From NCBI GenBank assembly GCA_019694155.1, contig JAIBCN010000142.1:1-64000 (forward strand): a stretch of DNA of 64,000 nucleotides. The letters are read 5' to 3'. The translations under genes and the position numbers were made by a program. Source of the DNA: Vicinamibacteria bacterium (lineage in GTDB: Bacteria; Acidobacteriota; Vicinamibacteria; Fen-336; JAGNNV01). Under the pieces are notes generated by a model. It had not been told where the DNA came from, did no database searches, and saw nothing but the letters and a program-made list of their open reading frames with translations. Of the stretch, positions 1-64,000 are shown piece after piece. Each line of letters starts with the position of its first letter. The first letter of the stretch is position 1.

Positions 1-132
1 GAGCCCCCGGAGTTCGAGGTGGGTCAGCTGCCCGGGGTCTCCCCTTCGAGCCGGTCGCGTCTCTGTGCGATGTTGATGGCCGAGGGTTATCTTCAGCCTG
101 TCTTGCCGAATCCTGTGGAGGTCCGAACCTGA
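1..132 (+). CDS. C-terminal end of an upstream gene (partial)
   Basis: Frame 1 is open from the window edge to a TGA at 130-132 and gives about 43 residues ending in NPVEVRT. The stop overlaps the ATG of the next gene by one base (TGATG), a common sign of translational coupling, so the two genes probably share an operon. The family cannot be recognised from this fragment. Confidence 0.55.
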   Translation, partial: EPPEFEVGQLPGVSPSSRSRLCAMLMAEGYLQPVLPNPVEVRT

Positions 133-995
133 TGCCCGTGTCCTGGAAGCGTGCCGCCTTCCTTCTCGTCCTGTCCGCCGGGGTCTCGGCCCAGGCCGTC
201 GCCCAGACCAGTCCCACGACCAGGGATCCTCGTCCCGCTCCGTCGGCATCGCCTGCGGCGACCGTCGACGCTCCCGCTGCCTTCACGCTCAAGCTGACGC
301 CCCAGAGGCTCGTGACTCTCAACGCCGAGAAGGCGAAAGCCGCGGATATCGGCCAGAGTCTCGAGAGGGAGCTCAAGGTCCCGGTCCGCATGTCGCCACT
401 GGTGGCCCGACAGCTCATCACTCTCAAGCTCGATCGGGTCCCCGTCGAGAATCTGCTGCACGCCCTCGCGCCTCAGATCTACCTCGACTACGAGGTGCGC
501 TGGGACCGGCCTCAGGAGGACTGGGTCGCCATCGAGCTGACCGGCTTCAATGAACGCGAGCCCAACACCCCGGTGGAGCAGAGAGCGTTCATGGTTCTCG
601 CCGGCAACACCGAGGACGAAACAGTGACGGAAGAGACCATGGCCCAGGAGCAGGCTCTCAAGGACGAAGAGAAGCTCAAAAAGGACCCGCCGAAGGAAGG
701 ACCGGTGCTCGACGTTTCCGTCAAGGACGGCCTCGTCTCCATCCGGGCCCGGAAGCAGATGGTGACCGCCATCCTCCTCGACGTGGCCTCCAAAGCGGGC
801 ATGGGCTTTGAAACCCGCGGGCAGCTCGACGAGGCCTTCATCGATCTCGATGTCCGCGGTCTCCCCGTCGATCAGCTCCCCGCGGCGGTCGCGCGGCCTA
901 ATTTCGGCGTGCTCATGAGGCGCAACGTGACCGCGGGAGTCTCGCGGCCGGTGGCGGTGCTTCTCGGCACCGAGGCCACCAAGGTGAAGAAGTAG
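132..995 (+). CDS. Secreted STN/secretin-N-like protein of unknown function
   Basis: A 287-residue protein with an N-terminal signal peptide (hydrophobic stretch around residues 9-25 ending near AQA-VAQ) and a Pro/Ala-rich linker. Two similar folds follow, around residues 55-110 and 190-270, reading like STN or secretin short domains (KAADIGQSLERELKVPV then LDRVPVENLLHAL; later VTAILLDVASKAGMGFE). A charged linker (EEKLKKDPPKEG) separates them. It probably acts in the periplasm, as such domains do in TonB signalling and secretins, but no channel domain follows. GGAGG lies about 10 bases before the ATG, which overlaps the upstream stop codon. Confidence 0.6.
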   Translation: MPVSWKRAAFLLVLSAGVSAQAVAQTSPTTRDPRPAPSASPAATVDAPAAFTLKLTPQRLVTLNAEKAKAADIGQSLERELKVPVRMSPLVARQLITLKLDRVPVENLLHALAPQIYLDYEVRWDRPQEDWVAIELTGFNEREPNTPVEQRAFMVLAGNTEDETVTEETMAQEQALKDEEKLKKDPPKEGPVLDVSVKDGLVSIRARKQMVTAILLDVASKAGMGFETRGQLDEAFIDLDVRGLPVDQLPAAVARPNFGVLMRRNVTAGVSRPVAVLLGTEATKVKK

Positions 996-999
996 CGCG

Positions 1000-1497
1000 C
1001 TACTTGCGGGTGCGGTAGAAGCGGATCAGGTCCGTGCTCTCGGGCGCGGGCAGACCAAGCTGGCGGAGCATGGTGGTGATCTGGCCGCGGTGGTAGCTGC
1101 CGTGGTTCACCACGTGCTGCAGCATGTGCCAGAACACCGAGGAGCCCGGGTCGCCGGCGAGCGTCTTGTAGTCGAACGTGCGCTCGATACCGGCTTCTCC
1201 CAGGGACTCGAGAAAGCCGCGCACGTCCGCCTCGGTCTTCTGCCAGAGGCGGCGCACCGTGGCCACGTCAGGGAAGGTCTCGCGCGGCAGCTGCGCGGTG
1301 GGCGAGGTGCCCGTCCATCGCTGGTGCCACGCCCACTCGGCCGAGTAGACGTGCCCGAGGGTATCCTGGATGGAGGTGAAGCTCGACCCCAGTTCCTTTG
1401 TGAACTGTTCGGGGGTGAGGGGGTCGAGGGCCTTCAGCATCCGGTCGCGGGCCCAGTAGTGATAGTCGAGAAGAGTGCGCAGGTCCTGGATGTTCAC
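1000..1497 (-). CDS. DinB family protein (DinB/YfiT-like four-helix bundle)
   Basis: A 165-residue protein of normal DinB length. Visible family features are the N-terminal YHYWARDRML helix, the metal-binding-type His in LGHVYSAEWAW (about residue 49), and the C-terminal HVVNHGSYHRGQITTML segment with paired histidines. DinB-fold proteins are metal-dependent thiol transferases or damage-inducible proteins; the substrate here is unknown. A strong ribosome site (AAGGAGAT) precedes the ATG. It converges on the STN-like gene with only 4 bases between them. Confidence 0.85.
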   Translation of the reverse strand: MNIQDLRTLLDYHYWARDRMLKALDPLTPEQFTKELGSSFTSIQDTLGHVYSAEWAWHQRWTGTSPTAQLPRETFPDVATVRRLWQKTEADVRGFLESLGEAGIERTFDYKTLAGDPGSSVFWHMLQHVVNHGSYHRGQITTMLRQLGLPAPESTDLIRFYRTRK

Positions 1498-1548
1498 GGG
1501 ATCTCCTTGGATGGTGGTCTAGTCTACGTAGACGAGGTTCATGGAGCC

Positions 1549-1815
1549 GTGCCCGCGAAGAAGAAACAGAGCGACAAACCCCTCACCGGCGCTCTTCTCA
1601 TCAAAGAGACCTGCCGCCGGATTCGCGTGGCGCGCGCGTACTGGGACGCCCACAACAACCGCGCCTGCCGCGGTGAACGTGAGAAGGCGATCGCGCTGTA
1701 CGAGAGCCTGAGCGCCGCGGATCGCGAGAAGATCCCGCAGGAACTGCGAGTCTGGTTGCGCTACCGGAGCGAGAAGTACTTCGGTTCCCACCGAACCCCG
1801 CCAGGCCGCGCCTGA
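1549..1815 (+). CDS. Small basic hypothetical protein
   Basis: An 88-residue reading frame from GTG 1549, chosen because the body starts with PAKKKQSDK and no in-frame ATG lies nearby. It is rich in Lys and Arg and predicted helical (EKAIALYESLSAADREKIP). The reverse strand is also open here, but the plus-frame composition looks more protein-like. It is divergent from DinB and its end faces the metG end. The family is not recognised. Confidence 0.45.
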   Translation: MPAKKKQSDKPLTGALLIKETCRRIRVARAYWDAHNNRACRGEREKAIALYESLSAADREKIPQELRVWLRYRSEKYFGSHRTPPGRA

Positions 1816-1823
1816 CGCGGCTC

Positions 1824-3833
1824 TTACTTCACGCGCGTCCCGCTCGGCACGTCCTTCTCGAAGCCCGCGAGCACGGCCTTGCCGTCGACGGTCGCGGCGA
1901 GAAGCATCCCGTGCGACTCGACGCCCATGAGCTTCGCGGGTTTGAGGTTGGCGATGATGATGATGGTGCGGCCCACCATCTGCTCGGGCTCGTACGCTTC
2001 GGCGATGCCGGACACGATCTGGCGCGGCACGCCGCCCACGTCGAGCTGGAGCTTCAGCAGTTTCTTGCTGCCCTTGATCTTCTCGGCCGCGGTGACCCTG
2101 GCGACGCGGAGGTCGAGGGCGCCGAAGGCCTCGATGCCGACGAGTTCGGATTCGGGGGGGGCGGCGGGTGCGGTGGCAGTGGTGGTGAGAGGAGGAGATT
2201 GCTTCGGCCCGTCAGTTGCTGGCGCGGTGGTCGGGGCGAGCTCCTTGTCGTCGTTCACGGTGTGCGTCTTCTCCTCGGCGGCCGGAGCCGCCTTCTTGAG
2301 TTCGATGCGGGGGAAGAGGGGAGTGATGGGCCCGAGCGGCTGTCCGGGAGCGAGAAGGCCCCAGGCGGCCGAGGTGCGCGCGGGCGACTCCTTCGGAATG
2401 CCGAGCATGTCGAGGACTTTTCCGGCCGAGGAGGGAATGACGGGCGAAGCGAGCAGGGCAAGCACGCGGACGCGCTCAGCCAGGCGATAGAGGAACGCGT
2501 TCAGTTCGGCCGCGCGGGCGGGATCCTTGGCGACATTCCAGGGCGCCGTCTGCACGATCCACTGGTTGGCGTCGCTGATGTAGCCCCAGATCTCGGTGAG
2601 AGCGGCCGAGACGTTCAGCGCCTCGTAGGCCGCGAACACGCTCTCCGTGTTCACTCGCAGCTCCGCCCCTTCCTCGACCTTCGCTGGGATCTTAAGGTCG
2701 CAGTACTTCGCGATCATGGTGAGGGAGCGGGAGACGAGGTTCCCGAAGTCGTTCGCGAGGTCGGAGTTGTAGCGCTGGGCGAGGCCCGATTCCGAGAAGT
2801 CCCAGTCCTGGCCGAACGAGGTCTCACGCAGGAAGTAATAACGCACCGCGTCGACCCCGTACTGGTCGGCGAGGACTTTCGTGTCGATGATGTTGCCCGT
2901 GCTCTTCGAGAGCTTCTTGCCGTCCTTGGTCATCCAGCCATGGGCGAACACACGGGATGGGGGATTGAGGCCGGCGGCGATGAGCAGGCCCGGCCAGTAG
3001 AGGCAATGGAAACGGATGATCTCCTTGCCGATGATGTGCATCCGCTCGGCGTCCTGGCCCCAGAACTTCTGGTACTGAGGCGAGTCGTCCGCATAGCCGA
3101 GCGCGGTGATGTAGTTCGAGAGCGCGTCCACCCACACATAGAAGACGTGCGACGGGTCGTCGGGAATGGGAATGCCCCACTTCACCCGGGCTCGCGAGAT
3201 CGAGAAGTCCTGCAGGCCCTGCTTCACCACGGCGAGGACCTCGTTCTTGCGCGACTCCGGCGCGATCTTCATCCGGTCGGAGCGGATCAGATCTTCGAGG
3301 ACTGTCTGGTATGCGGAGAGGCGGAAGAAGAAGTTCTCCTCCTCGGTCCACTCACACGGACGCTCGTGATCGGGGCAGATATTCCCCGGCTGCTTCATCT
3401 CGTCATCGGTCTTGAACGCCTCGCACCGCGGGCAGTACCAGCCCGCGTACTTGCCGCGATACACCGCGTCCTGGCCGTCCGGAGTCTTCGCGAGGCGGAG
3501 CTTCTCCCAGAGTTTGAGCACGCCGCGCTTGTGGAGTTCGTCGGTGGTTCGGATGTAGCCGTCGTACTGGATGTCGAGCGAAGCCCACAGCGCCTTGAAG
3601 ACGCCGGAGACCTGATCGCAGTAGTCCTGCTCGTGGACGCCCTTCTCGCGCGCGATTCGCTCGATGTTCTGCCCGTGCTCGTCGGTGCCGGTGAGGAAGA
3701 AGACGTCGTCGCCGTGCAGGCGACGGGCGCGGGCGAGAGCGTCGGACGCGATCGTGCAATACGCGTGACCCGCGTGGGGCACGTCGTTCACGTAGTAGAT
3801 CGGCGTGGTGTGAAAGAGAGTGCGTTTGGTCAA
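1824..3833 (-). CDS. metG: Methionine--tRNA ligase
   Basis: A 669-residue class I aminoacyl-tRNA synthetase that charges tRNA-Met in the cytosol. The HIGH-type motif reads HAGHAY at residues 20-25 and the KMSKS-type motif KKLSKSTGN near residue 310. A zinc knuckle with CPRC near residue 132 and a second Cys group follows the first half of the Rossmann fold. After an Ala/Thr/Pro-rich linker, residues from about 560 form the EMAPII-like tRNA-binding domain (FGALDLRVARV, KLLKLQLDVG). The first available start is TTG at 3833, just downstream of an in-frame stop. It follows radC after 31 bases and is probably co-transcribed with it. Confidence 0.96.
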   Translation of the reverse strand: MTKRTLFHTTPIYYVNDVPHAGHAYCTIASDALARARRLHGDDVFFLTGTDEHGQNIERIAREKGVHEQDYCDQVSGVFKALWASLDIQYDGYIRTTDELHKRGVLKLWEKLRLAKTPDGQDAVYRGKYAGWYCPRCEAFKTDDEMKQPGNICPDHERPCEWTEEENFFFRLSAYQTVLEDLIRSDRMKIAPESRKNEVLAVVKQGLQDFSISRARVKWGIPIPDDPSHVFYVWVDALSNYITALGYADDSPQYQKFWGQDAERMHIIGKEIIRFHCLYWPGLLIAAGLNPPSRVFAHGWMTKDGKKLSKSTGNIIDTKVLADQYGVDAVRYYFLRETSFGQDWDFSESGLAQRYNSDLANDFGNLVSRSLTMIAKYCDLKIPAKVEEGAELRVNTESVFAAYEALNVSAALTEIWGYISDANQWIVQTAPWNVAKDPARAAELNAFLYRLAERVRVLALLASPVIPSSAGKVLDMLGIPKESPARTSAAWGLLAPGQPLGPITPLFPRIELKKAAPAAEEKTHTVNDDKELAPTTAPATDGPKQSPPLTTTATAPAAPPESELVGIEAFGALDLRVARVTAAEKIKGSKKLLKLQLDVGGVPRQIVSGIAEAYEPEQMVGRTIIIIANLKPAKLMGVESHGMLLAATVDGKAVLAGFEKDVPSGTRVK

Positions 3834-3864
3834 CTGATCTGCGATCTTATTTCTAATGAGTGAG

Positions 3865-4593
3865 TTAGAGAAGGCCCAACTGCTTGAAGCTCGCGAAGCT
3901 CCTGCCGCCGATGACGATGTGATCCACCAGGGCGATGCCCAGAACCTCGCCGGAGCGGGCGAGACGATACGTCAAAGCCTTGTCTTCCTCCGAAGGATGC
4001 GGGTCGCCGCTCGGATGATTGTGGAACGCCACCACCGAGCGCGGGCGGTAGGGAAGCGCTGCCTGGAAGACATCCGCCGGCGTGACCGCGACCGCGTGCC
4101 TCCCGCCGGTGGCCACGATCTGCTCCCCGAGCAGCCGGTGTTTCGAGTCGAGGGCGAGTATCCCGAACACCTCGCCCGCATGGCTGGCGTGGCGCGGGCT
4201 CAGGTAGCCCGCGACGAGTTCTGGGCTGTCCAGGCGCGGCCGCGCCGGGCCCTCTTCGCAATGAAGGCGCCGCCCCAGTTCGAACGCGGCGAGGATGCGC
4301 AGGGCCTTGGCGAGGCCCAGGCCGGGGCGCCTCGAGAGCGCGGCAACCGGCGTCTGGGCAAGAGTCAGCAGGCCCTGGGTACTCAATTCGCGGGCGACAT
4401 CGAACACGCTCCGGCCCGCCGAACCCGAGCCCAGCAGGACGGCAAGGAGCTCGGCGTTTGCGAGGGCGGAGGCTCCGAGGGAGGCCAGCCTTTCGCGGGG
4501 CCCGTCGGGGGGCGGAGGCGAAAGGGGCGGTGCGCCGGGGGAAGAAAGGGGCGTCTCCGGCGTGACGGCAGGCGTCTCAGTGCTCTGGAACAA
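3865..4593 (-). CDS. radC: RadC family JAB/MPN-domain protein
   Basis: A 242-residue protein. An N-terminal Pro-rich tail and helix-hairpin-helix region (RERLASLGASALANAELLA) precede the JAB/MPN domain with its zinc site HNHPSGDPHPSEED near residue 185 and the upstream EVFGILALDSKHRLL strand. RadC proteins are often linked to DNA repair but their biochemical role is unsettled. I chose TTG 4593 because GAGAGGAG lies at ideal distance before it. A longer frame runs upstream, but it would overlap the divergent CPBP gene and reads as shadow sequence. Confidence 0.9.
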   Translation of the reverse strand: MFQSTETPAVTPETPLSSPGAPPLSPPPPDGPRERLASLGASALANAELLAVLLGSGSAGRSVFDVARELSTQGLLTLAQTPVAALSRRPGLGLAKALRILAAFELGRRLHCEEGPARPRLDSPELVAGYLSPRHASHAGEVFGILALDSKHRLLGEQIVATGGRHAVAVTPADVFQAALPYRPRSVVAFHNHPSGDPHPSEEDKALTYRLARSGEVLGIALVDHIVIGGRSFASFKQLGLL

Positions 4594-4644
4594 GGGGTCT
4601 CCTCTCGAAATAGGTCGGCCGCGTCCGGGAGAGGAGACGTGATC

Positions 4645-5499
4645 GTGGGCGATAATCGCCGACTCATGAGTCAGGAGAGGTCCCATGGTCCGGTCATCGC
4701 GGCGAGTCTGTTTCTTTCGCTGCTCGCCTATGGGGCCGGTCTTCTGGCCATGGGCTACACGCAAGGCGCGCTGATCCGGACGTTTCAGCTGCGCCTCGTG
4801 CTCATCTTCTCGGAGATGGCCCTGGCCCTGCCCGCGCTTCTCGTGGCCTTTCTCCTGGCCGGCCGGATCCCGGATCTCCATCGTTTCCCGCCGCTCTCCG
4901 CGGGCGCGGTGTTCAAGACCGTGGTTCTGGGACTCGCCTTCTGGGGGTTGAGCCTGGGCGTTTTCGAGGCCCAGTACGTCTTCGTGAAGCCGCCTCTCGA
5001 GTACCTCCAGCAGTTCCAGGGCCTGCACGAGACGCTGCGGCCGCATCGCGTCTCCGGCTGGATCTTCTCCATCGCCGCCATCGCGGTGGCGCCCGCCATC
5101 TGTGAGGAGATGGTCTTCCGCGGCCTGCTGACGCCGGTGTTCCGCAACGCGATGGGCTCGGGCCCCGCCATCGTCCTGTCCGCCGCCCTGTTCGGAGTGA
5201 TTCACGTGGATGGGATGCGAGATGGGACGAGCGTCTTCTACCGCGTTCCGTTCGCCTTCATTCTCGGGATGCTGCTCGCGAAGCTCCGTATCGACACGGC
5301 GTCGCTCTGGCCTCCGATGATCGCGCACGCGACCCTCAACGCCACCACGTTCCTCGTCGTCATCTTCATCGAGGAGCCGAAGGGCGCGCTGCCCGACCCG
5401 CAGCCGCTGGCGGCCGTGGCCATGCTCCTCGTTGGTTCGGCGGTGGCGACCGCTCTGATGCGGAGAATCCGCGCGGCCGGGCCCGTTCCTACCGCATGA
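4645..5499 (+). CDS. CPBP family intramembrane glutamic endopeptidase
   Basis: A 284-residue integral membrane protein with several hydrophobic helices. The family signature is clear: EEMVFRGLL (motif 1, Glu-Glu plus Arg), FGVIHVDG (motif 2 His) and a late MIAHATLNAT (motif 3 His/Asn). This matches the CAAX/Rce1-like protease fold in the cytoplasmic membrane. GTG 4645 is preferred because GAGGAG ends 8 bases upstream; ATG 4666 is the alternative and lacks a ribosome site. It is divergent from radC, with about 50 bases for both promoters. Its end overlaps the next, convergent gene by 11 bases. Confidence 0.9.
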   Translation: MGDNRRLMSQERSHGPVIAASLFLSLLAYGAGLLAMGYTQGALIRTFQLRLVLIFSEMALALPALLVAFLLAGRIPDLHRFPPLSAGAVFKTVVLGLAFWGLSLGVFEAQYVFVKPPLEYLQQFQGLHETLRPHRVSGWIFSIAAIAVAPAICEEMVFRGLLTPVFRNAMGSGPAIVLSAALFGVIHVDGMRDGTSVFYRVPFAFILGMLLAKLRIDTASLWPPMIAHATLNATTFLVVIFIEEPKGALPDPQPLAAVAMLLVGSAVATALMRRIRAAGPVPTA

Positions 5500-5881
5500 G
5501 CGAGTCGGGGTATTCCCCGCAGGAAAGCGATACCCGGCGCCCCTCGTTCGGGAGACCCAGGCATTCGAAGAGGTTCCGCACGCACTGACCCAGCCGGTCA
5601 CTGCGCGCCCGTTCCTCGTCGACGATCGCGTTCACCAGTTCGCGGGCCACCCCGAGGATGGGGTCAGCGGCTTCCGCGGCCTTCTCGGGGTCCGCGTCCT
5701 CGACCCATGGCTCGAGTTTGTTCCTCAAGTCGAGGATCAGAGCGTTGAGACGCTTCGATCCCTCACCGTCGAGGACCCGGAGGATCTCGAGCTGCCGCTC
5801 GATTCGCTCGGCGATCGTCCGGGCATGCGGAAGGTTGATCCAGGCGGCCCGCGCTTCCGGTGAGAGATCGTCTTTCTTCAT
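5489..5881 (-). CDS. Hypothetical protein, helical
   Basis: A 130-residue, mostly helical, charged protein without signal peptide or membrane segment (ERIERQLEILRVLDGEGSKR; DEERARSDRLGQCVRNLFECLG). It is in the typical length range of small cytosolic conserved proteins, but I do not recognise a family. Its 3' end overlaps the convergent CPBP gene by 11 bases, and its start is divergent from def, with 45 bases between. Confidence 0.6.
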   Translation of the reverse strand: MKKDDLSPEARAAWINLPHARTIAERIERQLEILRVLDGEGSKRLNALILDLRNKLEPWVEDADPEKAAEAADPILGVARELVNAIVDEERARSDRLGQCVRNLFECLGLPNEGRRVSLSCGEYPDSLMR

Positions 5882-5926
5882 CGCCGAGTCTTCGGGAATT
5901 TATCGCGTCCCTATAATGTCCGGCCA

Positions 5927-6451
5927 ATGGCCATCCTCAAAGTCGCGCGGATAGGAAACCCCGTGGTGCGCGCCCGGGCGAAGAACGTGGATCCCGCGGT
6001 GATCAGGACTTCCGACTTCCAGCGTCTTCTGGACGACATGGTCGAGACCATGCATGAGTACGACGGCGTGGGTGTCGCGGCGCCCCAGGTTCACGTGAGC
6101 CTGCGCGTCGCCGTGCTCGAAGTTCCCAGGGGCGATGGCCGCGGCGGTCGCAAGGGCGTGCCGCTCACCGTTCTCATCAATCCGAAGGTCACACCGCTTT
6201 CGCCCAGGGCGCAGCTCGAGATCGAAGGCTGCCTGTCCGTGCCCGGTCTGAGAGGCGTGGTGCCTCGCTTCGAGAAGGTCCGGCTCGAAGCGCTGGGCCG
6301 CGACGGCAGACCCTATTCGGTGATCGCCACCGGCTTCCACGCCAGGGTCATCCAGCACGAGGTTGACCATCTGGACGGGAACGTCTATCTCGACCGGATG
6401 CTCGACATGAAGAGCCTCGGCTTCCTGGAGGAGATGGAGCGTCTTTCCTGA
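5927..6451 (+). CDS. def: Peptide deformylase
   Basis: A 174-residue enzyme that removes the formyl group from the initiator methionine of new proteins. All three metal-site motifs are present: GVGVAAPQ near residue 46, EGCLSVPG near residue 100 (Cys ligand), and QHEVDHLDG near residue 143 (two His ligands and the catalytic Glu). Length and order are standard for type I/II bacterial enzymes. The start is ATG 5927. No fmt gene follows, so this is a stand-alone copy, which is common in GC-rich lineages. Confidence 0.97.
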   Translation: MAILKVARIGNPVVRARAKNVDPAVIRTSDFQRLLDDMVETMHEYDGVGVAAPQVHVSLRVAVLEVPRGDGRGGRKGVPLTVLINPKVTPLSPRAQLEIEGCLSVPGLRGVVPRFEKVRLEALGRDGRPYSVIATGFHARVIQHEVDHLDGNVYLDRMLDMKSLGFLEEMERLS

Positions 6452-6663
6452 TCTGTGCCGCGAGCGCGAGATCGCAGGTGCGGTCCTGGATGTCTCGTGG
6501 CTGATCGCACGGGATGACGAGCGGCCGCATTCAGAATATTGAAACGGCCGTCGAATGCGAGTGCCCGCCGATCGCTTGACGGCAGCGCCGCCGTTAAGCT
6601 TCCCGCGAACCTGCAGGCCGACGAGCTGATCGGGGCCTCGCCTTCCTCCAAAGAGAGACACTG

Positions 6664-9855
<3,192 letters not shown>

Positions 9856-9872
9856 CGAAAGTCCGGAATCCC

Positions 9873-9912
9873 ACGGGGGGACGGCGTGGAACCAAACGCC
9901 CGCCGCCCCCGT
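9873..9912. terminator. GC-rich hairpin after the amidohydrolase gene
   Basis: The arms ACGGGGG..CGGCG (9873-9886) and CGCCGCCCCCGT (9901-9912) can pair with a two-base bulge. There is no T-run after it, so it is only a possible terminator or attenuator between two co-directional genes. Confidence 0.3.
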
Positions 9913-9969
9913 CCAATACGGTAACGGCCCTGGGCAGGAACGCTCGGGTTCCGCCTGGCCGAGGCCCCG

Positions 9970-12201
9970 GTGATTTCACCCCTTTTCCTGCCGCTCCTTC
10001 TGGTCGGCGTTCAACAGATTGAACCTCCCGCGGCCCCGCCGGCGCGGATGGCCCAGACCCGGTCCATCGCCCGCTCCGCGGGGGCGGTGAAGATCGATGG
10101 AGTCCTGGACGACGAGATATGGAAGACGGCGCTCGCCATTCCCATCGAGTACGAGTGGCAGCCCGGGGACAACGTGAAGCCTCCGGTGGAGACGACTTCC
10201 TGGGTGGCTTTCGACGAACGCCACATCTACATCGCGTTCGACGCCAGGGACCCCGAGCCTGGAAAGATCCGGGCCCACCTGGACGACCGGGACCTCCCGT
10301 TCATGGACGACACCGTGGGCTTCTTCCTCGATCCGTTCAATGACGGGCGCCGCGGTTTTCAGTTCCGGATCAACCCCCTGGGCGTCCAGATGGACGCGAC
10401 GAACTCCGACGTCACCGGCGACGAGGACTGGAGCTGGGACGCCATCTGGGAATCGCGCGGGAAGATCAACCACGACGGCTACGTCGTCGAGGTGGCGATC
10501 CCGTTCTCGTCTCTTCGCTTCCCGCGAACTTCCGGGCCGCAAACCTGGGGCTTCATGACCATGCGCGACTGGCCGCGGTCGGAGCGGCACCGGATGCGCT
10601 CGCAATACTTCGACAACAAGCGCGGCTGCCTGGTCTGCCAGTTCGACAAGCTCTCGGGCCTGCAGGGCATGGAACCCGGCCGCAACCTGGAGATCACTCC
10701 CACCCTCACCGGAGTGCGCACGGATCTCCGGCCCGACTTTCCGCGCGGCCCCTGGGTCAAGGGCGATGCCGACCCATCGGTCGGCGTGTCCGTGCGCTGG
10801 AGCGTCACCCCGAACGTGGCTCTCAACGCCGCGGTCAACCCTGATTTCTCCCAGGTCGAGGCCGACGTGGCTCAGCTCGACGTCAACAACTCGTTCGCCC
10901 TCTTCTATCCCGAGAAGCGCCCCTTCTTTCTCGAAGGCGCCGACATTTTCTCGACGCCCTTCCCACTGGTCTTCACCCGCACCGTGGCCGACCCCGACTG
11001 GGGAGCGAAGGTGACGGGGAAGGAAGGCCGCAATGCCTTTGGCGCTTTTGCCGCGCGGGACAACCGGACGAATATCCTGATCCCGGGCTACGACGGTTCC
11101 GACGAGGACACGCTGAACGTCAACTCCACCGAAGCGGTCGCGAGGTACCGCGCGGATGTGGGGGAAGGTTCATCGATGGGCGCGGTCGCGACTCTGCGCG
11201 AAGGCGGCGACTACCGGAACGGTGTGATTGGCGTCGACGGGGACATTCGGCTCGGCAAGGCGGATCGCCTTCGCTTCCACGCGGTGGCCTCCGACACGCG
11301 CTACCCGGACGCCTTCGCCCGCAGCCACGAGCAGAAGACCGGCTCCTTCGGGGGCTCCGCCTTCCGCCTGCGCTATTTCCGGGAGACCCGCGACTGGTTC
11401 TGGGAGGCCCGCGCCGAGACTCTCTCGCCGGGATTTCGCGCGGACAGCGGCTTCGTGACCCAGGTGGGGACGAGGTTCGTTCGCGGAGGCGCCTACCGCA
11501 CGTTCAACAGCAACGGGAAGAAGAAGTGGTACACGACCCTGGGCTTCGGCGCCTTCGGCGATCACACCGAATCGACGGAAGGCGGGAAGCCCGCGGGGGG
11601 CTTCGACTTTCCCATCGACTACCAGGGGCCGAAGCAGCTCAGCCTGAGCTACAACCCGTCGCCCAACTGGGACTACTACGCGGGGAAGACCTACCGGAAC
11701 ATGCGCCACAACTTCGGCATGAGCGTCCGCCCCTCGGGCACGGTGACCCTCGAGATGGAGGGCTCCGTCGGCGGGACGGTGGACTACGCGAACGCGCGAC
11801 AGGCCGACCAGTTGCGAATCGGCCCCTCGCTCGGCCTGAAGCTCGGCCGCTCCCTGTCGGCCACGCTGTCGCACAGCTACCAGAAGCTCGACGTGGCGGA
11901 GAGACGGCTGTTCACCGCGAACCTCACCGAGGTGCGCGCGGTCTACTACATCTCCTCCCGGATGTTCGTCCGGGCGATCGCGCAGTTCACGAACATCGAC
12001 CGCAACCCGGCCCTCTACACGTTCTCCGTGCCCGCGCGCACCCGGCAGCTCTTCTCGCAGTTCCTGTTCAGCTACAAGGTCAACGCCCAGACCGTGGCCC
12101 TCATGGGTTACTCGGACAGCGCGCGCGGCGACCAGACCATCGACGTCACCCGCACCGACCGGACGTTCTTCGTGAAGCTCGGCTACGCCTGGCTGCCCTA
12201 G
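9970..12201 (+). CDS. CBM9-like / DUF5916 outer-membrane-associated protein
   Basis: A 743-residue protein from GTG 9970 with a short N-terminal hydrophobic segment (residues 2-15). A carbohydrate-binding family 9-like domain follows (IDGVLDDEIWKTA; VAFDERHIYIAFDARD; DPFNDGRRGFQFRINPLG), then a DUF5916 region with FFLEGADIFSTP and a run of beta strands resembling a barrel, ending with an aromatic-rich strand (FVKLGYAWLP). DUF5916 proteins are common in Acidobacteriota and Bacteroidota and are thought to sit at the outer membrane; the ligand is unknown. The gene end overlaps the convergent phzF-like gene by 4 bases. Confidence 0.88.
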   Translation: MISPLFLPLLLVGVQQIEPPAAPPARMAQTRSIARSAGAVKIDGVLDDEIWKTALAIPIEYEWQPGDNVKPPVETTSWVAFDERHIYIAFDARDPEPGKIRAHLDDRDLPFMDDTVGFFLDPFNDGRRGFQFRINPLGVQMDATNSDVTGDEDWSWDAIWESRGKINHDGYVVEVAIPFSSLRFPRTSGPQTWGFMTMRDWPRSERHRMRSQYFDNKRGCLVCQFDKLSGLQGMEPGRNLEITPTLTGVRTDLRPDFPRGPWVKGDADPSVGVSVRWSVTPNVALNAAVNPDFSQVEADVAQLDVNNSFALFYPEKRPFFLEGADIFSTPFPLVFTRTVADPDWGAKVTGKEGRNAFGAFAARDNRTNILIPGYDGSDEDTLNVNSTEAVARYRADVGEGSSMGAVATLREGGDYRNGVIGVDGDIRLGKADRLRFHAVASDTRYPDAFARSHEQKTGSFGGSAFRLRYFRETRDWFWEARAETLSPGFRADSGFVTQVGTRFVRGGAYRTFNSNGKKKWYTTLGFGAFGDHTESTEGGKPAGGFDFPIDYQGPKQLSLSYNPSPNWDYYAGKTYRNMRHNFGMSVRPSGTVTLEMEGSVGGTVDYANARQADQLRIGPSLGLKLGRSLSATLSHSYQKLDVAERRLFTANLTEVRAVYYISSRMFVRAIAQFTNIDRNPALYTFSVPARTRQLFSQFLFSYKVNAQTVALMGYSDSARGDQTIDVTRTDRTFFVKLGYAWLP

Positions 12202-13040
12202 ATCTCGAATTCGCCGCGGCCGACCTCGATGACCTCGCCGGCCACGTAGATATTCCGGCTCTCGTCGATCCGCAGGCGAAGGGAGGAAGGGCGGCCCGTC
12301 ATCTCACCCTGGAAGATGCTCAAGGTGAGCGGGAGGGGCGTGTTGTTCGCGAGGTACCACCCGCCCAGATTCGCGGTCGCGCTCCCCGTGGCGGGGTCCT
12401 CGACCATCGCTCCTGACCTGCTGAAGAAGTACCGCGACAGAAGCGACCCGGCTCCGGTTTCCGCGAAGGCGTAGGCGTTGGGGCGCGCGCTGTCCGCGGT
12501 GGCCTGGGAAAGCAGGTCGTAGGAGACGCGCATGCCACGGACGGCCTCCGCGTTCGCGAGGGGCACGATGAGCTGCTCGGTTCCGGTGTTGACCCATAGC
12601 GGATGTCCGGAGAGGTCCGACTCGGTGAGGCCGAGGGCGGAGGCGAAGGTCGCCGGCGAAGCCCGAGGCGCACGATGGGTGGCGGGGTTCGCGCGCAGCT
12701 CGAGGACGCTGCCGTCCGTGGTCACCCGGATCACTCCGACGTTCAGCTCCAGGGAAACGTGCGAGGGAAGGTCCTGCAGGGCCTTGACCACATAGGCCGC
12801 GCCGAGGGTGGGGTGCCCGGCGAAGGGCATCTCGTAGGTCGGGGCGAAAATGCGCAGGCGAGCGTCGGCCTTGTTCGACCGCGTGACGAAACAGGTCTCG
12901 GAGAGATTGAACTGCAGGGCCAGCGCCTGCATCTGGCCGGTGTCGAGCGCTGCGGCATCCTCGAACACGCAAAGCGGGTTGCCGGTCAGGCGGCCGCTCC
13001 CGTGCGTGAAGACGTTGACCGTTCGATAGCGCAATCGCAC
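12198..13040 (-). CDS. PhzF family isomerase/epimerase-like protein
   Basis: A 280-residue protein with PhzF family marks: an N-terminal beta strand with VNVFTHGSGRLTGNPLCVF, then NLSETCFVT with the conserved catalytic-type Glu, TYEMPFAGHPTLGAAYVV, and the C-terminal VEDPATGSATANLGGW. PhzF-fold enzymes have two diaminopimelate-epimerase-like halves and isomerise varied small acids; most homologues have no known substrate. No phenazine genes are nearby, so that pathway should not be assumed. The GTG start lies 3 bases after the M14 peptidase stop, which suggests co-transcription. Confidence 0.92.
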   Translation of the reverse strand: MRLRYRTVNVFTHGSGRLTGNPLCVFEDAAALDTGQMQALALQFNLSETCFVTRSNKADARLRIFAPTYEMPFAGHPTLGAAYVVKALQDLPSHVSLELNVGVIRVTTDGSVLELRANPATHRAPRASPATFASALGLTESDLSGHPLWVNTGTEQLIVPLANAEAVRGMRVSYDLLSQATADSARPNAYAFAETGAGSLLSRYFFSRSGAMVEDPATGSATANLGGWYLANNTPLPLTLSIFQGEMTGRPSSLRLRIDESRNIYVAGEVIEVGRGEFEI

Positions 13041-13043
13041 GGA

Positions 13044-16000
13044 CTAGGGCCGCGGTGTTTCGGCCGGACGGGCCGGCCGCGTTCTGCTCATGGACAGGGA
13101 GACGCCTCCGCCAAAGAAGGTCTCCGCCTTCCGATCGACCTTGTGGTTCCCCTGGACGAGGTACTCGAAGTTCGCCTTGTCCCATTGCAGGCCCGCGGTG
13201 GCCACGAGCTTCAGCCAGTCGCCGTGCGCGGTTTCGTCGGGCGCCTCGGTGGAACCTTCGAAGAGAGTGACGTTCGGGTACCTTTGCATCCAGCCGCCGG
13301 GCTGGCCGCCGCTGCCCTGGGCCACGCCGCCTCCTCCTCCTCCCGCTCCAGCCGCGGCGCGCGAGCCCTTGATCGCCTTGTAGGTGAGGACCCCATCCGT
13401 GAAATCGAGCTTGAAGTTCTTCTCATCGAAGGCGAACGAGTAGCGCGTGTAGCGGTCGTAGGCCCGCTGGTTGAGCGCCCAGACCTCGGGCGCGGCTTTG
13501 ACGTTGGCCGTGATCATCGACAGGAGCTTCATCTGCTCGGTCTTGTGTCGCGGATATCGCGGATCGTCGAGCCACGAGAACCCCGGCATCCACCATCCCC
13601 GCATGGTCCAGTAGTCGCGCGTTTCGACAGCGCGCGTGCGCACCCAGGCCGCGTACTCGGAGAACATCTGCACCCACTCATGGGTCGGATAGCCGTGAGG
13701 ATTGAGGAAGATGTCGGGCAGCCACTCGCGCCAGAGCCGGGGGCGGACGCGGGTCTCGGGATACATGGGGTCGGCGTCGTTCTGCGCGGCGGTCACGTCG
13801 ACGCCCAGCGAGCCGAGGTAGCCCGCGTGAAGCATCTGGTAGGGCGTGATCTTCTGAAGATCCCAGGCGAGCTGTGCTCCGTCGGGGTTGGTGAACGGGT
13901 GCACGACCACGTTGACCTTCTTGAGCTTCTCCTTGTAGGCGGGGTCGGTCAGCAGCAGCTCGGCCATCCTGAGGACGTGGCTGGTGGAAGAGACCTCGTT
14001 CGCGTGCTGCCGCGCCGAGTAGACGACCGTGGGCTTGATGGTGGTCTGCTTGGCCGCGGAGAGGTGGGTCGCGTCCACCTTCGGCAGGATGTCCATCGCC
14101 CACACGTCCTTGCCGAGGTAACTCTCGCCCGCCTTGTAGACGGTGACCTCCGGGAACGTCGACATCTTCGCGAGAATCTCCGCGCCTTCGCCCGGGGAGA
14201 TGGGTTCGTCCCACTGCACGAGGGCACCGCCCGCGTATTTGTAGCCCGAAGGCAGAAACTTCCGGATGTCCGGCCAGGCGGCAGGCGCGCCGTTGGGCTC
14301 GAGTGTGGCCACGCGCTCGGTAGCCGCGGTCGCGGCATGCTCCCAGTGTGCGCCGAGGCGGAGGCTTCCTACATCGTGGTAGGCAAGGGCGCTCCTGTAC
14401 AGCCCGGCGGCGCGCAGGGCCGCGAGATTGGTGAGGGCCGCCGTGACCTGTTCGGCGGAGATCATGGTGCGGTCCACGCGGTCCTCCGCGGTCCGCTTCA
14501 CGAGATCGTCGCGCTCGTTCTTCTCCGAGTCGACCTTGACCCTGAGGTCGAGGCTGGTGAGGCCCGGCCGGCCCGCGAGCACGCGGGCGGCATACGCGGT
14601 GGGCCTGTCGGTCGCGACGTCGGTGATGTCGAGGTGCGCGGAGCCCGTCCGTCCGTTCTTCTCCTTGTACTCCACCGATACCGTGGGCCGGGGCTCGGTG
14701 AAGCCGGTGACGCTGTACTTGAGCCGCCCGGGCTTGCCGTCGGCCTTCGCCTGGATGTTCGGAATGATCCGGCCGATGTAGTTGAGCGACGGTCCCCGGG
14801 CGTAGCGGCCCAGGACATCGAAGAAGTGGATGGTGTTGAAGTAGATCTCCTCGTGGAGCATCTCCGTTGCCGAGATGTGCTCCTCGTCGATGCCGATCCG
14901 GTAGTCGGGCTCCGAGAGAGTCAGGTCCACGCGCATCTCGCCGAAGAAGGGCGCGTCTTCCGGCTTCGGCTTGCCCTTGTGAACCGCCATCACGTGGTCG
15001 TAGAGACGGCCGAGGATCTGAGACTGGAAGATGTCCCAGAACCGCTCGTAGTCGGTGACCACGCGTTCCTCCGCGACCCTGGCCCCGCCGATCGTGGCCT
15101 CGATCCAGCCGGTGGTGACGCGGGTCTTCTCGTAGTCCGGCAGCCGGTCGAACATCGAGCGCAGGACCCACTTCGGTTCGAATGTCTCGTTCAGCACCGA
15201 GCTGCCATCCTTTCCCTTCACCGAGACCTCGTAGGCGGGCGAGCCGATCGGCATCTTCTCGATGACGATCTGCTTGAGGTCGAGCTTCAGATCCCGCGCC
15301 ATGACGTCGGCGAAGGGATAAGCCTCGAGCAGCCAGCGCGTGGGGGCGAATACGGTCTGCGTCTTCCACTCGGCGGGCGGACCGATTTCCGCGAATTTCA
15401 GCGTCACGGAGCCGATCTCCTTTCCCGCAAGCCGCGGCATGACCGAGTCGATGAGCCACGAGTAACCCTGCTTGTACGCGGAGAGAACCGCCACCGAGAT
15501 GGTGGAGTCAGGAGCGCCCGCAGCCACGAGTTCGGCGCGAATCTGCTTTTCGATGGCCGCGCGAACCGCGGGCGGCTCGGAAAGCCGGGCTTCGATCCGG
15601 ATCGGCGGCGGGAGTTTCGTCCTCCGGTTGATCGCGGGCAGGACTTTGTCGCGGAAGATCTTCCAGAACTCGTCCACCTCGGACGCGATGTCCATTTCGC
15701 CCGTCACAGGAGCGCCCGCGACCACGATGGGCGGCGCCTTCTGCACGTCCAGGTTCTCGACCGCGACATCGAGCGCGCCGCCGAGCTTCGCTCCCACCCG
15801 CGACCGCACCACCGCGTCAAGACCCGGCTCCGCCTTCTCGACGAACACCTTCACCCGCGCACTCGCGAGGTCGCGGCCCTGGAGCGAAGCCACCAGACGA
15901 TCGAGCTTGTAGAGGGCAGCCGCGGCCTGCCCTTCGGGCGAGCGGGCCTGGACGAACTTGCGGACATCCTCCTCGATGTCGTCGACCGTCGTCCGGTCCT

Positions 16001-17363
16001 TGCCGCGCGCCGCGATGTGAGGGAAGGTCTCCGCCAGCTGGGCCACCGCGCGCGCCACTCCGGCGGCATCGCCTCCCGCGACCACGATGGCGGGTTTGCC
16101 CTGGCCGGGCTGACCGCCGAAGGCATTCTTCACCACCTGGATCAGGCCTTCGCCGGGAGCGAGCGCGGGAAGTTCGAACTTCTTGTCGCGAATCAGGCGC
16201 TCGACCACGGGGTGCTTCGCTCCGACCAGGATCAGCATGGGCAATGCTTCCGGTCGGTCCTTGTCGCTGTCGGCCTCGGGTGTCGGGGAGGGCGCGCCCT
16301 CGGGAGCCCGCGGGGGCGTCGTGGCGTCGATTGAATCCGCGGTCACCACGAGCGGGATGGAGACGCCGGTCGACTCGAGCCCGATGCGGGCGGCCAGATC
16401 GATGATGCCTGCGGTCCCTTCGCCGAACGCGCTGATCATGATCTCGGAGCGGTCGGGGATGAGGTTGTTGTCCGAGTCGCCGAGACCGCCGTCGATCGAG
16501 TAGAGGGTCGACAGGTCGAGGCCCTCTTTGGCGGCGCTTGCCCGGCGCGCGATGGGCTGAGGCTTCTCCGGCTTCGCCACCCCTTTGATGTCCACGGTCG
16601 CGCGGGCTGCGCCGGCGTTGAGGCGGACGCGCAACGCGTTGACGCCGCGATAGCTGAGGGCCGCCGGAGCGGTCGCGGCGGGTAGCCGCGTGGCCACGGC
16701 GGTCAGGGCCGCGCGCGCCTTCACCAGCGCGGTGGCGTTCGCCACCTTTGCCGCGATCACGAGACGGGTGACGCCCTGTCGCGTGACGATGGCTTCGTCA
16801 ATGGCCACATCGGCGGGGGAGACCCCCGAGGGTTTGAGGGCGTCCCGAAGGTCGGCCGCGACCTTCTCGAGCGTCGCGCCCTTCACATCCCACGCGTAGG
16901 GAAGCCGGGCGGCCACGTACTCCGCAGCCGCCATGAGGGAGGCGTCGGTTCTGCCGGCGACGAGAAGGGCGGATGGCTGCCCAGCGGTGAAACGCACCAG
17001 GCCCTCATCGGCGCTCAGGGCGAGGACATCGGTGCCGCTCCCGGTTGCGATGGAGATGGCGATGCCCGGGCCGGCGCCGCGCTTCACGGGAATGTCCATC
17101 GCGGTGGTTTCGAGACCGAGGCGCGCGGCGATGTTCGCCGCCGCCGCGATCTGTCCTTCCGTAGGCGATGCGGGCAGGACGAAACGGGCATTCGCGAAGT
17201 CCGCGAAGCCGTCCCCGTTCCGGTCCTCGACCGCCGAACCCAACTTGAAGAGGCTGGAGAGATCGCGGACCGCGGCGGGCTCGGCGCCGTGGCCCGGCCG
17301 GGTCCAGGCGGCGATTCCAAGTGCGAGAGCGAGGGGCCATGCTTTCGAAGGGCGGTGAGTCAA
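13044..17363 (-). CDS. Large secreted M14 family zinc carboxypeptidase-like protein
   Basis: About 1439 residues. TTG 17363 is preferred because GGAGG lies 9 bases upstream and it leaves a clean signal peptide (WPLALALGIAAWTRPGHGAEP); ATG 17372 and GTG 17390 are alternatives. Two related N-terminal units each begin with a calcium-loop-like stretch (DRNGDGFADF; DSDNNLIPDR) followed by AARLGLETTAMDIP or AARIGLESTGVSIP. The M14 domain lies near residues 1050-1400, with the zinc HxxE in SARQHANEVSS and a later ligand in VVVHPFTNPDG. The C-terminal tail is Gly-rich. It is probably periplasmic or extracellular and sits between a TonB receptor and phzF, suggesting peptide uptake and breakdown. Confidence 0.87.
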   Translation of the reverse strand: MTHRPSKAWPLALALGIAAWTRPGHGAEPAAVRDLSSLFKLGSAVEDRNGDGFADFANARFVLPASPTEGQIAAAANIAARLGLETTAMDIPVKRGAGPGIAISIATGSGTDVLALSADEGLVRFTAGQPSALLVAGRTDASLMAAAEYVAARLPYAWDVKGATLEKVAADLRDALKPSGVSPADVAIDEAIVTRQGVTRLVIAAKVANATALVKARAALTAVATRLPAATAPAALSYRGVNALRVRLNAGAARATVDIKGVAKPEKPQPIARRASAAKEGLDLSTLYSIDGGLGDSDNNLIPDRSEIMISAFGEGTAGIIDLAARIGLESTGVSIPLVVTADSIDATTPPRAPEGAPSPTPEADSDKDRPEALPMLILVGAKHPVVERLIRDKKFELPALAPGEGLIQVVKNAFGGQPGQGKPAIVVAGGDAAGVARAVAQLAETFPHIAARGKDRTTVDDIEEDVRKFVQARSPEGQAAAALYKLDRLVASLQGRDLASARVKVFVEKAEPGLDAVVRSRVGAKLGGALDVAVENLDVQKAPPIVVAGAPVTGEMDIASEVDEFWKIFRDKVLPAINRRTKLPPPIRIEARLSEPPAVRAAIEKQIRAELVAAGAPDSTISVAVLSAYKQGYSWLIDSVMPRLAGKEIGSVTLKFAEIGPPAEWKTQTVFAPTRWLLEAYPFADVMARDLKLDLKQIVIEKMPIGSPAYEVSVKGKDGSSVLNETFEPKWVLRSMFDRLPDYEKTRVTTGWIEATIGGARVAEERVVTDYERFWDIFQSQILGRLYDHVMAVHKGKPKPEDAPFFGEMRVDLTLSEPDYRIGIDEEHISATEMLHEEIYFNTIHFFDVLGRYARGPSLNYIGRIIPNIQAKADGKPGRLKYSVTGFTEPRPTVSVEYKEKNGRTGSAHLDITDVATDRPTAYAARVLAGRPGLTSLDLRVKVDSEKNERDDLVKRTAEDRVDRTMISAEQVTAALTNLAALRAAGLYRSALAYHDVGSLRLGAHWEHAATAATERVATLEPNGAPAAWPDIRKFLPSGYKYAGGALVQWDEPISPGEGAEILAKMSTFPEVTVYKAGESYLGKDVWAMDILPKVDATHLSAAKQTTIKPTVVYSARQHANEVSSTSHVLRMAELLLTDPAYKEKLKKVNVVVHPFTNPDGAQLAWDLQKITPYQMLHAGYLGSLGVDVTAAQNDADPMYPETRVRPRLWREWLPDIFLNPHGYPTHEWVQMFSEYAAWVRTRAVETRDYWTMRGWWMPGFSWLDDPRYPRHKTEQMKLLSMITANVKAAPEVWALNQRAYDRYTRYSFAFDEKNFKLDFTDGVLTYKAIKGSRAAAGAGGGGGGVAQGSGGQPGGWMQRYPNVTLFEGSTEAPDETAHGDWLKLVATAGLQWDKANFEYLVQGNHKVDRKAETFFGGGVSLSMSRTRPARPAETPRP

Positions 17364-17483
17364 GGGGGACATCCTCCAGAGGGAAGGCACGATAGGGGAA
17401 GGCAGACGGGGCGCGCCTCGCCAAGGCGCGCTCCTTTCGGGGCGAGAGGCATGCGACCGCCTCCGTGTGGCCGTCTCGCGAGG

Positions 17484-20339
17484 CTAGAAGCTGTAGCGGA
17501 CGGCGAGCTCGATCTGGCGGGAGGGGGCGTTGATGTTCGGCAGCAGAGAGTTGACCTGACCGAAGGGGGCGGACCCGAGGTTGTTCACCGGGATGTTGTA
17601 GTTCGTCTGATTCAAGACGTTGAAGAGCTGGGCCACGAGTTCGAATCGGTGAGCCTGAGCGCCGGAGTTCAGGGTGAAGGTCTTGGACAGCCGCGCGTCG
17701 ATGTTCTTGTAGGTCGGGCACGCGACCGAAGTCACGGTCGCGAGATTTCTGGCGGCGCGGAAGGCATTCACCGCCGCGAGGTCGAGTCCGCGACACCCGC
17801 TTCCCACCGCCACCCCGGCGGGCAGATCGCCCGTGTATCCGTCGGCATTGAGATCGAGGGAAGTGGTCGGCGAGAAGGGGAGGCTCGATCGGAAATCGCC
17901 GATGGCGGAGATCTGGAATCCCGCGGGCAGCTTCACGATTCCGCTGAAGACCAGGCGGTGCCGGCGGTCCGCGGTTCCGTAACGCTCGACTTTGGTGAAG
18001 CCATAGGTGCCGGCGGCCGCGCTGGTGAAGCCGTCGTCCTTGGCCTCGGAGTAGGTGTACGACAGAAGTACCTGATAGTTGTGGCTCATCCGCTTCTCGA
18101 CCTTCACCAGCAGTGCCTTGAAGGTATTGTCGAAGGTGGACTGGGCGTTGGTGACTCGCGCGAACTGCGGATAGGGGCGGACCCGGGAGGTCTGGCCCGG
18201 GAGGTTCAAGTCCACGGTTTCCCGGTCCGCTTTGCGGATGGCCATGGTGGCGTCGACGGTCAGGGCGATTTCGGGAGTGAGAGTGCGGCTCAGGCCCAGG
18301 TTGAACTGGTGCGCGTAGGGGCTCTCGAAATCGTTGGCGTTGACCGTGATGTTGGGGGGGGCGCTGGAGATGAACTGATCACGAGACTTGCCGCCGAGAG
18401 GATCGGGGAAGGTCGGACGTGAGATCACGATCGTCTTGCTCTGGGGCCAGGTGATCTCCGCGCCGTTGAGCAGGGTGCGGACGTTGTCGTAGAACAGACC
18501 GTACCCGCCGCGGATATTCGTCTTCCCGTTGCGGCCGGGGTCCCAGGCGAATCCGATGCGCGGGCCCCAGTTGTTCTTGTCTCCGCGGGCGTCGGACCCC
18601 TGGTGGAACGGGATCGGCAGCGGGTAGGCGCCGTCCCGGCCCAGCTTGGCCTGAACCCGTGCGAGGAGATCGGGGATGTCCTCGTTGTAGGAACCGAACT
18701 GGCGGTCGTAACGGAGTCCGAGGTTGAACGTGAGTCCCTCGATCGGGGTCCAGTCGTCCTGGATATAGAGGCCGAGGACCTTGATCGGGGTATCGCCGTA
18801 GGTGGGGAGGGAGTTGGTGTATTGGGTGGGGTAGGTCGTGGGGTCGGCGGCGTTGTAGGGGACATCCCGCGGGAAGGTCCACGAGCCCAGCGGTGAGCCC
18901 ATGTTGTCGAATTGGAAGTTCACGATCGACCCGTCGAAACCTGCCTTGAGGGCATGCCGGCCGCGGATGTGCGAGAAGTCGTCCCGGATCTGGTAGCGCT
19001 TTTCCGGGCCCATCTGGCTGTTGCCGCAGCCGCCAAGGGTGAGGGACGGGTAGGTGAAGATCGGAGTGCAGAGCGAGAGACGGTCCTGGCCGAAGTCGCC
19101 CGGCTCCCAGTCGCCGTTGGAGTTGGGCGGGGCCACCTTGAACTTGGCGAAGGCGTACTGGACGCGGAAGTCGTTGATGGACTGCTGGCTGATGACCCAG
19201 GTGTGGCCCGCCACCGCCGAGCTGCGCGGCACCGCGAAGTCGAAGCTGGCGGTCGGGTGGGTGCGGCCACCGGTGGTGATGATGGGGCGATATTCGTCCT
19301 CGGCGGCCCATCGGAAGAAGGCGGTCTGGCCCTCGGTGATCTTGTGGTCGACGCGCGCGAGGTAGGTCCAACGCTTCTGCTTCGATTCGTAGGTCCCGTC
19401 ATACTGAGGCCACACTCCCAGCGTGTTCACGGTCAGAAACTGGCTCTCCCTGGTCCCTTCATACGTGAAGAAGAAATGAGTCTTGTCTTTCACGATCGGG
19501 CCGCCGATCGACCCGCCGTACTGATAGCGCTGGTAGGGCGGCTTGGTGACCTCGAACATCGCCTTCTCGGTCAGCGCGTCGTCGCGGAAGAAGGTGAACG
19601 CGCCCCCGTGGAATTCGTTGGTGCCCGTCTTGGAGACGACGGAGACGAGGCCTCCGGTGGCGAGACCGTACTCGGCCTTGTAGTTCGAGGTCGACACCTT
19701 GAATTCGCGGATCGCCTCCATGGCGAAGTTCTGCCGCGGCTCGCCCATCTGTGCCCAGGTGTTGTTGACGCCGTCCACCACGAAAGCATTCGAGTACTCC
19801 CGCGCGCCGCCGCCCACGTTGACGTTGCCGCGATAGAAGAAGCCTCGAATATTGTCCTGACTCGTGCCGGGCGTCAGCATGGCGAGGTCGATCCACCGCC
19901 GCGAGGCCACGGGCAGGCTCTGTATCTGCGCGTTCGAAACGCTCGTGGACACGGTTGCCACGCTCGTATCGACGAGAGGCGCCTCCGCCACCACATCCAC
20001 GTTCTCGCTCATCGAGGCGGGGCGCATGACGAACGGGATGGCGGCGGTCTGGTCGATGACCAGGAGAATCTCCCGGGCTTCACCCCTGAAGCCGGTCAGG
20101 GTGGTCGAGACCACGTAGGGCCCGGGAGGAAGTGCCCCCAGCCGGTAGGTTCCCGTCGAATCGGTGATGGCGGTTCGGGCGAGTCCGCTCTCTTTGTTCT
20201 TCGCGATCACCGTGGCCCCGGGCAGGGCGCCTCCGGTTTCGTCCTTCACCGAGCCGGTGATCTGGGCGTTCTGGGCGAACGCGGCCGATCCGAGCGCCAG
20301 CAGGAAGACAAGACAGGCAAGCCTGAACGTGCTGATCAT
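17484..20339 (-). CDS. TonB-dependent receptor with N-terminal carboxypeptidase-regulatory-like domain
   Basis: A 951-residue outer-membrane protein: signal peptide (residues 1-22, AFAQNAQ), a carboxypeptidase-regulatory-like Ig fold (ITGSVKDETGGALPGATV), a plug-type region (DVVAEAPLVDTS, RGNVNVGGGAREYSNAFVVDG), then a beta-barrel ending in the aromatic terminal residue (VRYSF). This Oar-like architecture is typical of Acidobacteriota, which carry many such receptors. The substrate is unknown; the linked M14 peptidase gene suggests peptides. GGAGG lies 7 bases before the ATG. It leads the run of receptor, peptidase (120-base gap) and phzF. Confidence 0.93.
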   Translation of the reverse strand: MISTFRLACLVFLLALGSAAFAQNAQITGSVKDETGGALPGATVIAKNKESGLARTAITDSTGTYRLGALPPGPYVVSTTLTGFRGEAREILLVIDQTAAIPFVMRPASMSENVDVVAEAPLVDTSVATVSTSVSNAQIQSLPVASRRWIDLAMLTPGTSQDNIRGFFYRGNVNVGGGAREYSNAFVVDGVNNTWAQMGEPRQNFAMEAIREFKVSTSNYKAEYGLATGGLVSVVSKTGTNEFHGGAFTFFRDDALTEKAMFEVTKPPYQRYQYGGSIGGPIVKDKTHFFFTYEGTRESQFLTVNTLGVWPQYDGTYESKQKRWTYLARVDHKITEGQTAFFRWAAEDEYRPIITTGGRTHPTASFDFAVPRSSAVAGHTWVISQQSINDFRVQYAFAKFKVAPPNSNGDWEPGDFGQDRLSLCTPIFTYPSLTLGGCGNSQMGPEKRYQIRDDFSHIRGRHALKAGFDGSIVNFQFDNMGSPLGSWTFPRDVPYNAADPTTYPTQYTNSLPTYGDTPIKVLGLYIQDDWTPIEGLTFNLGLRYDRQFGSYNEDIPDLLARVQAKLGRDGAYPLPIPFHQGSDARGDKNNWGPRIGFAWDPGRNGKTNIRGGYGLFYDNVRTLLNGAEITWPQSKTIVISRPTFPDPLGGKSRDQFISSAPPNITVNANDFESPYAHQFNLGLSRTLTPEIALTVDATMAIRKADRETVDLNLPGQTSRVRPYPQFARVTNAQSTFDNTFKALLVKVEKRMSHNYQVLLSYTYSEAKDDGFTSAAAGTYGFTKVERYGTADRRHRLVFSGIVKLPAGFQISAIGDFRSSLPFSPTTSLDLNADGYTGDLPAGVAVGSGCRGLDLAAVNAFRAARNLATVTSVACPTYKNIDARLSKTFTLNSGAQAHRFELVAQLFNVLNQTNYNIPVNNLGSAPFGQVNSLLPNINAPSRQIELAVRYSF

Positions 20340-20457
20340 GTGCGACCTCCGTGAAGGGATTTGGGGAGAAGGCGCGCCGCCCTGCGTCTGTTTCCTGAAC
20401 CGTACTCCCTGGCTCGGTGGCCGTCAAGGAGGTTTCCACTCGACTAGAGTCGAGGCC

Positions 20458-21873
20458 ATGAATCCGGAAGAATTCAGGGCCTTCGGCCACCGCCTCATCG
20501 ACTGGATCGCGGACTATCGCGCGGGCACGGAGAAGCGCCCGGTGATGTCGACGGTCGAACCGGGATCCCTCCGCGCTCAACTTCCGCAGACGCCGCCGGA
20601 TGCGCCGGAGTCGCTCGACGCCGTACTTCGCGATGTCGAGAAGATCCTGATGCCCGGTCTCTCGCACTGGCAGCACCCGCGTTTCTTCGGCTACTTCCCG
20701 TCGAACGGCGAACTCTCTTCGGTTCTTGGCGACTACCTGAGCACGGGCCTCGGTGTCCTCGGACTGTCGTGGCAGTCGAGCCCCGCGCTCACCGAGGTGG
20801 AGGAAGTCACGACCGACTGGCTCCGGCAGATGGTGGGCCTTTCCGACAAGTGGAGCGGGGTCATCCAGGACACCGCGTCCACGAGCACGCTCGTCGCCCT
20901 CATCAGCGCCCGCGAGCGGATCTCGAATTACTCACTGGTCAAGGGAGGCCTGCAGAAAGTCGACACGCCGCTCGTGGTCTACGTGTCCGCGCATTCGCAC
21001 AGCTCGGTCGACAAGGCGGCGCTCCTCGCCGGCTTTGGGCGCGATCATGTGCGCATCGTGGCGACGGACGCGGCTTACGGCATGCGCCCCGATGCGCTTG
21101 CTGACGCGATCCGCGCGGACCTCTTGGCCGGCCGCAAGCCGTGCGCGGTGGTCGCCACAGCCGGCACCACCACGACCACCGCGTTCGATCCCGTCGGTGC
21201 GCTCGCGGAAGTCGCGCGGGAGCACGGCCTGTGGCTTCACGTGGACGCGGCGATGGCCGGTTCGGCCATGATCCTGCCCGAGTGCCGGTCCCTGTGGGAG
21301 GGGATAGAAGGTGCTGATTCCCTCGTCCTCAATCCGCACAAGTGGATGGGTGTCGCCTTTGACTGCTCCGTCTACTACGTGCGGGATGCGGAACACCTCG
21401 TTCGCGTGATGAGCACGAATCCCAGCTACCTGCGCACCGCGGTGGACGAGAAGGTCAAGAACCTCCGCGACTGGGGCATTCCGCTCGGGCGGCGGTTCCG
21501 CGCGTTGAAGCTGTGGTTCCTCATCCGCGAGCAGGGCGTCACCGGCCTGCAGGCACGGCTGCGCCGCGACCTCGCAAACGCCCAGTGGCTGCGAAGCGCG
21601 GTGGAGTCGACCCCTCACTGGCGCGTCCTCGCCCCGGTGAGGCTGCAGACGGTGTGCGTCCGCCACGAGCCTGAAGGTGTCGCCGGCGAGGAGCTCGACC
21701 GTCACACCCGGGCGTGGGCGGAAGCGCTCAATCGCTCGGGCGCCGCCTACGTGACCCCGGCGACGCTGGACGGCCGATGGATGGTGCGGGTGAGCATCGG
21801 CGCCCTCCTCACGGAACGGCCCCATGTCGAGGCCTTGTGGGAGGCGATGAAAGCGGCGGCGGACGAAGCCTAA
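20458..21873 (+). CDS. PLP-dependent group II amino acid decarboxylase
   Basis: A 471-residue aromatic-L-amino-acid/glutamate decarboxylase-family enzyme of usual length. The cofactor site is visible: the pyridoxal Lys in LVLNPHKWMGV near residue 295, LHVDAAMAGSAM with the conserved Asp, and TAGTTTTTAFDP. The N terminus shows the family HWQHPRFFGYFPSN segment. The likely reaction is decarboxylation of an aromatic or related amino acid to an amine; the exact substrate cannot be read. ATG 20458 is chosen because NPEEFRAFGHRLIDWI is the normal family start. It is divergent from the TonB receptor. Confidence 0.92.
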   Translation: MNPEEFRAFGHRLIDWIADYRAGTEKRPVMSTVEPGSLRAQLPQTPPDAPESLDAVLRDVEKILMPGLSHWQHPRFFGYFPSNGELSSVLGDYLSTGLGVLGLSWQSSPALTEVEEVTTDWLRQMVGLSDKWSGVIQDTASTSTLVALISARERISNYSLVKGGLQKVDTPLVVYVSAHSHSSVDKAALLAGFGRDHVRIVATDAAYGMRPDALADAIRADLLAGRKPCAVVATAGTTTTTAFDPVGALAEVAREHGLWLHVDAAMAGSAMILPECRSLWEGIEGADSLVLNPHKWMGVAFDCSVYYVRDAEHLVRVMSTNPSYLRTAVDEKVKNLRDWGIPLGRRFRALKLWFLIREQGVTGLQARLRRDLANAQWLRSAVESTPHWRVLAPVRLQTVCVRHEPEGVAGEELDRHTRAWAEALNRSGAAYVTPATLDGRWMVRVSIGALLTERPHVEALWEAMKAAADEA

Positions 21874-21898
21874 GGACGAAGCTCCGCGCCCGCGCCGA

Positions 21899-22540
21899 TC
21901 AGGCGCTTACGGCTTCCTTCGCCCCGACCTTGTTGCCCCACCACCAGACGATCGGAACGAGGATCACCATCGACAAGGCCACGGGTGTGACGCCTGGAGG
22001 CGGGGGGCCAACCACGTTGGCGACGTAAGTCGCCCCGAGCACCGCGATCAGGATCCAGAAGCCGACCGACATCCTGCGTCCGTACGCGTAGAACAGCACG
22101 GCTCCCGCGTACATGAGCCCCTCCACCAACACGGTGAGCGGGACCGAGTGCCACATGCCTAGGCCCAGCTTGAGATCAGACCAGGGCAGCACCGGCATGT
22201 CCGGGCGATGGGTGATGAAGTCGAGGAACCAGTGGGAGACCGCGAGCCCCGCGATCATCGCGGCAGCCCGGCCGCCGCCCCCGATCGCCCGATAGAGGCC
22301 CGCGAGCACGAATCCCGCGAGTGCGGTCATGAGCAGGCTGTGTGACCACGGATAGGAGTCGAAGCGCAGAGGCGTCATCGCGGTATCGCCCGGCACGATC
22401 GACACGGTTTCGGCGCCGGTGAGCAGAAGGTACGGCCAGATGGCGTCAGGGAGCTGTGAAGCCAGAAGGGCGGTGCCGAGCGCCAGGCGCTTCTCGACCC
22501 GGCTCGCCACCAGTCCCATGGCGAAGTGTCCGATGAACAT
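21899..22540 (-). CDS. Membrane-bound metal-dependent hydrolase-like protein (DUF457/YdjM-type)
   Basis: A 213-residue protein with five or so hydrophobic helices. It starts MFIGHFAMGLVAS, has LLASQLPDAIWP and YPWSHSLLMTAL, and later AVSHWFLDFITHRPDMP. This His/Asp pattern (H..P D, HS, HW..D..H) is the signature of the YdjM/DUF457 inner-membrane putative hydrolases. No substrate is known for most members. It converges on the decarboxylase gene. Confidence 0.75.
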   Translation of the reverse strand: MFIGHFAMGLVASRVEKRLALGTALLASQLPDAIWPYLLLTGAETVSIVPGDTAMTPLRFDSYPWSHSLLMTALAGFVLAGLYRAIGGGGRAAAMIAGLAVSHWFLDFITHRPDMPVLPWSDLKLGLGMWHSVPLTVLVEGLMYAGAVLFYAYGRRMSVGFWILIAVLGATYVANVVGPPPPGVTPVALSMVILVPIVWWWGNKVGAKEAVSA

Positions 22541-22564
22541 GCGGGCGTTTTATCACGCCCGGCT

Positions 22565-23632
22565 TCAGGGCAGCGGTTTCTTCCTCAGGGCTTCGGGGGC
22601 GCGCTCGCGGTCGAGTGGCGCGACCGTGAGCGTCCACTGGAGAGGCATCGACGCCGGCGCGTAGCAGACGACGTCGCTGCACACCTGGTACTCGAGCGTT
22701 CCGCTGAGGTCGATCTCCGTCATCTGGATGACCGGAGAGGGTGTTCCCCCTGGCCCGCGATTTGGGCCAAGGGCCGTCACATCCTGAAGGACCCGGAAAT
22801 GACCGGCGAACACCGGCACCGTCTCCTTGAGGGGAGCGAAGGTGTAGGGTCGCGACTCGGGATAGCGGACCTCGTGAGCGGTGACGAACGGGTTTTCCGC
22901 CAGACGGAAGTTCAAGGGGCGATACCCTTTTACCCCCGGAGCGTAGGCGTGCATTTTCGGACCCATGGTGAAGTCGAGAACGAGCGTCACCCTCCGGCCG
23001 GGCGCCACGTCCGTGTTGCTCACCGAGGCGCGGAGCACGAACTGGTCGGTGACGATTTCTTTCACCGGCCCCGCGCCCGGCTCACCCAGGGAGACGAGCA
23101 GGCTCGCCGCGGTGCGGCGCTCCTGGTACTCCTTGTCGAAATGCCGGCTCACGATCATGCCCGACGCATCGGTGACGAACGTGCCGGGGAAGGGAACACC
23201 GTGCGCCATGTGTCCCTTGGGATAGTCGACTTCGTTCAGCAGGCCGAAGGCCCGGATGACCTTCGAATCGGGGTCGGAGAGAAGGGGGAACGTGATGCCC
23301 TTGCGGGTCGCGAAGTTCTTCAGCACTTCGACGGAGTCGTAGCTGAGGGCCGCGACCTCGAGACCGCGCTTCCGGAACCGTTTCACCTGGCTTTCCATCT
23401 CCACGAGCTGGGCCTTGCAGTAGGGGCACCAGTCCGCCGAACGGAAGAACACGAGGACGAGACCCTTCGGACCCGAGAGCGACGCGAAAGTCCGTGAGCG
23501 TCCCGACTGGTCGCGTGCTTCGAAGGCGGGGAGCCTCTGTCCGGCCTGCGGCCCGAGTTCCACGGGATCGGGCCGTGGGGGCGGGGCCGCCTGGGCCAGA
23601 GCCGCAACGAGGATGAGTGAAGAGAGCAGCAT
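22565..23632 (-). CDS. Secreted redoxin domain fused to a DsbD N-terminal-like domain
   Basis: A 355-residue protein with a signal peptide (LLSSLILVAALAQAAPPP). Residues about 30-190 are a peroxiredoxin/AlkA-type thioredoxin fold with FFRSADWCPYCKAQLVEME and a later FVTDASGMI. From about 200 a beta-rich domain reads like the DsbD alpha domain (FTMGPKMHAYAPGVKGY; LEYQVCSDVVCYAPAS, with two Cys). One chain could therefore couple a periplasmic thiol reductase with its electron-receiving domain, but no transmembrane DsbD beta domain is present. ATG 23632 is preferred over GTG 23653, which lacks a ribosome site. Confidence 0.82.
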   Translation of the reverse strand: MLLSSLILVAALAQAAPPPRPDPVELGPQAGQRLPAFEARDQSGRSRTFASLSGPKGLVLVFFRSADWCPYCKAQLVEMESQVKRFRKRGLEVAALSYDSVEVLKNFATRKGITFPLLSDPDSKVIRAFGLLNEVDYPKGHMAHGVPFPGTFVTDASGMIVSRHFDKEYQERRTAASLLVSLGEPGAGPVKEIVTDQFVLRASVSNTDVAPGRRVTLVLDFTMGPKMHAYAPGVKGYRPLNFRLAENPFVTAHEVRYPESRPYTFAPLKETVPVFAGHFRVLQDVTALGPNRGPGGTPSPVIQMTEIDLSGTLEYQVCSDVVCYAPASMPLQWTLTVAPLDRERAPEALRKKPLP

Positions 23633-23792
23633 GCGTGGCGGTGTCCTTTGCACGACTGGGATGATGCGTCCGCCCCCGAGGTTACACGCGCTCCCCGCGA
23701 GGCCTCCGGCGCTAAACCCGAGCGGCGTCCCGAAGGTACAGTTGCGCGAACCTCAACCAGTCGTACTCAATCACTCTCAAGGAGAACACCTC

Positions 23793-24215
23793 ATGGCGGT
23801 TTCGAAGGCATCGGCGAAGTGGACGGGAACTCTCAAGGAAGGCAGCGGATCGATGAAGGGGGCTTCAGGCCACTTCGATGCGCCCTTCACGTTCGTTTCC
23901 CGGTTCGAGGGCGCGGCCACCGGCACGAATCCGGAGGAACTCATCGGCGCCGCCCAGGCCGGATGCTTCTCGATGTTCCTGGCCGCGCAGCTGACGAACG
24001 CCGGCCATCCGCCGACGAGCATCGAGACTTCGGCGACGGTTCACCTGGGCGCCGGTCCAACCATCACCAAGATCGAGCTCGAGACCGTGGCCGTGGTGCC
24101 CGGCGTAAGCGCGGAGGTCTTCCACGAGAAGGTGGATTTCTCCAAGAAGAACTGCCCGGTTTCGAAGGCCCTGGCGAGCGTCCCGGAAGTGACCTTCTCC
24201 GCGACCCTCAGGTAG
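23793..24215 (+). CDS. OsmC family peroxiredoxin
   Basis: A 140-residue OsmC/Ohr-family protein, a thiol-based reductase of organic hydroperoxides in the cytosol. The two redox cysteines are in AAQAGCFSMFLA (about residue 55) and KKNCPVSKAL (about residue 119), at normal spacing. ATG 23793 follows GGAG by 8 bases. The gene ends 8 bases inside the convergent CDF transporter gene. The neighbouring redoxin fusion suggests a small oxidative-stress cluster. Confidence 0.93.
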   Translation: MAVSKASAKWTGTLKEGSGSMKGASGHFDAPFTFVSRFEGAATGTNPEELIGAAQAGCFSMFLAAQLTNAGHPPTSIETSATVHLGAGPTITKIELETVAVVPGVSAEVFHEKVDFSKKNCPVSKALASVPEVTFSATLR

Positions 24216-25152
24216 TCCGGCCGCTCGAGGCTCTCGGCCTCAGGGGCAGGGGAGCCTCGGCCTCGAGCACGGCCTCCGGTTGCACCGTGCAGTGCTCGAT
24301 GCCGTGGTTCCGGGCCACGCGTTCCGACACCTCCCGGGCCACGCCCGTGCCGTGAGACTGCCCGTCGAGGACGACGTGCACCGTCACCACCGGGAATCCG
24401 TCGGAGATGGTCCACACGTGAAGATCGTGGAGGTCGCGGACCCCCGGCGTCGCCCGGATGGTGGCCTCGATGTCGGCGGCGGACACCCCGGAGGGGGCCT
24501 GCTCCATGAGAATGGCCGCCGATTCGCGGATCAGCTTTGAGGCGCCCCACAGGATGAGCACGGAGATGAGGATCGACGCCGCGGCGTCCGCCTGAGGCCA
24601 ATCGAACTTCAAGACGGCGATCGAAGCCGCGATGGCTGCCACCGATCCCGCGGCGTCGGCCATGACATGGGCGAGCGCCGCCCGCACGTTGATGGAGGCC
24701 TGCGCTTCCCGCATCAGGACCGCGCCTGAAGCGATGTTCACAATGAGCCCCATGGTGGCGGTAGCGAGCATCCAGTCGCCGTGCACCTCGTGGGGCGTGC
24801 GCAGTCGGCTCATCGCCTCGAGGATGATGCCGATCGAAGCGGTGAAAAGCGCGCCCCCGCTGATGGCCGCCGCGAGCACCTCGGCGCGCCGGTAGCCGAA
24901 GGTGTGGGACGCGGTTCGCGGCCGCGCGGCCAGGCGCTGAGCAAACGCCGCGAGGGCCAGGGCCCCGGAATCCACGAGCATGTGCGCGGCGTCCGAGACG
25001 AGGGCCAGGGAGCCCGCGAGGGCGCCGACCACCACCTCGACGAAGGCGAAGGCGAGAGTGAGGACGAGGGCCCGGGTGAGAGCGGCTGCTGCCCCGTGCA
25101 CGTGTCCGTGTGAATGATCGTGACCGCCCCCGTGCGCGTGGTCGTGAGACAT
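24208..25152 (-). CDS. Cation diffusion facilitator (CzcD/ZitB-type) metal efflux protein
   Basis: A 314-residue inner-membrane antiporter for divalent metals. It begins with a His-rich metal-sensing tail (SHDHAHGGGHDHSHGHVHG). Six hydrophobic helices follow, with the transport-site motifs LVSDAAHMLVDSGAL in helix 2 and ALAHVMADAAGS in helix 5 (HxxxD). The C-terminal cytosolic domain shows DLHDLHVWTISDGFPVVTVH. ATG 25152 gives the standard MSHDH start. Zinc is the usual substrate of this subfamily, but the metal is not certain from sequence. Confidence 0.93.
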   Translation of the reverse strand: MSHDHAHGGGHDHSHGHVHGAAAALTRALVLTLAFAFVEVVVGALAGSLALVSDAAHMLVDSGALALAAFAQRLAARPRTASHTFGYRRAEVLAAAISGGALFTASIGIILEAMSRLRTPHEVHGDWMLATATMGLIVNIASGAVLMREAQASINVRAALAHVMADAAGSVAAIAASIAVLKFDWPQADAAASILISVLILWGASKLIRESAAILMEQAPSGVSAADIEATIRATPGVRDLHDLHVWTISDGFPVVTVHVVLDGQSHGTGVAREVSERVARNHGIEHCTVQPEAVLEAEAPLPLRPRASSGRTT

Positions 25153-25561
25153 GGCTGATGGCCCAGAGCCTAAGGGCAAACGCCGCCCGCCGTGGGTGCG
25201 TTCCGCGAAAGAGGCCCGCGACGTTCGTTGCAGTCGAACGCGTTCATGCGCTTGGATGCGGCGTCCGCGACTTCCAGAAAATATTTTCGTCCACCGAAGC
25301 CGAACGCGTCATGTACGCGCTTGAACGCCGTCGCCTTCATCCGGCGGAGTTTCATCGCGACGGGCGGGCGAACGCGGCCATGTGTGCGCGAAGCCCCATT
25401 CAACCGCGTGAAGCGCGCCTCCGGGCTCCTTGAAGAGACGCGTTCGGCGAGGGCGCGAGCCGCACAACCTTTCCATTTCGGCCGGCGTCTATCCCTGCAA
25501 GTGCGCTCCGAAGGAGCGTCAGGCGAGACGTGAAGCGACGTGTCACCGGAGGGCGCGGCTC
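25153..25561. other. Intergenic stretch without a supported gene
   Basis: About 410 bases between the divergent CDF and HELQH genes. A 77-codon minus-strand frame (25170-25403) is open but has only moderate third-position GC and no recognisable family, so it is not called. A short perfect hairpin (GCTCC-GAA-GGAGC, around 25505-25518) lies upstream of the HELQH gene. GGAGG about 11 bases before ATG 25562 fits a ribosome site. Confidence 0.5.
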
Positions 25562-26113
25562 ATGCGAAAGGCACTCATCGTCGGTCTTCTCACCCTGTCG
25601 GTCGCGTCGTCGGCCGCCGCCGACCAGGACACGCTGCCGCCATGGACTCATCTTCGCCCCCTGAGTCCGAGCGCCATCGATCTGGTGTGGGAATCCATGT
25701 CGCGATCCTCGATCGTCGAGGATCTGCTGCGGCAGCTCGAGGAGACCGGCGTGGTCGTCTATCTGACCGACAGCATGCCCGGCGCGGTCGCGGGGCCCGT
25801 CTCCCATCTTGTGTACCTTTCGAACGACGAGACCACGAGATACCTGCTCGTCCGCATCGATCGCTGGCGTTCGACGCCCTTCGAGCGCATCGCTCTTCTC
25901 GCGCACGAACTTCAGCACGCGCTCGAAGTGGCGGCGGCCCCCGAGGTGAGGGACGCGCAGGGCCTCGCGAAGCTGTATCGGCGCATCGGCTGGGAAAACC
26001 AGAAGGACAAGTTCGAGACGGAGGCCGCGCAGATGGTCGGGGCGCAGGTCAGGAAGCAGCTCACGAAGGGCCCGGATCGCCGCCGTGCCGCCCTGTCCGT
26101 GGCGACTCCCTAA
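25562..26113 (+). CDS. Secreted HExxH-type metalloprotease-like protein
   Basis: A 183-residue protein with a signal peptide (KALIVGLLTLSVASSAAAD). Near residue 115 it has ALLAHELQHALEVA, a HExxH zinc motif (HELQH) with a following Glu, in a helix typical of minimal zincin-like domains. No other domain is visible and no family name is certain. Its end lies 13 bases from the end of the convergent trypsin-like gene, and it may act in the same compartment as that protease. Confidence 0.65.
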   Translation: MRKALIVGLLTLSVASSAAADQDTLPPWTHLRPLSPSAIDLVWESMSRSSIVEDLLRQLEETGVVVYLTDSMPGAVAGPVSHLVYLSNDETTRYLLVRIDRWRSTPFERIALLAHELQHALEVAAAPEVRDAQGLAKLYRRIGWENQKDKFETEAAQMVGAQVRKQLTKGPDRRRAALSVATP

Positions 26114-26126
26114 GACGGCCGAGCGG

Positions 26127-26855
26127 TCACCCGGCGGGCGGGGGAGCGAAGCGCTGGCCTGGCCTTGCCCGCCTCCGGGGTTCTCGACTCCTGTTCCGCC
26201 CTGTCTTGCCGATCTGGAGCAGTATCTGGGGCCCGGCGTACTTCTCATCTTCGCCCATCTCGCAGCGGTCGAAGCCACAGCGCGGCAGGGAAGCTTCGCA
26301 GTACGACGCGACTCCGCCGTACGACTTCGTGGAGATCACTCCGATCAGTTCCTTCGATGCCTTCAGGACCGCGGCGCCGCTGTCCGTCTCCACCACGCTC
26401 TGTCCGGACGCGGACAAGGTCGCGCGCCCCGCGCATTGCTGGCACCAGGAGTCGCCCTCGCAACGGCGGTTGAACTCGCCCATCTCGGCGAGAACGGACG
26501 GATGAACCTCAAGCTCGACGGGGACGTCTTTGCGGGTGACCACGAGCCACTTCGGAGGTCCCTTCCCGATCTTCTGCGCTTCGATCTTTCGGGGAGGAGC
26601 CGGCACGAATACGACGGCATAGTCCTGGGAGGAGAGCGATGTCACGAAGGAACCCTCGCCTCCCTGCAGCTTCAAGGCGCTGTGTGCGGCCGTCGTGATG
26701 CTGTGGATGTTGCCCACGCAGTGACTCGCGGTGGCGACGGCGAACTCCGTCGGACTCGTTCGAATGACGGAGCCATGGCACGTGAGCGATGGGCGGGCGG
26801 TGGCGAAGGTGACGAACCATGCGGGCGCCGCCGCGAGGACGAGGAGCGCGTTCAC
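26127..26855 (-). CDS. Exported trypsin-like serine protease
   Basis: A 242-residue protein from GTG 26855, which overlaps the stop of the upstream gene as GTGA; ATG 26882 is the longer alternative. A hydrophobic export segment (ALLVLAAAPAWFVTFATA) leads into a chymotrypsin fold: catalytic His in ATASHCVG (about 45), Asp in SSQDYAVV (about 78), Ser in VVETDSGAAVL (about 159), the last replacing the usual GDSGGP. Several cysteines (CEGDSWCQQC) suggest disulfides or metal. The basic C-terminal tail is probably disordered. Context makes it a partner protease of the CHAT protein. Confidence 0.72.
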   Translation of the reverse strand: MNALLVLAAAPAWFVTFATARPSLTCHGSVIRTSPTEFAVATASHCVGNIHSITTAAHSALKLQGGEGSFVTSLSSQDYAVVFVPAPPRKIEAQKIGKGPPKWLVVTRKDVPVELEVHPSVLAEMGEFNRRCEGDSWCQQCAGRATLSASGQSVVETDSGAAVLKASKELIGVISTKSYGGVASYCEASLPRCGFDRCEMGEDEKYAGPQILLQIGKTGRNRSREPRRRARPGQRFAPPPAG

Positions 26856-27703
26856 TGCTCGACCCAGATCGCCGTGACGCAAGGGTGGTCGTCGGTCGCG
26901 AGCATCTTGTCCATCCAGAGGCGGAGGTTCCCCGGGGTGAGGAGGGGAACGTATTCGCTCAGTTCCTCCGGGGCGCCCGTGCCCGCCACGCAGTTCGAGG
27001 AGAACACGACCGACATCGAGCGCTCGCCCTCGTTGGGGCCGAAGGGGAGGTCCAGTCGCTCGGCGCCCTTCGCGACCTTGATCAGGACCTGTGGCTGGCT
27101 CGCCTGGGCGACCAGAGCCTGACGATCCGCCACGAACTGATTCGATATCGTGGTCTTCGCTCCCGCTCCCTCTTGGACGGAGAGGTCGTAGATGGGGTCG
27201 CGCTCGCCCTCCCTGAGGAAGGGGATCCCCACGAGACGTCCACCCGGCAGCCAGACGGTGCCGCGGGCGCGGCCCGCGTCCACCCTGCGATTCGGGTTGT
27301 ACTCCTGCGCCAGGGTCTTCAGATCTACGGAGTTCATCAGATCGTGCCAGTCGGGCGGAAGGGCGGAGGGATGGCCCGGACTAGCGGTCTTGGTGAACAC
27401 CACGGGCCCCCGGGGCACGACGCCCTGCGGCCCCATGTCGACCTCGGCCCCAATCAAGGAGACTTCGAGCAGGTAGTGTCCGCCGGGGGCCGGGATTGTA
27501 CGGAGGCCGAAGGCGGCTATCGCCTCGGGCGTCGCGAAAGAGGCGGGGTTGCGCAGGCCCTCCATCGGCACGTAGAGGAAGGGCGTGTGCTTGTCGCTGA
27601 GGCCGGGCGAGAACAGCGCGACGCCCCGGTAGCCCGCGCCGCCGTCCTTGAAGACGTGGACCAGCGTGATACCGGAGAACTCCATCGTGAATTGCCAGCT
27701 CAT
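26852..27703 (-). CDS. Unknown protein between CHAT and trypsin-like genes
   Basis: A 283-residue protein from ATG 27703, preceded by a GGAG site. No signal peptide, membrane helix or known motif is seen. It is beta-rich at the start (FSGITLVHVFKDGGAGYRG; YLLEVSLIGAEV) and at the end (SMSVVFSSNCVAGTG, CVTAIWVEQ). The gene starts 31 bases after the CHAT stop and its TGA overlaps the protease GTG. It could be a substrate, adaptor or inhibitor in this operon; that is inference from position only. Confidence 0.6.
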   Translation of the reverse strand: MSWQFTMEFSGITLVHVFKDGGAGYRGVALFSPGLSDKHTPFLYVPMEGLRNPASFATPEAIAAFGLRTIPAPGGHYLLEVSLIGAEVDMGPQGVVPRGPVVFTKTASPGHPSALPPDWHDLMNSVDLKTLAQEYNPNRRVDAGRARGTVWLPGGRLVGIPFLREGERDPIYDLSVQEGAGAKTTISNQFVADRQALVAQASQPQVLIKVAKGAERLDLPFGPNEGERSMSVVFSSNCVAGTGAPEELSEYVPLLTPGNLRLWMDKMLATDDHPCVTAIWVEQ

Positions 27704-27734
27704 TCTGTTGAAGCTCCTCTTTCGGAGTGTGATG

Positions 27735-30700
27735 TCAGTGTCGGGACGATGAGGGGGAAGCGCTGGCCTCCGGCCGCGCGAACTCCGTGACCGCGAGCGC
27801 ATCGGCGACCGCGAGGTCCTCGGAGGTGAGAGAGGCGTCGTTTCGCAGCCGAGCGAGGGCCCGGGAGGGAGAGCCCTCTGATTCGAGGTATTCGAAGAAT
27901 CGCGGCATGAGCCGCCCCATCGCGTCGTCGGGGACCGGCCACAGCGTGCCGACCACGCTCCGCGCGCCGGCGGCGAGGAACGCCCCCGCGAGGGTCATCG
28001 ACCCCACGTCGCCGGCCTCCGCGGTGGAGCAGCCGGCGAGCACCGCCAGCCTGAGGCCCCTCAGATCCAGAGAACGGACCCGCCTTATGGTGAGGAACGA
28101 AGGACGGTTGGACGAATCAACGAGGACGAGGCTCGAATCGAAGGGCCGCGAGGCGTTGACGAGCGCGTGGCCCGAGAAGTAGAAGAAGTCCGCCTTTGGA
28201 AGGAGAGAGAGGATTCTCTCCGTGGTGGCCTCTTCGCCGCTCAGAAGGCGGGCGCGCAGCTGCCTGGCCAGCGTCGCGGCCTCGATCGACGCCCGTGGCA
28301 GCTTCGGGAACTCGGGGCCGTCCGGAGAGGCCGTGACGATCAGGGGAGAGCGCCAGGGGGCGGGCGGAGCGGGGGGCGCCGATTCAGGCGCTGGAGCGTA
28401 GGTAAGAGCCGCGCGAGCGCCGAGCCTGATGCCGTCGCTCAGCGGAAGGGCGGCGAAAGGGACTCGCGCGAGGTCTTCGGTAACGGTGAGAGTCAGCGCG
28501 CGCGCCTTCGCGATCTCCGATTCCCAGGGCCCGAGGAGGACGGCGGCGAGCCTCCGCCCTTCGGCCTCGCCCGGAAGACCATTGCGCCGCGCGGCCACGA
28601 AGGCGCCCACCAGTTCCCGCCTGCGATCCGCGTCGATCGGCGCCGCGCGAAATCGCGACCTGCCTCCGCACACGAGCCATGAGAGCAGGCTCTTCGAGGC
28701 CGGGATGAAGGCGAGCGAACATCCGGTCGCGCCGCCCCCCGGCAAGGCCCCGGATCGGACGTTGCTCGTGGCCGCCCAGTAGCGGACCGCCAGATCCGCG
28801 ACTCGGGCCTGCTCCGCATCTCCGCGACCGGCTGCGATCTCCGCGAGCGCCGCGTAGGCGGGCCGGATCTGGTCGGAGCCGGCGTCGGACAACTCAGGAT
28901 CGTCCGGTCGTTTCGCCTCGTAGAGGGTCACCGCCTCGCCAAGCGCCTTCGTGGCGGGGTCGATGCGCCCTGCTCTCATGAGGGCCAGTCCGTGCGCGGT
29001 CATCAAAGGGATTTGACGGCCCCAGGAGCCCCGATTCCCCAACCACTGAAGCGCCTCTGCTACCAGCGCATCGTTTTCGGGCTCCACCGTGGCCCGCACG
29101 CGGAGCGCTTCTCCCGACATCCGCGCGCGAAGAAGAGGATCCTCGATCATCGAGGCCATGCGCGCGGCCGTGAGGGCCGCCTCCTTCGCCCCCGCGCGGT
29201 CGATCGTCCGGAGGGCCAGGGCCACGCCGTTCGCGGTGTCCGCGGCTGAGTCCTGCAGGCCCGCCGAGATCGCTCGCGCGTGGGCGGAGCGGTAGACCGC
29301 CGCCGCGGCGCGCGGCAGTCCCGAACGCACCAGGTCGTCGCCCACCACGGTCACCGAGAGCAGCGCGGAGCGCGGATTGAACAGACGCGGGGCGCGTTTG
29401 AGCGCTTCGAGACGCGCCTCCCAGTCCACCTCGGTGAGGCCGAGTTTTCCATGGGCTTCGCCCACCTGTTGTCCCGCGAACGCGGCCCACGAGGGCTCAC
29501 CGGCCTTCGCGAAGAGGCGCGCCGCCTCCCGGCGGTGCCGGATCGAAAGGTCGGGCTGGCCGCCACTGCTTGCGATGACGCTGCGCACATAGTGCGCGCG
29601 CCCGCAGAGGAACGGCTGGCGGGAGGCGTTGGCGGTCCCGAGAAGGCGGTCAAGCCGCTCGCGCGCTCGCGCACTGTCGCCGCGCTGAAGGTCCGTCACG
29701 GCCTGCCAGAGGTCGCGCCAGCCTCTGAGGTTCGGGGGCAGCCGCGGCGCGGTCTGAAGTCTGGCGAGAATGGTCTCGGCCTCGCCCCAGCGGTTGCTCT
29801 CGTGCAGCATCGCGACCTCGGACACGAGTCGGAGCGTCGCCCCGTCCGCTTCGGGCAGGACGGAGATCTGGCGGATGGCGTCGGGGACGTCGGGATCATC
29901 GAGGCTGCGGGCGAGGGCCGGCCCGAGGCGAGACAGCGCCTCCCGGCCTCGGGGCTCCGCTGCCGCCTTCAATCCGTTCGAGAAGAACCACGAGCGAACG
30001 CCCTCAGGCGATTCGCGCGCGAGAGCCTCGACCTCGGCGAGCGCGCCACGATCCACCGCTCGTGAGAGCCGCTCCAGGAAGCCCTCCCGGTCGATCCACT
30101 CGTCGGACTCCGCCCGGAGGCGCTCTGCCTCGATCACGGCGAGCCAGGCCGCGTCCTTCTCGGCGGCGCGCGCCTCGATCCAGGCCGACCGGGCATCCTC
30201 GTGAAGGTGCATCTGTTCGAGGGCGAGCGCGCGGTTCATGAGGGCCTCGGGCGAGGCCGGGGCCAGTTCGCGAGCGCGGAGGGCGTGCTCGAGCGCGCGC
30301 GGCGGGTCCGCCATCCTTCCCGTTTTCTCCGCGCGGACGAGATACGCGGCGGCGAGATCGCTCGACAAGGCCGCGTCACCGGGAGCGGAGCGGGCGAGGC
30401 GCTCGAGGTTTTCGACCGCTTCGTCATAGCTGCCGAGAACCAGCTGCGCTGCGCTCAGGGCGCGCTGGTTTTCACGCGTGGGAACCTCTCTCGCTTCGGC
30501 CTCCAGGGCGGCGGCCGCCGAGAGGATCTCGACGTTGAAAGACGATGGGAGGCCGCGGCGGGTCTCGGTGAGGGAGCCGGGGCGGAAACCTCCTCCCAGG
30601 CGCGCGGCGAAGAGGCGATGCGCGCCCATCGCGTTCGTGAGGGGCAGGAGACGCCGTTCGTACGGGGTCAGGAAGAGACCCGCGCGAGCCGCGTAAGCCA

Positions 30701-30809
30701 TGAAGATCGAAGCGCCGAGCGCGCACACCCCGACCCAGGCTGCCGCGCGCCGAAGTCCAGGTCGTGGTCCCGCCCCTTGGGTAGTCACTCCTCGACAGTT
30801 TCCCACCAT
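27735..30809 (-). CDS. TPR-repeat CHAT domain (caspase-like) protease
   Basis: A 1024-residue protein. One hydrophobic segment near residues 25-45 (AAWVGVCALGASIFMAYAA) probably anchors it in the membrane. Residues about 90-700 are helical TPR-like repeats (YDEAVENLERLARSAPGDAA; ALEHALRARELAPASPEAL). From about 745 a CHAT domain follows with the catalytic His in FYFSGHALV (about 881) and Cys in VLAGCSTAEAG (about 924), then GAFLAAGARSVVGTLWPV. The dyad is intact, so it is probably an active cysteine protease. It lies 45 bases after a propeller histidine kinase gene and ahead of an unknown gene and a serine protease gene. Confidence 0.88.
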   Translation of the reverse strand: MVGNCRGVTTQGAGPRPGLRRAAAWVGVCALGASIFMAYAARAGLFLTPYERRLLPLTNAMGAHRLFAARLGGGFRPGSLTETRRGLPSSFNVEILSAAAALEAEAREVPTRENQRALSAAQLVLGSYDEAVENLERLARSAPGDAALSSDLAAAYLVRAEKTGRMADPPRALEHALRARELAPASPEALMNRALALEQMHLHEDARSAWIEARAAEKDAAWLAVIEAERLRAESDEWIDREGFLERLSRAVDRGALAEVEALARESPEGVRSWFFSNGLKAAAEPRGREALSRLGPALARSLDDPDVPDAIRQISVLPEADGATLRLVSEVAMLHESNRWGEAETILARLQTAPRLPPNLRGWRDLWQAVTDLQRGDSARARERLDRLLGTANASRQPFLCGRAHYVRSVIASSGGQPDLSIRHRREAARLFAKAGEPSWAAFAGQQVGEAHGKLGLTEVDWEARLEALKRAPRLFNPRSALLSVTVVGDDLVRSGLPRAAAAVYRSAHARAISAGLQDSAADTANGVALALRTIDRAGAKEAALTAARMASMIEDPLLRARMSGEALRVRATVEPENDALVAEALQWLGNRGSWGRQIPLMTAHGLALMRAGRIDPATKALGEAVTLYEAKRPDDPELSDAGSDQIRPAYAALAEIAAGRGDAEQARVADLAVRYWAATSNVRSGALPGGGATGCSLAFIPASKSLLSWLVCGGRSRFRAAPIDADRRRELVGAFVAARRNGLPGEAEGRRLAAVLLGPWESEIAKARALTLTVTEDLARVPFAALPLSDGIRLGARAALTYAPAPESAPPAPPAPWRSPLIVTASPDGPEFPKLPRASIEAATLARQLRARLLSGEEATTERILSLLPKADFFYFSGHALVNASRPFDSSLVLVDSSNRPSFLTIRRVRSLDLRGLRLAVLAGCSTAEAGDVGSMTLAGAFLAAGARSVVGTLWPVPDDAMGRLMPRFFEYLESEGSPSRALARLRNDASLTSEDLAVADALAVTEFARPEASASPSSSRH

Positions 30810-30854
30810 CGAGGGTCCGACAGCGCCTCGCTCACGCTCCGCAGTCCGGGTTCT

Positions 30855-33800
30855 CTAGTCCCCTTTCGCTCCCGCGGCCGCCTTCGGCAGGGTGAGGCAG
30901 AAGCGCGACCCCTCGCCCGCGATCCCCGACGACTCCACCCAGACCCGGCCGCCGTGGAACTCGACGATCCGCTTCACGAGGGCGAGGCCGATGCCCGTAC
31001 CCGGCGTTTTCTTGTCGAGGCGCTCGAACAGTTCGAATATCTTGTCCTTGAACCTGGGATCGACGCCGACTCCATTGTCCGACACCACGATCACCGGTTC
31101 CGGCCCCGGGCGGAGGCTGACGTCTATTCGCGGGGCCGGCTGGTCGCCGCGGAATTTCACGGCGTTCCCCAGCAGGTTCTCGAACACCTCGAGCAGGCGG
31201 ACCTTGTCCCCGGCGACCGTGGGCAGGTCTCCCGCCACCGTGAGCTTCATGACGTCGATATCGGGGACGCGCTGGGCGGCCTCCAGGATCAGCGGACCGA
31301 GCGGGCGTGATTCGGGCGGGCCGACGACGCGTCCGATCCGCGAGAGGTCGAGGAGCTGGTTCAGGAGCACCCCCATGGTCTCCGCCGCTCGCTGGATGCG
31401 CTGGATGTCCCCGCGAAGCTGCTCGACGCGGCCCTCGGACGCGTCCTGCTCGACGAGCTTGGCGAATCCGCGAATGGTCACGAGCGGCGCCTTCAAATCA
31501 TGGGACACGGTGTAGGTGAACCTTTCGAGCTCACTGTTCTTGGTTTCCAGTTCGGAGATCAGCCGTTGCCGCTCCGCGACCGATTCGCGCAGCTGACGAT
31601 TGAAGGACTCGAGTCGCGAGTTGCGCATTCCCAGGCTGCGCAGACGGAGCTGGTGTCCGCTCAGCAGCAGGGCGCCGAGCGCCAGTGCGGAAACGAACCA
31701 GACCATGGGGCGCTGCCTCCACGGTGTCGGTATGACGATCTCTCCGGAGACGGCCTCCGGGCCCCACGGCCCGTTGGCGCTCCAGGCTCCCGCGACCCTC
31801 AGGCGATAGCGGCCGGGCGGGAGGTGGGTGTAGCGGATCCCCGCGGAGGTGAGCTGCGCGGGCCCCTGCCACTCCTCGTCGAGGCCGTCCAGACGGTAGC
31901 GGCACAGCGCCTGTTCATCGGTCGAGAAGCTGATGGTGCGGGCGCGGAACACCACCGACCGGGGACTGGCGGGGAGGCTCGCGGCCTCGTCGGCCGGGCG
32001 ATGTTCGCCCTCGATGTCCACGCCCTGCAGTTCCACGGAGGGAGGGACGGTCAGCCGGACGTCCAGCGCCTCGCGGTAGATCGAGAGGCCCTGATCGGTG
32101 CCGATCCAAACCCGTCCCCTCGAGTCCACGATGCCGGCGCCCCGATTCGTTTCCCGTCCCGCGAGTCCCTGACGCACCGAGAGCTGTCTGAAGCCTCCGG
32201 GCTCGGAGACGAAAACGCCATCGTCGGTGCCCGCCCACAGCTTCCCCGAGTGGTCCCGGATCAGAAAATAGATGGGCCGCGACAGGGCCAGCCGTCCCGT
32301 CGTGCGCTCGAGCGCCTTCCCGACGAGGCGATAGAGCCCTCCTGCCGTGCCCACCAGGACTTCTCCGTCAGCGGTCGTGGACACCCCGTAGACGTTGTCG
32401 CCCCGGCGATCGGGACTCACCGCGCGGTGCCACGGGACGCGGGAGTCGAGATCGGGCGCGGACAGCCCGGTTCTCCAGAGAAGACCCGAACTGGTGGCCA
32501 CGAAGAGTCGATCGCCGCCATCGGTCGCGAGCCACCGACCGCCGCTTGGAGGGGATCCGATGGAGGTGAACGGAACCGCTTCGAAGCGTCCGGCTCGCTG
32601 CACATACAGGGCCCGCGCTCCGAGCACGAAGAGCCGGCCTCGCCCGTCGCGTTCCACGGAGGCCGGGCGTTCGGGGAAGGCGTGAAGCCTGACTCGCTGG
32701 TCGCGGCCGATCTCGAGCAGGGCGATGGAGGCGGCGGCCCACACCGTGCCGGACCGGTCGACCGCGAAGTCGAGAAGGCGCGGCACGCCGCCCCTCAGAT
32801 CCTCCGACAGCTCGCGGACGGGGAAGGCCTTCTGGATCCGCGCGCCGCCGCGATCGAGGAAAGTCAGCCCCGCGTTGTGGCCGAGAATGAAGCGTCCGTC
32901 GGGCAACTCGGCGATCGCCGTCACCTCGTTCTCCGCGAGCCCGGCCCTCGCATCCATCGAGAGGAACCGGCGGCTGCCCACGCGGGTGAGGCCGCGAAGG
33001 CTCCCGATCCAGATGGCGCCTTCGCGATCGGCCAGGATGGAAGTAATGCCCCCTTCGCCGAGCATGCCCTGTGCGGGACCCAGCTCCCTGGGCTTCGATT
33101 CGCCCGCCTCGAGCATGTACCCGCGATACCGCGTGCCGAAGAAGACCGCGCCGGTCGGATCGATGTTGATGGCGGCGGTGGCGGCTCGCGGAGGTCCGGG
33201 CTGATCGAGCGGGGCCGACAAGTCGAAATCGAGCCGCGATCCGAAAACTCGGACGCGGCCATCGCGCACGGCGCCCAGCCAGCGTCTGGAGAGCACGAGG
33301 AGCGCGGGCCGTCCTTCGACCATGCCGGAGTTGAGCGCCAGGATGGGATCGCGAAGGCGGGGATCGGCGCCCCAACCGCAGTCGAGCGCGCCGCGCAGGC
33401 GGCACAACCCCGTGCTCGTGCCTACGAACAGGTCCCCGTCGAATCGGCCCAGAGAAGTGGCGGCGCCGCGATCGCTTCCGAGGTCGATCTGCCGCCACGA
33501 GCCCTGGTCAAAGAGCCACACGCCCTCCGTGGTGTTGACCAGAAACCGTTCGCGTCCCGCCTGAACGGCTTGCTCGAGAGCTTGAACCTGGCCCCGGAAA
33601 GGGGCTCCGATGGGAGGGGCATGGGGCCGCCAGGTGCCCCCTTCGTTGCGGAAGAGCCGGCCGTCGTAGCTCGCGATCACCGCCCGCCCCTGATCGTCAA
33701 CGGTCAGGCCCGCGCACTGGGTCGTGGTGAGGCCCTGCCGAACACCCTGCGGTTCGAAGGTGGCGCCGTCGTAGGAGACCACGGTCTCGCGATTCAGGAT

Positions 33801-33956
33801 CCAGATCTGGCCCGTCGCATCCTGGGCAAGGTGATAGACGAGCGCGCTCGGCAGGCCCTCGCCGACCGAGTAGGTGGTGATGGGAAGAAGGGACTGGTCC
33901 GGCGCGGCGTCTGCCGAGGCGAGCGAAACAGCCAGAGCGAGCGCCGGAAGCAGCAT
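30855..33956 (-). CDS. Two-component-propeller sensor histidine kinase
   Basis: About 1033 residues. A signal peptide (LLPALALAVSLASADA) leads a long periplasmic propeller of Reg_prop-type repeats (GQIWILNRETVVSYDG; GAIWIGSLRGLTRVG; GKLWAGTDDGVFV), a Y_Y_Y-like domain ending LPPGRYRLRVAGAW, a membrane helix near residue 752, a coiled linker, then HisKA with the phospho-His in YTVSHDLKAPL (about 818) and HATPase motifs NLLGNAVKF, VSDNGVGVD and GTGIGLALV. There is no receiver domain and no response regulator gene nearby. ATG 33956 is chosen for the signal peptide; TTG 33986 is possible. Confidence 0.9.
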   Translation of the reverse strand: MLLPALALAVSLASADAAPDQSLLPITTYSVGEGLPSALVYHLAQDATGQIWILNRETVVSYDGATFEPQGVRQGLTTTQCAGLTVDDQGRAVIASYDGRLFRNEGGTWRPHAPPIGAPFRGQVQALEQAVQAGRERFLVNTTEGVWLFDQGSWRQIDLGSDRGAATSLGRFDGDLFVGTSTGLCRLRGALDCGWGADPRLRDPILALNSGMVEGRPALLVLSRRWLGAVRDGRVRVFGSRLDFDLSAPLDQPGPPRAATAAINIDPTGAVFFGTRYRGYMLEAGESKPRELGPAQGMLGEGGITSILADREGAIWIGSLRGLTRVGSRRFLSMDARAGLAENEVTAIAELPDGRFILGHNAGLTFLDRGGARIQKAFPVRELSEDLRGGVPRLLDFAVDRSGTVWAAASIALLEIGRDQRVRLHAFPERPASVERDGRGRLFVLGARALYVQRAGRFEAVPFTSIGSPPSGGRWLATDGGDRLFVATSSGLLWRTGLSAPDLDSRVPWHRAVSPDRRGDNVYGVSTTADGEVLVGTAGGLYRLVGKALERTTGRLALSRPIYFLIRDHSGKLWAGTDDGVFVSEPGGFRQLSVRQGLAGRETNRGAGIVDSRGRVWIGTDQGLSIYREALDVRLTVPPSVELQGVDIEGEHRPADEAASLPASPRSVVFRARTISFSTDEQALCRYRLDGLDEEWQGPAQLTSAGIRYTHLPPGRYRLRVAGAWSANGPWGPEAVSGEIVIPTPWRQRPMVWFVSALALGALLLSGHQLRLRSLGMRNSRLESFNRQLRESVAERQRLISELETKNSELERFTYTVSHDLKAPLVTIRGFAKLVEQDASEGRVEQLRGDIQRIQRAAETMGVLLNQLLDLSRIGRVVGPPESRPLGPLILEAAQRVPDIDVMKLTVAGDLPTVAGDKVRLLEVFENLLGNAVKFRGDQPAPRIDVSLRPGPEPVIVVSDNGVGVDPRFKDKIFELFERLDKKTPGTGIGLALVKRIVEFHGGRVWVESSGIAGEGSRFCLTLPKAAAGAKGD

Positions 33957-34177
33957 CGGACGCTGTCTGCCGCGGCGGGCGGTCAAATTCGTCCAGTCAA
34001 GGATGAGTCCTTGGCCTTGATTTTCATGATCGAAACTTCGTTCGGGATACTCGCAAAGGGGGGCGCCCGGGATGCTACTGCACGAAAGGCTGGTCGCAGC
34101 CGCGATCCCGATCGTTTGGCGGGGCGCGCCGCGTGCGGCGGAAGGGGCGCGCGGGAGCACGCCCTAGAATCCCGGGC

Positions 34178-34648
34178 ATGAACGAAAGGCTCGACTACGC
34201 CAGGAAGTCGCCGGCCGGGTACCGCGCCTACCTCGCTCTCAACAAGTTCGTCGAGGAATGCGGGCTGGAGCGCCCGCTCCTCGAACTCGTCAAGATTCGC
34301 GCGTCCCAGCTCAACGGCTGCGCCTTCTGTCTCGACATGCACACCATCGACGCGCGGGCCGCGGGCGAGACCGAGCAGCGCCTCTACCTGCTCGACGCCT
34401 GGCGCGAGGCACCTTTCTATTCGGGGCGCGAACGCGCCGCCCTCGCCTGGACGGAGGCCGTGACCCGGGTCAGCGAGACGCGCGTGCCGGACGAGGTGTT
34501 CGAGGAGGCCCGGAAGCACTTCACCGAGGAAGAACTGGTGAACCTCACCTGGGCGGTGGTGACCATCAACGGATGGAATCGCGTGGCCATCGCGTTCCGC
34601 GCCCAGCCCGGCCGGCACCGCGCGAAATCGGAGACGCCAGGCGCCTGA
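34178..34648 (+). CDS. Carboxymuconolactone decarboxylase / AhpD-like protein
   Basis: A 156-residue all-helical protein of the AhpD-like alkylhydroperoxidase superfamily. The redox/proton-relay site is visible as LNGCAFCLDMHTIDA (CxxC...H, about residues 45-60), with the upstream ELVKIRASQ helix. Members reduce peroxides or act as decarboxylases; the CxxC favours a thiol-dependent peroxidase role. It lies just upstream of katG on the same strand, but katG has its own promoter. Confidence 0.92.
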   Translation: MNERLDYARKSPAGYRAYLALNKFVEECGLERPLLELVKIRASQLNGCAFCLDMHTIDARAAGETEQRLYLLDAWREAPFYSGRERAALAWTEAVTRVSETRVPDEVFEEARKHFTEEELVNLTWAVVTINGWNRVAIAFRAQPGRHRAKSETPGA

Positions 34649-34683
34649 AAGGAAGTTCCACCTCGGGGGGACCCTCGGGATTT

Positions 34684-36967
<2,284 letters not shown>

Positions 36968-37023
36968 AAGCCTCCTTCTCCTGCCGCGCCGATCAGTCTC
37001 GGCCGGTTCGGTAGGATCGAGAC

Positions 37024-37926
37024 GTGAACGCCGTCGATTGGCTGCTCGACTCGGATCCTGCGATCCGCTTCCAGGCCTTGCGGGATCTCACGGATGCGTC
37101 CGCGGAAACCCTGGCCGCGGAGCGCATCCGGATTCCGCGCGAGGGCCTCGGTGCGCGAATCCTCGCGAGCCAGGGCGCGGATGGCGCCTGGCACCGCGCC
37201 GACAAGCCCTCCTGGCTCCCGACTCTCTTCACCATGCAACTCCTCCGTGCGACCGGCGTCGATCCCGCCGACCCCGAGGTGGCGTCCGCCGTGACTCGTC
37301 TGGCCCAGGGCTTCCGGTGGGATCAGGAATTCGGCAGCAAACCCTTCTTCGAAGGCGAAGTCGAGCCGTGCATCAACGGAGGCGCCCTCGCCCTCGGCGG
37401 CTACTTCGGCCACCCGAGCGAGAGCCTCGCCCGGCGCCTCATTGGCGAGCAGCTCGGCGACGGCGGCTGGAACTGCGAGGCGCCCGGGAGTTCGCGTTCG
37501 TCCTTCCACAGCACCATCTGCGTGCTCGAGGGACTCCTCGAATACGAGCGCGCGGCCGGCGCCACGCCTGAACTCGCGGAGACGAGACGCCGCGGCGAAG
37601 GGTACCTCCTCGACCGGTTTCTCTTCCGGCGCCGTTCCACGGGCGAGATCGCGAGCCCGTCCTTCCTCGAGTTCGCCTACCCGCCGCGTTACGCCTACGA
37701 CGTGCTTCGCGCCCTCGACTACTTCAGGGCCCGAGGCGGGCCGCCCGACCCGCGCATGGAGGAAGCCCTGAGCCTCGTCGCGGGGAGGCGCCAGGCCGAT
37801 GGTCGATGGCTCCTCGAGCGCACTCATCACGAGGCGCTCGCCGTGCCGTTCCATGAGTCGGTGGGCGAGCCGAGCCGGTGGAACACGCTCCGCGCCCTGC
37901 GCGTTTTGCGCTGGCGCGAGGGGTAA
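37024..37926 (+). CDS. Squalene-cyclase/prenyltransferase-like alpha-toroid protein
   Basis: A 300-residue all-helical protein with repeated toroid-type turns (ILASQGADGAWHRAD; GEQLGDGGWNCEA; GRRQADGRWLLER), the G-x-W repeats of the squalene cyclase/prenyltransferase fold. It lacks the long DxDD-type acid motif and is about half the length of a real cyclase, so a terpene cyclase role is unlikely. Similar short proteins of unknown function are widespread. The start is GTG 37024. No terpene genes are nearby. Confidence 0.75.
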   Translation: MNAVDWLLDSDPAIRFQALRDLTDASAETLAAERIRIPREGLGARILASQGADGAWHRADKPSWLPTLFTMQLLRATGVDPADPEVASAVTRLAQGFRWDQEFGSKPFFEGEVEPCINGGALALGGYFGHPSESLARRLIGEQLGDGGWNCEAPGSSRSSFHSTICVLEGLLEYERAAGATPELAETRRRGEGYLLDRFLFRRRSTGEIASPSFLEFAYPPRYAYDVLRALDYFRARGGPPDPRMEEALSLVAGRRQADGRWLLERTHHEALAVPFHESVGEPSRWNTLRALRVLRWREG

Positions 37927-38019
37927 CCCGTCGGCCGGGGAGGCCTTCCCGGCTGGTTCGCGGGTTCTGGAGCTCGGGTCCCTCGAGTCGCGCCCCGCCC
38001 GGCATATGCTCCCTCTGTT

Positions 38020-40353
38020 TTGGAGACATCCGCCGAGTACGCCGTCGCCGCCTTCGAGTTCCAGCGGTATCTCTCCGACCAGGTGCCGCCTCTGATGATC
38101 GAGGAGGAGTTCGCGATCCTCCTCCAAAGCCCGCCCGCCGCCCTCGTCGAAGCCACCATGTACTGGGTGACCCAGTCGCGGCCGCGCCTGACCGCGACCA
38201 TGACCGCGGACCTCATTCTCCATGCCGTGCGCAAGATCTCGCTCATGGGGGAGTTCGACCTCGTGCCGCGGCCCGCGCTCCACTCTTTTCTCAAGGACTA
38301 CTGCCACCGGATCCTCGAGCACTGTCCCGTTCCCGAGCGGCCGCGGCTCGTCGAGGCTTTCGCGCCGCTGATCGAGTTCCGCGCTCCGCCCCCGCCCGTG
38401 CTGCCCGTCCGCACGACGGCCATGCAGGAGGCGACGGCCCGCCGGATGGAGGTCTTCCTCGACCAGCTCGCGAAGGAGGCCCCGGGTGAGCGCCGGGATG
38501 AAGTGGCCTCGGAGTTCATGAGCGTCGCCGCCCACGAGTCATCCTCGCGCGCGGAACTCGAAGCGACGCTTTCGTCCCTCAAGGGCGTGGGGATCGATCC
38601 CGCGACGGAGAACGTGCTCAATTCGATCGCCCGCAGCCTGCCCGGCTGGGGCGCGCTCAACATCCCGGCGGGCGCCGCCCCGAGACGCGAGCGCCTCGGG
38701 GCCATGCGGCAGATCGTGACCCTCGGCGAGGACGCCGAGGAAGTGGCGAAGCGCTTCCGCGAAATGGTCCACGCCGCGATCGCTCAGTTCAACCGGGGCG
38801 ATGTGGGGCGCGCCCAGTCGATTCTCGTCCTGGCCCAGCAGATGGTCACCGAGGAGAAGGTCCAGCCCGTCTACGTCGAGGCTCTGCGGAACGCCTCTCA
38901 GTATCTCGATATGGCCCGCCTCAAGGCGGCCGCTGAAAAGCCCGAGAGCCTCCCCGCTCTGCGCACGGTGATGTCGTTCTTTCACGCGCTCAGTCCCGAC
39001 GGGCTGCTCAAGTCGCTGCGGGGTGAGACCGACGAGAACCGGCGCCATGACCTTTCCGCCCTCATCGAAGCGCACGGCCCCATCGGCCGGGCCCGCGCTC
39101 TCGAGTTGCTCGACGCGCCGGAAGCCGCGACCGACGCGCCTTTCGCGGCCGCCGCCCTGCGCATCCTCAGGAGGATGCCCCGCCCCGACGACAGCTCGGC
39201 CGAGCGCGAGGTGTGGGTGATCCTCAAACACGCGAACCGGGGCACCCATCCCATGGTCGCCACCCAGGCCATTTATTGCCTCGGGCAGGCGAGAGACGAA
39301 CGCGCCGAGCGCGCGCTCCTCGGACTGCTGCGCTTCTACGAGGGCTTCCTGGCCCGTCCGGCGGCGCTCCCCGGGAGCATCACCACCGACGACATCTCGG
39401 GACTGCTCGACCGGACGTGCGATGCCCTCGCGCGGTTCGCAAGCCCCATGTGCCTTCGCGCTCTCGTCGAGCACGGGATGAAGACGCAACCGGAGCTGGG
39501 CGACTGTGCGAAGCGCCTGGCCGCGGGCGCCCAGGCCGACTTCTCGACCCACCCGGAACTCATGAACCAGCTCGTGGAGGCTCTGCGCGCCGAGCTGCCG
39601 AAGGGGCTTCTCGGTTTGCGGCTGCGGAAGGAGATGGGGCGCTCGGCCTCCTTCGTCCGCGCCCTCTCCGGCACGCCGAGCCCCGTGGTGACCGCACTCT
39701 TTCAGGAGATCGTCCGGAAGCACGGCGATGAGGAGTACGGCACGCTCGCCGCCGAGGCGCTCCAGGCTTTCGCCGCGAAGGCCCGCCCCCCCGAGGCGGT
39801 GGCGTCCACCTTCTCCGGCGACCTCGGGTTCTTCGGCCTTCCCATGCTGCTGCAGACTCTCGCGCAGGGCGGGATGACGGGTCTGCTGACCCTCATCGAC
39901 AACGCGGGAGCGCCCGCGGCCAAGCTTTGGCTCCTCGAGGGCCGCCTCCGGCAGGCGTCGCATGGACGCCTCGGGGGCGAAGATGCGATCTATGAGCTCC
40001 TGATCCGGCCGTTCCCGGGCGCCTTCGCCTTCGTGCACCGCAAGGACGTGCCGCGGACGGGTGTCCTCGAGCCGCCGCGTGAGCTGACCGGCCTGGTTTT
40101 CGAAGGCGTCCGGCGGCACGATGAGTGGAAGCGATCTGCCGCGCTCGTGGGCGACGACGCCCGTCTCGCGGTCACGGGCTCGCCAAGGGACATCACGACG
40201 GACGAGCCCCAGGACCTTGTCGAAGCCGTCTGGGCCGCGGCGAGTTCAGGGTCCACGGCGAAAGAGTGCGACACGAAGTTCCCGGTCGACTCCCATCGCG
40301 TCCGCCGGCTCCTCGCCTCCTGGGTGGAGGTCAACGCCCTCAAGCTGGCCTGA
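38020..40353 (+). CDS. DUF4388 (PATAN-like) protein with helical repeats
   Basis: A 777-residue protein from TTG 38020, the first start in frame. The bulk is helical, HEAT/ARM-like (MVATQAIYCLGQARDERAE; ALEVLLEKL-type turns), without membrane segments. Residues about 590-690 match the DUF4388 domain (FSGDLGFFGLPMLLQTLAQG; GLLTLIDNAG; KLWLLEGRLRQASHG), often found with regulatory and gliding-motility proteins. A helical tail follows. The role is probably regulatory or scaffold in the cytosol. Confidence 0.75.
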   Translation: METSAEYAVAAFEFQRYLSDQVPPLMIEEEFAILLQSPPAALVEATMYWVTQSRPRLTATMTADLILHAVRKISLMGEFDLVPRPALHSFLKDYCHRILEHCPVPERPRLVEAFAPLIEFRAPPPPVLPVRTTAMQEATARRMEVFLDQLAKEAPGERRDEVASEFMSVAAHESSSRAELEATLSSLKGVGIDPATENVLNSIARSLPGWGALNIPAGAAPRRERLGAMRQIVTLGEDAEEVAKRFREMVHAAIAQFNRGDVGRAQSILVLAQQMVTEEKVQPVYVEALRNASQYLDMARLKAAAEKPESLPALRTVMSFFHALSPDGLLKSLRGETDENRRHDLSALIEAHGPIGRARALELLDAPEAATDAPFAAAALRILRRMPRPDDSSAEREVWVILKHANRGTHPMVATQAIYCLGQARDERAERALLGLLRFYEGFLARPAALPGSITTDDISGLLDRTCDALARFASPMCLRALVEHGMKTQPELGDCAKRLAAGAQADFSTHPELMNQLVEALRAELPKGLLGLRLRKEMGRSASFVRALSGTPSPVVTALFQEIVRKHGDEEYGTLAAEALQAFAAKARPPEAVASTFSGDLGFFGLPMLLQTLAQGGMTGLLTLIDNAGAPAAKLWLLEGRLRQASHGRLGGEDAIYELLIRPFPGAFAFVHRKDVPRTGVLEPPRELTGLVFEGVRRHDEWKRSAALVGDDARLAVTGSPRDITTDEPQDLVEAVWAAASSGSTAKECDTKFPVDSHRVRRLLASWVEVNALKLA

Positions 40354-40402
40354 GGTTCGTCGCGCCAGGCGGCGCCGCCATTCCGCGGCGGACGTTGAAC
40401 CC

Positions 40403-41611
40403 CTACGGAAACTGGAGGCTCCTCGCAGCGATGCGTGCTCCATCGCCTCGCATCCTTGAAGCCAGGGTCCGAGCGCTCGCCGCCACCTGAGGCTCCAGGG
40501 CGGCGGAGAGAGCGTTCGTCAGCGATTCGACGGTCGGCACGCCGGACGCGTGGGCCGCTCCGATGCCGAGCGCGTGGACGCGCTCCGCCCAGTAGGGCTG
40601 ATCGTAGTGCTGGGGGATCACCACCTGGGGCGTGCCCGCGCGCGCCGCCGCGGTGGTGGTGCCCGCGCCGCCGTGATGCACCACCGCGGCCACGCGCGGG
40701 AAGAGCGCCTGGTGATTCACCTCTCCGATGGAGATGCAGTCGGCCGCGTCGAGAGGCGCCGCCACATCGGCCCATCCGCGGGACACGATCGCCCGGCGCT
40801 TCAATCCGCGCGCCGATTCGAGGGCGATCACGCCGAAGTCCCGCGGCGCCCCGACGCTTCCGAAGCCGAAATAGACGGGCGGCTCGCCGTCATCGAGAAA
40901 GGCTTCGAGGTCGGGCGGAAGAGGACGCCGGTCGTGCAGGATCCAGGCGCCGGTTTGAAATACGCCCGGGTCGTCCGACGCGGGCCAAGGTGCGAGCGAC
41001 GGGTCGGCGGCGAGCCAGGGCGTGTCGGTGAGGATGTGGCTGCGCACGTCCGCGACAGGCGCGAGGCCCATTGCCGCGCGATGCCGGTTGAGGGCCGGGC
41101 CCCAGCGTTCGCTCCAGCGTTCCGCATCCTCGGCCCACAGCGCATCGTTGCCGGCGTTGGGATCGCGCGGCGTCCACGCCATCACCGCGGGCGGCGCGTG
41201 TTGCGAGGACGGCAGAGTCACCGGGCAGTACGCGGCGAACACGTAGCGGATCCCCAACCGTTCCGCGACGGAGCGGGCGGCGATCTGCAGAGCGTTCCCC
41301 GCGACGATGACGTCACAACCCTCGGCCGCCTTCGGAATCGTCTCGAACTGCGTGGCGACCGTACCTTCCAGCATCTGACGGATCTGTTCGGGGGTGGGCC
41401 GGCTCGGCGCGCCCTGGGGAAGGGCCTTCGCGGTCGAGCGAACCTCGGACCCGATGGGGAAGAAGGGGAGGTCGAGACGCTCGACCCAGTCACGAAAATC
41501 GGGTGGCGCGCACAGGCGAACCTCCTCACCCAGTTCCCTCAACTCCACCGCGAGCCCCGCCATGGGCTGCACATCGCCCCGCGACCCGATCGTCGACAGC
41601 AGGATACGCAT
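40403..41611 (-). CDS. Glycosyltransferase, family 1/28 (UGT/MGT-like)
   Basis: A 402-residue GT-B fold enzyme. The N terminus has MRILLSTIGSRGDVQPMAGL, the usual acceptor-side start, and the C-terminal nucleotide-sugar site is AVVHHGGAGTTTAAARAGTP followed by VVIPQHYDQPYWAERV. These are the marks of macrolide/sterol-type glycosyltransferases that move a sugar from an activated donor to a small lipophilic acceptor. The acceptor is unknown. GGAGGAGG lies 8 bases before the ATG. Confidence 0.93.
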   Translation of the reverse strand: MRILLSTIGSRGDVQPMAGLAVELRELGEEVRLCAPPDFRDWVERLDLPFFPIGSEVRSTAKALPQGAPSRPTPEQIRQMLEGTVATQFETIPKAAEGCDVIVAGNALQIAARSVAERLGIRYVFAAYCPVTLPSSQHAPPAVMAWTPRDPNAGNDALWAEDAERWSERWGPALNRHRAAMGLAPVADVRSHILTDTPWLAADPSLAPWPASDDPGVFQTGAWILHDRRPLPPDLEAFLDDGEPPVYFGFGSVGAPRDFGVIALESARGLKRRAIVSRGWADVAAPLDAADCISIGEVNHQALFPRVAAVVHHGGAGTTTAAARAGTPQVVIPQHYDQPYWAERVHALGIGAAHASGVPTVESLTNALSAALEPQVAASARTLASRMRGDGARIAARSLQFP

Positions 41612-41650
41612 CAGGACCCCTCCTCCAAGGCCGCGGAGTCTGGACCGGAA

Positions 41651-41675
41651 GGGGGGCCTTGCCGCAAGCCCCCCC
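41651..41675. other. Strong GC hairpin between divergent genes
   Basis: GGGGGGCCTTG and CAAGCCCCCC can pair around a short loop with one bulged base. It lies in the 99-base gap between the divergent glycosyltransferase and DUF1801 genes, just before a TATATT box (41684-41689) that may be the -10 element for the DUF1801 gene. Confidence 0.35.
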
Positions 41676-41710
41676 AGGGGCGATATATTGATGTCAGAGG
41701 AGAGGGCTCG

Positions 41711-42184
41711 ATGTCACGCGCAGCGGCCACCACCGTGAAGTCGTCCCCGCGGCCCGCGCGCAAGGCCGTCAAGGCCAGGCGGAAGGCGGCCGTCCTCCTG
41801 TCGGGCGGCAATCCCCAGGTCGCGAAGGCGGACGGCGACGCCCCCGTCCGCGCCTACATCGCGGCGATCCCGGGCTGGAAGCGCGAGGTCGCGGAGCGCC
41901 TCGACGCGCTCATCGTGAAGAACGCGCCGGGGGTGCGCAAGGCCGTGAAGTGGAACTCGCCCTTCTATGGAATGGAGGGGCAGGGCTGGTTCGTCGCGTT
42001 CCACGTCTTCACGCGCTACGTCAAGGTGACCTTCTTCCGCGGCACGTCCCTGCGGCCGGCCCCTCCCGGAGGCTCGGCGAAGGAAGCGCGCTGGGTCGAC
42101 ATCCACGAAGGCGAGGATCCGGGCAAGACGCAACTGGCGGCCTGGGTAAAGCAGGCCGCGGCCTTGCCAGGCTGGCTCGCCTAG
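41711..42184 (+). CDS. DUF1801 domain protein
   Basis: A 157-residue protein with a basic N-terminal tail (ARKAVKARRKAA) and a DUF1801/YdhG-like domain: YIAAIPGWKREVAERLDALI, then AVKWNSPFYGMEGQGWFVAF, FTRYVKVTFFRG. These small cytosolic proteins are common and of unknown function. ATG 41711 follows AGAGGAGAGGG. It converges on the SRPBCC gene. Confidence 0.88.
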   Translation: MSRAAATTVKSSPRPARKAVKARRKAAVLLSGGNPQVAKADGDAPVRAYIAAIPGWKREVAERLDALIVKNAPGVRKAVKWNSPFYGMEGQGWFVAFHVFTRYVKVTFFRGTSLRPAPPGGSAKEARWVDIHEGEDPGKTQLAAWVKQAAALPGWLA

Positions 42185-42205
42185 TCGACCCCGGGATCGC
42201 GCGCC

Positions 42206-43015
42206 TTACTTCGGCAGCGACTCGTGGATGCGCTTGAAGGCGCTCTTCGCGGGCGCCTCCAACGCCTTCGCCTGGGCGTCGTCGTAGACGGAGAACCAGT
42301 AACCGACGTGGAACTTGTCCTTCTTTCCTTCGAGCTCGATGAAGAGCAGGGCGTCTTTGAGGTCGGGGATGCGGAGGCCGATGCCCTGGCCCTCGACCAC
42401 CATCTCCACCACCGCGCGCACCGCCGCGGGCCCTGACAGCTTCAGCTGGATCGAATCGCCGACCTTCGCCGTTCCTTTGCCGCCGACCACGAGCCCGCCG
42501 GAATCCGACAACAGATGCCGCCAGAAGTTCAGCCGCGGCATCTCGACCTGAATGCGCTCCGTGATCATGCGGCGGGTGCGGCCCTGCAGCCGCTCGAGGT
42601 AGATGCGCAGGTTCTGGAGGAAGTAGATCCAACCGGTCTTGATGCCGTCGAAGAGGTCGTCCCAGCCGTCGCTCGCGCCGAACGCGGACTGCACGAGGCG
42701 CACGCGCGTCTTGCCGTTCTCGGTGGAGAGGTGGTAGTCGGTAGCGAGCGACGTGCCTTCGCCCATCCAGCCGCTCTCGTCCACCAGGCGCAGGTGCTTG
42801 AGGGGCTCCCAGGCCGCGACGGTGTGACTCATCATCATCTCGTCGCTCCAGCCCGCGGTGACGGTGGCTCCGACGCCTTCTCCCGACACCTCCGCGATGG
42901 GCGCGAACCAGTTGGCGATGCCCTGGCCTTCGGTGATCGCTTTCCACGCGGCCTCGAGGGGCGCGTCAACATCTACGTGCAATTCGAGCGTGCGCTCGGG
43001 CTTCTTTTCAGTCAT
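42206..43015 (-). CDS. SRPBCC (AHSA1-like) domain protein
   Basis: A 269-residue protein with a START/Bet v1-type ligand cavity fold: ELHVDVDAPLEAAWKAITEG, NWFAPIAEVSGEG, LKHLRLVDESGWMGEGT and LRIYLERLQGRTRRM. The C-terminal third is an additional domain of unknown type. Ligand or enzymatic role is not known. It is the third gene of the operon led by the ArsR-type regulator (45-base gap), where AHSA1-like genes are often found. Confidence 0.85.
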   Translation of the reverse strand: MTEKKPERTLELHVDVDAPLEAAWKAITEGQGIANWFAPIAEVSGEGVGATVTAGWSDEMMMSHTVAAWEPLKHLRLVDESGWMGEGTSLATDYHLSTENGKTRVRLVQSAFGASDGWDDLFDGIKTGWIYFLQNLRIYLERLQGRTRRMITERIQVEMPRLNFWRHLLSDSGGLVVGGKGTAKVGDSIQLKLSGPAAVRAVVEMVVEGQGIGLRIPDLKDALLFIELEGKKDKFHVGYWFSVYDDAQAKALEAPAKSAFKRIHESLPK

Positions 43016-43059
43016 GGCTTTCTCCTGGGGTTGGAAATGAAAGGGGGGGAAAGGGCTGC

Positions 43060-43773
43060 TCAGGCCGCGGCTTCCTGCAATCTCGCGGTGAGGTCGCCGT
43101 CCGTGATCGCGTCACCGTGGGATACGGTGACGATCTTCACGTTCGGGATGGTGGACAGAGTGGCGAGGAAGTTCCTGAAGGCCGCCCGGTCCTTGACCAT
43201 GAACGCCCGCAGCATCCGGCCGGGAGCGAGCCTTCCGCCGGTCATGACCGCCGCGTCCACGAGGCGGCCGAGGAACCCCGGGGGGCAGGCGCCGCGGTTG
43301 TCGAGGGTGTTGTTGAAGATGAGCGCGGTTCCGCCTTCCACCGGCGCTTCGAGCACGTATTCGGTGAACTTCAGGCCTTCGACCTTGCGGAGCCTGATGC
43401 CGAGTGAAGGCAGCACGCGCGCGGGGTCGTCGGCGAAGTTCGTGAAGTACTCGGCGACGCCTGCGCGTTCCTCGTCGGGGGTCAAAAACGAGGCCTGGGG
43501 ATAGCGCTCGAAATACCACGGAGCGTCCATCCCATCGTAGGCATTGGGGATGACCATGATGGACGGCCGGCCCAGGGCTTCGAGCTGCTTCATTCCCGCC
43601 TCGCTCAGGGCGACGAGGCTGTGCAGAAGCAGCCTTCCATCGGCCAGCCGATACACGACCATGTTGCGGTACAGCGGGAAGGGCAAGCCGCCGCGGACGA
43701 TCCACAGATTCGGAGCGAGTCTCTGGAACTCACCGTGGGGGAACAGCCGGTGGGGGGATTTCTTCTCGGTCAT
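43060..43773 (-). CDS. DUF4336-like / metallo-beta-lactamase-fold protein
   Basis: A 237-residue protein resembling the DUF4336 group: APNLWIVRGGLPFPLYRNMVV, DGRLLLHSLVALSEAGMKQL, GRPSIMVIPNAYDGMDAPWY. The layout follows a metallo-beta-lactamase fold, but the canonical HxHxDH is replaced (IPNAYDGMD), so metal hydrolysis is uncertain. Its ATG overlaps the regulator stop as ATGA, indicating translational coupling. Confidence 0.65.
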   Translation of the reverse strand: MTEKKSPHRLFPHGEFQRLAPNLWIVRGGLPFPLYRNMVVYRLADGRLLLHSLVALSEAGMKQLEALGRPSIMVIPNAYDGMDAPWYFERYPQASFLTPDEERAGVAEYFTNFADDPARVLPSLGIRLRKVEGLKFTEYVLEAPVEGGTALIFNNTLDNRGACPPGFLGRLVDAAVMTGGRLAPGRMLRAFMVKDRAAFRNFLATLSTIPNVKIVTVSHGDAITDGDLTARLQEAAA

Positions 43774-44360
43774 GCCTTTCTCCTGGAGGCGCGGATGGGG
43801 TGGGCGGCGACGACCAGCCGGTAGGTACGGCCGTCGGGATGGGTTTCGTCGTGGTACTTCGCGGCGAGGCGGGTGATCGCCTCGAGCAGCTCCGCCCCGA
43901 AGGCCTCGCGCTCCTGCGCGGAACGCAGGCGGATCTCGACGTCGGTGGAGAGAGTGGGGAGCGGTTTGCCCGCCTTCTCCGCGATGGTCTGCGCCTCACC
44001 GACCTCCTGCGCCATGCGCGAGGCGAGGGCGATCAGGTAGCTGCTCGAAAACTTGTCCTTGAGTTTCTTCGGGTCCATCCCCGGCGCCAGCACCCTGGGA
44101 GAGGCGACGAGGTACTCGGCCTTCCGCCGAACGATGCGCTCGGTGCAGCCGCGCCGCTTCTCCTCGCGCACGAGTTCGACGAAGCCATGCTCCTCGAGCT
44201 GGCGGACGTGATAGGCGACCTTCTGGCGGGGGAGCCCGAGGGTGCGGGCCATGGTCGAAGCGGAGCCCGGTTCGGAGAGCGCTTCGAGGATCTGCTGGCG
44301 CAAGGGAGCCGCGAGCATTGCCGCCTGGCGGGGATCGTTGACGAGGTGAACGCTGACCAC
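43770..44360 (-). CDS. ArsR-type winged-helix transcriptional regulator
   Basis: A 196-residue regulator. The N-terminal winged helix is clear: PLRQQILEALSEPGSASTMA, then RTLGLPRQKVAYHVRQLEEHG as recognition helix, and the wing. The C-terminal helical part (residues 110-196) may bind an effector. It leads the operon with a DUF4336-like and an SRPBCC gene. A palindrome 30-50 bases upstream of its start is a good candidate operator for autoregulation. Confidence 0.88.
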   Translation of the reverse strand: MVSVHLVNDPRQAAMLAAPLRQQILEALSEPGSASTMARTLGLPRQKVAYHVRQLEEHGFVELVREEKRRGCTERIVRRKAEYLVASPRVLAPGMDPKKLKDKFSSSYLIALASRMAQEVGEAQTIAEKAGKPLPTLSTDVEIRLRSAQEREAFGAELLEAITRLAAKYHDETHPDGRTYRLVVAAHPIRASRRKA

Positions 44361-44390
44361 GGACGGGGACTGTACCCGACTTCCGACTAT

Positions 44391-44411
44391 TAGACAATAG
44401 AAATTGTCAAA
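44391..44411. promoter_or_regulatory. Palindromic operator candidate upstream of ArsR-type gene
   Basis: GACAAT-AGAA-ATTGTC (44393-44408) is a perfect 6-bp inverted repeat, extendable to 9-bp arms with one mismatch. It is AT-rich in a very GC-rich setting and lies 30-50 bases before the regulator's ATG, between divergent genes. This is the place and form expected for an ArsR-family operator. Confidence 0.5.
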
Positions 44412-44602
44412 TGAAACTCCTGCCGACTTTCTGGACGGTTCCCGCCGCCGCCCGCAAGCGGCCTGCCTGCTGTCTTACCGAGTGGACACCAGGGATTCCG
44501 CCCGTCTTCTCAAGTCCAATGAAATCAGGCGAAAGGCGCCCTGGCAGGGAAGTTGCCTATGCATACGAGTGTGGGCTCGCCCACTTGAATGAGGTGACAG
44601 TC

Positions 44603-45427
44603 ATGAACTTGAAACAAGCCACCCTCCCGCTCGCCTTCATCGCCCTTGGCCTTGGCGCGCCGTTTCCGGTCTCCGCCCAGGACGACCCACGCGGCCAGAA
44701 CCGGCAGAACGAAAGCCGCGGAGGCCGCGTCGATCGCGCAGGCGACGACGACGATCGGGCCGTCGCCCGCCGCCCCGCCGCGGATCGCCCGGCGCGCGCG
44801 GATCGCCAGGAGCAGGGCGATCGAGACCGCGGAGCCAGCCGCAGCGAACGCACAGACCGGAACGACCGCAACGACCGTGGCGACCGCTACGGACGAAACG
44901 ACCGGAATGACCGTAGCGATCGCAACGACCGGGGCGAGCGCTACGATCGACGGTACGACCGTCGAGACGACTGGGGCAACGCATACCGCGGCGACTGGAG
45001 CCGCAGGTACGACGGGTACAGCCGCGGCTACTACGCACCGCGTCCGCTCCCGCGCGCGTACACGCCACGGAGGTACTACGGCCCCCGCGACCGGCTGACC
45101 CTGTACTTCGGGTGGGGCTCGGGCTATCGCTACGGTTCGTACTACACCGGCCGTGTCTACGGATACCGCAGCGGCATCACGAGCTACGGTCGCTATGTCT
45201 CCTACGGCGACCTTCGGTTGCGCGATTTCCCGCGAGACGCCGAGGTCTACGTCGATGGCTACTACGCGGGCGTCGTCGACGACTTCGACGGATTCTTCCA
45301 GCGCCTCACCCTGGAAGTGGGCCCGCACGAAATCGAGGTGGCCGACCGGCGCTACGGCTCGCAGTTCTTCGACGTGTACGTCGACCCGTACAACACCATC
45401 GACGTCCACGCCGAGCGCTATCGTTGA
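44603..45427 (+). CDS. Secreted Arg/Asp-repeat protein with PEGA-like C-terminus
   Basis: A 274-residue protein with a signal peptide (TLPLAFIALGLGAPFPVSAQ). Residues about 25-130 are low-complexity RND/RNDRGDR repeats, rich in Arg and Asp. A Tyr/Gly/Arg-rich stretch (GYYAPRPLPRAYTPRRYYG) follows. The C-terminal 70 residues read like a PEGA domain (AEVYVDGYYAGVVDDFDGFF; LTLEVGPHEIEVADR). Such proteins are common exported envelope proteins of unknown role. ATG 44603 is chosen for the signal peptide; the frame is open further upstream. Confidence 0.75.
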   Translation: MNLKQATLPLAFIALGLGAPFPVSAQDDPRGQNRQNESRGGRVDRAGDDDDRAVARRPAADRPARADRQEQGDRDRGASRSERTDRNDRNDRGDRYGRNDRNDRSDRNDRGERYDRRYDRRDDWGNAYRGDWSRRYDGYSRGYYAPRPLPRAYTPRRYYGPRDRLTLYFGWGSGYRYGSYYTGRVYGYRSGITSYGRYVSYGDLRLRDFPRDAEVYVDGYYAGVVDDFDGFFQRLTLEVGPHEIEVADRRYGSQFFDVYVDPYNTIDVHAERYR

Positions 45428-45483
45428 GTTCCTCTCGGGCCTCGGGAGCGGCCGGGGCCTTTGCGTGCGCAGGGACGCTCAGG

Positions 45484-45540
45484 CGGGCGAGAAGGACATC
45501 ACGGGCGCGGTCATCCCCGAGGACTCACGGCCCCGCCGCC
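45484..45540 (+). pseudogene. hsdR fragment A
   Basis: About 57 bases match the hsdR stretch encoding [11 protein letters not shown] found in fragments B, C and D. The fragment then jumps to a GAGGACTCACGG junction like the end of fragment D. It is directly followed by a 49-bp repeat. It looks like a deletion derivative of the D-type junction and has no coding value. Confidence 0.7.
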
Positions 45541-45589
45541 GTCATTGCGAAGGCCCATTCGTTCCGGCGTTGGCCTGAAGCAATCTCGC
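45541..45589. repeat. 49-bp interrupted palindrome, copy R1
   Basis: It runs from GTCATTGCGAAGGCC to GGCCTGAAGCAATCTCGC. ATTGC..GGCC and GGCC..GCAAT pair as interrupted arms. Four more copies lie at 49321, 50935, 53922 and 55784. This copy ends hsdR fragment A. Confidence 0.85.
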
Positions 45590-45637
45590 GGCGAAAGAGA
45601 TCGCTTGCAACCCCTCTGCTCTTCGCTCCTTCCGGGA

Positions 45638-45889
45638 TCAGGATTGACCACCGCGACGGTCGAGCCAACGATCGAGGTAGGGGATCGCGATCGCCACCAG
45701 CTCGGGAAGGCATCTCTCAACCGCGCGTCTCGTCCTGACCCGAGCCGCGTCCTCCGTAACCGGCGCGAGATCCTCCTCAACGAAGGTCCGCCGAAAATCC
45801 GGGTGATCGAAAGGGACCGAGCACTCCCCGAACAGGCCAACCGAGGTGAGCGGCGCCTCGCGCGCGATGGTGAAGAGTCTGAAAGTCGA
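45638..45889 (-). pseudogene. Remnant of an unidentified gene
   Basis: A minus-strand frame of about 83 codons is open between two stops and lacks a start codon. It reads like real protein (IAREAPLTSVGLFGE; FDHPDFRRTFVEEDLAP; LPELVAIAIPYLDRWLDR) with GC-rich third positions. It is probably the C-terminal piece of a lost gene. The family is not recognised. Confidence 0.4.
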
Positions 45890-45981
45890 TCAGCCAGTCA
45901 TCTGCCGAGATCGAGGCCGTTCCTCACCTGGCATGATGCCATGCCGCAGCGGGTGTCCGCCACAGCGTAGAGTCCCACCCA

Positions 45982-46929
45982 ATGCGCTTCTGGGTGGGCG
46001 TCACGGACAACGGCTGGTTCAACTTCCTCGCGGGCAGCGGCCTCGACGAAGTGAACTTCTGGCAGCCAAGCGGCAAACCTCCGTTTGACTTCACCACGAC
46101 CCCGCAAGGGATGCCGTTCCTCTTCAAGCTCAAGAAGCCGCACAACCACATCGCGGGCGGCGGATTCTTCATCACCTACAGCCGCCTTCCCCTGGCCCTC
46201 GCCTGGGAAGTCTTCGGGAAGAAATGCGGCGTCGAAACCCTCGAGGGCCTGATCGAGCGCCTGGGCCGCCTCGCCGCCCGCACTCGGGTCACGATGACCA
46301 CGGAGATCGGATGCACGGTGCTCACGAGCCCTTTCTTCCTTCCCCAGGATGAGTGGATCCCCGTGGGCGACGCCTTCGGGCGGCAAACCGTCGTCGGCAA
46401 GTTCCTCGACGATGAAGGAAGCGGTGCTGCGATCTGGCGGCGCGTGTCCGCGGCTCTCTCTCGCGACAGATACGCGCAACCGGACGATCGCCTGGTCGCC
46501 CAGACCAGCACGGAGCCTCGCGACAAGTTTGGCACGCCGGTCCTCACGAAGCCCCGACTTGGACAGTCCTCCTTCAGGGTGATGGTGACCGACGCATACA
46601 AACGGCGTTGTGCGATCACCGGGGAAAGCACGCTGCTGGCGCTCGAGGCCGCGCACATCGTTCCTTTCTCGGACGAGCAGGGGAGTCACGACGTCCGAAA
46701 CGGGCTCCTGCTTCGGGCCGACTTCCACCGCCTCTTCGACGCCGGCCTCGTCGGTGTGAATCAGGATCTGCGAATCAAGGTGAGCCCGAAGATCCGCGAG
46801 ACCTGGTTCAACGGCAAGGCGTATTACCGGCTCAACGACCAGCTGCTGACCGTCGTGCCGGATCTCGTCGCGAATCGGCCGGATCCCGACCGCCTGAAGT
46901 GGCATTTCGAGAATCGGTTTCAGGCATGA
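45982..46929 (+). CDS. HNH endonuclease (putative restriction endonuclease)
   Basis: A 315-residue protein. The N-terminal 200 residues form a target-recognition-like domain (MRFWVGVTDNGWFNFL; GVTFGRLPLALAWEVFG-type segment). The HNH nuclease lies at about residues 205-260: RCAITGE, ALEAAHIVPFSDEQGSHDVRNG, LLLRADFHRLFDAG. This arrangement matches COG3440-type restriction endonucleases, possibly for modified DNA. Its TGA overlaps the ATG of the zeta-like gene (ATGA). The last 445 bases are duplicated at 52904-53348. Confidence 0.85.
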   Translation: MRFWVGVTDNGWFNFLAGSGLDEVNFWQPSGKPPFDFTTTPQGMPFLFKLKKPHNHIAGGGFFITYSRLPLALAWEVFGKKCGVETLEGLIERLGRLAARTRVTMTTEIGCTVLTSPFFLPQDEWIPVGDAFGRQTVVGKFLDDEGSGAAIWRRVSAALSRDRYAQPDDRLVAQTSTEPRDKFGTPVLTKPRLGQSSFRVMVTDAYKRRCAITGESTLLALEAAHIVPFSDEQGSHDVRNGLLLRADFHRLFDAGLVGVNQDLRIKVSPKIRETWFNGKAYYRLNDQLLTVVPDLVANRPDPDRLKWHFENRFQA

Positions 46930-47478
46930 AGGCGACGATCTACCTGATCGCGGGGCCGAACGGTGTAGGCAAGACGACGTTCGCCCGGGAATTCCTGCCC
47001 AAGGAAGTGAAGTGCGTGCGGTTCATGAACGCGGATGAGGTTGCGCGCGGCCTGTCGCCGTTTGCTCCCGAAGCAGCGGCGATTCGAGCCGGGCGCGTGG
47101 TTCTCGGTGAGATCCGGTCAGCGATTCGCTTGGGGGGATTCTTTCGGGTGGGAGTCGACCCTTGCGGGCCACGGGCACGCGCGCACGTTGCGGCAGGCCA
47201 GGAATCTCGGGTACGAGGTCGAACTGCACTACCTGAGCGTCCCATCGCCGGATGTTTGCATCGAGCGGGTGGCCCGGCGGGTCCGGGACGGCGGGCATAA
47301 CGTGCCCGCCACCGATATAAGACGACGATTCCACCGGAGCCTGGTGAATCTGGTCGGCATCTACCTGTCCCTCGCGGACCGATGGACAATCTGGGACTCT
47401 TCCCGCACCCTCCCCGTACCGGTGCTTCATTCGTCGCGGTCGAGCGTTGCGGACGTGCGATCTATACTCCGACCGTGA
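46926..47478 (+). pseudogene. Zeta-toxin-like P-loop kinase, frameshifted
   Basis: The first frame (46926 to about 47136) encodes a P-loop start TIYLIAGPNGVGKTTFARE and NADEVARGLSPF, as in zeta-toxin/AAA-like kinases. The rest (DSFGWESTLAGHGHARTL; GYEVELHYLSVPSPDVCIER) continues in another frame to 47478. The shift is at a run of six Gs (47132-47137): with five Gs the frame would read straight through as one protein of about 184 residues. It may be a real mutation, a phase-variable tract or an assembly error. It is coupled to the HNH gene and to a small downstream gene. Confidence 0.75.
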
Positions 47479-47633
47479 CACGGCCCATCATCCTTCCCCC
47501 GCCGATGGCGACGAAGAGCCTGCCCCCGGACGTTCGGCGCGCGATGCGCGCGTTCGAGCGCGTTCACAAGATGCTCGAAGCCAAGGCGGCCGCGGAGCGA
47601 TCGAAGGTCAGACGGCCGCGTCGCGCAGCGTAG
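47475..47633 (+). CDS. Small basic protein, probable partner of the zeta-like gene
   Basis: A 52-residue protein from GTG 47475, which overlaps the zeta-like stop as GTGA; ATG 47505 is the alternative. The C-terminal part is helical and basic (PDVRRAMRAFERVHKMLEAK). Position and size fit an antitoxin or partner of the kinase, but this is inference. The reading frame keeps its coupling even though the kinase gene is frameshifted. Confidence 0.5.
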   Translation: MTRPIILPPPMATKSLPPDVRRAMRAFERVHKMLEAKAAAERSKVRRPRRAA

Positions 47634-47663
47634 AGGCCTCTCGGGAAGTCCGCGACCCGACCG

Positions 47664-47849
47664 TTACTCGCGGAAGAGGCTCACCTCAAGTCCGCTGTCG
47701 GGCTCAAACCAAAGGGCCAGGGCCTCCTTCGCGTTGGCCACCGCCTCCTGCTCCGTTTCTCCCGCGCTTGCGCAGCCGGGGACCTCGGGGAACACCGCCG
47801 ACCAGCGTCCCGCCTCGGCGTCGTGTTGAACTTCGAGTCTGAGTCCCAT
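47664..47849 (-). CDS. HicB-like antitoxin-domain protein (second)
   Basis: A 61-residue single-domain HicB-like protein (WSAVFPEVPGCASAGETEQE; VANAKEALALWF). It lacks a DNA-binding tail. It lies 17 bases after hicB on the same strand, so the module carries two HicB-like proteins and one HicA. It may be a decoy or a relic of a second pair. Confidence 0.75.
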   Translation of the reverse strand: MGLRLEVQHDAEAGRWSAVFPEVPGCASAGETEQEAVANAKEALALWFEPDSGLEVSLFRE

Positions 47850-47866
47850 TCCCGGCCGCTCCCTTG

Positions 47867-48079
47867 CTACGCCGCAACTTCGACGTATTCGACCCGGCTG
47901 GAAGGAGGGGGGATCGGCGTGCCGTCCTCGCGCATACCCTTCAGATGCAGCTCAATGGCCTCGCGGATCTGGGATTCGACTTCTTTGATGGTCGCTCCCG
48001 TTGCCACGCATCCGGGAAGATCGGGAACATACGCGGAGAAATTGCTGCCAGCCTTCTCGATCACGATCGCATAGCGCAT
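47867..48079 (-). CDS. hicB: HicB family antitoxin
   Basis: A 70-residue HicB protein with the family core FSAYVPDLPGCVATGATIKE and IREAIELHLKGMREDG. It should neutralise the HicA toxin by covering its RNase surface. It starts 7 bases after the hicA stop, the normal toxin-first order for this type. Confidence 0.9.
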   Translation of the reverse strand: MRYAIVIEKAGSNFSAYVPDLPGCVATGATIKEVESQIREAIELHLKGMREDGTPIPPPSSRVEYVEVAA

Positions 48080-48086
48080 GGATTCC

Positions 48087-48275
48087 TCATTTCTTCACAC
48101 CGGACTGCTTCAGAATACTGTTCAGGGTGCCGGGCGCCAAGTCGTCGGCGGGTTTGCCGGGGACGGTGACCCGCCCCGGCTTCACGGGATGTTTGAACTG
48201 GCGGTGGCTGCCGCGTGTCGCCACGAGAAACCACCCATCCTCACTCAGCATGCGCAGCACGTCGCTGACCTTCAT
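48087..48275 (-). CDS. hicA: HicA family toxin (mRNA interferase)
   Basis: A 62-residue HicA with the double-stranded-RNA-binding-like fold and catalytic His in TRGSHRQFKHP, followed by VTVPGKPADDLAPGTLNSIL. This is a translation-dependent mRNA endonuclease. ATG 48275 is preferred; GTG 48278 lies directly before it. The gene is divergent from hsdR fragment B. Confidence 0.9.
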   Translation of the reverse strand: MKVSDVLRMLSEDGWFLVATRGSHRQFKHPVKPGRVTVPGKPADDLAPGTLNSILKQSGVKK

Positions 48276-48362
48276 CACGCCATTCCGGTCTTTCTTTGGG
48301 AGTAGCGAAAGGCTATGGCGGACACGTGCCGAGTCGGGTCCCTTTCGCCTACACTTTCCCCA

Positions 48363-49320
48363 ATGACCCCCGGGGCAGGGGTCTTACCCACATCTGCTCG
48401 AAGTTCATCACCCCCGCCCTCCTGAGCGCAGGCTGGGACCTCACCACCCAAGTCCGCGAAGAAGTCCGCTTCACCAAGGGCCGCATCATCGTCCGCGGCA
48501 AGCTGGTGGCCCAAGGCCAGGCTTTCGCGCTGCCCCGCGGCAAGGACAAGCGCGCCGACTACATCCTCTAGTACAACCCAACATCCCCATCGCCATCGTC
48601 GAGGCCAAGGACAACCTCCACCCGATGGGCGCAGGGCTCCAGCAGGGCCTCGACTACTCAGCCACCCTCGGCATCCCTTTCGTCTTCGCCTCCAATGGCG
48701 ACGGCTACGTCTTCCACGAAAACCCAAAAGCCGAAGTCCCCACCCCGCCAGGAGATACTCACGTCACCTCGGCCTAGCGCGAACGTCCGTTTCCGACCGC
48801 GAAACCACCGCCCTCCAGATCATCTGGCGCCGATCCCCGTGCTCATCGACCAGACCATTGGTGAACGACTTCCGCCCGTTCGGCCCCGCGATGGCCAAGC
48901 TATCCAACCAACGCGAAGACGATGCTTCCTTCCTGAGCCTGTACCGGGCCATCACCGGACCCGAGGACGCGCAGAAGATCTTCCGGGACTTCTCGCCGAC
49001 CTTCTTCGACCTCATCGTGGTGGACGAGTGCCACCGGGGGAGCGCCGCCTTTGACTCGGCGTGGCGCGAGCTCCTCGACTACTTCTCCTCGGACACGCAG
49101 ATCGGCATGACGGCCACCCCCAGGGAAACGAAGTACATCTCGAACATCAACTACTTCGGCGAGCCGACGTACTCCTACACGCTGAAGCAGGGGATCCGCG
49201 ACGGCTTCCTGGCCCCCTACAAGGTGATCAAGGTCCACCTCGACGTGGACACCGAGGGCTATCGGCCCAAACCGGGCGAGAAGGACATCACGGGCGCCGT
49301 CATCCCCGACCACCGGGGCC
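48363..49320 (+). pseudogene. hsdR: hsdR fragment B (type I restriction subunit, decayed)
   Basis: Recognisable HsdR pieces appear in more than one frame: ICSKFITPALLSAGWDLTTQ, then KDKRADYIL ended by a TAG where other copies have TAC, an N-terminal nuclease part with [11 protein letters not shown], a large internal deletion at a 62-bp insertion (48742-48803), then [21 protein letters not shown] and [12 protein letters not shown]. It lacks the true start and the 24-bp stop insertion of C and D. It ends exactly at repeat R2. Confidence 0.85.
48742..48803. repeat. Second insertion element in hsdR B (shared with C)
   Basis: A 62-bp stretch starting ACCCCGCCAGGAGATACTC and ending CCGACCGCGAA sits at the hsdR deletion point. 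Copy C has a 75-bp version at 50502-50576 that keeps a full hairpin; this copy has lost one half of it. Confidence 0.7.
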
Positions 49321-49369
49321 GTCATTGCGAAGGCCCATTCGTTCCGGCGTCGGCCTGAAGCAATCTCGC
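49321..49369. repeat. 49-bp interrupted palindrome, copy R2
   Basis: Nearly identical to R1 and R5 over all 49 bases. It ends hsdR fragment B and lies 31 bases before the DUF433 gene. Confidence 0.85.
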
Positions 49370-49400
49370 AGCGGAATGCGTACCGCCAACTGCTACTAGA

Positions 49401-49646
49401 ATGAGGGTCATGGCGCACCAGGCAACCGAACGGATCACGCATGACGCGGCAGTCATGGGCGGCCGCCCGTGCATTCGCGGAATGCGCGTGACGGTCGGCG
49501 CCATTGTGGGCTTGCTGGCGACCGGAAAGACAGAGGACGAGGTCCTCGCTGCCTATCCCTACATCGAGCGTGAAGACATCCATGCCGCCCTGGCCTTCGC
49601 AGCCTGGCGATCAGAAGAGGTCGACCTACCCCTCAAGGCCTCGTGA
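49401..49646 (+). CDS. DUF433 antitoxin-type protein
   Basis: An 81-residue DUF433 protein with the family core RITHDAAVMGGRPCIRGMRV and TGKTEDEVLAAYPYIEREDI, a helix-turn-helix-like fold found as antitoxin to DUF5615 toxins. Its TGA overlaps the GTG of the next gene. ATG 49410 is an alternative start. Confidence 0.9.
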   Translation: MRVMAHQATERITHDAAVMGGRPCIRGMRVTVGAIVGLLATGKTEDEVLAAYPYIEREDIHAALAFAAWRSEEVDLPLKAS

Positions 49647-50029
49647 GGGTTCTCGTTGACATGAACCTATCCCCGCTTTGGGTGGGGTTTCTGGTTGCTC
49701 ATGGCGTGGACGCGGTTCATTGGTCGGCCATCGGAAGCGCGAGGGCGCCCGATACCGCCCTCATGGATTGGGCACGCGAGAACGGCCATCTGGTGCTGAC
49801 GCACGACCTCGATTTCTCGGCTCTGATCGCCCTGGCGGGCCTGAGCGGGCCGAGTGTCGTGCATGTGCGCTCGCAGCGACTGCTTCCGGCTCAGATAGGC
49901 ACCACGGTGGTCGACGTGCTTCGGGTTCACCACGAGACGCTGGCATCCGGAGCGATCATCACCATCGACGACGCGGCGGCCCGGGTGCGGGTTCTGCCAG
50001 TTCGGCGAGTCAATCCAGACTCGAAATAG
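49643..50029 (+). CDS. DUF5615 PIN-like toxin-type protein
   Basis: A 128-residue DUF5615 protein with a PIN/Mut7-C-like fold: RVLVDMNLSPLWVGFLVAHG, then LMDWARENGHLVLTHDLDFS with the acidic metal residues. It is probably a ribonuclease toxin paired with the DUF433 protein (4-base GTGA overlap). A 29-bp palindrome lies 10 bases after its stop. Confidence 0.9.
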   Translation: MRVLVDMNLSPLWVGFLVAHGVDAVHWSAIGSARAPDTALMDWARENGHLVLTHDLDFSALIALAGLSGPSVVHVRSQRLLPAQIGTTVVDVLRVHHETLASGAIITIDDAAARVRVLPVRRVNPDSK

Positions 50030-50039
50030 TCAGACCAGG

Positions 50040-50068
50040 CAATTGGTCAGCAGTCTGCTGACCAATTG
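50040..50068. repeat. 29-bp near-perfect palindrome
   Basis: Arms of 14 bp, CAATTGGTCAGCAG and CTGCTGACCAATTG, flank a single T. It lies between the DUF5615 stop and hsdR fragment C. There is no T tail. It could be a bidirectional terminator, a dimeric-protein site or a recombination site. Confidence 0.7.
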
Positions 50069-50261
50069 GCCCCGCCCATCGCCTACACTTTCCCCAATGA
50101 CTCCCGGGGGCAAGGGTCCGCGCCCCATCTGCTCCAAGTTCATCACCCCCGCCCTCCTGAACGCCGGCTGGGATCTCACCACCCAGATCCGCGAGGAAGT
50201 CCGCTTCACCAAGGGCCGCATCATCGTCCGCGGCAAGCTGGTGGCCCAAGGCCAGGCTTTC

Positions 50262-50282
50262 GCGCTGCCCTAGGGGCAGCGC
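50262..50282. repeat. Hairpin insertion with in-frame TAG in hsdR C
   Basis: GCGCTGCCC-TAG-GGGCAGCGC, part of a 24-base insertion that keeps the frame but adds a stop. The same insertion with TAA is in copy D; copy B lacks it. Confidence 0.75.
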
Positions 50283-50501
50283 TCCGCGCTGACCCGCGGC
50301 AAGGACAAACGCGCCGACTGCATCCTCTACTACAAACCCAACATCCCCATCGCCATCGTCGAGGCCAAGGACAACCTCCACCCGATGGGCGCCGGCCTCC
50401 AGCAGGGCCTCGACCACTCAGCCACCCTCGGCATCCCATTCGTCTTCGCCACGAATGGCGACGGCTTGATCTCCCACGACAACACCCAGACCGAAGCCCC
50501 T

Positions 50502-50576
50502 ACCCCGCCAGGAGATACTCTCGTCACCCCGGCGAAAGCCGGGGCCTAGCGCGAACTGTCCGTTCCCGACCGCGAA
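50502..50576. repeat. Second insertion element in hsdR C with perfect hairpin
   Basis: A 75-bp version of the element in copy B. It includes CCCCGGC-GAAA-GCCGGGG (50527-50544), a perfect 7-bp stem with a GAAA tetraloop, a form common in short palindromic repeats. Confidence 0.7.
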
Positions 50577-50934
50577 GCTCATCCACTGTAGATCTTCCGG
50601 GACTTCTCACCGACCTTCTTTGACCTCATCGTGGTGGACGAGTGCCACCGGGGCAGCGCCGCCGAAGACTCGGCCTGGCGCGAGATCCTCGACTACTTCT
50701 CCTCGGCCACGCAGATCGGCATGACGGCCACCCCCAAGGAAACGAAGTACATCTCGAACATCAACGACTTCGGCGAGCCGACGTACTCCTACACGCTGAA
50801 GCAGGGGATCCTCGACGGCTTCCTGGCCCCCTACAAGGTGATCAAGGTCCACCTCGACGTCGACATCGAGGGCTATCGGCCCGCCCCGCGCGAGAAGGAC
50901 ATCACGGGCGCGGTCATCCCCGACCACCGGAGCC

Positions 50935-50983
50935 GTCATTGCGAAGGCCCATTCGTTCTTGCGCCGGCCTGAAGCAGTCCCGC
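50935..50983. repeat. 49-bp interrupted palindrome, copy R3
   Basis: The most diverged 49-bp copy (TTCTTGCGCC in the centre and CAGTCCCGC at the end). It ends hsdR fragment C and precedes the HigB-HigA pair. Confidence 0.8.
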
Positions 50984-51090
50984 GGCGGAATGCGGCCTCC
51001 ATTGCCTTGGGCGCCTCCTGCACGACCAGCAGAAGGCGGAACCCTTCGAGTTGCCCGCGATAGTCTTACGAATAGGTGTAATCTCTGGAT

Positions 51091-51411
51091 GTGAAGGAGA
51101 TTCGCTTTCTCGGTTCATCGCGGCAGGAGATCTCGTTGTTCCCGGCCACGGCTCGATCGAGGGTGGGACATGAGCTCTACCTGATCCAGGTTGGCGAGGA
51201 TCCGGGTGATTTCAAGCCAATGCCGACGGTCGGCAAGGGCGTTTTCGAGATCCGGATTCGCGACCTGGCGGGCGCCTTTCGGGTGCTCTATGTCGCGAAG
51301 TTCGCCTCCTGGGTGTACGTCCTTCACGCGTTCCAGAAGAAGTCTCAAAAGACAGCCCAGCAGGCGCTGCGCGTCGCTACGCATCGCTACGGGCTGATAG
51401 AGGAGAAGTAA
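51091..51411 (+). CDS. higB: HigB-like / phage Gp49-like toxin
   Basis: A 106-residue RelE/ParE-superfamily toxin: KGVFEIRIRDLAGAFRVLYV, then WVYVLHAFQKKSQKTAQQAL, the typical Gp49-like end. It is expected to cut mRNA at the ribosome. GTG 51091 is the start. The antitoxin gene starts 2 bases after its stop, the reversed toxin-first order of hig loci. Confidence 0.9.
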   Translation: MKEIRFLGSSRQEISLFPATARSRVGHELYLIQVGEDPGDFKPMPTVGKGVFEIRIRDLAGAFRVLYVAKFASWVYVLHAFQKKSQKTAQQALRVATHRYGLIEEK

Positions 51412-51413
51412 CT

Positions 51414-51680
51414 ATGGCCAGACAGAACGTCTTTCTCGACCTCGGGTTTCCCAAGCACGAGGCCGCGGTGATGTTGATGCGCTGCGACCTGGCTCAGGAG
51501 ATTCGGCAGTGGCTGAAGAAGCGCCATCTCTCCCAGGCCGCCGGCGCTGAGATCCTGGGCATCAGCGCGCCGCGAATCAACGAGATCGTCAAGAACCGCG
51601 TGGAGAAAGTCTCCGTGGACTACCTCCTCGGCCTCTGCGCGAAGGCGGGGATCTCGGTGTCCGTGAAGCTCGCGGCGTAG
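51414..51680 (+). CDS. higA: HigA-like XRE antitoxin
   Basis: An 88-residue protein with a helix-turn-helix (RHLSQAAGAEILGISAPRIN, then EIVKNRVEKVSVDYLL). It is expected to bind the HigB-like toxin and its promoter. The ATG lies 2 bases after the toxin stop, with GGAG just before. Confidence 0.92.
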   Translation: MARQNVFLDLGFPKHEAAVMLMRCDLAQEIRQWLKKRHLSQAAGAEILGISAPRINEIVKNRVEKVSVDYLLGLCAKAGISVSVKLAA

Positions 51681-51708
51681 CCCGGCTCGCCATCCCATTG
51701 GCGCAGAC

Positions 51709-53001
51709 ATGCACCGGGCCTCGACTACTGGCTCCCTTTCTGATCTCAGCCGCATGAGCCGGCTCTCCCAGTCCTGCCTCCGCCTCCGTCCGCCCCTGCG
51801 TACGGCCTGGAGTTACGACAATGGACTCGGCGCTCCCAGCCCCTTGCTGTCTCCGTCGACCGCTTACGTCGTGTCGCTTGGCCCCCGTAAATCCCTGGAC
51901 CATGGGGCGGTGGCCCTGGATTCGACCACCGGTAAGAAGCTGTGGTCTCACAAGCCGAAGGTGCACCGCCGATCGAGTCCAGCGTTTGTACTCCCGGACC
52001 GAGTCGGGGTAGTCGATACGTCAGCTGGCGAGGCGGAGGCCGAACAACCTGATGAGACCCTCATCTTTGATGCGCAAACAGGGCGACCGGTTCGTCGCTA
52101 CCCGTGGGCAGGAAGTCTGGTTGTTGGCGACATGTGCGTGGCGGACGCCAGCAGTGTCGCGTCCCTGACGAGTGGAGAAAAACTCTGGGAGATTGGGACA
52201 GAGCCCGGGGAACGGCTGTGCAGGCCCTTTTCGCGAGACCGGGTCTGGGCAAGTGAAGACCTCCTTGTCTGGGGGCAGAAAGGCGGTGCGGTCCGTTGTG
52301 TTCGAACAAGGACTGGTGAGTTGGTTTGGGAGACCTCGGTAGCAGACATCTGGTTGCGGGGTGCGACGGCAAGTCAGAAGATTCCCGGCGAAGTCAGTGG
52401 ACGGATCCAGTGTTTTGGCAGGGTCGTCACATTCCCGACCGCGACCCACGTCGTCGGCGTTTCCCTGGATACGGGCAAGCGACTGTGGGCGGTGGAGGCG
52501 GTTCCCCTGCGAGGGGGCGGCCGTTGCGGGGACCGCCTTTATGTGAGCTACTGTGCGTGGATCGATCCTCAGTCTGGCAAGTACCACGGCGAGCCCGCAG
52601 GAAGGCTCGTCGGCCCCGCGAAGCTCGAACGACCCAGGGAATGGAAGTCGAAGAAGGACACATTCTCCGGCGACTTTCTGGTTTCGGAGACGCATATCTT
52701 CGGAACGAGCACCGCTGGCACGCTTGAGGCCTGGGACCGGGAAACGGGCAAGCACGAGTGGCATGAGAAGCCTGAAGGGGCCAAGGGATATGTCGAGTTG
52801 GCTCCGATGGTGGCTGCATATGGGCGGCTCTACTACGTTGACTACTCGTTCCGGACCTACTGCTATGAGGAGCAGGGCCCGGGCGAGCGCTCACCGAAGG
52901 CGGCGATCGCCTGGCCGCCCAGACCAGCACCGAGCCTCGCGACAAGTTCGGAACGCCGATCCTCACGAAGCCCCGACTTGGACAGTCCTCATTCAGAGTG
53001 A
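51709..53001 (+). CDS. PQQ-like beta-propeller protein, 3' end replaced
   Basis: A 430-codon frame with quinoprotein-type propeller repeats (GAVALDSTTGKKLWSHKPK; TLIFDAQTGRPVRRYPW; GTLEAWDRETGKHEWHEK). After about residue 398 (EEQGPGERS) the frame runs into the duplicated HNH sequence and the last 30 or so residues are out-of-frame HNH, so the native C-terminus is lost. No signal peptide is visible. It is probably a broken gene; a soluble propeller could still form. Confidence 0.6.
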   Translation: MHRASTTGSLSDLSRMSRLSQSCLRLRPPLRTAWSYDNGLGAPSPLLSPSTAYVVSLGPRKSLDHGAVALDSTTGKKLWSHKPKVHRRSSPAFVLPDRVGVVDTSAGEAEAEQPDETLIFDAQTGRPVRRYPWAGSLVVGDMCVADASSVASLTSGEKLWEIGTEPGERLCRPFSRDRVWASEDLLVWGQKGGAVRCVRTRTGELVWETSVADIWLRGATASQKIPGEVSGRIQCFGRVVTFPTATHVVGVSLDTGKRLWAVEAVPLRGGGRCGDRLYVSYCAWIDPQSGKYHGEPAGRLVGPAKLERPREWKSKKDTFSGDFLVSETHIFGTSTAGTLEAWDRETGKHEWHEKPEGAKGYVELAPMVAAYGRLYYVDYSFRTYCYEEQGPGERSPKAAIAWPPRPAPSLATSSERRSSRSPDLDSPHSE

Positions 53002-53348
53002 TGGTGACGGACGCGTACAAGCGGCGTTGCGCGATCACCGGGGAGAGCACGCTGCTGGCGCTCGAGGCGGCGCACATCGTTCCCTACTCGGACGAGCAGG
53101 GAAGTCACGACGTGCGAAACGGGCTCCTGCTTCGGGCCGACTTCCACCGCCTCTTCGACGCCGGACTCGTCGGCGTGAATCAGGACCTGCGAATCAAGGT
53201 GAGTCCGAAGATCCGCGAGACCTGGTTCAACGGCAAGGCGTACTACCGCCTAAACGACCAGCCGCTGACCGTCGTGCCGGATCTCGTCGCGAATCGGCCG
53301 GATCCCGACCGCCTGAAGTGGCACTTTGAGAATCGCTTCCAGGCGTGA
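52904..53348 (+). pseudogene. Duplicate of the HNH endonuclease 3' end
   Basis: A 445-bp copy without length change relative to 46485-46929. It encodes the HNH core (RCAITGE, ALEAAHIVPYSDEQG, FHRLFDAG) and ends at the same stop. It lacks the N-terminal recognition domain. A GTG at 52998 could start a 116-residue HNH-only protein. The left joint lies inside the PQQ-like gene. Confidence 0.8.
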
Positions 53349-53400
53349 GGCGGGGGGCGATTGGACCCCATCTGGCTCAAGCTCGAAAGAAGATGCGGGC

Positions 53401-53640
53401 ATGCCAGCGCGATTCACACTCAGGAGCGAGATTCGCGTCCTCGGAGCCATCGCCGTCAACCGGTCGATCCGCGAGTTGGCCCTGCTGAAGCGCCTTCATG
53501 GACCCGGCCGATGGCGCAAGCTGAAGGGAGAGGCTATGGTCGAACTGCCGGACGGAGCGATAGTCTCCGCCGAGCTGCACTGGTACGAAGCGCACGGAAT
53601 CGGCCGTCGTGGAATGAAAATCAAGAAGCTGCTCATATGA
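53401..53640 (+). CDS. Small conserved protein, first of a coupled pair
   Basis: A 79-residue basic protein (LLKRLHGPGRWRKLKGEAMV; SAELHWYEAHGIGRRGMKIK) from ATG 53401. I recall this as a recurring small-protein family in bacteria, often followed by the next gene, but its function is unknown. The TGA overlaps the ATG of its partner (ATGA), which suggests a toxin-antitoxin-like or two-subunit unit. Confidence 0.6.
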   Translation: MPARFTLRSEIRVLGAIAVNRSIRELALLKRLHGPGRWRKLKGEAMVELPDGAIVSAELHWYEAHGIGRRGMKIKKLLI

Positions 53641-53873
53641 CCATGACCCATCGAAAGCCGCGGTATCTGATCTGCGTCAAGAATGAGGGCTACGAGGCCT
53701 CGCTGGAGCGGCGCAAGGTCTACAAGGCCCTTCCGAACGTCAAAGCCGAGAGCCACGGCCTGGTGCGGGTGATCGATGAATCCGGCGAGGACTATCTCTA
53801 CCCTGAGGAGTTCTTCGTCCCGATTGACCTGCCCAAAGAAGCAGCGCCGGTGTTTGCCGTCATCCAGTCGTAG
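53637..53873 (+). CDS. Small conserved protein, second of a coupled pair
   Basis: A 78-residue acidic protein: YLICVKNEGYEASLERRKVY, HGLVRVIDESGEDYLYPEEF. This resembles widespread small proteins annotated only as hypothetical. It is translationally coupled to the preceding basic protein. A basic/acidic coupled pair beside several toxin-antitoxin modules makes a TA role plausible but unproven. It ends 48 bases before repeat R4. Confidence 0.65.
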   Translation: MTMTHRKPRYLICVKNEGYEASLERRKVYKALPNVKAESHGLVRVIDESGEDYLYPEEFFVPIDLPKEAAPVFAVIQS

Positions 53874-53921
53874 CCCCCGCCGCGCAGGCACACAGGCGTA
53901 ACGGGAGAGGCGGCCCCTGCC

Positions 53922-54015
53922 GTCATTGCGAAGGCCCATTCGTTTCGGCGCCGGCCGCGCGCAGCCTGGCCTTTGGCCAGGCGAAGCCTCCCCTCGGGGG
54001 ATGAAGCAATCCCGC
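53922..54015. repeat. Palindrome repeat R4, expanded by an internal hairpin
   Basis: The ends match the 49-bp family (GTCATTGCGAAGGCC; GAAGCAATCCCGC), but about 45 extra bases lie inside, including GCCTGGCC-TTT-GGCCAGGC (53964-53982). It precedes hsdR fragment D, where the other copies follow an hsdR fragment. Confidence 0.75.
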
Positions 54016-54068
54016 GGCCCATCGCCTACACTTTCCCCAATGACTCCCGGGGGCAAGGGTCCGCAGAA

Positions 54069-55783
54069 ATGAACAAGAGAGACCTCAACGAACGAGACAT
54101 CTGCTCCAAGTTCATCACCCCCGCCATCCTCAAGGCGGGCTGGGACCTGACCACCCAGATCCGCGAGGAGGTCCGCTTCACCAAGGGCCGCATCATCGTC
54201 CGCGGCAAGCTTGTGGCCCAAGGCCAGGCTTTCGCGCTGCCCTAAGGGCAGCGCTTCGCGCTGACCCGCGGCAAGGACAAGCGCGCCGACTACATCCTCT
54301 ACTACAAACCCAACATCCCCATCGCCATCGTCGAGGCCAAGGACAACCTCCACCCGATGGGCGCAGGCCTCCAGCAGGGCCTCGACTACTCAGCCACCCT
54401 CGGCATCCCTTTCGTCTTCGCCTCCAACGGCGACGGCTTCGTCTTCCACGACAAGACCCTCAAGGAAGGCGAAGGCGACATCGAGAAAACGCTCACCCTC
54501 GACGAGTTCCCAAGCCCCACGCAGCTCTGGGAGAAGTACCGCGCCTTCAAGGGCCTCGGCCCCGAGGAAGAGCGCATCGTCCTGCAGGACTACCACGACG
54601 ACCCTCCCGACAAGCAACCCCGCTACTACCAGACGAGCGCCATCAACGCGACGGTCGAAGCCATCGCCAAGGGCCAGGACCGCAACCTCCTGGTCATGGC
54701 CACCGGCACCGGCAAGACCTACACGGCCTTCCAGATCATCTGGCGCCTGTGGAAAGCCGGAGTGAAGAAGCGGATCCTGTATCTCGCCGACCGGAACGTG
54801 CTCATCGACCAGACGATGGTGAACGACTTCCGCCCGTTCGGGCCCGCGATGGCCAAGCTATCCACCAACGCGAAGACCATCGAGAAGGACGACGGCAGCA
54901 AGGTGGAGCTCATCACCGCCCTCGGCAAGCACCACAGCATCGACAAGTCCTTCGAGATCTACCTGAGCCTCTACCAGGCCATCACCGGACCCGAGGACGC
55001 GCAGAAGATCTTCCGGGACTTCTCGCCGACCTTCTTCGACCTCATCGTGGTGGACGAGTGCCACCGGGGCAGCGCCGCCGAAGACTCGCCATGGCGCGAG
55101 ATCCTCGACTACTTCTCCTCGGCCACGCAGATCGGCATGACGGCCACACCCAAGGAAACGAAGTACATCTCGAACATCAACTACTTCGGCGAGCCGACGT
55201 ACTCCTACACGCTGAAGCAGGGGATCCGCGACGGTTTCCTGGCCCCGTACAAGGTGATCAAGGTCCACCTCGACGTCGACATCGACGGTTATCGGCCCAA
55301 ACCGGGCGAGAAGGACATCACGGGTGCCGTCATCCCCGACCAGCAGTACAACCAGAAGGACTTCGACGCGAACCTCGTCATCGACGAGCGGACGAAGCGG
55401 GTGGCGCGGTGGGTGTCCGACTTCCTCAAGCAGAGCGGCGACCGGTTCCAGAAGACCATCATCTTCTGCGTGGATACCGATCACGCGTCTCGGCTGCGGC
55501 AAGCGGTCGCCAATGAGAACGCCGACCTCGTGAAGCAGAACCCGAAGTACGTCATGAGGATCACCGGCGACGACAGCGAAGGCGTCGATCAGCTCTCAAA
55601 CTTCATCGACCCGGAGTCGAGATTTCCGGTGATCGTGACCACGTCGCGGCTGCTGTCCACCGGCGTCGATGCCCAGACCTGCAAGCTCATCGTGCTCGAC
55701 CGGGAAGTGGGCTCGAGGACCGAGTTCAAGCAGATCGTCGGCCGGGGCACGCGCGTCCATGAGGACTCACGGCACCCACCGAC
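54069..55783 (+). pseudogene. hsdR: hsdR fragment D (longest copy, truncated and interrupted)
   Basis: From ATG 54069 (MNKRDLNERDICSKFITPAI) the HsdR frame runs to a TAA at 54243 within a 24-base insertion, then continues in the same frame: the PD-ExK-type nuclease part ([16 protein letters not shown]), Walker [30 protein letters not shown] and motif [14 protein letters not shown]. At that point the C-terminal domain is cut by repeat R5. A 10-codon upstream frame (54040) overlaps the start as ATGA. No hsdM or hsdS is present, so this is not an active system as seen. Confidence 0.88.
54234..54254. repeat. Hairpin insertion with in-frame TAA in hsdR D
   Basis: GCGCTGCCCT-A-AGGGCAGCGC forms a near-perfect 21-base palindrome carrying TAA at 54243-54245, part of a frame-preserving 24-base insertion also present in copy C (there with TAG). 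Confidence 0.75.
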
Positions 55784-55832
55784 GTCATTGCGAAGGCCCA
55801 TTCGTTCCGGCGTCGGCCTGAAGCAATCTCGC
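55784..55832. repeat. 49-bp interrupted palindrome, copy R5
   Basis: Near-identical to R1 and R2. It truncates hsdR fragment D directly after the helicase motif VI codons and lies 32 bases from the end of the DUF3553 gene. Confidence 0.85.
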
Positions 55833-55864
55833 AGCGAAAGGCAGTCCCCGCGTTCCGGTGGTGC

Positions 55865-56707
55865 TCATCGCGCGACGCACCACATGAAGGACTGCACGTC
55901 GATCATGTCCTTCGGCTTGAGATCCTCTAGGTCCTCGAACAACTGAGCCGCGAGGCGAAGAAGGCACTGGTAAGTGAGCCAATTGGGCTCGGGTCGGTAG
56001 TTCAGCTCGACGCGGCACACGTCGGCCATCAGCTTGGCTATGTTCGGCTTCAGAAAGAGGTGCTCCTCCGGCATCATGAGGAACGGGAAGTAGGTGGCGA
56101 TCGTCCATTTCGCCGCTCCGATCTCCGACAGCGCGTCCGCGAAGCCGGTGAACCTCTCCTCGAATGGCGTGTTTCCGTGAAGGAGCAGGTAGAGCGACGC
56201 CGAGAAGCGCGGCTGGGCCTCGGCTCCCTTCAAGCCGTTGCTGAGCTTCATCTGCTCATGGCTGAAGACCAGATTCGTCTTGCTGATGACGGCGCGGGCC
56301 AGCTTGCACACCGCGGCATGCTCCCCTGACTTCTCGAGCGCGCGGAACTCCTTCGCCGACAGGGAAGTCACCAGCAGGTCGCGTGCTTCGAGTTTGTACG
56401 TCCTCTCCTGGTCAAGGAAGGCGGGATCGCGAAAGCCCCTTGGGAACTGCTCGAGAAAGACCTTCTTGTAGTCCGCAATGTTCCCCCGTGGAGCCGCGGA
56501 CTTGCGCTTTCCCGCTCGGGGCATGAAGAAGGGCTTCTCCGCCTCTGCTCCAGTCACCTCGACCAGGAACCGAGGCGTAAGAAGCATTTCGCCTACGTTG
56601 GCGAAATACACCGTCAGGCGGTCCGCTGGTCCCACAGCGCGGATTGACCCCTGACCCCATTCCGGCCTCACCGTGTGCCTTACCCTGCCGCCGACCATCC
56701 AAGTCAT
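55865..56707 (-). CDS. DUF3553-like protein of unknown function
   Basis: A 280-residue protein. The N terminus matches the small DUF3553 fold ([33 protein letters not shown]). The remainder is helical and unrecognised ([41 protein letters not shown]). It lies 70 bases after the SbcC gene on the same strand, so it probably ends the resection operon. It may be an accessory DNA-binding or regulatory subunit. Confidence 0.65.
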
Positions 56708-56777
56708 TTGTCGTCCTTCATGTGCCAGTAGCAGAGACGTCTACACGCCTTGGGAAGCCACCGCCGCGGAGTGCGCT

Positions 56778-59700
56778 TCAAGAGGGGCTGGCGTTCTTGA
56801 GCACCTCGGCAGTCGAAAACCCTTCGTGTTTCGTAACGATAATCTGCTGCGCGAACTCGTCGCGCAGTTCCGGGATGTGCGTGATGATGCCGACCATGCG
56901 GCCGCCTGCCTGCAGACTCTGGATCGTCTCTGAGACCAAACTCAGGGTGTCGTGATCCAGGGTTCCAAAGCCCTCATCGATGAAGAGACTGTCCAGATTC
57001 ACCGCGCCTGCGGCTCGCTGTACTTGATCGCTCAACTCGAGAGCCAGGGAGAGTGAGGTCAGGAACGTCTCGCCGCCGCTCAGAGTGTCGCTGATCCTTG
57101 TCTCGCCACCGTTGTCGTTATCGACGACCAGAATATTGTCGTCTTCGAACCTCAGGGAGTATCGCTCCTCGGTCAGCGACAATAGCCGGGTTGATGCTCC
57201 ATTCACTAGCTCCGTGAAGGCCTCCTCGAGAACATAGGCTTGGAACTTGTCGCTGCGAAGGTCGGCGGCGAGCTGACCATGGACGCGGAGCGCCAGCTCA
57301 TCTTCCTGGAGCTGATCTCTCATCGCCTTGGATCGACCGATGCGAACCTTCATCCGCTCGACCTGCTCCTCAAGTGTCTTCTGTTCTCCGTATTGCTTCT
57401 CCGTCTCCTTGCTCAGGTCTTTGGCGAGCCTCTCAGCCTCGGCCAGTTGCTCGTTCGAAACCCGAACGTCCCCAAGCTCGGATTGGAGCGCGGTGGCTCG
57501 CTGGTCGACTGCGTGGACGTCGTGATCGTACTTGCGAATGCTCTCGGTGAGAGTGGTCGTGGTTGTGTCGTCGAGGAATGAGTCTCTCGCCGTCTGCTCG
57601 TCCGGGAACCCAGCCCGAGAGATCTCATCATCGCGGCGCCTAACTCGTGCGGCTGACTCCTCGCGAGCCTTGCTGGCGGCATCGATGAGTAGCTTCGACT
57701 CTGATTGCGCCTTCATCAGGTCGCTTTGGGCAGCTGCAGCGCTCGTGGAGGCTCTCTTAAAGGCGCTTTCGAGCGCTTGGATCTGCTTTGCCAGACCTGC
57801 GGCCTCGGCCGCAGGGTCTGAGGAGTGAGTCACGGCAACGATCTGGGCTCGGAGAGCCGCAAGAGCCTGCCGATCTGCGTCCAGGTCCTTCGCCAGGTCC
57901 GTCAGCGTCGCTTGCTTATCGGCGAGCCTTTCCCGGCGACTCGTTTCCTCCGCCTTCGCCTTCTCAAGTGCCTGCTCCGCAGTTTCAAGCTGCTGCTTGG
58001 CTCGCTCGTGTTCCTTGCGGGCCGCCGCCAGAGATGCCGCTTGCGATTCCACCCAGACTTCCAGCGTGCCTCCCAGGCCTTTGACGTGGTCGCCAAGTGC
58101 CGCACGGATCTCGGCCTCCAGCCGCGCGACTCCTGCTGTAAGGAGCGAGTAGTGGCTGCTGAGTTCTGCCAAGTGTTCACGCGCGACTTTGGCGCTGGCA
58201 AGCTCGGTCGTCAGCTGGTCCTCTGCGGCACGTGCCGCGGCCTCGACTTCGCGTTGCTCTTTCTTTGCGGCGCTCAACGCTCCCTTTGCGTTCTCGACGT
58301 CCGCATTGAGGATGGCTGACGGCGGCGAGCTCACGGTCTGCTCGCATACCGGGCATAGTTGCCCCCGCTCGAGGGATGTTCGAAGCTGGTTCGCGGCATC
58401 GAGCTCGTGTGCGTGGTGGAGCGCGGCTTCTGCGTGCTCAACCCTCTGGCGTGCCTTGTCCGCCGCGTCTCTCGCCCCCGTTACATCGGCCCGCAGTGCC
58501 GCGATTCTGACTTCGAGCTTTGCGAGACTCTCCTTCTTCGTCCCTAGGTCCCGCTGGGAATTCTGGGCTCCTTGCCGGCTCCCCCCGAGGCTGACCGCTC
58601 GGCTGCGAACGCTTTCGATAAGCACGTCAAGGGAGGGGTTGTAGGACGCCTTGCGCAAAGCGGCCTCCGCTACCTCGGCGGCAGCCTGCTGCTCAAGTTG
58701 TAGTTGTCGTGCTGCGGCGATTGCCTTCGCGAGACTGGCAAGGTCCGTGGCTGCCGCCTTGGCTTGGTCGTCTCCGCGAGCGATTGTGCCTTCGAGGCGC
58801 CGGGCCTCCGGCAACCTGACAACAACCTCATGGAGCCGCGCGCTTTGCTCGCGGAGAGCTGGAATGGCCTCGGCCGCCTTCTCGGCTGCCTCCAAGAGGG
58901 CCGATTGCTCTTTGTAGGCTCGGTCGGCCCTGCCCTGCGCCCCCTTCGCCCGTTCTGCAATCTCCGAGGCGCTAGCCGCGCCCTGAAGGGCGCGGGTGGC
59001 TTCTTCAAGGAAGGGTGCCACGCGTGACGCTAGCCTCGCTGCATCGATGCGGCTCCGAAGCCTGCCAATCTCCGCGCCCCGCAACTGAAGCGCTTCTCGT
59101 TCCAATTCGGCCTTTCGAAGCTCGGTCGTCTTGGCACATAGGGCTCTGAGGTCGCTGGCGGACCGTTGGGCCTCGTCGAGCCTCTTTCGCAACTCGTCGA
59201 GTTGGCCTGCGGTCTTGGTGACTCGGGCTTCGAGGTCGGTAAGGGCACCTTCGCTGACTCCTCGGTACTCCTCTTCAAGGACCTTCCGCGCCGACTCGAT
59301 TGCGAGCTTCTTTGCGGTTGCGACCTGTTGACTGTGGATGCGCATTCTTTCGTAAACGTCTAGGCGCAGGAGGGAGCGCAGCATGCTCCGCCGTGCCTTT
59401 GGGTCGGCTTTCAGAAACTCGGCGAACTCCCCCTGCGGCAGAATGACCGCCTGCTTGAAGGCTGTCACATCCAGGCCCAACAGCCGCACGATGGCCTCTT
59501 CCGCGGGCCGGACGGCATCGGCAACGGTGATGGTGAAGTCATGACCGTCGTGTTTCTCGAGCTGCACCGTGTGGCCCCCGCTTCGCCGAAGCGCTCGAAC
59601 GATGCGATAACGGTCGGGGCCGACGTTGAAGTCCAGCCGGACGGCGAGTCGATCGCGTGAGGCGGCGATCATTTCGGAGCGGTCCTTGACGCTGACTCTG

Positions 59701-59861
59701 GGCACCTCGCCGTAGAGGGCGAGGATCATGGCGTCGAGGATCGTGCTTTTTCCCGCCCCAGTGGGTCCCGAGATCGCAAAGCGATCAAGCGCGCTCAGGT
59801 CGAGGTCCTGCCGGTCCTTGAAGCAAGCAAGCCCGTCGATACTCAGATAGACAGGGCGCAT
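56778..59861 (-). CDS. sbcC: SbcC/Rad50-type ATPase
   Basis: A 1027-residue SMC-like protein. Walker A GPTGAGKSTILDA lies near residue 32, then long coiled coils on both sides of a zinc hook CPVCEQ near residue 503, and the C-terminal signature LSGGETFLTSLSLALEL with Walker B LFIDEGFGTLD. It forms a complex with SbcD that opens and trims DNA ends and hairpins. It starts 3 bases after the sbcD stop. Confidence 0.95.
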   Translation of the reverse strand: MRPVYLSIDGLACFKDRQDLDLSALDRFAISGPTGAGKSTILDAMILALYGEVPRVSVKDRSEMIAASRDRLAVRLDFNVGPDRYRIVRALRRSGGHTVQLEKHDGHDFTITVADAVRPAEEAIVRLLGLDVTAFKQAVILPQGEFAEFLKADPKARRSMLRSLLRLDVYERMRIHSQQVATAKKLAIESARKVLEEEYRGVSEGALTDLEARVTKTAGQLDELRKRLDEAQRSASDLRALCAKTTELRKAELEREALQLRGAEIGRLRSRIDAARLASRVAPFLEEATRALQGAASASEIAERAKGAQGRADRAYKEQSALLEAAEKAAEAIPALREQSARLHEVVVRLPEARRLEGTIARGDDQAKAAATDLASLAKAIAAARQLQLEQQAAAEVAEAALRKASYNPSLDVLIESVRSRAVSLGGSRQGAQNSQRDLGTKKESLAKLEVRIAALRADVTGARDAADKARQRVEHAEAALHHAHELDAANQLRTSLERGQLCPVCEQTVSSPPSAILNADVENAKGALSAAKKEQREVEAAARAAEDQLTTELASAKVAREHLAELSSHYSLLTAGVARLEAEIRAALGDHVKGLGGTLEVWVESQAASLAAARKEHERAKQQLETAEQALEKAKAEETSRRERLADKQATLTDLAKDLDADRQALAALRAQIVAVTHSSDPAAEAAGLAKQIQALESAFKRASTSAAAAQSDLMKAQSESKLLIDAASKAREESAARVRRRDDEISRAGFPDEQTARDSFLDDTTTTTLTESIRKYDHDVHAVDQRATALQSELGDVRVSNEQLAEAERLAKDLSKETEKQYGEQKTLEEQVERMKVRIGRSKAMRDQLQEDELALRVHGQLAADLRSDKFQAYVLEEAFTELVNGASTRLLSLTEERYSLRFEDDNILVVDNDNGGETRISDTLSGGETFLTSLSLALELSDQVQRAAGAVNLDSLFIDEGFGTLDHDTLSLVSETIQSLQAGGRMVGIITHIPELRDEFAQQIIVTKHEGFSTAEVLKNASPS

Positions 59862-59864
59862 CGC

Positions 59865-61025
59865 TCAGTCCTCCATCCCTGAGGCGACTGCGTAAATCCT
59901 ATCGAACGCGTCAACTACATTGGTCTCAGGTGGTAGCTGATGCTCTCGCAGGTGAAAGGCCCCATACTGTTCCACGGGTGAGGCGCCCGCGTCGGGGCGC
60001 GCGGTGTGGGTCTCCTCCACCTCTGGAAGCTCCGACCTGACTACGAGCGCGTTAGGCAGGATTTCTCTGACTTTTCGATTCAGATCGGGGTCTTTCTCTG
60101 CAAGGGGCACAGAGACGCGTAGCCAGCACGAGTGGCGGTGCTTCTCTGCGAGCGCCTCGAGTTCCGGAAGGGTGGCTCGAAGATCGAGCAGAGGGAAGCC
60201 TCCCTCATAAGGAACGTGGCGGACCTTGGCTGGCTTGCCCGCCACGGCCGTCACGACGACAAACGTCTTCTCCTGGCCGGTCTCGCCGAAGTCCATCTGA
60301 AGTGGCGACCCAGCGTAGTAGGCAAGCAGCGTTCCCCCGACCTTCTGTGGCTTGTGGATGTGGCCCAGCGCGATGTACGCCGCGGTCGTCGGAAGAGTCT
60401 GCGCGGTCGCAGCCCAGTCTTCGCCGATGTGGACTCGGCGCTCCGACTCGCCGAAGGCGGCACCCTCGAGGTGCGTATGCGCCATGAACAGGTTGACCGC
60501 GTCCTTTCGGAATGGTTTTGAGAGGTTCTGAACTGCTGCTTGGAACATCCGGGCGTACCTGCTGTGTGCGCTTCCCTCGTCGGCCGCCATCTGAAGGGCA
60601 GAGACCCACACACCGGGTGAGGCAAATGGAAGTGCCGCGACCACGGCCTTCTCGCCGCCGCGTGTAGTGATCGTCTGAGCCCCGCCGTTCTCAGCGCTCC
60701 GAGGCCGGCCAACGATATGGACGTTCGCGTACTCGGCAAGGAGCGCCCTCGCATCGAGACGACCAGGGTCGTCATGGTTCCCAGCGATCAGGACCATATG
60801 GGTGCCCGCCCGGCCCACGCGGACAAAGAAGCGATTCACCAACCGCTCTGCCTCAGCGGGAGGGTTCCGGCCGTCGAAGATATCGCCGGTGTGGAGCACC
60901 AGATCCACTTCCTCTGACTCGATAAAACGGCCTAGATGGTCGAGGACCGCCTCCATTTCATCGAGACGCTCGATGCCCTTCCATCGACGACCCACATGCC
61001 AGTCGCTGGTGTGGACAATCTTCAT
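59865..61025 (-). CDS. sbcD: SbcD/Mre11-type nuclease
   Basis: A 386-residue calcineurin-like phosphoesterase. The metal motifs are HTSDWHVG (residues 4-11), LHTGDIFDG, IAGNHDDPG, MAHTHLEG and LGHIHKPQ, in Mre11 order. It is the nuclease partner of SbcC. GGAGG lies 5 bases before the ATG, within 9 bases of the HerA-like stop. Confidence 0.95.
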   Translation of the reverse strand: MKIVHTSDWHVGRRWKGIERLDEMEAVLDHLGRFIESEEVDLVLHTGDIFDGRNPPAEAERLVNRFFVRVGRAGTHMVLIAGNHDDPGRLDARALLAEYANVHIVGRPRSAENGGAQTITTRGGEKAVVAALPFASPGVWVSALQMAADEGSAHSRYARMFQAAVQNLSKPFRKDAVNLFMAHTHLEGAAFGESERRVHIGEDWAATAQTLPTTAAYIALGHIHKPQKVGGTLLAYYAGSPLQMDFGETGQEKTFVVVTAVAGKPAKVRHVPYEGGFPLLDLRATLPELEALAEKHRHSCWLRVSVPLAEKDPDLNRKVREILPNALVVRSELPEVEETHTARPDAGASPVEQYGAFHLREHQLPPETNVVDAFDRIYAVASGMED

Positions 61026-61034
61026 GTTGCCTCC

Positions 61035-62708
61035 CTAGGTACGTGCAAACGGGTCGTCTGCCGTGCTGTCCTCGCGCACTTCGCTTTGCCGCGTCGCCCA
61101 GGAGGGGAAGGGGAACTTCAGGAGAACTGGTGTAGGAATCTCGGGCTGCGTGACGATCATGCTTCCGGGCGAAAGCATCGTGGCGCGCTGCCTTGCTACG
61201 CGAGTGAGGAACCCGTATTCGCCTCTCTCCGCCTCGGCCGCGTCAAGGCGGCCGACCACCTTCATGGCCGCATTGGCCACTATGCGCCGCTCAACCTCAC
61301 TTGCGGTCTGCTGCGCGCCGAACAGGCAGACCCCCAGCGATCGGCCACGTTCGGCGATGTCGAGGAGGACATCCTGGATCGGGCTCCAACCGGAGCGGGG
61401 CGCGTATTTGTTGAGCTCATCAAGAACAACGAACACGAGCGGCCGAGCCGTCCCCTGTGTCTCCTTCTCGCGCATCATCCTCTTCAGCAGCACGCCGACT
61501 ACGAACATCTGCGCGATGTCGTGGAGGGTGTGGATGTCGACGACGGTGACCTGGTTGGCCTGCCAGTCGATACGGTGTTGAGCTGCCTCCTTGTCCCCGC
61601 GAACAAGATGGCCCATGTGCTGAGCCGCTGCGTGCAAACGGCGTCGAAAGGCGTCGAGCGTGCCGGTCGCGGCGTTGGACACCATATGGTCCAGGGTTTC
61701 GGAATCGAGCATCTCGACAAGGTCGTCGAAGGATTCAAGGCGAGTGCCGTGAACCTCAAGACCGGGGTCCTTAGGATCGCCCACTTTGGCGGCGCGCTCC
61801 AGCTCTCTCTCGATGCGGTAGATGAGAAACGAAATCTGGGATCGAGTGTCCTGGGCATCGGCGAAGGCAAAACGAAGGAGGTTGTCGCGAGCGAACTCGC
61901 GCAGGGTCCAGATATAAGGATGCACCCCTTCGTGCCGGCTGCCCACCTCCGGTACCACTACCTTCCCCTGCCGCCGCGCTGGAGCAAAGAACCCGACGCT
62001 GGCGAACGGGCCCGCCTCGAGTCCGAGGGTCTTGTACTCCTCAGTCAGCGTCGCCGAAATGTGCGTGTTCGGCTTGTCGAGCCAGAGCAGATCCTCACCC
62101 TTGACGTTGAAGATGAGCGCACGGGCATTGGTGGCATCGGCTCCGAGTGCATCGGAGTGGAAGAGCGAATAGAGCAGGAAGGTCGCGTAGCTCGTCTTGG
62201 TGGCCACCCCAGAAACGCCGCTGATCGAGACGTGGGCGCCCCGCGTGCCATCGAGAAAGTCGAGATTGGCAAAGACGGTTTCGCCGCTTCGGGTATGGCC
62301 GATCGCCACCTTCTTCTCCATTCGATCGATGAAGAGGGCGCGCTGAAACTCTTCGCCGCGCACAATCCGGACTGCGTTACCAGGATGGGGAGGGACGAAG
62401 ATCTCGGGATCCACTCGGGTGACCTGGATGTGGGCGGCGTAGGACACCTCAACCGGCAGCGTGCCCTCGGCGGCGCGGAATGCATCCGAGTCGAACTGTC
62501 CGCCCTCATACCGCTTTCGGACGATGTCTACGATGCCGAAGAAGCTCACGACCTGTCCATCGGGAAGGGTGACGTCAGCGACAACCAAGTCGTCGAGTTC
62601 AAGGACCGCGCCTTCGGCGACACCAACCCAAAATTCGAGGGGACCCGCATCTTCGGAGCCGAGGACGACACCAGCTGCGGCGTTGTTGGGAAAAGTGGAC
62701 TCAGCCAC
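61035..62708 (-). CDS. HerA-like DNA translocase/helicase
   Basis: A 557-residue ATPase of the HerA/FtsK-like DUF87 group. An N-terminal HAS-type barrel leads into the P-loop region SISGVSGVATKTSYATFLLY and a Walker B-like VFVVLDELNKYAP, then GVCLFGAQQTASEV. The P-loop has Thr where Gly usually precedes Lys, which I recall as a variant kept in a bacterial subgroup. HerA forms a hexamer that drives NurA nuclease. GTG 62708 overlaps the NurA stop by 8 bases and has GGAGG 7 bases upstream. Confidence 0.88.
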   Translation of the reverse strand: MAESTFPNNAAAGVVLGSEDAGPLEFWVGVAEGAVLELDDLVVADVTLPDGQVVSFFGIVDIVRKRYEGGQFDSDAFRAAEGTLPVEVSYAAHIQVTRVDPEIFVPPHPGNAVRIVRGEEFQRALFIDRMEKKVAIGHTRSGETVFANLDFLDGTRGAHVSISGVSGVATKTSYATFLLYSLFHSDALGADATNARALIFNVKGEDLLWLDKPNTHISATLTEEYKTLGLEAGPFASVGFFAPARRQGKVVVPEVGSRHEGVHPYIWTLREFARDNLLRFAFADAQDTRSQISFLIYRIERELERAAKVGDPKDPGLEVHGTRLESFDDLVEMLDSETLDHMVSNAATGTLDAFRRRLHAAAQHMGHLVRGDKEAAQHRIDWQANQVTVVDIHTLHDIAQMFVVGVLLKRMMREKETQGTARPLVFVVLDELNKYAPRSGWSPIQDVLLDIAERGRSLGVCLFGAQQTASEVERRIVANAAMKVVGRLDAAEAERGEYGFLTRVARQRATMLSPGSMIVTQPEIPTPVLLKFPFPSWATRQSEVREDSTADDPFART

Positions 62709-63717
62709 GGATGGCCTCCTTCGTCACAAGCACTTCGATCCAGCGCCTGAACAGTCGCGCGTCGCCAAGCGCGGCGCGGAGTTTCTGTTCCAAGGCGCCA
62801 ATTGGGAGCAGGTTCTGAGGCGATCGCGGGTCCCGGGCTCGCTTGGGTGCCGTGCGCGGTAGCCAGGCCGTGGCCGAATCGGCCAGCCTTCGCGCGGTTT
62901 CAACCCCAACGTTTGCCGAGAGCTCGAGTCGCACGATGCCATGGAGGTCTGTTTCGCCTGGGCCGGGATGGGCAAGGCGCTGAAACCATGAGTATCTGGA
63001 GAACCCTGCGCCCGCTGACTGAATGGAAAAAATAGGAGTGCGCGCACCTGCCGGCAGCCCAGCAAGCAGGGGGATGAACCTGGCCGGCAAATACAGTTGA
63101 TGGATGCGCTTGATGTAGCCGAGGGCGAGGCCCTTCCGCGCAGGTTCGAAGCTGAGAGGACCATCCACGATCGTGAGCGTGTCGTCGCGACAGGTGTCCC
63201 GTGCGAGCGTGGCCTCAGCGAGCCTCATCGACTTCTGGATGTGTCTCAGGGGCCCGTCGAGTTCGATGTTGGGGGTGCTCTCCGCGCCGTAGACGAGATT
63301 CTTGCGGACATGGACAGGACCGGGGAGGCTCTCGCCAGCACCTAGAACCGCGATTCGGGATATTCGTAGTTCACCGAATGAGGCTGCGGAGTTTTCGACA
63401 TCGACGGCGCCCACACCGAAACTGCCGAATCCTCCGTAGATCAGCTGGTCGGCTTTTCGGGCATTGATCCGCACCTCCAGCCGGCGCACTCCGTCGATGA
63501 AGACAACTCGCGGGGGCAAGGACGTCTCTCCCTGGGGCGTGATCGCCGCCCACGCGGCCTCCTTCGTTTCGACTTGGTGGTCCACCTGCTCGTTAGGCTC
63601 GTCGTCTGAGGGCGCCAAGGGAGTCTGGTCGCCATAGTCGACCTCCCACGGGTCGACTCGAACCCGGAAGTCGCCGAACGCTGGCGGCGAGCTAGGCAAT
63701 CCCTGTGTCTCCAGCAT
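62701..63717 (-). CDS. NurA-like nuclease
   Basis: A 338-residue protein with NurA-domain marks: an early VVFIDGVRRLEVRI with the metal Asp (about residue 71), a second acidic strand LTIVDGPLSF (about 182), and LGYIKRIHQLYLP with basic residues. NurA is a 5'-to-3' nuclease that works with HerA in DNA end resection. Assignment rests on fold-like motifs and on its place directly before the HerA-like gene. Upstream (63718-64000) no gene is seen. Confidence 0.8.
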   Translation of the reverse strand: MLETQGLPSSPPAFGDFRVRVDPWEVDYGDQTPLAPSDDEPNEQVDHQVETKEAAWAAITPQGETSLPPRVVFIDGVRRLEVRINARKADQLIYGGFGSFGVGAVDVENSAASFGELRISRIAVLGAGESLPGPVHVRKNLVYGAESTPNIELDGPLRHIQKSMRLAEATLARDTCRDDTLTIVDGPLSFEPARKGLALGYIKRIHQLYLPARFIPLLAGLPAGARTPIFSIQSAGAGFSRYSWFQRLAHPGPGETDLHGIVRLELSANVGVETARRLADSATAWLPRTAPKRARDPRSPQNLLPIGALEQKLRAALGDARLFRRWIEVLVTKEAIRG

Positions 63718-64000
63718 CTTGGCACCGGCTTCCGCGGGAACAAGGCCATTGCCGGTGCGCGGCAGGGTATCGAATGTGTTCGGATTGCAGATCGCCCCTG
63801 ATCATGCAGTGCAAGATACAGCACCCCGGAGTCGGTCGAGGTCCACACGTTCTCCCGCCGAAGAAAAAAGTCTACGGAGACCCCGTCAAGCCCCCATCCC
63901 TCGGGCGCCTCCTACGATCGAAGCCAAGCAACAACACGCTTGAGTGCCAATGCACATGTCAAGAACGGGCGCTCATGGTCATCGCGGCGTGGCGCGCGTC

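What the first reader, a model, noticed from the sequence alone, without database searches (positions are those of the whole stretch)
26852..27703. Orphan gene between two proteases may be their substrate or inhibitor
It has no signal peptide or known motif, is coupled to the trypsin-like gene by a GTGA overlap and follows the CHAT gene by 31 bases. Lack of a signal peptide conflicts with a periplasmic place for the two proteases, so topology needs checking.
Basis: inference. Interest (0 to 1): 0.5.

Follow-up and report, generated by a model that had tools for sequence, protein, structure and literature searches.

The report
Conserved partner of bacterial CHAT proteases
The supposed orphan gene belongs to a previously unannotated bacterial protein family that nearly always sits beside a membrane-anchored caspase-like (CHAT) protease and is often followed by a second protease of changing type, which points to a modular protease relay with this protein as the constant middle part.

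Summary
The ORF is real: minus strand, SD GAGGAG, GC3 0.88, 31 nt after the TPR-CHAT gene and overlapping the trypsin-like gene by GTGA. It is not an orphan. Genes beside related TPR-CHAT genes in other Acidobacteriota encode the same divergent protein ('X'). A profile without the window protein finds it at E=5.7e-9, ranked first among 1124 proteins. Of 14 X loci found by profile without using CHAT, 13 lie beside or within three genes of a CHAT gene. G11, H39 and a Cys near the C-terminus are invariant in 35 of 35. X has no Pfam, NCBIfam, PADLOC or solved-structure match. The second peptidase varies: trypsin, caspase, papain-like C39, subtilase or fungalysin in 12 of 35 loci, absent or unrecognised in the rest. 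So X is the constant partner of CHAT, not an inhibitor of one trypsin. Whether CHAT cuts X is untested; one clade keeps X beside a CHAT that lost its His/Cys dyad. The topology conflict is real: CHAT looks membrane-anchored or lipidated, but X has a visible export signal in only 10 of 35. Family and cassette confidence about 0.9; mechanism about 0.5.

The parts
26852..27703 (-). CHAT-companion protein X, 283 aa; family-invariant G11, H39, C275
27714..27719 (-). Shine-Dalgarno-like GAGGAG upstream of ATG 27703
27735..30809 (-). TPR-CHAT protein, 1024 aa, N-terminal TM-like helix (about residues 23-41), His881/Cys927 dyad intact
   Evidence: (CHAT 2.5e-43)
26127..26855 (-). Trypsin-like peptidase, GTG start (or TTG 26882); H45, D78, S159 triad by inspection; hydrophobic N-terminus like a signal peptide
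   Evidence: Pfam Trypsin 1.4e-4, 22.2 bits against cut-off 20.6
26852..26855 (-). GTGA stop/start overlap between X and the trypsin-like gene
30855..33956 (-). Sensor histidine kinase (Reg_prop propeller, Y_Y_Y, HisKA, HATPase), 45 nt upstream of CHAT; probable first gene of the operon; the start is my choice of Met before a signal-like stretch

Best explanation
The gene encodes a divergent member of an undescribed beta-rich protein family (X) that is the constant partner of TPR-CHAT proteins that look membrane-anchored. The usual cassette is a signalling input (ECF sigma factor plus zinc-finger anti-sigma, sometimes fused to the N-terminus of CHAT; in this window a sensor histidine kinase), then TPR-CHAT, then X, and often a second, interchangeable peptidase. 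Shown: family membership, tight linkage to CHAT, interchangeable third gene, invariant Gly/His/Cys. Inferred: X docks on TPR-CHAT and is the element through which the triggered CHAT protease acts. In loci with an intact CHAT dyad it is most likely cut or repositioned by CHAT, and this frees or recruits the second peptidase (trypsin-like here). In the clade with a dead CHAT, X would work by binding alone. X is not a dedicated inhibitor of the trypsin-like protein.
For: (1) Leave-one-out profile: window X E=5.7e-9, first of all 1124 proteins; 22 of 24 members rank first. (2) A profile search of 396 genomes of the phylum gives 30 X loci in 19 genomes; of 11 not in the profile, 10 are at a CHAT gene. 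Three more are adjacent, within three genes, and adjacent: 13 of 14 in all. (3) The own genome has a second CHAT-X cassette (G000:C55). (4) Second peptidase by Pfam in 12 of 35 loci: S1 (window, L084, L105), C14 (L066, L210, L213), C39 (L077), S8 (L078, L160, L205, L214), M36 (L211). Of 17 same-strand next genes within 100 nt of X, 9 are Pfam peptidases, one being an S9 that may not belong to the cassette; of 10 genes further out 1 was, with one more just below cut-off. (5) CHAT and X distances agree: r=0.82 over 33 loci, 0.53 over 29 without extra rows of one clade, 0 of 2000 permutations reaching either. (6) G11, H39, C275 in 35 of 35; last Cys within 13 residues of the end in nearly all. 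(7) Precedent: TPR-CHAT Csx29 cuts its neighbour Csx30, which inhibits an ECF-like sigma factor (PMC10028731, passages).
Against: No binding or cleavage was shown. Five loci of one clade (L067, L082, L090, L206, L207) keep X although CHAT has lost His and Cys, so X is not always a CHAT substrate. In most close pairs X is better conserved than CHAT (0.54 against 0.40 for L212/L213), so X has constraints of its own. X lacks a visible export signal in 25 of 35 loci although CHAT looks extracytoplasmic, so co-localisation is unproven. One X (L208) has no CHAT nearby. Most starting members were chosen by position next to CHAT, so only the 14 later loci count as independent. L076 fails the leave-one-out test (E=1.3) and L073 is weak (0.031).
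Confidence: 0.5

Rival explanations
1. X is strictly the proteolytic substrate of CHAT, like Csx30 for Csx29: CHAT cuts X, perhaps near its conserved C-terminal Cys tail, and a fragment or the released partner does the work.
For: Tight CHAT-X pairing; intact dyad in 30 of 35 readable CHATs; Csx29-Csx30 precedent and non-conserved cleavage sites there; bacterial gasdermins are cut by neighbouring proteases about 20 residues from the C-terminus.
Against: X is retained beside dead CHAT in five loci and is often more conserved than CHAT; no cleavage data.
Confidence: 0.3
2. X is an inhibitor (propeptide-like) of the second peptidase encoded after it.
For: Four-base overlap of X with the next gene in the window, L065 and L160; other overlaps in L078, L083, L211.
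Against: The second peptidase belongs to five unrelated families and is absent or unrecognised in most loci, while X and CHAT stay.
Confidence: 0.05
3. X is itself a catalytic or cofactor-binding protein using the invariant His39 and near-C-terminal Cys275 (thiol enzyme or metal site); CHAT is its scaffold.
For: G11, H39, C275 in 35 of 35; Tat-type signals in 7 of the 10 exported members, the route for folded proteins; retention beside dead CHAT.
Against: No fold or family match to any enzyme; no coordinates were available to test whether His and Cys are close.
Confidence: 0.15
4. X is a membrane-damaging effector released by proteolysis, as bacterial gasdermins are.
For: Similar gene neighbourhood: bacterial gasdermins lie beside caspase-like (CHAT included) and trypsin-like genes (review PMC9612521); similar size (recalled); beta-rich models.
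Against: No profile or fold match to any PDB chain, gasdermins being in the PDB by recall; partners look extracytoplasmic.
Confidence: 0.1

Closest known systems
Craspase module Csx29 (TPR-CHAT) - Csx30 - CASP-sigma of type III-E CRISPR
   Same: TPR-CHAT protease next to a dedicated partner protein, with an ECF sigma factor in the neighbourhood
   Different: CHAT here looks membrane-anchored; the Csx29 model scores 13.4 bits against a cut-off of 300; the X profile matches no PDB chain, Csx30 included by recall; a second peptidase is present. CRISPR genes were not searched for.
Bacterial gasdermin-protease operons
   Same: A small protein beside caspase-like, CHAT or trypsin-like genes
   Different: No sequence or fold match; X is constant and the extra peptidase swaps; the N-terminal palmitoylated Cys of gasdermins (recalled) is not there, X has an invariant near-C-terminal Cys
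EACC1-caspase two-gene conflict systems (PMC7159879)
   Same: Constant partner plus caspase-type peptidase plus variable effectors
   Different: EACC1 is described as a single TM helix with short extensions; X is soluble-looking and beta-rich; here the variable part is a separate peptidase gene
RseA/DegS-type regulated proteolysis of anti-sigma factors
   Same: Membrane anti-sigma factor combined with proteolysis
   Different: Here an anti-sigma-like finger is in several loci fused to TPR-CHAT itself; X has no counterpart that I know of

Membership tests
CHAT-companion family X (defined here) | Profile match with the protein itself left out | tested here: met
   E=5.7e-9, rank 1 of 1124
CHAT-companion family X (defined here) | Adjacent to a TPR-CHAT gene | tested here: met
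   31 nt downstream of CHAT
CHAT-companion family X (defined here) | Invariant G11, H39, near-C-terminal Cys | tested here: met
Csx30 / Craspase substrate | Sequence or fold relation to Csx30 | tested here: not met
   no PDB profile match, no NCBIfam match for P0001; presence of Csx30 in the PDB is recalled
Csx30 / Craspase substrate | Partner CHAT is Csx29 | tested here: not met
   NF041237 13.4 bits against cut-off 300
Csx30 / Craspase substrate | Cleaved by the neighbouring TPR-CHAT | not testable with these tools
   needs biochemistry
Bacterial gasdermin | Gasdermin fold | tested here: inconclusive
   no PDB match by profile or by Foldseek/VIA for two models; weak evidence, since fold search failed for every chain
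Bacterial gasdermin | Protease-dependent pore formation | not testable with these tools
   needs experiment
[quoted passage not shown]
   window X best 19-residue hydropathy mean 0.99 and beta-rich model; definition
Peptidase S1 (third gene of the window) | Pfam match above cut-off and His/Asp/Ser triad | tested here: met
   22.2 bits against 20.6; H45, D78, S159 by inspection; solved-structure search gave nothing better than E 0.23

The most novel reading that the evidence does not exclude
An extracytoplasmic, caspase-like initiator/executioner relay in soil bacteria. A membrane-spanning anti-sigma-TPR-CHAT (or a CHAT behind a histidine kinase) senses envelope stress or attack, uses the constant adaptor X with its invariant Gly/His/Cys, and fires whichever executioner peptidase (trypsin, caspase, C39, subtilase or fungalysin) is plugged in behind X.
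Probability: 0.3. Interest if true: 0.82.

Novelty: new variant of a known kind. Interest (0 to 1): 0.62.

Why it matters
It turns a hypothetical gene into a member of a protein family tied to one group of TPR-CHAT proteases. Together they form a cassette in which the presumed initiator protease and its partner stay fixed while the second peptidase is exchanged. If the relay is real, it would be a bacterial counterpart of initiator/executioner caspase logic, apparently at or outside the membrane, and it would give TPR-CHAT proteins outside CRISPR a candidate natural partner that can be tested by co-purification and cleavage assays.

Tried and rejected
Single-sequence searches with the window protein gave only sub-threshold local hits in 40 and 396 genomes (best 7.3e-4, 18.5 bits) and nothing in genome contigs, plasmids, phages or PDB. 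Those weak hits were not followed. The trypsin protein as bait found only one weak hit besides itself in 80 genomes. CHAT as bait worked.

Fold search: the window-protein model is weak (pLDDT 57); the model of relative L097 is good (pLDDT 77, pTM 0.82). Both gave no significant match, and VIA gave no chain with Z>=2 of 996 and 1000. This total lack is unusual and may be technical, so I claim no new fold.

Rejected: X as inhibitor of the trypsin-like protein; X as a Csx30 homologue by sequence; X as a PADLOC defence protein (0 of 24 at E<=0.01, one chance-level 0.023). P0002 and the third gene of the own paralogue cassette (L065) show no pairwise similarity; L065, L083 and L148 third genes look like peptidases only by eye. 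No X in 198 genomes of the phylum of G430, though the tool warns that an empty answer without a positive control shows nothing.

Dropped rows: L096, L097, L099, L112, L114, L121 and L216 are contigs already counted under another locus id; L100_2 (fragment) and the weak L215 match were left out of the 35; the three X found last (L220, L221, L224) came after the 35 were fixed and were checked by eye only; L081's CHAT could not be aligned for the dyad. In one search the last entry (L063) was the wrong strand and is ignored. Genes were called by my own codon-usage caller; some starts, and the CHAT calls of L210, L212 and L213, were wrong and were replaced by six-frame reading for the dyad test. 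Signal peptides, lipoboxes and Tat motifs were judged by eye, not by a predictor.

Full report
Observation. The ORF at 26852-27703 (minus) encodes 283 aa. ATG 27703 follows a GAGGAG and the frame has GC3 0.88, while the in-frame extension upstream lacks a coding signature. It lies 31 nt after the TPR-CHAT gene (27735-30809; Pfam CHAT 2.5e-43) and shares GTGA with a trypsin-like gene (Pfam Trypsin 22.2 bits, cut-off 20.6). A sensor histidine kinase gene ends 45 nt before CHAT on the same strand. The protein alone matches nothing convincing: Pfam, PADLOC, NCBIfam, PDB, plasmids, phages, genome contigs.

It is not an orphan. I used the CHAT protein as bait in 396 genomes of the phylum and read the neighbouring genes. 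Next to most full-length CHAT relatives, including a second cassette in the same genome (G000:C55, L065), lies a 240-360 aa gene with the same layout: an N-terminal strand with FxG, an HxP.L strand, a mid GxL strand, an 'SN'-type strand, an HFxxxYxL-like segment, and a Cys close to the end. A CHAT alignment brought 80 named loci. Iterated profiles gave 24 unique members. In leave-one-out tests 22 of 24 rank first among 1124 proteins; the window protein scores E=5.7e-9; L073 (0.031) and L076 (1.3) do not rank first. The best-scoring proteins outside the member list in the window's test, L100_2 and L101_10, are also next to CHAT. Some of the 80 loci are the same contigs as G-handle loci (matching contig lengths), which places the window's genome among the Acidobacteriota.

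Independent test of linkage. Early members were picked by position, so adjacency there is by construction. A profile search of 396 genomes gave 30 X loci in 19 genomes. Eleven were not in the profile: 10 lie at a CHAT gene, the exception being G194:C6 (L208). The phylum of a Gemmatimonadetes locus gave 2 of 121 genomes, one adjacent to CHAT and one within three genes. A further relative (G034) has X directly after a CHAT fragment. Total 13 of 14. Both same-genus genomes, 75-78% complete, show no X, so the cassette is patchy.

The third gene. Besides CHAT and X, a Pfam-supported peptidase lies in 12 of 35 cassettes and belongs to five families: S1 (window, L084, L105), C14 (L066, L210, L213), C39 (L077), S8 (L078, L160, L205, L214), M36 (L211). 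L065, L083 and L148 have candidates by eye only. Counting mechanically, 17 X genes have a same-strand next gene within 100 nt, CHAT itself excluded; 9 of these are Pfam peptidases, including an S9 after L067 which in sister loci is separated from X and may be unrelated. Two more (L210, L213) have a small protein and then a caspase. Of 10 genes taken further out (10 of the 15 that one search listed), 1 was a peptidase above cut-off (Lon) and one just below. So the partner is constant and the executor is exchangeable, which speaks against X as a fold-specific inhibitor of the second peptidase.

The first gene and the topology. CHAT N-termini carry a TM-like or lipoprotein-like hydrophobic stretch in 15 of 17 (the two others have doubtful starts). 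Several have an anti-sigma-type zinc finger before it (zf-HC2 below its cut-off in L077 and L105; by eye elsewhere) and an ECF sigma gene upstream; a finger in the cytoplasm and one TM would place TPR-CHAT outside. X has an export signal by eye in 10 of 35: seven Tat-type (L067, L076, L082, L088, L090, L206, L207), one lipoprotein (L211), two Sec-like (L072, L208). The window X has none.

What X may do. G11, H39 and C275 are invariant in 35 of 35 aligned sequences, and the last Cys lies within 13 residues of the C-terminus in nearly all. CHAT and X distances correlate (r=0.82 for 33 loci; 0.53 for 29; 0 of 2000 permutations each), which shows joint inheritance and not contact by itself. In most close pairs X is better conserved than CHAT, so X is not a fast-evolving bait. 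The CHAT dyad is intact in 30 of 35 readable sequences and lost in one clade of five, all with Tat-type X. X there must work without CHAT proteolysis.

Structure. The window-protein model is poor (pLDDT 57, pTM 0.62, with better-modelled core strands). The relative L097 is good (pLDDT 77, pTM 0.82; beta-rich). No significant match in PDB or BFVD, no VIA match with Z>=2. No coordinates were given, so the His-Cys distance could not be measured.

Literature. Searches of an open-access library listed no description of this family or cassette; subscription papers are missing there. Passages read: Csx29/Csx30/CASP-sigma (PMC10028731), Craspase cleavage sites (PMC11106740), bacterial gasdermins beside proteases (PMC9612521), EACC1 systems (PMC7159879), bacterial Death-like domains (PMC8195603), PMC10907252.

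Verdict. Family membership and cassette: about 0.9. Mechanism (constant CHAT partner that couples CHAT to an interchangeable peptidase, probably cut by CHAT where CHAT is active): 0.5. Interest 0.62.

Noticed in passing
window 25562-26113 (+): Small secreted-looking protein with an HELQH (HExxH) motif, convergent with the trypsin-like gene and 13 nt from its end; no Pfam match. Possibly a further metallopeptidase.
   Followed up: partly
L067, L082, L090, L206, L207: A clade of CHAT proteins that lost both catalytic His and Cys but keep X, there with a Tat-type signal.
   Followed up: partly
L208:7104-8063 (+): X-family protein with a signal-like N-terminus, without CHAT nearby, followed by a MacB/FtsX-like gene.
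   Followed up: no
L076, L077, L103, L105, L211: Zinc-finger anti-sigma-like segment at the N-terminus of TPR-CHAT with an ECF sigma gene upstream (zf-HC2 below cut-off in L077 and L105; others by eye): looks like a transmembrane anti-sigma factor with a protease outside.
   Followed up: partly
L224:1654-2481 (+): Frame after X holds a TGSGHG...LLSCWA pattern as in clan CD (caspase/CHAT-like) peptidases; motif judged by eye and from recall.
   Followed up: no
L209:8874-9449 (+): Gene directly after X encodes a small membrane-like protein with a sub-threshold holin-like Pfam match (E 0.0011, below cut-off).
   Followed up: no
window 30855-33956 (-): Histidine kinase with Reg_prop propeller and no receiver domain, as first gene of the window cassette in place of ECF sigma/anti-sigma.
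   Followed up: no

Follow-up and report, generated by a model that had tools for sequence, protein, structure and literature searches.

What is a run of five minus-strand genes, four of them for DNA end processing, doing at the edge of this 64,000-nucleotide stretch of bacterial DNA (the window, part of contig G000:C184 in an assembly of 257 contigs from a member of the Acidobacteriota)? The original prediction was of archaeal-type end-resection machinery in a bacterium, with a defence or repair role, gained by transfer and working with a DUF3553 partner. We consider it highly probable that the locus is instead a bacterial NurA-HerA-SbcD-SbcC operon, intact and serving to process double-strand DNA ends, that this copy probably arrived by transfer between bacteria, apparently along with an adjoining Shango system, and that the DUF3553 gene lies beside it by chance.

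Layout of the locus

All five open reading frames were found on the minus strand at the predicted positions. The first, nurA (62701..63717), encodes a bacterial-type NurA nuclease of 338 residues and overlaps herA (61035..62708; a DNA translocase ATPase of 557 residues with a GTG start) by 8 bases. A gap of 9 bases separates herA from sbcD (59865..61025; an Mre11-type nuclease of 386 residues matching TIGR00619 at E 4.5e-54 and PF00149), and 3 bases separate sbcD from sbcC (56778..59861; a Rad50-type ATPase of 1027 residues matching TIGR00618 at E 4e-81 and PF13558). The four genes follow one another on a single strand, an arrangement that recurs in other species, and a motif check of all four found none decayed. 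The predicted spacing and completeness of the set hold. The DUF3553 gene (55865..56707, minus strand; 280 residues, a UvrD-like Tudor domain plus a helical domain) starts 70 bases after the end of sbcC, and because of this gap we place it outside the tight run. It is convergent with a truncated hsdR gene (54357..55946, plus strand; NF046051 positions 77-518 of 768), the third and longest of three such fragments. At the other end of the operon, the window closes on the 3' end of sngC (63959..64000, minus strand), the last gene of a Shango system that continues to position 69730 of the contig.

Identity of the operon proteins

The 338-residue protein gave no family match in Pfam, NCBIfam or PADLOC, and the Pfam NurA model (PF09376) had no match anywhere in the host genome at E 0.001. 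Since PF09376 does give matches in seven control genomes, it appears to be insensitive to this branch of NurA, a limit of the model that is outweighed by profile, fold and residue evidence. In a search with a profile built from ten homologues, D. radiodurans NurA (7f6d_H) came up at E 1.6e-55, the match spanning profile positions 9-322, and TM1739 of T. maritima came up at E 2e-15. The AlphaFold2 model (pLDDT 87.4) has the RNase H-like NurA fold, and the best Foldseek match in the PDB was again to D. radiodurans (7f6d_G, 7.8e-20), with further matches to 1zup (3.5e-15), the NurA-like TdpAB defence complex (8wfd, 5e-6) and archaeal NurA (2ygk, 2e-5). Whether this protein has a NurA fold had been set beforehand as a test that could refute the prediction, and both the profile and the structure search bear the fold out. 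The homologue alignment shows conservation of D75, E168 (in MRLAE), D185 (in VDGPL) and K203, and by that alignment D75, E168 and D185 would be the catalytic acidic residues. The protein is a true NurA of the bacterial (Deinococcus) type.

HerA matches its D. radiodurans counterpart (PDB 7f6d_B) at E 1e-202 and is up to 71% identical to orthologues among the matches listed; both of its Walker motifs are intact (A, GVSGVATKT; B, VLDELNK). Of the acidic residues by which Deinococcus HerA binds NurA (D78, E80 and D81), our reading of the alignment finds the first alone kept, as D75. With one of three contact residues kept, the HerA-NurA interface here probably differs in detail from that of Deinococcus. 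SbcD retains all five phosphoesterase motifs (DWH, GDIFD, GNHD, MAHTH and GHIH), and SbcC is likewise intact (Walker A GPTGAGKS, zinc hook CPVC, signature LSGGE and Walker B DEGFGTLD). Pfam returned nothing for HerA, NCBIfam and PADLOC returned weak matches, and annotated records name the NurA and HerA proteins 'hypothetical protein' or 'ATP-binding protein'. The linked arrangement is thus easily overlooked.

These relationships bear directly on where the genes came from. Thermophilic archaea keep these four functions linked as well (PMC5448004, PMC4663267), a point in favour of direct transfer of archaeal genes into the host bacterium. The closest HerA relatives, however, are other bacterial proteins (60-71% identity among the matches listed), published Thermus HerA is merely 27% identical to archaeal HerA (PMC5448004), and Foldseek places the NurA model far closer to Deinococcus NurA than to archaeal NurA. 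On the bacterial kinship of NurA and HerA in profile, fold and identity we reject a direct archaeal origin, to which we assign almost no probability, and with it goes the description of the machinery as archaeal-type.

Proposed mechanism

In vitro, D. radiodurans NurA-HerA resects ends, with double-stranded DNA pumped by the HerA hexamer into a dimer of NurA, where the 5' strand is degraded (PMC9960219), and herA or nurA mutants of Thermus and Deinococcus are affected in repair or recombination (PMC5448004). Gene identities, intact catalytic motifs, the NurA fold, conserved linkage and the genome's only detected SbcC are established here; we infer the biochemical steps, and the hand-off between the operon proteins, from characterised homologues. 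In the working model, the SbcC-SbcD (Rad50-Mre11) complex would first find and clip blocked or hairpin ends. A HerA hexamer would then load on the opened duplex and pump it into the NurA dimer, which would degrade the 5' strand during translocation and leave a 3' single strand for RecA. The operon SbcC is the sole SbcC_Walker_B match in the host genome. The operon may nevertheless not be the main route of resection, as AddAB/RecB-type nuclease domains are also encoded there. Bacterial carriers of the operon, including cultured Micromonospora, could serve as models for the hand-off of DNA ends from Mre11-Rad50 to HerA-NurA.

The four-gene arrangement is ordinary in bacteria

A scan of genomes with the HerA alignment returned at least 511 relatives, and the best 80 of these were turned into loci. 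All four genes occur together in 41 of the 43 well-flanked loci within this best 80, 31 of them in the order HerA-SbcD-SbcC-NurA (mostly Actinomycetota) and 10 in the order NurA-HerA-SbcD-SbcC. The phyla represented include Acidobacteriota, Chloroflexota and Actinomycetota, among others. Within the window's class the distribution is patchy (NurA in 23 of 193 genomes), and nurA adjoins herA in 20 inspected loci, where SbcD and SbcC are nearly always present as far as the contig permits. The four-gene operon is also found on a Nostocales conjugative plasmid and on a Streptomyces linear plasmid, and for Oceanithermus profundus a nurA-hepA-sbcD-sbcC set, in which the herA homologue is followed downstream by sbcD and sbcC, had already been published (PMC5448004). 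Recurrence across phyla puts the gene order far beyond chance, and the 41 of 43 loci together with the 20 same-class nurA-herA pairs argue that the linkage is selected. Given the genome loci, the class relatives, the plasmids and the Oceanithermus precedent, the arrangement is ordinary for bacteria, neither archaeal-type nor rare.

Two loci met in these searches deserve separate mention. The Streptomyces plasmid (NZ_CP134205.1; L196:1-16444) carries HerA-SbcD-SbcC-NurA near TIGR02680, TIGR02678 and DUF2397 genes, which we take to be Wadjet components. A contig filed as viral (IMGVR_UViG_3300030606_000448; L011:4983-5177) holds a 44-residue nurA remnant with 73% identity to the window's copy and a type III restriction gene close to it; the remnant was the sole nurA trace in the viral contigs searched.

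Origin of this copy

Acquisition by transfer, as originally predicted, is supported by composition, by the patchy distribution, by the plasmid-borne copies and by phylogeny. The four operon genes have a GC3 of 0.71-0.75 and the Shango genes 0.71-0.74, as against 0.82-0.90 for the nine other window genes measured and about 0.90 for the hsdR fragments. This common atypical GC3 suggests that Shango and the operon were acquired jointly, in an event distinct from the one that brought the restriction and toxin debris. The low-GC3 segment may extend further, since an Fe-S gene beyond Shango also stands at 0.75. The HerA tree contains at least three lineages within the window's class, two of them within one family, which makes transfer between bacteria plausible, and this copy was probably gained in that way. 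A possible empty site lies between katG and the Fe-S gene, which border this region and are about 7-9 kb apart in two relatives from the same order compared with about 33 kb here; the comparison is no more than suggestive because katG is in the opposite orientation.

The 'decayed restriction/toxin island' that had been noted nearby is real as debris, in the form of three truncated hsdR copies and toxin-antitoxin genes, but its GC3 sets it apart from the operon. The three partial type I hsdR copies (48296-49379, 50043-50993 and 53973-55842) share matching blocks that are mostly 80-95% identical; their internal deletions differ, and each ends at the same 60-base repeat (GTCATTGCGAAGGCCCATTCG...). 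A 21-base element occurs in five exact copies on the plus strand (45541, 49321, 50935, 53922 and 55784), all within the 45.5-55.8 kb part of the window and none outside it, and is presumably a member of the widespread GTCATTGCGA...GAAGCAATC dispersed repeats. Among the hsdR fragments there are toxin-antitoxin-like pairs at 47867-48278 (HicB-like plus a small neighbouring ORF), 49401-50029 (DUF433/DUF5615) and 51091-51680 (Gp49-like/HTH_37), as well as an HNH_2 endonuclease gene at 52998-53348.

DUF3553: a neighbour, not a partner

UvrD/PcrA and DinX carry DUF3553 as a Tudor-like domain (PMC6511836). The match to PF12073 (E 7e-7) covers residues 6-46 only of the 280-residue protein, which also gave weak profile matches to UvrD/PcrA and best fold matches to 7egt and 6yi2. 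The rest forms a helical domain, conserved among homologues, for which no match was confident. A reading of this domain as an Ogg-type DNA glycosylase is not claimed, the matches being weak (E about 0.1).

According to the five-gene reading, the DUF3553 protein would be a dedicated subunit whose Tudor domain tethers resection to RNA polymerase. The UvrD/PcrA type of the domain is in keeping with such a role, and the gene lies on the operon's strand with no terminator-like site found in the 70 bases after sbcC. Its occurrence elsewhere speaks against the idea: a DUF3553 gene stands beside sbcC in none of the 80 genome loci (the best 80 of at least 511 HerA relatives) and in none of 20 class relatives, about 100 operon loci in all. 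Conversely, homologues of the protein are encoded in 18 of 193 class genomes, and the 17 neighbourhoods inspected contain no nurA, herA, sbcD or sbcC, so that these are orphan genes. One genome (G170) encodes both a homologue and the operon, on separate contigs, and a 54% identical homologue from the same genus stands without operon genes. The GC3 of the gene (0.81) also departs from that of the operon. Because it adjoins sbcC in none of these other loci, an outcome named beforehand as one that would refute the partnership, we reject the DUF3553 protein as an operon partner, and the predicted five-gene order with it; a dedicated fifth subunit strikes us as very improbable, and the gene is a chance neighbour of the four-gene operon.

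A Shango system adjoins the operon

A complete Shango system (G000:C184:63959-69730; L021:9760-15531) sits just past the window's end, which is why it was absent from the original prediction. Genes for SngA (TerB), SngB (ATPase) and SngC (helicase) lie in tandem, with PADLOC matches of 5.2e-89, 8.2e-179 and 2.4e-263, respectively, and with the Pfam domains TerB_N/TerB/TerB_C, BrxC_BrxD and DEAD. The end of sngC is 241 bases upstream of nurA on the same strand, and a terminator-like hairpin with a T-tract lies between them (63874..63897, minus strand; L021 9698-9675), identified as a consensus match only.

This proximity raises the possibility of one composite anti-phage system, in which a nuclease-less Shango would sense or remodel phage DNA and the four-gene module would degrade it. 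One atypical GC3 range (0.71-0.75) covers all seven genes, and end-processing genes accompany Shango at two other Acidobacteriota loci: sbcD-sbcC downstream of it in L144 (1963-7468), and an SbcD-like gene paired with an ATPase gene immediately upstream in L143 (1875-5844). At three further Shango loci (L198:8636-11974, L199:1653-4991 and L201:3491-6922) a protein of about 1100 residues is encoded divergently from sngA; judged from its N-terminal sequence only, it is probably a RecB-like nuclease-helicase. The association fails as a rule, however. No Shango gene was found in the 80 operon loci (the best 80 of at least 511) or in the relatives' operon loci, and NurA-HerA is absent from all other Shango loci inspected (five Acidobacteriota, five more and eight on plasmids). 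At the eight plasmid loci no gene of the four lies nearby, loci L145-L147 and L198-L202 lack any SbcCD or SbcD-like pair, and a search of 10 other Shango genomes, a set without a positive control, turned up no HerA of this type. In addition, Shango is active on its own in P. aeruginosa PAO1 (PMC10250203), and the terminator-like site separates sngC from nurA. We therefore regard a composite system as unlikely. A broader proposal, that Shango in some Acidobacteriota, lacking any recognised nuclease, would use adjacent end-processing modules as effectors (NurA-HerA-SbcCD here, SbcCD or other nucleases elsewhere), seems to us equally doubtful. Our literature search found no report of a composite defence of Shango with a neighbouring end-processing module, and the Shango neighbour offers a secondary lead that can be put to the test.

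Defence or repair?

The original prediction left the role of the operon between defence and repair. A PADLOC and Pfam scan of 101 flanking genes from 27 operon loci, run without a matched control set, found mostly metabolic families, as for a repair operon. Defence matches were few, the notable ones being to the GajA, GajB and Cas7g models with a single member for each, and this count speaks against the operon as a general defence-island module. The metabolic flanks and the genome's only detected SbcC favour repair. In view of its composition and the complete Shango next door, this particular copy may have a defence role.

Comparison with known systems

The D. radiodurans NurA-HerA complex (PDB 7f6d, PMC9960219) belongs to the same families over their full length and shares the NurA fold, the Walker motifs and the nuclease residues. 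It differs in the acidic HerA interface residues described above, and SbcC is unmentioned in that report. Shango SngABC (PMC10250203) is a separate three-gene system, a complete copy of which adjoins the operon within the same compositional segment; at other Shango loci inspected there is no NurA or HerA, and an SbcCD or SbcD-like pair occurs in two. The archaeal herA-nurA-mre11-rad50 operon (Constantinesco 2002/2004, as cited in PMC5448004 and PMC4663267) unites the same four functions, but with an archaeal-type NurA of another dimer form (PMC9960219) and with distant sequences. Two further parallels are bacterial. In Oceanithermus profundus (PMC5448004) sbcD and sbcC likewise lie downstream of the herA homologue, although this bacterium belongs to a different phylum from the window's and no Shango neighbour is mentioned. 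Actinomycetota loci (L053, L058, L061 and others) carry the same four genes in tandem, with nurA last rather than first. Linked NurA-HerA-SbcD-SbcC is thus common in bacteria and not an archaeal oddity.
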